IMG/VR virus record: IMGVR_UViG_3300025120_000757
Location: 1-20,082 of that record
DNA length: 20,082 nucleotides
DNA from: a virus
Reading direction: 5' to 3' (one strand)
The notes beneath the pieces were generated by a model. It worked only from the letters and a program-made list of their open reading frames with translations, was not told the origin of the DNA and did no database searches. Each line of letters starts with the position of its first letter. The stretch's first letter is position 1. The translations under genes and the position numbers were made by a program. Positions 1 to 20,082 of the stretch are shown one piece after another.

Positions 1-1386
1 CTTTACAGAAACTTTGGACTAGGTTACGACAACCTAAATCAAGTTTGGTATGTAATTACTGCAAGTAACCTTGATAGTAGTGTATCTTTTAGTTTAACAA
101 ATGCACAGAATACAAGTGGAACAAGTTTAGATAATAGTTGGTTAGTTGATTTTCAAACAGATGGTGTTACATATACTGTCAGTTCAAGAAGTTTAGATAG
201 ATACTGGGCAAGTGTGTTAGAAACACGTTTCTTTTATGATGGCACACAAAAAGTCTATGACCCAAAAACTGGTAAAGTGATAAACGATTTTATCAATGTA
301 CTAAAGACAAACAATGCTCCGGATGTGAGCACACCACTAAACAGTGATGAGATACTTGACATTATCGGGCAACCAGTTGAATCTGATGGCTTTATTGATG
401 ACTTTAGAGTGCGTATTTCCTATAAAGATTCAGACAATGATGGCGTACCAGATAATCCAGATTATTTTGAAACATTGGTTGCTCCAGAAACCAATCCAAA
501 TAGCAAGAGAATATATCAACAACAAACAATTGACTTTGATAACCTTGAAAGATATACACCACTAGCAAGCGGAGTTGTTGTAGGGTCTTTGGCAACAAAA
601 AATGCAATTGAACTTGTGAAAAGCGAATATAATGACGCACAGGTTTTTTATGCATATACAGATAAGAAGTTTTACAAATTAAGTATTGCATACAACGGAG
701 TTAGGACTATTGCTGAAATTTCTGGGTATCAAACATTTGTGGGGAGACAAGACTTAAACTTCCAGTACAGGCACAATGCCCCTCTAAGCAGACGTATTGA
801 CCCAGGTAGTACAAATATCATAGACATCTATTTGCTCACGCAAGCATATTATACTGCATATCAAAATTATATTAGAGATACAACCGGTACTGTTGCAGAA
901 CCTGCACAACCAACAATAGAGCAACTTACCACTTCGTATAGTACACTTAATCAATACAAGATGATCAGTGATAATATTATTCTTAACAGTCTAACATTCA
1001 AGCCTTTATTTGGGACAAAAGCACCATCTGAACTTAGAGCCACTATCAAGTGCGTTAAAAATGCTACCAGTACAGTTAGCACAAGTGAAATAAAAAGTCA
1101 AGTGATAAATGCAATTAATCAGTATTTTACTATTGACAATTGGGATTTTGGTGATACGTTCTTCTTTTCAGAACTTAGCTCATACTTGCATGACCAACTT
1201 GGAAGTATAATCAGTACCGTTGTACTTGTTCCAACTAATCCGTTGAAAAGTTTTGGTGATTTATACGAAATACGCTCTCAGTCAAATGAAATATTTACTA
1301 ATGCGGCAACTGTCAATGATGTTGAAGTCATTGATGCACTAACAAGCAGTCAACTTAGAACTGCATCTAATAGTGGAGTAGTATAA
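1..1386 (+). CDS. Baseplate-type virion structural protein, 5'-truncated by the window edge (gp6-like C-terminal region possible)
   Basis: The reading frame is open from base 1 to a TAA at 1384-1386, so 461 residues are visible and the true start lies upstream. The GTG at 214 is in the same frame but is internal, because good protein sequence (for example YRNFGLGYDNLNQVWYVIT near the start) precedes it. Around residues 143-151 there is a calcium-loop-like DSDNDGVPD motif of the thrombospondin type-3 kind. The last third (about residues 320-430) contains NQYFTIDNWDFGDTFFFSEL followed by a hydrophobic VVLVP strand. This resembles the C-terminal region of T4 gp6/baseplate J-like wedge proteins, where an alternating helix and beta domain makes wedge contacts. 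That family link is from memory of the fold family and was not computed. The product would act in the virion, assembling into the baseplate in the infected cell. It is followed after only three bases by the giant structural gene, which supports a baseplate or tail role. An alternative is a fibre-attachment protein unrelated to gp6. Confidence 0.72.
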   Translation, partial: LYRNFGLGYDNLNQVWYVITASNLDSSVSFSLTNAQNTSGTSLDNSWLVDFQTDGVTYTVSSRSLDRYWASVLETRFFYDGTQKVYDPKTGKVINDFINVLKTNNAPDVSTPLNSDEILDIIGQPVESDGFIDDFRVRISYKDSDNDGVPDNPDYFETLVAPETNPNSKRIYQQQTIDFDNLERYTPLASGVVVGSLATKNAIELVKSEYNDAQVFYAYTDKKFYKLSIAYNGVRTIAEISGYQTFVGRQDLNFQYRHNAPLSRRIDPGSTNIIDIYLLTQAYYTAYQNYIRDTTGTVAEPAQPTIEQLTTSYSTLNQYKMISDNIILNSLTFKPLFGTKAPSELRATIKCVKNATSTVSTSEIKSQVINAINQYFTIDNWDFGDTFFFSELSSYLHDQLGSIISTVVLVPTNPLKSFGDLYEIRSQSNEIFTNAATVNDVEVIDALTSSQLRTASNSGVV

Positions 1387-1389
1387 ACT

Positions 1390-4300
1390 ATGGCTAAGCG
1401 TATACGCTCTGAGGATTTTTTACCAGAAATCTTTCAAACTGCTGCAAACAAACAACTTCTAAGAAGTACTCTTGATCAACTTACTCAGAACCCAAAACTT
1501 AAACCCACTGAAGGTTATATTGGACGTAAGATTGGTCCTGGCGTAACTGCAAGTGACAACTATATATTAGAACCAACACAGACAAGAACTGATTACCAAT
1601 TAGAGCCTGGGGTTGTGCAACTGAAAACAGACACTAGTGTAGTTGAGAATGCAATTACATACCCTGGAATCATTGACAGTTTGCAAATGCAAGATGCAAA
1701 TGTAACACGTGATGATAGACTTCTAGAAAGTGAACACTATAGCTTTGATCCAATGGTTGATTTTGACAAGTTTGTGAATTTTGGCCAGTACTATTGGATA
1801 CCACCCGGACCTGACAGTGTTGATGTATTTTCAAACGGGGTACCGACAACAGATACGTTTGATGTTACATACAATAATGGTTATAATTTTTCAGGAGAAG
1901 CAGGAAGCCTCCCAACATTAACTTTGGTACGTGAAGGAAATTACGTATTTGATGTAAACACCGGCGGTAGAAATTTTTGGATACAAAGTGTCCCAGGTAC
2001 TAGCGGAGTGTTACCACAACAGGCAAATCAAAGTTCAAGAGATGTTCTTGGTGTCAGCAACAACGGTGACGATGTTGGCAACGTGGTATTTAATGTTCCT
2101 GCAAAAACTGCACAGAACTTTTTCTTTACCCTTGCTGATATTGGAAACACAGACTTAGTTGAAGATACACTAAAGTTTAGCGATATAAACAACCAATTTG
2201 TTGATGTATTCTTAGCGGCAAATGGTGGAATAGATGGCATTACAGATTTACAAAATAGAACACTTCTAATAACCACTGAGACTGATTTGGGTTGGGAAAA
2301 TTTTACACCTTTTGACGACACACTTTTTGATCAGGACAATCCAGGAATACCAAACGCCGCATTTGACAACAGTGTTGCAATCTCAACAAATTCAGAGCGT
2401 TATGTACAGTGGAGGATAAATTTTAACTATGCAAATCCACTTCGTCCATTTATTGAACTCACAAAAGTTCAAGATGTTGCAAATCTAAGCAAAACACAGA
2501 TACAATATGGTACTGAATATGCTAATGCAACTATGTACAAGGATGCAGAAGGTGAATTTCAACGCCAGCCTCTTATAACTGCTAATCTTGATATACTTTA
2601 TTATCAAGATGCAAGTGACGAACTAAACTTTGGTATAATAAGAGTTGTTGATCAAGCAAATAGTGAAGATTTAAACGTAAATGATATCATTGGAAAACCA
2701 AACTATACATCACCAAACGGTGTGGTATTTGCAAACGGATTAAAAATTAATTTTATAGGATCTGTTGTTCCAGAAAGTTATGCGAACATAGAATACTATG
2801 TAGAAGGAGTGGGTACTGCAATAGAGCTATTGCCTGTAACTAATTTTGTTACACCAGAGACATATACAAAGTCAGAAACTGTGCCTTTTGATAGCACGGC
2901 GTTTGATAATGGTGGTTTTGATGCTACTTCAGATGCTCCAACAGTTCAAGACTATATGCTTATGAATAGAGCTTGTATTGATTTGAATGCGTGGTGTCGT
3001 GGTAATAGATGGTTTCATATTGATGTGTTGAATGCAACTGCAACATATAATAATACAATTTTAAACATAGACAACAATGCAAGAGCAAAACGTCCAATAC
3101 TTGAATTTAAAAAGAGTCTTAAACTATTTAACTATGGTACAATTTCAACCAATCCGGTTGATATAATTGACTTTGCAGAGACTGATGCAATGTCAAATAT
3201 CAACGGTACCTCTGGTTATGCAGTTGACGGGTATAGTTTTATTAATGGATCAAGGGTAATATTCAACGCTGATCTTGATCCAGAAGTAAGAAACAAAATT
3301 TACACTGTATCTTTTGTTAATCTTGGAGCAGGTGATGTAATTGATTTACAACCTGCAAGTTTAACACAACCTGATGTAGCCACTAATACGATTGTTGTTG
3401 TTTTGTCTGGACAAACAGAACAAGGTAAAGCGTATTGGTATAATGGCACAACTTGGGTCAGTGCTCAACAAAAAACAAGCACAAATCAACCACCAATGTT
3501 TGATATATTTGATGCAAGTGGATACAGTTTAGGTGATGAGGTAGTGTATCCTTCAAGTACATTTATTGGTACTAAAATATTCAGTTATGCAATAGGGACT
3601 GGTGTAACTGACAGCATAATTGAACAACCTTTAAAGTACCTTACAATTGCAAACGTTGGAGATATAGTATTTGATAATAATCTCTACATAGATAAATTCG
3701 TCTACGTAAGTGGCACAACAAGTTCAACACAAAACATTGACACAGGGTTTGTTAGACAATACAAAACCATAGATACTTTTGATAAACTTATTGGATGGCA
3801 GACCAGTTTCACTAATGTAGTGCAAAGGCAAAGTTTCAGTTTTGATTTTGCTGGTGATGCACTGGTTCTAGATATTGAAGTGATAAGTGATAGTAGTCTT
3901 GTTCCTGTAAAGGTTTTTGTAGAAGGTCAATTTGTTCTTCCAAACACATATACCTATAACACCAACAGTGCTGGCGTTACAGAAATTACTTTTAATGCAA
4001 ATGTAGTTGGACAACCAGATACTTTGCCTGCAGTCGGAGCAGTCGTTGAAGCACAGGTAATAAGCAATAGTGCAAGTAGTATAGGTTTTTATACTATACC
4101 TGATAATTTAGAATCCAACGCCATGAACGAAAATAGTGCAAGTTTTACACTTGGGACTATTAGAACACACTATGAAAGTATATGCCAAAATTTAGAAAAT
4201 TTTGCAGGTAAAATACATGGTGCAAACAATGTACATGATTTAGGAAATGTTGTCCCTTATGGAGAACTTATACTCCAGCAGAGTGCACCGTTAACACTTA

Positions 4301-7300
4301 CTACTCCTTTTATAAACGAAAGGCAGTTTGACTATTTTCGTGCCTTAGATCTCAATTCAAATGAGTATAACAAAACAAAAAATAAAATTTTAGATTATGT
4401 AAGTGCAAACGATTGGGAAAATAAAACAACTGCACAAATATTAGATGATACACTGGCAGCAATCAATGAAGGAAAGTCTGCAATCACTCCTTTTTACTGG
4501 ACAGATGCTATTCCAAGCGGTTCTGTTTTTGAGACAACAGCATACACAATAAGTCCAATTACAAGTTACACCTTTGATACGCTTAACAGTTATAATTTTA
4601 CAAGTGCAAATTATAAAGGCTTGCTTGTATACCTTACACCAAAATCAACAGGAGTACAAGAACAACTTGTTGCTGATGGACACGACTATACAGTTGCAAC
4701 AGATGGTCCAAGAATTACAATTAACAGTGAAAATATTACACTGGCAATTGGTGATATTATCACCATTAATGAATATGACGCTACATATGGAAGTTATGTT
4801 CCAGCAACTCCTAGTATGCTAGGATTGTATCAAGTTTATAAGCCACAGATGTTTTTAGACAATACCTATATAACTCCAACCAATGTAATACAAGGACATG
4901 ATGGTAGTTTAACAGTTGCATTTGATAACGGCGATTATAGAAATAACGTGCTATTAGAATTTGAAAAAAGATGCTATAACAATATAAAATTATCTATAGA
5001 AGAAAAGTATTTTCCACCGATACAAGCAGTTGATGTTATTCCTGGACAGTTTAGAACTACAGAGTATACACTTACAGAAATTAATAATATTTTAAATGTA
5101 AGTTTTCTGTCTTGGGTAGGAACGCAGAGAGTTCCTTATAAGATACAAACCTATGATGCTGACAACGGCTTTACATGGAACTACAGTCAAAGTGCAAATC
5201 GACTAGATGGTAATCCACTATTAGGTTTTTGGCGAGGTATTTACTTTAATCTCTATGATACTGATTCTCCGGATACAACTCCGTGGGAAATGGTAGGTTT
5301 AAGTGTAAAGCCAACTTGGTGGAATACAACATACGGACCTGCACCATATACCAGTGGTAATACAGTTCTATGGCAAGATATGGCAGATGGTAAGATTGCT
5401 TACCCAACTGGTGATGTAATTAAAACACAATATATACGTCCACAACTTTTAGATTGTATACCAACTGACTCGCAGGGTAACCTGGTTGATCCAATGATCA
5501 GTATTGTTGGAAGTTACGATATAAACAGTTTTAAGAAGTCATGGGTAGCTGGCGATTATGCACCAACGCAAACTGCCTGGAGACGAAGCAGTTATTATCC
5601 TTTTGCAATACAAAGATTACTAGCACTGACTAAACCGGCAAAATACTTCAGTTGGTTTGCAGATAGAGATTTATACAAATATGACGCAACTCTAAAACAA
5701 TGGTTGTACAACAAACGATTTCGAATAAATGCAACCGAACTCCAGATCTACGGTGATGGAGTTGCAAAAAATAGTTATATTAACTTTATCGTAGATTACA
5801 ATAGAGTATCAGGATTAGATAGTACAACTCTGCTTACAAACAGACTAGCAAATCTTGACATACGTTTGTGTTACAGAATGGCAGCATTTAGTGACCAAGG
5901 ATATTTAAAAATATTTTCTGAAAAGTCATCACCAAACAGTTTAAATAGTAGTCTTCTATTACCTGATGAGAGCTTTCAACTTTCGTTGTACAAAAACCCA
6001 AGTTTTAACGAAATACAGTATTCAGCAGTGATAGTACAGAGAACAGTAGGCGGTTGGAGTGTTGCAGGTTATTCAACTGCTAAGCCTTACTTTAACATTT
6101 TGAAAAGCACTGCTGCAGGAACGTTTGGAACTTTTACTGTTAATGGCTTTACTGCACGTGTTCCTCAAACTTTTAGTGATGATGTAGTTCAAGTACCTTA
6201 TGGTTATGTGTTTACCAGCCAATCAGCGGTAGTTGACTTTTTGGTAAGTTATGGACAATTATTAGAAAAACAAGGGTTAACATTTGATAGTAATGAGAAC
6301 GAATTAATAATAAATTGGACACAAATGGCACAGGAGTTTATCTACTGGGTAGGTCAGGAGTGGACTGTTGGTAGTGTAATAAATTTGAACCCAGCCGCAA
6401 ATGTATTAAAATTAAGTCAACCATTTAGTGTAGTAGAAAGTTTAGCAAGCGAAAACATTGATGATATATTATTAAATCAAAACTTTAGGTCTTTGGCACC
6501 TGAAGATTATGCAGTTGAACGGTTAGATAATGAGCTTAAATTAATTGGACTTAATAACAATACTTTTAGCTTCTTAAATGCTAGATTCACTTCATATGAA
6601 CACATAATTGTTTTTGATAACACAAGTATTTTTAACGACCTAATGTACGAGCCAGTAACTGGTGCTAGACAAAATAGATTATTGATAAATGGTTTTACTG
6701 TTTATGACTGGAATGGTACACTTGATGCTCAAGGTTTTATACTGAACCAAGATAATATCAAAGAGTGGGAGCCAAATGTTGCCTACACAAAAGGGCAAAT
6801 TGTAGAATACAAGAACAGTTACTGGAGTGCTACTACAATACTTCCTCCTAGTGCTACGTTTGTGTTTGCAGATTGGATTAAGAGCGACTATAATAGAATA
6901 CAAAAAGGTCTACTTCCAAACTTAGCAACCAAGGCAGACGAGCTCGAAGATAATTACAATATAAAGACTGCTAATCTAGAAGGTGACGGCACTTTACTTG
7001 GACTTGGTTTAATAGGTTTCCGTCCACGTCAGTATATGCAAAATTTAAACCTAGATGATATATCACAGGCAGGATTGTACGCAAGTTTTCTAGGAACAAA
7101 AGGAACAATTACTGCGGCAGAAACATTTACAAGTGCTAATCTCGGTAAAGAAACAGCAGAATATGATATATTTGAAAACTGGGCAATACAAAGAGGATTG
7201 TACGGTGCTAACGCAAATAGAAGTTACTTTGAATTACAACTAGACGAAAGCAAGTTGTTGAGTAACCCAAGTACTATTGCAGTTATAGATCCACAAGAGT

Positions 7301-10300
7301 TTAACAATGCTGAACAAACTGTTTTAATTCAAAATATATACAAACAAAGTTATAACATAACAAATAAAAACATTCTACCTACGATATCTGCTATTCCAGA
7401 AGATGTTGGTTTACCAACAGCTGGATATGTGAACTACGATGATGTTGAACTTAAAGTTTTTGACTATGATGACTTAACAAACGTTATAAACGATCTTGAC
7501 AACATAGTTGTTGGAACTAATATTTGGGTAGCCAAAGCAAACAGTTATGATTGGAACATTTATAGAGTAAATCTTGTAAACTCAACACTGACCACAGTAG
7601 TTGATAACCTTAACGAAACATCTACGTTTACATTCAATGTGCCGCACGGATTGGTTGTTGGACAAAGATTGATAATTAAATTTTTTAACACAGACGTTGA
7701 TGGTGCCTATATTGTACAGACTGTACCTGGGTTAAAAACACTCACAGTGAACCTTAGTTTACCCGAAGGTATAACAACAATCACAAATGGTGATGGAAGA
7801 TGTTTCACACTTGAAAGTGTAAGAGTTGCACAACCAAGTGATATACCAGCGTTGAGTTTTTCAACCAGTTTAACAACAGGTAATCAAGTTTGGGTCGATG
7901 ATAACGGCGCAGGTAATTGGCAGGTATTAGAAAAACAAAATCCATTTGGAGTTGCCACTGACATTCAAGCAACGATACCAGTAATTGATGATTTGTTTGG
8001 AACAACTATTGCACAAGGTTTAAACAATCAAGGATTATTAGTAGGTGCAACAGGTTACTCAAGTTCAAGAGGTGGCGTTTATGCTTTTAACAAAAACAAC
8101 ACCGGCACATATTTACAAAAAACAGTTCTTTCACCAGATGCATCTTTATCATTTTCAGGATTTGGGTTTAGTAGCGATGCAGGTAATACAGAATGGGCAA
8201 TCGTTGGTGCACCTGCATCAGATAGTAATAAAGGTTATGCAACTGCAATCAATAGAACTGCATCAGACGGAAGTTTTGCACTCTATCAAAACTTTAATAC
8301 AGGAACAAACGACGCAGACAAGTTTGGTTATAGTGTAGCAGTAAGCGCCGATGAGCGTTGGATGTACATAAGTGCTCCAGCAGACAACAAAGTTTATGCT
8401 TATAACAAAGTAAATGTACAAAACCAACGCTTGGAATTCACAGGTGACGGTGCAAGTAGTAATTTTGTAATACAACCAACAATGCAAGTTTCAGCAAGTG
8501 TTGCAATTGCTCAAACACAAATTGCAGTCACACTAAACAATGTGACTCAAACTGCTGGAGCAGATTATACTGTATCAATATCTGCAGGATCTCAACAGGT
8601 TAATTTTACTACACCACCAAATGAAAATGACGATATAGTAATAATTCGACGACAGAGTCAAAGCTATTTTCCTACTATATCAACAACAAACTTTAGTTTT
8701 AGTACCTTGTTCACTGCTAATGACATATACTCGATGACTGTAATCGTTGACGGCAAACTATTGCGTCCATTCTTTGATTACTCTATAGTAGGAACTAATA
8801 TTGTGTTGGGAGTAGCTATCAGCACTGGTTCACTTACTATAAACGCAAAGACACATTGGGACTTTGTAAACACCTTTACTGCAACAGGCTTAGGAGCAAG
8901 TGACCAATTTGGTTATGATATTTCAACCACAACAGACGGTAGACAAATATTAGTTGGTACACCAGATGCAACAATTGGCACAAATGCTTTGGCTGGTGAA
9001 ACGTATATAATTGACAGAAGCGTTGAGAGATTTCAAGTCTCAAATGCCGCAACTGTTGCATACACAACGAGTGTTACACCAACAGCACCAGTGTCGGTAA
9101 CACTTAACGGCACATATCTTATTCCAACTGGTAATGCAAACAATGCCCAGTTTAGCGTGGCAGGGAGCGTAATTACAATTGGCACAACTCTTAATCCAGT
9201 TATACTAACAGTTGGTGATATAATAGAAGTTGAAACAAATAGTTTCTCTACCTTACAACAATTTAACAGTGTGTTAAATGGCGGAAACTACTTCTTTGGT
9301 CGAACTGTAGATATGTGCTCAACAAATTGCAGTGCATATATTGCTATGCCTAACGATAGCGTTGTACAAACCGAAGCAGGAAGTGTTGAGCGTTGGATCA
9401 ATCAAAGTCGATTGTTTGGAACTATTACTGGAACTGTAACCAATCCAGTTTTAACTGCAACAGACACTATTAGAATCAACAATTATTATGTGACACTCAC
9501 AGGCACCACTGTCGCAAGTTTGGTTACAGATATTACAACTGCTAATATACCAAACATTACTGCGTCCAGTGTAGGTGGAGCGTTGCAGATTAATCTTGTT
9601 GATGTTTCGGCTGGTGAGCAGTTTATAAAATTACAAGTAGCACCTGGAACAGGAACTGCATTCGTAGATCTTGGTTTGACACCTTGGGTTTATGCACAGA
9701 CAATCACTGCACCGGTACCACAGACTTATGCACACTTTGGAACAAGTTTAAGTATCAGTGATGATGCAAATACACTTGTAGTTGGTGCTCCTGACGCAAC
9801 TGCTTTTTTACCAACAACTTTTGATAACAGCACAACAGACTTTGATTCAGGCTCAACAAATTTATTAGACCCATTACCTGAATCAGGTGTAGCATTTACA
9901 TATGATTATTTAAATGCCGCAAATGCAAGTGCTACCAATACAGGAAAATTTGTGTACGGACAACAAATTTTTGATACAACATTAACCAGTTTAGACAAAT
10001 TTGGATCATCAGTATCCTATGTAGATGGTGTATTGCTTGTTGGTGCTCCAAACGATGATCTTAATGATAGTTCAGGAGACTTTGGTAGAGTAATACAATT
10101 AGTAAATGCTAACGAAGAAGCAAGTTGGAAAGCCAAGTATACTGAAACTCCAGTTGTTGATGCAGCTTTATTAAACAGTGTATTCATGTACAATAAACTA
10201 AGCAATACAGTTACTTCATATCTGGATTTTATTGATCCAATACAAGGAAAAATTATTGGTGTTGCACAAGCAAATATTGATTATATAGGCGGATTAGATC

Positions 10301-13300
10301 CAGCGGCTTACAATACTGGTACAGTTAACAACTACGGATCACAGTGGCGAAATGAACATCTAGGTGAAATGTGGTGGAACTTATCTACAGTAAGATTTAT
10401 AAACTACAACCAAGATGACATCGCTTTTAGAGCAAGACGTTGGGGACAACTTTTTGATGGATCAAGTGTTGATGTATATCAATGGATTGAAAGTTCAGTT
10501 ACACCTGCGAATTACACAGGCATAGGTACTGTGTTTAGTACAACAAGTTATACTACTACCACCCAACTTGACAGTGCAGGAACTTTTGTTACAACATATT
10601 ATTATTGGGTGAAAGGATTGACTGCGGTAAGTCCTAATAAAACATTAAGCTCAAGTGGTATTACACAGTATATTGCAAATCCAAGAAGCAGTGGCATAAG
10701 TTATTGTGCCGCAATTGCTCCTAATGAAATTACACTATACAATAGTAGAAATCTAATCAGTGGCACTGACACAATATTACATGTTGAGTTTGATAAAATT
10801 GCGAATGACGATAATGTCCACAGTGAATATGATCTAATTACAGTGGGTGATAAGAATAGTTTCCTTGGAACACAACTTTATAGAAAGTTTCTTGATAGTT
10901 TTTGTGGAGCAGATACTGTTGGTAATCTTGTGCCAGACCCAACACTTAGTTTAGCAGACAAATACGGAGTAAGTTTCCGTCCAAGGCAAAGTTTATTCAA
11001 AAACAGATACCTTGCATTACAGAATTATATGATTCGTGCAAATAAAATTATGAGATTGTATCCTATTTCAGATAGCAAGAGTTTTGCACTATTAAACAGT
11101 CAAGAGCCAGAGCCAACTACTGCAAGTGGTGAATGGAATAAAAGATTATTAACCTATGCAGAACTTACATATCAAGACCTAAGACAGGTATCAGTAGGTT
11201 ATAAGTATTTGGTTGCTAGTGATACTAACAACGAAGGTTTGTGGACAATTTACACAGTACAATCTGGAGAAACCTTATTATTAACAAGAGTTCAAACCTA
11301 CAAAACCAACTTATACTGGAGTTATATAGACTGGAATGGTGCAAATATTGATGGTTCTACGTATAGTAGTGCAAATTCATCATCATATGAAGTCAAAGTC
11401 TATAGTGAATTATTGGCGTTATCTGGAGTTACAGATGGTCAGTGGGCAACAGTTGTTGGCAACAGCAGTAATAAGCAAGAAGTTTATCAGTATAGCACAA
11501 CTACTGGTGAATGGACAAGAGTTTTCTTACAAGACGGAACTATTGCTATAGACAGTACTATCTGGGACTACTCAGTTGAAAACTTTGGTTTTGATCTAGA
11601 AGTATTTGATGCACAACGGTTTGACCAAGCGCCAGTAACAGAAACTAGACAAATACTCGAAGCACTTAATACACAGATATTTACAAACGAATTAGAAGTT
11701 CGCAGAAACGAATTATTAATATTAGCATTTGAATTTATAATGAGCGAACAACCTGCTCCGGATTGGTTGTTCAAGACCAGTTTGATAGATGTCAATCACA
11801 AAATACGTGACTTGATTGAATATCCTATTTTCAAAAGAGACAATCAAGACTTTGTTAGTGAATATATCAAAGAAGTCAAGCCTTATCATGTACAGATTAG
11901 AGAATTTAATTTACGGTACGAAGGGGAAGACACTTACAATGGAAGTGTTACAGACTTTGATTTACCAGCGTACTATGATAGTCTAAGACAACAGTTTGTT
12001 TCACCTATACTAGATGATAGTGAAAATCCAAAATCACTAAGTGCAGTGCCTAGTACAAGCAGTATATGGACTACATTTCCTTGGAGTCAATGGTATCAAA
12101 ATTACAAGTTAGTAATCAGCAGTGTCACAGTAGTAAATGGCGGAACGGGATATACAATACCTCCGCAAGTGGTTGTCACTGGAGACGCAGTAACACAAGC
12201 AACAATGAGAGCAGTTGTGAATACTGCAGGTGTTTTAACAAGTATTACTCTACTTACAGCTGGTAGTGGATATATAACAACACCAACAGTAACGATATCA
12301 GGTGGCAACGGCGTAGGTGCCACTGCTGTTGCAGTCTTACAAACACAACAGGTACGTGATTTTACAACTACTATTGCTTATAACAGGATCACATATACAA
12401 GTCAAGTGATAGATTGGACTGCTAATACTGCATTCACTGCTAATCAATTGGTTAGGTTTCCAGTTCCGACTGTTGGGGTTGTAAACGTTGCATTGCCAAA
12501 AGTGTACCAAGTAATTTCAGACTTTACATCAGGAAGTAGTTTTGATCCTGAAAAGTATACTATTGTTGATGCAAGCACATTAGACGCCGCAGACAGAACA
12601 ATTGGTTTATATAATCCTGGGCCAAACGAGCCAGGAAGAGAATTAGCACAGGTAATGACTGGAATTGATTACCCGGGGGTTCAAGTTGATGCTCCTGACT
12701 TTGATCAGAACACAGGATTTGATATTGGAAGCTATGATGTTAATCCATTTGATAACATTGATTTTGGTCCAGAAGGATTGCCAACATACGATGCAGGAAT
12801 ACTAGATGTCATATATGAAAGTTCATTTACAGACACATACTTAGGTACAAGATCTACTGATATTAACGTTGAAGGTGGTGCATTCATTGACACATATAGT
12901 TCACATGCTCCTGAAGAACTAGTACCTGGTAGCGAGTTTGACACACTTGACTTTAAAGTTTTTACCCGCCCAGGAAGTGATTGGAATGGAGACGGACATG
13001 GTTTTGAAATTTCTAGTATCAGTGATGTTTTTACTGCAACAGGTATAAACATAGTTTTTAATAGTTTGATGCAACATCCAGTTGAAGTAAATGTTATTAA
13101 CTCAACAACCAAACAAGTATTACCACCAGCTGTATATTCTATAAATTGGGTAACAAAAACTGTTACTGTAAGCACAAGTGCAAATGCAACCATAGGTGAT
13201 ACTATCATAGTTGAAGTCTACGGACTAGGTGGTGGATCACAACTCTACAAAGAAAGTTTTGTTGGCGATACTATTACCAACAGTACACAAGATATCAATG

Positions 13301-14958
13301 TAGCATTTAGTGAAATAAATGAAATGGTAATTTTTATAAATGGTGTACTTTCTACTGCATATTCATTTGCTGCAAATGGTAGCTTTGCAACTACAGTAAC
13401 GTTTAACACGCAACCAACAAACACTCAGATGGTTACTATCGTAGCACTAGGAGCAACCACACCAATACAGTATAGTTGGAGCACAAGTGTTGCAGAATAT
13501 TTTAACTATGATGGTAGTACAGCAACTTATCCCCTTTCTAATAGTCTACAAGGTACAAATATTGCTAATATGATAGTTGATAGAGATGGTTTTCGACTAC
13601 GTCCACCAGAAGGTATAGAATACACCGGCGATGGATCAAGTCTTGGTCCTTACTATTTGAGTACAACTGCTAAAACCAATCAAGCATTGATAAGCACTTC
13701 TGACCTATTAGTTTATGTTGATAATGTAAAACAGAACGTGGCAGTTAATTGGTCGTTAAGCACATTCGACGGAAGCAGTGACAGATATGTCGAGTTTAAC
13801 ACACAATCCTTGCCAGTTTCTGGTTCAAAAATACAAATCTTTACAACAACTGAAGCCGATTATACTGTGATTAACACAAGTGATTTAAATCTTAGAGTTA
13901 GTGCCGCATTTGATGCATTGTTTGATGTAACAACATTCAACGACACTGCTCAACAAAACATTATGACAAAGGTTTACGTTGGTCCAACAAGCCAAGGTGT
14001 CACAACAGGAGTAGCATATGATGAAGATCCATATGATGCAAGCGAGTTTGACAAGACTGTTGGTGTAACTATTGATACAAATAACTTTGCCTTAGGAAGA
14101 TTGGTTACTGCAAACGCTAGATTAATTGTTACGCTTAATGGTGAATATCTCCGACCATCAATTGATTTTACAGTAGCAACAGGCAGTGATAACCTCAGTA
14201 TATTAACACTTAATCTAAGTATTCTAAATGCTGCTGATGTATTAGCAGTAACTATGTTTACAAACACAGTCGTTCCTGACAGTCTAAACTTTAGAATATT
14301 CCAAGACATGTTAGGTAATCAAAAGTTACTTAGGTTTAGTACAAAAAATACAACAGAATTAACTGCTGATGTTGCTGTAAATGATGATACGATCTATGTA
14401 GCTAATGCATCCAAACTTGGTGAGCCAAATCTAGAACAAGGGACATTTGGACAAATTATCATTGGGGGCGAACGAATTACATATCGAACTAGAGACACAG
14501 GCAACAATACAGTTAGTGGCTTACGCAGAGGAACTGCAGGAACAGGAGTTTATACTCACTCCACCGATGATATAGTTACTGATGTAGGAGCAGGTGAGCA
14601 GTTACCAACTACATATCAACAAGCAACTGCAACAGATTCTACAATAGGTGATGGTGTTACTAAAATTTATACCACAACAATAACTATACCAACGCTTTTA
14701 GATAGTACCGAACTTGCAGACGCAATAACAGTTACAGTGGGTGGAACAGTGCTTTTACCTGATACTGATTACATTGTTACTGAATCATCTTTAACTAGTA
14801 CAGAAATAACATTCACAACTGCTCCTGCATCTGGAAGTACAATTGCATTTAGTCAGGTTACTGCCAATGTGATGTACGCACAAGGAACTAATACTGCTAG
14901 TAATGGAATTGCATTGCAAGACCAAACTACACCAGCGGCGTTGTTTTTAAAATCCTAG
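1390..14958 (+). CDS. Giant modular virion structural protein (4522 aa; baseplate or tail-fibre periphery, FG-GAP propeller)
   Basis: This single open frame encodes a protein of about half a megadalton. The ATG at 1390 is the first possible start after an in-frame TAA at 1384, with GGAG at 1375-1378 as a ribosome site. Visible regions: residues 1-150, a conserved N-terminus (MAKRIRSEDFLPEIFQ; later FVNFGQYYWIPPGPDSVDVF) typical of large marine myovirus structural proteins; about 824-893 and 1068-1131, beta-rich modules; 1793-1832, a chitin-binding-like module; 2200-2905, seven FG-GAP-type blades with inserted domains; 3465-3530, a core with EYIKEVKPYHVQIREFNLRY; 3581-3652, GGxGY repeats; 3676-3720, a second short WxxNTAFTANQLV-type module; 3879-4153, 4233-4293 and 4421-4489, further beta modules; about 4351-4383, an IIIGGERITYR...GLRRGTAGT motif. 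No signal peptide or membrane span is apparent, as expected for a virion protein. Its place after a baseplate-type gene suggests a baseplate wedge extension or fibre scaffold that contacts host surface glycans. It occupies roughly the genomic place of gp7/gp8 in T4, but I cannot show homology to either. Cysteine is rare. Confidence 0.85.
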   Translation: MAKRIRSEDFLPEIFQTAANKQLLRSTLDQLTQNPKLKPTEGYIGRKIGPGVTASDNYILEPTQTRTDYQLEPGVVQLKTDTSVVENAITYPGIIDSLQMQDANVTRDDRLLESEHYSFDPMVDFDKFVNFGQYYWIPPGPDSVDVFSNGVPTTDTFDVTYNNGYNFSGEAGSLPTLTLVREGNYVFDVNTGGRNFWIQSVPGTSGVLPQQANQSSRDVLGVSNNGDDVGNVVFNVPAKTAQNFFFTLADIGNTDLVEDTLKFSDINNQFVDVFLAANGGIDGITDLQNRTLLITTETDLGWENFTPFDDTLFDQDNPGIPNAAFDNSVAISTNSERYVQWRINFNYANPLRPFIELTKVQDVANLSKTQIQYGTEYANATMYKDAEGEFQRQPLITANLDILYYQDASDELNFGIIRVVDQANSEDLNVNDIIGKPNYTSPNGVVFANGLKINFIGSVVPESYANIEYYVEGVGTAIELLPVTNFVTPETYTKSETVPFDSTAFDNGGFDATSDAPTVQDYMLMNRACIDLNAWCRGNRWFHIDVLNATATYNNTILNIDNNARAKRPILEFKKSLKLFNYGTISTNPVDIIDFAETDAMSNINGTSGYAVDGYSFINGSRVIFNADLDPEVRNKIYTVSFVNLGAGDVIDLQPASLTQPDVATNTIVVVLSGQTEQGKAYWYNGTTWVSAQQKTSTNQPPMFDIFDASGYSLGDEVVYPSSTFIGTKIFSYAIGTGVTDSIIEQPLKYLTIANVGDIVFDNNLYIDKFVYVSGTTSSTQNIDTGFVRQYKTIDTFDKLIGWQTSFTNVVQRQSFSFDFAGDALVLDIEVISDSSLVPVKVFVEGQFVLPNTYTYNTNSAGVTEITFNANVVGQPDTLPAVGAVVEAQVISNSASSIGFYTIPDNLESNAMNENSASFTLGTIRTHYESICQNLENFAGKIHGANNVHDLGNVVPYGELILQQSAPLTLTTPFINERQFDYFRALDLNSNEYNKTKNKILDYVSANDWENKTTAQILDDTLAAINEGKSAITPFYWTDAIPSGSVFETTAYTISPITSYTFDTLNSYNFTSANYKGLLVYLTPKSTGVQEQLVADGHDYTVATDGPRITINSENITLAIGDIITINEYDATYGSYVPATPSMLGLYQVYKPQMFLDNTYITPTNVIQGHDGSLTVAFDNGDYRNNVLLEFEKRCYNNIKLSIEEKYFPPIQAVDVIPGQFRTTEYTLTEINNILNVSFLSWVGTQRVPYKIQTYDADNGFTWNYSQSANRLDGNPLLGFWRGIYFNLYDTDSPDTTPWEMVGLSVKPTWWNTTYGPAPYTSGNTVLWQDMADGKIAYPTGDVIKTQYIRPQLLDCIPTDSQGNLVDPMISIVGSYDINSFKKSWVAGDYAPTQTAWRRSSYYPFAIQRLLALTKPAKYFSWFADRDLYKYDATLKQWLYNKRFRINATELQIYGDGVAKNSYINFIVDYNRVSGLDSTTLLTNRLANLDIRLCYRMAAFSDQGYLKIFSEKSSPNSLNSSLLLPDESFQLSLYKNPSFNEIQYSAVIVQRTVGGWSVAGYSTAKPYFNILKSTAAGTFGTFTVNGFTARVPQTFSDDVVQVPYGYVFTSQSAVVDFLVSYGQLLEKQGLTFDSNENELIINWTQMAQEFIYWVGQEWTVGSVINLNPAANVLKLSQPFSVVESLASENIDDILLNQNFRSLAPEDYAVERLDNELKLIGLNNNTFSFLNARFTSYEHIIVFDNTSIFNDLMYEPVTGARQNRLLINGFTVYDWNGTLDAQGFILNQDNIKEWEPNVAYTKGQIVEYKNSYWSATTILPPSATFVFADWIKSDYNRIQKGLLPNLATKADELEDNYNIKTANLEGDGTLLGLGLIGFRPRQYMQNLNLDDISQAGLYASFLGTKGTITAAETFTSANLGKETAEYDIFENWAIQRGLYGANANRSYFELQLDESKLLSNPSTIAVIDPQEFNNAEQTVLIQNIYKQSYNITNKNILPTISAIPEDVGLPTAGYVNYDDVELKVFDYDDLTNVINDLDNIVVGTNIWVAKANSYDWNIYRVNLVNSTLTTVVDNLNETSTFTFNVPHGLVVGQRLIIKFFNTDVDGAYIVQTVPGLKTLTVNLSLPEGITTITNGDGRCFTLESVRVAQPSDIPALSFSTSLTTGNQVWVDDNGAGNWQVLEKQNPFGVATDIQATIPVIDDLFGTTIAQGLNNQGLLVGATGYSSSRGGVYAFNKNNTGTYLQKTVLSPDASLSFSGFGFSSDAGNTEWAIVGAPASDSNKGYATAINRTASDGSFALYQNFNTGTNDADKFGYSVAVSADERWMYISAPADNKVYAYNKVNVQNQRLEFTGDGASSNFVIQPTMQVSASVAIAQTQIAVTLNNVTQTAGADYTVSISAGSQQVNFTTPPNENDDIVIIRRQSQSYFPTISTTNFSFSTLFTANDIYSMTVIVDGKLLRPFFDYSIVGTNIVLGVAISTGSLTINAKTHWDFVNTFTATGLGASDQFGYDISTTTDGRQILVGTPDATIGTNALAGETYIIDRSVERFQVSNAATVAYTTSVTPTAPVSVTLNGTYLIPTGNANNAQFSVAGSVITIGTTLNPVILTVGDIIEVETNSFSTLQQFNSVLNGGNYFFGRTVDMCSTNCSAYIAMPNDSVVQTEAGSVERWINQSRLFGTITGTVTNPVLTATDTIRINNYYVTLTGTTVASLVTDITTANIPNITASSVGGALQINLVDVSAGEQFIKLQVAPGTGTAFVDLGLTPWVYAQTITAPVPQTYAHFGTSLSISDDANTLVVGAPDATAFLPTTFDNSTTDFDSGSTNLLDPLPESGVAFTYDYLNAANASATNTGKFVYGQQIFDTTLTSLDKFGSSVSYVDGVLLVGAPNDDLNDSSGDFGRVIQLVNANEEASWKAKYTETPVVDAALLNSVFMYNKLSNTVTSYLDFIDPIQGKIIGVAQANIDYIGGLDPAAYNTGTVNNYGSQWRNEHLGEMWWNLSTVRFINYNQDDIAFRARRWGQLFDGSSVDVYQWIESSVTPANYTGIGTVFSTTSYTTTTQLDSAGTFVTTYYYWVKGLTAVSPNKTLSSSGITQYIANPRSSGISYCAAIAPNEITLYNSRNLISGTDTILHVEFDKIANDDNVHSEYDLITVGDKNSFLGTQLYRKFLDSFCGADTVGNLVPDPTLSLADKYGVSFRPRQSLFKNRYLALQNYMIRANKIMRLYPISDSKSFALLNSQEPEPTTASGEWNKRLLTYAELTYQDLRQVSVGYKYLVASDTNNEGLWTIYTVQSGETLLLTRVQTYKTNLYWSYIDWNGANIDGSTYSSANSSSYEVKVYSELLALSGVTDGQWATVVGNSSNKQEVYQYSTTTGEWTRVFLQDGTIAIDSTIWDYSVENFGFDLEVFDAQRFDQAPVTETRQILEALNTQIFTNELEVRRNELLILAFEFIMSEQPAPDWLFKTSLIDVNHKIRDLIEYPIFKRDNQDFVSEYIKEVKPYHVQIREFNLRYEGEDTYNGSVTDFDLPAYYDSLRQQFVSPILDDSENPKSLSAVPSTSSIWTTFPWSQWYQNYKLVISSVTVVNGGTGYTIPPQVVVTGDAVTQATMRAVVNTAGVLTSITLLTAGSGYITTPTVTISGGNGVGATAVAVLQTQQVRDFTTTIAYNRITYTSQVIDWTANTAFTANQLVRFPVPTVGVVNVALPKVYQVISDFTSGSSFDPEKYTIVDASTLDAADRTIGLYNPGPNEPGRELAQVMTGIDYPGVQVDAPDFDQNTGFDIGSYDVNPFDNIDFGPEGLPTYDAGILDVIYESSFTDTYLGTRSTDINVEGGAFIDTYSSHAPEELVPGSEFDTLDFKVFTRPGSDWNGDGHGFEISSISDVFTATGINIVFNSLMQHPVEVNVINSTTKQVLPPAVYSINWVTKTVTVSTSANATIGDTIIVEVYGLGGGSQLYKESFVGDTITNSTQDINVAFSEINEMVIFINGVLSTAYSFAANGSFATTVTFNTQPTNTQMVTIVALGATTPIQYSWSTSVAEYFNYDGSTATYPLSNSLQGTNIANMIVDRDGFRLRPPEGIEYTGDGSSLGPYYLSTTAKTNQALISTSDLLVYVDNVKQNVAVNWSLSTFDGSSDRYVEFNTQSLPVSGSKIQIFTTTEADYTVINTSDLNLRVSAAFDALFDVTTFNDTAQQNIMTKVYVGPTSQGVTTGVAYDEDPYDASEFDKTVGVTIDTNNFALGRLVTANARLIVTLNGEYLRPSIDFTVATGSDNLSILTLNLSILNAADVLAVTMFTNTVVPDSLNFRIFQDMLGNQKLLRFSTKNTTELTADVAVNDDTIYVANASKLGEPNLEQGTFGQIIIGGERITYRTRDTGNNTVSGLRRGTAGTGVYTHSTDDIVTDVGAGEQLPTTYQQATATDSTIGDGVTKIYTTTITIPTLLDSTELADAITVTVGGTVLLPDTDYIVTESSLTSTEITFTTAPASGSTIAFSQVTANVMYAQGTNTASNGIALQDQTTPAALFLKS
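6766..6885 (+). other. Chitin-binding-like (CBM5/12-type) module within the giant protein
   Basis: Residues 1793-1832 of the giant protein read WEPNVAYTKGQIVEYKNSYW followed by SATTILPPSATFVFADW. This fits the short carbohydrate-binding pattern W-x(5)-Y-x-x-G-x-x-V-x-Y-x(3)-Y-x-A of CBM5/12 modules, with aromatic residues at the places that stack on sugar rings. In phage tails such modules are thought to touch host surface glycans or simply to act as small structural spacers. The match is by eye; sugar binding is an inference. Confidence 0.5.
7993..10104 (+). repeat. Seven FG-GAP-type beta-propeller repeats with inserted domains, within the giant protein
   Basis: Seven repeat units can be aligned by their phenylalanine-glycine start and a later VGAP/SAP/VGTP strand. 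The FG phenylalanines are at about residues 2203, 2258, 2312, 2507, 2636, 2783 and 2871 of the giant protein. Clear examples are FGYSVAVSADERWMYISAPA, FGTSLSISDDANTLVVGAPD and FGSSVSYVDGVLLVGAPNDD. Units 1 (LFGTTIAQ...LLVGATG) and 5 (FFGRTVDMCSTNCSAYIAMP) are more diverged. Unit spacing is about 55 residues between blades 1-2 and 2-3 and about 90 between blades 6-7. It is much longer at 3-4 (195), 4-5 (129) and 5-6 (147), where extra domains are inserted. Seven units would close one integrin-alpha-like propeller. The calcium-loop DxNxDGxxD of eukaryotic integrins is not seen, so this looks like the bacterial/phage FG-GAP variety. Confidence 0.75.
12130..12345 (+). repeat. Tandem GGxGY glycine-rich beta repeats within the giant protein
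   Basis: Residues 3581-3652 contain two related units: VVNGGTGYTIPPQVVVTGD, then LTAGSGYITTPTVTISGGNG, separated by an alanine/valine stretch. The pattern (small)-G-x-G-Y-x-x-x-P-x-V-x-V/I-(S/T)-G is a common glycine-turn beta repeat in phage fibres and bacterial adhesins. It probably forms a compact stalk or linker between the conserved core and the C-terminal modules. Confidence 0.6.
13024..14856 (+). repeat. Run of diverged beta-sandwich-like modules at the C-terminus of the giant protein
   Basis: At least five related units of about 60-80 residues lie at residues 3879-3945, 3952-4021, 4078-4153, 4233-4293 and 4421-4489; a partial one lies at 4037-4077. Each shows a central strand ending in a short turn such as VTLNGEYLRPSIDFTV or VTVGGTVLLPDTDYIV, then a strand like EITFTTAPASGSTIAF. 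The shared pattern is (V/I)xVxGxxLxPxxDYxVxxxxIxFxxxPxxGDxIxI. Similar units occur earlier in the same protein (824-893, 1068-1131, 2348-2424, 2437-2490, 2547-2617). DNA-level identity is low, so the duplications are old. They look like stacked tail-fibre or baseplate decoration domains. Confidence 0.6.
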
Positions 14959-14982
14959 GTAGAAAAGTAAGGTAAATACAGC

Positions 14983-15642
14983 ATGGAACAAGAAAACGCA
15001 AATGAGGATTTAGTGACAGAGTCAGAAGAAATACGTCCTAATGAAAACGGACAAATTGCTATCAGTGGTCATATCAAAATATTTGATCCTAACAGCGGAG
15101 AAGTTATTGTTGACAAACGCAACGCTATACACTATGAAAACATAAGTGAATCATTGGCAAACAGTCTTGCTAACAAAGCAGTAGGACAGATTTACAGCAT
15201 GGCATTTGGCAATGGCGGTAGTAGTGTAGATCCAACAGGTGTTATTACATATCTTCCACCAAATACTACTGGTCAAAATGCTAACTTGTACAATCCAACA
15301 TACTCAAAAGTTGTTGATGATAACAGTTCAGCTAACACCGACACAACTAGAAACAAACTTACTGTAACACACACCGGTGGAAAAGTCTACAGTGATATAC
15401 TAGTAAGTTGTTTGTTAGATTACGGCGAGCCAAGTGGTCAACAAGCATTTGACAATTCAACTGACTTTAACGGCGATTATGTTTTTGATGAACTAGGATT
15501 AAAAACATGGAACGGAAGTGCAACTGATTTGAGATTGATTACACATGTAATTTTCCACCCAGTGCAGAAGAGTTTAAACAGACAGATACAGATTGATTAT
15601 ACTGTGCGTATACAGACACTAACCAATCTAAGTTCGACATAA
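14983..15642 (+). CDS. Virion structural protein of the marine T4-like phage type (219 aa)
   Basis: The start ATG is the first possible one after an in-frame TAA at 14968, with TAAGG at 14968-14972 as ribosome site. The first 20 residues are acidic and probably flexible. From about residue 28 the sequence GHIKIFDPNSGEVIVDKRNA and then a glycine-rich segment (MAFGNGGSSVDPTGVITYL) and NTTGQNANLYNPTYSKVV are of a type I associate with structural genes of marine cyanophages and pelagiphages, near the tail genes. The body is beta-rich with no membrane span or enzyme motif. It sits 24 bases after the giant gene and directly before a fibre gene, so it may be a connector between baseplate and fibre. 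No specific T4 counterpart is recognised, and the precise role is not known. Confidence 0.75.
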   Translation: MEQENANEDLVTESEEIRPNENGQIAISGHIKIFDPNSGEVIVDKRNAIHYENISESLANSLANKAVGQIYSMAFGNGGSSVDPTGVITYLPPNTTGQNANLYNPTYSKVVDDNSSANTDTTRNKLTVTHTGGKVYSDILVSCLLDYGEPSGQQAFDNSTDFNGDYVFDELGLKTWNGSATDLRLITHVIFHPVQKSLNRQIQIDYTVRIQTLTNLSST

Positions 15643-15645
15643 ATA
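15638..15645 (+). promoter_or_regulatory. T4-type late promoter octamer, upstream copy
   Basis: CATAAATA matches the NATAAATA late motif used by T4-like phages, which read it with the gp55 late sigma factor plus sliding clamp. It overlaps the TAA stop of the 219-residue gene and lies 53 bases before the next ATG. It could be a second start site for the 508-residue gene or a chance match in AT-rich DNA. Confidence 0.4.
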
Positions 15646-15663
15646 GTGCTATATTATTTAGAT

Positions 15664-15671
15664 AATAAATA
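15664..15671 (+). promoter_or_regulatory. T4-type late promoter octamer, main copy
   Basis: AATAAATA matches NATAAATA and is 26 bases before the ATG at 15698. Initiation about six bases downstream would leave a leader of roughly 20 bases that still carries the GGAG ribosome site at 15685-15688. An all-AT inverted repeat (TATTAT-TTAG-ATAATA, 15652-15667) overlaps its left edge. Confidence 0.6.
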
Positions 15672-15697
15672 CACTTGTACAAACGGAGTAAAATAAA

Positions 15698-17224
15698 ATG
15701 GCATATACCATTAACCTAACAGATGGTACAATATTTGCAGTAGTTGCAGATGGTACTATTAATACAGATTCAAGTCAAACGCTAGTTGGAAAAAACTACG
15801 CTGGATACGGTGAGTTCTTAGATGAGAACTTTGTAAGACTGCTAGAAAATGCAGCCAATACCAGTGCACCAGGAGCACCTTTAACAGGTCAACTTTGGTA
15901 TGACAAAACAAACAATATAATAAAAGTTTATAATGGTACAATATTTAAATCTCTATCAGGTGCGATAGCAAGTGGTAGTCAACCAACTTCTAATGTAAGT
16001 GGTGATTTATGGTTTGATACCACAAACGATCAGCTAAAAGTATACAACGGTACAAGTTTTATAACCATCGGTCCTGCAAGTACAAGTGGACAGGGCACAT
16101 CAGGTGCAATTGTAACAACTATCACAGATAATGTTGCAAGTGATCATGTTGTGGTACAGATGTTTGTAAACAACGTAATAGTTTCAATCTTCTCTAAAGA
16201 CGCTACGTTTACTCCGGCAGCGGCCATAAGTGGATTTGCAACTATTGGTCCAGGTTTGAACATGAGTACAACAGTATCAAACGCAGTATTCAACGGAACT
16301 GCTTCTAATGCAGATACCTTAGACACATTAAATTCAACTAGTTTTATGAGATCAGATGCAGCCACAAGTAATAATACAAGTGTAAGCATACTAGCTGATA
16401 CTGGATTGTACGTAGGTGCTGACAGTGACGGTCATATTAGTGTTAGCGGAAATGATGTACGAATTGACAATGACACACAAGACGGTGATTTAATTTTCCG
16501 TGTAAATGATGGTGGAGTTGTAACAACTGCTATGACTATTGATGGAGCAACATCAGTTGTTACTATCAATACAAGTACTGTATCTACAGGCAATATAACC
16601 GGTAGTAATTTAATTACTGCTGGCCAGGCAATTGCAACCGGTAACGTAACAGGTGGAAATTTAAATACTGGTGGTAGAGTAGTTGCAACAGGAAACGTTA
16701 GTGCCGCTAATATGGGAGTCGGAACTGGTGATGTCGCACTCGGCAGTATAACAAATAACAATTCAACTGGAGTTGGAAACATTGGTGCAAGTGGAGCAAC
16801 ATTTAACACAGTACATGCTCTAGCAACGTCAGCACAATATGCTGATATGGCAGAACGTTTTCATGCAGATGCAGAATACTCAGCAGGCACAGTAGTTGAA
16901 CTAGGTGGTATTAACGAAGTAACACTTTGCGTAGATGATTTAAGCGACATAGTATTTGGAGTTGTTTCAACCAAGGCTGCTTATTTAATGAACGGCGGCG
17001 CCGGTTCAAATGAAACACATCCACCAATAGCAATGAGTGGAAGAGTACCCGTAAACGTGATGGGATTTATTGCCAAAGGTGACAGACTTGTGAGTGCAGG
17101 AAACGGATATGCAAGAGCAGCAACTTTAGATGAAGTTACTGCTTTTAATGTTATTGGTAGAGCTCTAGAAAGCAAAACAGACGAGGGTTTTGGTTCTGTA
17201 GAAGCGATTGTGAAAATTGCTTAA
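15698..17224 (+). CDS. Tail-fibre-like structural protein with conserved C-terminal domain (508 aa)
   Basis: The ATG at 15698 follows GGAG by nine bases and an in-frame TAA at 15689, which fixes the start. Two copies of a short beta repeat are clear: GQLWYDKTNNIIKVYNGTIF at residue 64 and GDLWFDTTNDQLKVYNGTSF at residue 102, a motif common at the base of phage fibres. Residues 298-340 hold a three-fold TGN(I/V)(T/S)xxN repeat (TGNITGSNL, TGNVTGGNL, TGNVSAANM), probably a beta-helical or trimeric stalk. Residues 376-508 form a compact conserved domain beginning ATSAQYADMAERFHADA and containing THPPIAMSGRVPVNVMG; this domain caps many fibres in marine T4-like phages. It is distantly reminiscent of the Peptidase_G2 intramolecular-chaperone domain of phage appendages, but I see no proof of self-cleavage. 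The protein is probably a trimeric distal or short fibre used in host contact. Confidence 0.8.
   Translation: MAYTINLTDGTIFAVVADGTINTDSSQTLVGKNYAGYGEFLDENFVRLLENAANTSAPGAPLTGQLWYDKTNNIIKVYNGTIFKSLSGAIASGSQPTSNVSGDLWFDTTNDQLKVYNGTSFITIGPASTSGQGTSGAIVTTITDNVASDHVVVQMFVNNVIVSIFSKDATFTPAAAISGFATIGPGLNMSTTVSNAVFNGTASNADTLDTLNSTSFMRSDAATSNNTSVSILADTGLYVGADSDGHISVSGNDVRIDNDTQDGDLIFRVNDGGVVTTAMTIDGATSVVTINTSTVSTGNITGSNLITAGQAIATGNVTGGNLNTGGRVVATGNVSAANMGVGTGDVALGSITNNNSTGVGNIGASGATFNTVHALATSAQYADMAERFHADAEYSAGTVVELGGINEVTLCVDDLSDIVFGVVSTKAAYLMNGGAGSNETHPPIAMSGRVPVNVMGFIAKGDRLVSAGNGYARAATLDEVTAFNVIGRALESKTDEGFGSVEAIVKIA
15887..16075 (+). repeat. Duplicated LW(Y/F)D...KVYNG repeat in the 508-aa fibre protein
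   Basis: Two units of about 25 residues start 38 residues apart (residues 64 and 102). They share G(Q/D)LW(Y/F)D-x-TN(N/D)-x-(I/L)KVYNGT-x-F. This repeat is typical of the shaft or attachment region of phage fibres. Confidence 0.8.
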
Positions 17225-17229
17225 CCAAA

Positions 17230-17237
17230 TATAAATA
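17230..17237 (+). promoter_or_regulatory. Perfect T4 late promoter octamer TATAAATA
   Basis: TATAAATA is an exact copy of the T4 late -10 element. It starts five bases after the previous stop codon (17222-17224) and ends 37 bases before the ATG at 17275. The AGGA ribosome site is at 17261-17264. It would give the 301-residue gene its own strong late transcription. Confidence 0.75.
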
Positions 17238-17274
17238 TGAATATAAGCATGAGATCAAAAAGGAATAAAATTAA

Positions 17275-18180
17275 ATGACATACTCAGCAGGAAACACCAT
17301 TCTGGATGATGACTACAATGGGTTCAAGGACACTGTAAATGCAACAAACGCAACTGGTAGTGGAACCCAAGGATATGGTCAACCAGTAGTTGCCGCAGTA
17401 AGTGCTGGAGCCACAGTTACAGCAACACAATGGGTAACACTTTTGACTCCAATAAATGAAATGGCAGCACATCAAGGTACATCAATTACATCAATAACAA
17501 ATCCAGTTTTAGGTGACACAATCGCTGCATATTCAGCCTTGTCAACAAATATTACAGCCGTAACTGGCGATAACAGATTTAATGCAGCTGCAAGCGGAAA
17601 TGATGGAAGTGTAAGTTCAGTAACCACTGCAACATGGACTGCTAGTGCAGTACTAACAAAAACATTTACGTTTGCAAGTGCAGCTCAGCTAAGATACTTT
17701 TTTAACGCAGGTGGAATGTTGCGTTTTAGTTGGAGTAGAACAGGTGGTACTTCAAACAGTCAGAACACTGCATGGTCAAACCTTTTTAATGCATGTGGAG
17801 TAATTGCACTCACAGGTGATGCAAACTCAAAGTCGATTGCAAGTGTGTCATATACTGGAACAACAAAAATTGGCGGATCAGGTTCACCTACTACACTGCG
17901 TACTGACCTTGGTTTACAGAACTTTACCACAAACACAGTTTTATTTGCTCAAGCAGCTGCTGGTGCTGGATATACTACCAACAATATTAGTTTTGCAGCG
18001 GCTATTAGTGGAGCAGTAGTAACTATTACAACTACACTTTCAGATGGTTCGGGAGGTTTTACTGACTCAGTTGATGGTACACTAACACAAGTTTCAACTA
18101 TACGTGAACCAAGTAATACTCATCTTGATATAACATGGGGAACAACTACTCAGAACTCACCAAGTTGGGTAACTTCATAA
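17275..18180 (+). CDS. Virion structural protein, probable fibre or tail decoration (301 aa)
   Basis: The ATG directly follows an in-frame TAA (17272-17274) and lies ten bases after AGGA. The N-terminus (TYSAGNTILDDDYNGFKDTV) and the segment near residues 139-159 (LRYFFNAGGMLRFSWSRTGG) are of a type I associate with structural proteins of marine T4-like phages. The rest is rich in Thr, Ser, Ala and Gly, with long beta-prone stretches and no enzyme motif, membrane span or signal peptide. It is the last gene before a strong terminator and is driven by a perfect late promoter, which fits a protein needed in many copies, such as a fibre tip, whisker-like or head/tail decoration protein. The exact location in the virion is not known. 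Confidence 0.75.
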   Translation: MTYSAGNTILDDDYNGFKDTVNATNATGSGTQGYGQPVVAAVSAGATVTATQWVTLLTPINEMAAHQGTSITSITNPVLGDTIAAYSALSTNITAVTGDNRFNAAASGNDGSVSSVTTATWTASAVLTKTFTFASAAQLRYFFNAGGMLRFSWSRTGGTSNSQNTAWSNLFNACGVIALTGDANSKSIASVSYTGTTKIGGSGSPTTLRTDLGLQNFTTNTVLFAQAAAGAGYTTNNISFAAAISGAVVTITTTLSDGSGGFTDSVDGTLTQVSTIREPSNTHLDITWGTTTQNSPSWVTS

Positions 18181-18201
18181 TAATAATATAAAAAATTATA
18201 C

Positions 18202-18232
18202 AACCCTAGTTTTTATTAACTAGGGTTTTTTT
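18202..18232 (+). terminator. Strong intrinsic terminator closing the structural gene block
   Basis: A ten-base-pair stem (AACCCTAGTT at 18202-18211 with AACTAGGGTT at 18218-18227) encloses a six-base loop TTTATT, and the T-run continues to 18232. It lies 21 bases after the stop of the 301-residue gene, so late transcripts of the structural block should end here. Confidence 0.92.
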
Positions 18233-18248
18233 ATGACTAAGTATTCAC

Positions 18249-18575
18249 ATGGATACAGAAAAACTCTCACAGAATATTAAAACAAGATTTGATCATCGAC
18301 AGGCAAGACTTGTACTGCGTGAAACCTATCAGGCAAAAATGCTTTTTACTTACAACGGTGGTATGTGGCGTGCAGGCCCTGAGCTGATATTATTATGCGA
18401 TGCTTGCAGTCTTGGCATGTGGCAAGATTCACCTATCCTAATTGTATTAGAAGACCATTACAATACACCGGTAAGTGTTGATGCATCAGAGCTTAAGAAC
18501 TTAGCAGTTCAGCGTTGGCAAGAACAGATGAATGCATGGCAATCAGAATACAACGAAATATCTAAAAATAGATGA
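18249..18575 (+). CDS. Small soluble protein of unknown function (108 aa)
   Basis: The ATG at 18249 is the first possible start after an in-frame TGA at 18234, and no clear ribosome site precedes it, so translation may be weak or the leader very short. The protein is about half helical by appearance: a charged N-terminus (TEKLSQNIKTRFDHRQARLV), a beta-rich centre with YNGGMWRAGPELILLCDACS, and a C-terminal helix rich in Gln, Glu and Trp (QRWQEQMNAWQSEYNEI). A single CDAC pair is present, too little for a zinc site. Its stop overlaps the next start in an ATGA, so the two are translationally coupled. I do not recognise the function. It may be a partner or adaptor of the glycosyltransferase-like gene that follows. 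Confidence 0.75.
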   Translation: MDTEKLSQNIKTRFDHRQARLVLRETYQAKMLFTYNGGMWRAGPELILLCDACSLGMWQDSPILIVLEDHYNTPVSVDASELKNLAVQRWQEQMNAWQSEYNEISKNR

Positions 18576-19369
18576 CTGTAGGTGCACTGCTTTTTGCATT
18601 TGACAGTGAGATAAAGTATACCAAACTTGCTGTTGAATGTGCCAAAAGAATAAAACAGTATCTTGATATTCCTGTTACACTGGTAACCAACATCAAACTT
18701 GATACTGACATCTTTGAAAACCAAATACTGGTTACCAAGCCTGATGGAAAAAACAAACGCTATTGGACTGACACAGGAGAAGTAACCTCATGGTACAACT
18801 TTGGTCGCAATAGTGCCATTGACCTTACACCATATGACAGAACATTATTGATAGATATTGATTATATTGTGAACAGTGACAGTCTGTTGTCTTTACTTAA
18901 TTGTACACAACCATTTCTCTGTCATCAGTATGTACACAATGCTGATCTTTCTAAATGCCAAATTGTCACACTTGGAAGTAAAAATACTCAGATGTGGTGG
19001 GCAACAGTTGTGGTATTTGACAAGAGTGTGTTCTCTCAAGATGTGTTTGACTGTTGGAAAATGGTTGAACAAAACTATAAACACTATGCAAATCTCTTTG
19101 GCTTTGACTATAATAACTTTAGAAATGATTTTGCATTGAGCATTGCACTATTGATTGCAAATGGAAATACTATTCCTGATCAGTGTGATATACCTTGGCC
19201 ATTGTTGACTGCAAATGCTGATATTCCAGTCACCTACAAAGACAACACCTGGTGGATAGAATACAAAGTACATGAACGAGGCAAACTTATACCCAAAAAG
19301 ATTTCGTTGAAGAATCAAGATATACATGTAATTGGAAAAAGTTACTTGGAGAAAATATATGAACTATGA
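18572..19369 (+). CDS. Predicted GT-A-fold glycosyltransferase-like protein (265 aa)
   Basis: The ATG at 18572 follows an in-frame TAG directly (18569-18571) and overlaps the previous stop as ATGA, so it is probably translated by coupling. The N-terminus has the layout of a nucleotide-sugar binding half: a first strand (VGALLFAFDSE), a helix (LAVECAKRIKQYL), a second strand (IPVTLVTN), and a metal-binding DxD (LLIDIDYIVN, D95 and D97) after a DRT turn. The second half has WWATVVVFDKSVF and an FRNDFALSIALLIANG helix, of the acceptor-side type seen in related enzymes, and a His-rich end. This order matches small phage and bacterial GT-A enzymes, which move a sugar from a nucleotide donor. The donor, acceptor and activity are inferred from fold only. 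The gene downstream is similar in plan. Confidence 0.68.
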   Translation: MTVGALLFAFDSEIKYTKLAVECAKRIKQYLDIPVTLVTNIKLDTDIFENQILVTKPDGKNKRYWTDTGEVTSWYNFGRNSAIDLTPYDRTLLIDIDYIVNSDSLLSLLNCTQPFLCHQYVHNADLSKCQIVTLGSKNTQMWWATVVVFDKSVFSQDVFDCWKMVEQNYKHYANLFGFDYNNFRNDFALSIALLIANGNTIPDQCDIPWPLLTANADIPVTYKDNTWWIEYKVHERGKLIPKKISLKNQDIHVIGKSYLEKIYEL

Positions 19370-20082
19370 AGAAGAAAGAGGATATCTCATAGTTGCAGGT
19401 ACTAGTGAATCAGTTGACTATGTTGCATGTGCAGAAACACTAGCAAAGAGTCTACGTTACTGGCATCCAGATGTAAAAATCTGTTTGGTTACGGATGCAG
19501 AATATTCAAATCCGCTTTTTGATTTTATAAAACCATTTCCAAGAGGCAATACAGGTGGATGGACCACAGATTGGCAAGTGTTCCTGGCATCACCTTTTCA
19601 CGAAACAGTAAAACTAGAAGCCGACATGGTAGTGAGTGGACCAGTTGAACATTGGTGGACACTGTATAGAAATAAACCAGTGTGGATATCATCTGGTTGT
19701 AGAAACTACCATGGAGCAGTGTCAACCAAGAGAACATATAGGAAAATATTTGACAAAAACAATCTACCTGATGTGTATAACGCAGTTACCTATTGGCGAA
19801 TGAGCAAAGAGTCTCAAGTATTTTTTCAAACTGTAAAATATCTATTTGAAAATTGGGAACAAGAGAAAACAATACTACAGGGTGCAAAAGACGAACACGC
19901 AAACACTGATTTAATCTATGCATTATCAGATGATAACTTTACAACTCCGATTGGCCCGCAGATAGTACACATGAAACCTAGCATACTAGGAACGCAGACT
20001 GAAGACTGGAGCAAAGAACTTGTGTGGGAGATAGTCAACGGTGTACTGCGTATAAATGGACACAGTCAAAGTGGTTTTGTAC
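19359..20082 (+). CDS. Second GT-A-fold glycosyltransferase-like protein, 3'-truncated by the window edge
   Basis: The frame is open from the ATG at 19359 to the window end (241 full codons). It overlaps the preceding gene by 11 bases; GGAG at 19348-19351 gives a good ribosome site within that gene. The start MNYEEERGYLIVAGTSESVD leads to a Rossmann-like first strand, then LAKSLRYWHPDVKICLVTD, a donor-side strand. Metal-site-like EAD (E87, A88, D89) occurs in TVKLEADMVVSGPVEHWW, where DxD is usual. The next segments (YNAVTYWRMSKESQVFF and GAKDEHANTDLIYALSDDNF) resemble the acceptor half of GT-A enzymes. It is a different sequence from the upstream gene but has the same plan, so the pair may add two sugars in series. 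The C-terminus is not seen. Confidence 0.68.
   Translation, partial: MNYEEERGYLIVAGTSESVDYVACAETLAKSLRYWHPDVKICLVTDAEYSNPLFDFIKPFPRGNTGGWTTDWQVFLASPFHETVKLEADMVVSGPVEHWWTLYRNKPVWISSGCRNYHGAVSTKRTYRKIFDKNNLPDVYNAVTYWRMSKESQVFFQTVKYLFENWEQEKTILQGAKDEHANTDLIYALSDDNFTTPIGPQIVHMKPSILGTQTEDWSKELVWEIVNGVLRINGHSQSGFV

Follow-up and report, generated by a model that had tools for sequence, protein, structure and literature searches.

The window analyzed here is an entire virus record of 20,082 bases. It opens with the closing part of a gp6-like baseplate wedge gene, continues with a frame of 4,522 aa, and then has smaller genes. Its main features are as follows.

1..1386, plus strand: gp6-like baseplate wedge gene, 3' end (phrog_10646 baseplate wedge subunit, 321 bits)
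1390..14958, plus strand: 4,522-aa giant structural protein, host of the propeller (phrog_10938 family; jumbo-phage homologues)
1390..7569, plus strand: N-terminal scaffold, aa 1-2060, conserved across jumbo phages
7939..10143, plus strand: predicted seven-bladed FG-GAP (integrin-alpha-type) beta-propeller with inserts, aa 2184-2918 (AlphaFold2; VIA, model residues 25-757; FG-GAP_2)
10165..14955, plus strand: C-terminal scaffold, aa 2926-4522, its first part conserved across jumbo phages

The wedge gene is homologous to the annotated wedge proteins of Atu_ph07, Phosso and RaK2, and the gene for the giant protein lies directly behind it (1-1386, then 1390-14958), in the position of T4 gp7. The scaffold matched the phrog_10938 family ("virion structural protein") with 970 bits (E 4.5e-291), which places the giant protein in that family. 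Since relatives of the window sit on contigs of 300 to 344 kb, its source was very probably a jumbo phage. Behind the tail genes, two adjoining frames of 265 and at least 250 aa occupy window positions 18572-20081; the second matches phrog_1903, a family of unknown function, and a Pfam search of the two frames gave no match.

Distant homologues of the giant protein are likewise giant proteins adjoining a gp6-like wedge in jumbo phages (Atu_ph07, 4,449 aa; Phosso, 4,555; PA5oct, 3,857; SCTP-2, 3,807; Vibrio 2.275.O, 3,771; 121Q, 3,323), and its open frame is conserved over more than 100 loci. The initial annotation had called it a phage structural protein, a description borne out by the wedge gene that precedes it and by mass spectrometric detection of homologues in virions. 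The database record of the homologue PA5oct gp355 lists ESI-MS/MS detection, and two proteins whose orthology to the window protein is judged by neighbor and size alone were found by mass spectrometry of virions: CBB_236, which adjoins the wedge CBB_237, with 21 peptides (PMC5259590), and the 382-kDa phAPEC6 gp245, which adjoins the wedge gp244, with 17 peptides (PMC7247149). A PDB sequence search with the whole protein returned nothing, and profile searches with four scaffold parts gave just a weak match to All3316 (E 0.015), with no solved scaffold relative detected. Comparison of the giant protein with a single T4 gp7 sequence by hhalign gave no match, and the predicted fold behind the ring (aa 2915-3640; pLDDT 78, pTM 0.52) had no substantial match, the best reaching Z 5.6 over 54 residues. 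A direct protein search with the ring found no match among 50,697 phage records even at E 10; the named relatives were therefore reached through the scaffold. Outside the ring, the giant protein also holds a sub-threshold CBM5/12 match (window 6763-6828, aa 1792-1813), seen likewise in PA5oct, SCTP-2 and Atu_ph07, and a GxGY-type repeat (window 12109-12360, aa 3574-3657) that is common to several other phage families (phrog_460 and others).

Seven FG...GAP units begin at aa 2203, 2258, 2312, 2507, 2636, 2783 and 2871, and they are the only matches to the relaxed pattern in the whole 4,522-aa protein. Three of the seven conform to strict FG..GAP, the other four being degenerate (VGAT, ISAP, VGTP, IAMP); shuffles of the region yielded a mean of 0.16 and a maximum of 3 units, against the 7 observed. 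The count of seven units within 7993-10104 (aa 2202-2905) made in the initial annotation is thus confirmed, and the blade spacing it described agrees with the FG-to-FG distances of 55, 54, 195, 129, 147 and 88 aa; its coordinates contain all the units, but the ring extends slightly farther on both sides, to approximately aa 2184-2918 (window 7939-10143). The Pfam profile FG-GAP_2 (PF14312), a search for which had been proposed as a check, scored 55.5 bits with the whole protein and 65.5 bits with the region (cut-off 23), with four sub-hits in the window, and it matched all 60 homologues of a diverse alignment (36-92% identity) at E 0.01.

An AlphaFold2 model of aa 2160-2945, built with 60 homologue sequences, reached a mean pLDDT of 90 and a pTM of 0.89. 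Its best PDB matches in Foldseek were integrin alpha chains (E 1.5e-10). Integrin alpha propellers filled the PDB matches of the ring at Z 37-42 and 2.5-3 Å, with residues 1-453 of the propeller-only chain 3nid_C covered; in VIA-align 2, the model matched alpha-M at Z 41.7 (2.5 Å over 356 residues) and the 453-residue alpha-IIb propeller construct at Z 37.3 over 367 residues, from model residue 25 to 755. Because this fold match spans a complete integrin propeller, the model points to a single ring with the integrin blade order. Together with the blade topology, it upholds the earlier proposal of one closed seven-blade ring, and we are nearly certain of the predicted architecture, an integrin-type FG-GAP propeller with inserts. 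The blades and inserts map as follows.

7996..8130, plus strand: blade 1, aa 2203-2247 (model and FG...GAP pattern)
8161..8298, plus strand: blade 2, aa 2258-2303 (model and FG...GAP pattern)
8323..8412, plus strand: blade 3 strands A-C, aa 2312-2341 (model and FG...GAP pattern)
8413..8853, plus strand: blade-3 C-D loop insert, two predicted beta modules, approximately aa 2345-2424 and 2425-2488 (model; both match C-terminal modules)
8854..8877, plus strand: blade 3 strand D, aa 2489-2496 (DSSP; ends 11 aa before the next FG, like undecorated blades)
8908..9036, plus strand: blade 4 strands A-C, aa 2507-2549 (FG-GAP_2 sub-hits and model)
9037..9225, plus strand: blade-4 C-D loop insert, aa 2550-2612 (model and module profiles)
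9226..9264, plus strand: blade 4 strand D, aa 2613-2625 (model)
9295..9405, plus strand: blade 5 strands A-C, aa 2636-2672, containing C2643/C2647 (model and homologue alignment)
9406..9684, plus strand: blade-5 C-D loop insert, aa 2673-2765 (model and module profiles)
9685..9705, plus strand: blade 5 strand D, aa 2766-2772 (model)
9736..9975, plus strand: blade 6, aa 2783-2862; its B-C loop is 31 aa long (aa 2802-2832) (FG-GAP_2 sub-hits and model)
10000..10143, plus strand: blade 7, aa 2871-2918 (FG-GAP_2 sub-hits and model)

The A-B loop is the calcium-binding loop in some integrin blades. In the A-B turn of blade 5 (window 9316-9330), all 60 homologues have C2643 and 59 of them have C2647, a conservation that would be compatible with a disulphide or a metal site.

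Extra domains had been placed between blades 3-4, 4-5 and 5-6. Three are indeed present, but each interrupts a blade (3, 4 or 5) between its strands C and D. DSSP assigned four strands per blade to the model, with 10 to 11 aa separating the end of strand D from the following FG in blades 1 to 6; since this distance is constant even in the interrupted blades, the inserts of 147 aa (blade 3, aa 2342-2488), 63 aa (blade 4, aa 2550-2612) and 93 aa (blade 5, aa 2673-2765) are assigned to C-D loops. A strand at aa 2347-2351 was considered as strand D of blade 3 and rejected, because the constant distance and the C-terminal matches of its module make it part of the insert. The C-D loops of a propeller share one face with its A-B turns. 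As all three inserts occupy C-D loops, strand order suggests that they leave one face of the ring, at three neighboring blades, and blade topology thereby supports the idea of a ring decorated on one side. Over the 60 homologues, blade lengths are nearly constant, while the blade-3 insert ranges from 140 to 238 aa and the blade-5 insert from 92 to 215 aa.

The suggested likeness of the inserts to modules in other parts of the protein is clear in blade 3, weak in blade 4 and absent in blade 5. The profiles built from the blade-3 pair match each other as well as C-terminal modules of the giant protein (22 and 12.4 bits and as much as 14.7, with no decoy above 2.4). These C-terminal modules are the following.

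13300..13443, plus strand: C-terminal beta module weakly related to the blade-3 insert, aa 3971-4018 (5.9 bits; decoys at most 2.4)
13615..13839, plus strand: C-terminal beta module related to the blade-3 insert, aa 4076-4150 (12.4 bits)
14077..14202, plus strand: C-terminal beta module related to the blade-3 insert, aa 4230-4271 (8.1 and 14.7 bits)
14641..14850, plus strand: C-terminal beta module most like the blade-3 insert, aa 4418-4487 (22 bits)

The last of these is weakly like the N-terminal domain of the T7 tail fibre (PF03906, 18.4 bits, below the cut-off of 25.2). The blade-4 insert profile matches aa 1097-1127 at 9.6 bits versus 2.1 for decoys, and that of the blade-5 insert found nothing above decoys.

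Scaffold alignments place the ring between conserved anchors at aa 2060 and 2926. The slot between them measures 865 aa in the window, 119 in 121Q, 177 in Vibrio 2.275.O, 415 in SCTP-2, approximately 1,420 in Atu_ph07 and Phosso, and 850 to 1,117 in 190 relatives; in PA5oct it is approximately 106 aa by profile anchors and roughly 200 to 270 by full alignment. With Pfam, the giant proteins of PA5oct, SCTP-2, Atu_ph07 and 121Q gave no FG-GAP match, and genome-wide searches of PA5oct, 121Q, SCTP-2 and Vibrio 2.275.O found none either. In seven large relatives of the window, FG-GAP matches fall in frames of 4,491 to 4,953 aa that are the giant protein itself. Much of the Atu_ph07 and Phosso slots is occupied by the same kind of GxGY-type repeat as noted above, and two relatives (L232 and L255) have CBM5/12 above cut-off within the slot stretch. 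A by-eye likeness of the SCTP-2 slot and of an insert in the relative L354 to LamG- or PA14-type domains was dropped, Pfam giving no match.

In a survey of 341 proteins, an uneven sample drawn from similarity searches, 275 carry the ring (propeller profile above 40 bits): 50 with slots of 450 to 720 aa, 209 with slots of 720 to 1,120 aa, and 16 above that. The small-slot carriers that were examined are naked rings; one of them, L317, has seven units in a 551-aa slot, and of the three inserts in the window it aligns to only 4 of 142, 8 of 59 and 5 of 88 residues. In a quick tree of the anchors, rooted for drawing only and with long rows, a branch with SH-aLRT 99 splits 145 rows, nearly all ring-bearing, from 36 ringless rows that include all the named phages; the window falls in an 84-row clade (support 99) in which every row is decorated, taken as a slot above 720 aa. 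Within the ring lineage, L292 has an empty slot of 140 aa, the reading frame staying open through the junction; it seems to have lost the ring naturally. The sisters L354 and L338 differ by approximately 260 aa, an independent insertion placed in the blade-5 C-D loop of L354, and L293 carries a GDGSS-type module in the blade-7 B-C loop (14.3 bits; decoys at most 4.8); given these cases, the ring is a stable frame to whose loops domains were added more than once. The new element is the location of the ring, in a slot of a giant protein that jumbo phages conserve and whose gene adjoins that of the gp6-like wedge; in SCTP-2 and Atu_ph07 this slot has a different filling.

Our best explanation, which we consider reasonably probable, is that the ring is an accessory module of a baseplate-associated giant protein and makes contacts through its decorated face. 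The conserved scaffold would anchor the giant protein beside the gp6-like wedge, and the ring, occupying the variable slot, would form a rigid chassis projecting from the scaffold at one point, with beta modules carried on the C-D loops of blades 3, 4 and 5 at the same face. Beyond the core, that face would then touch a partner, most likely a glycan or protein of the host surface or else a host-contacting fibre; we infer an outward-facing ring with host contacts, and contact with either the host or a fibre seems rather more probable than contact with neither, whereas direct host binding by the ring falls somewhat short of an even chance. The host-recognition platform suggested in the initial annotation is plausible and is favored by the dispensable and variable slot and by the propellers of phiKZ gp131C and the phi11 receptor-binding protein (RBP), with mixed support from sequence variation. 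Among close relatives, blades 1-2 and the blade-3 insert are 56 to 58% identical, whereas the blade-5 insert is 81% and the scaffold 76% identical, so only part of the ring varies as receptor-contacting parts often do; judged from these identities, the blade-5 insert is unlike a typical receptor-binding tip.

The main rival is a structural docking role, in which the ring would belong to the inner architecture, as a spacer or as a docking plate for neighboring wedge subunits or tail-fibre bases, and the inserts would contact other virion proteins rather than the host. T4-type wedge proteins in this gene position are attachment sites for other baseplate parts, and nearly all of a deep lineage keeps the ring; among close relatives, not only the blade-5 insert but also blades 3-7 are as conserved as the scaffold. 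We nevertheless hold this role to be the less probable one, though a real possibility: 121Q-like phages have little in the slot and L292 has apparently lost the ring, so that a baseplate can be built without it, and insert lengths differ by up to approximately 120 aa. Enzymatic activity or metal-dependent adhesion is improbable for the propeller, for instance as a carbohydrate-active unit or as a calcium-dependent binding unit like integrin alpha. The shared fold, the invariant and near-invariant C2643 and C2647, and the sub-threshold CBM5/12 match are in line with such an activity, but the A-B loops are short, no catalytic family was matched, and the sole DxDxDG-type motif lies at aa 3864, outside the ring; calcium-dependent integrin-like adhesion was set aside for this lack of calcium loops in the ring. 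Chance repetition of a motif or an artefact of gene prediction, to which the four degenerate units might have pointed, has a negligible probability, given the shuffles and the frame conserved over so many loci, and it is refuted by the FG-GAP_2 matches, the confident model and the integrin fold match.

Returning to the accessory module, a further and tentative reading is that a jumbo-phage lineage took the ring up once into the wedge-adjacent giant protein and has since used it as an interchangeable display frame, the ring itself staying unchanged and domains being repeatedly added at the same C-D loops. If so, these phages would possess an evolvable host contact independent of the tail fibres. 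The slot is a single site, in a giant virion protein that many jumbo phages have, at which whole domains are gained, lost and exchanged. The empty slot, the naked ring, the decorated ring and the sister pair one insert apart are natural matched comparisons, and the contacts of giant tail-base proteins therefore become directly testable.

Among the closest known systems are the phrog_10938 giant proteins of RaK2-, 121Q-, PA5oct- and Atu_ph07-like phages, which share a homologous scaffold in the same place after the gp6-like wedge but, in the named members tested, lack an FG-GAP ring in the giant protein. FG-GAP matches or the propeller fold also occur in proteins of jumbo phages and giant eukaryotic viruses, including Atu_ph07, Phosso and cyanophage S-TIM5 (H6WG31); unlike the window ring, these stand-alone or arrayed proteins are encoded by separate genes, unfused to a wedge-adjacent giant protein. 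In Phosso (PV764938.1), minus-strand frames of 3,182 and 3,702 aa (48386-56545 and 60342-68852) hold most of 55 FG-GAP_2 hits, and two more FG-GAP_2 frames of 429 and 398 aa lie at 92-94 kb; arrays this large in one phage look unusual. A 409-aa minus-strand frame of Atu_ph07 (NC_042013.1, 243045-243821) has four FG-GAP_2 hits and is possibly the gene of A0A2L0UZX4, a 393-aa Atu_ph07 protein annotated as hemagglutinin that matched the ring fold in BFVD.

Among the papers searched, none was found that joins FG-GAP with phage baseplates. phiKZ gp131C (PDB 4GBF) is a seven-bladed propeller at the baseplate periphery with a proposed but unproven receptor-binding or surface-degrading role, and the phi11 RBP Gp45 has a five-bladed propeller platform on the baseplate with a cavity proposed for GlcNAc (PMC4901313). 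The window ring is likened by description to gp131C, also a seven-bladed propeller in a jumbo-phage tail-base protein; there it is the C-terminal domain, whereas here it is an internal, decorated module of a 4,522-aa protein. Gp45 differs in being five-bladed, trimeric and a separate protein.

With integrin alpha, the ring shares seven FG-GAP blades and a full-length predicted fold match (Z 37-42), and the model suggests that it has the integrin-alpha ring fold. The giant protein is not an integrin alpha chain, because its ring (aa 2160-2945) is without the DxDxDG calcium loops that mark the last blades in integrin alpha and because it has no leg domains; the phage scaffold follows the ring in place of these and of a membrane anchor, Pfam finds no integrin domain in the protein, identity is approximately 17%, and the ring lies inside a phage structural protein. 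Some integrin alpha members carry an I domain inserted in the ring. That insertion lies between blades 2 and 3, whereas the inserts of the phage ring lie in the C-D loops of blades 3 to 5. In these phages, the integrin-type ring is reused to carry inserted domains.
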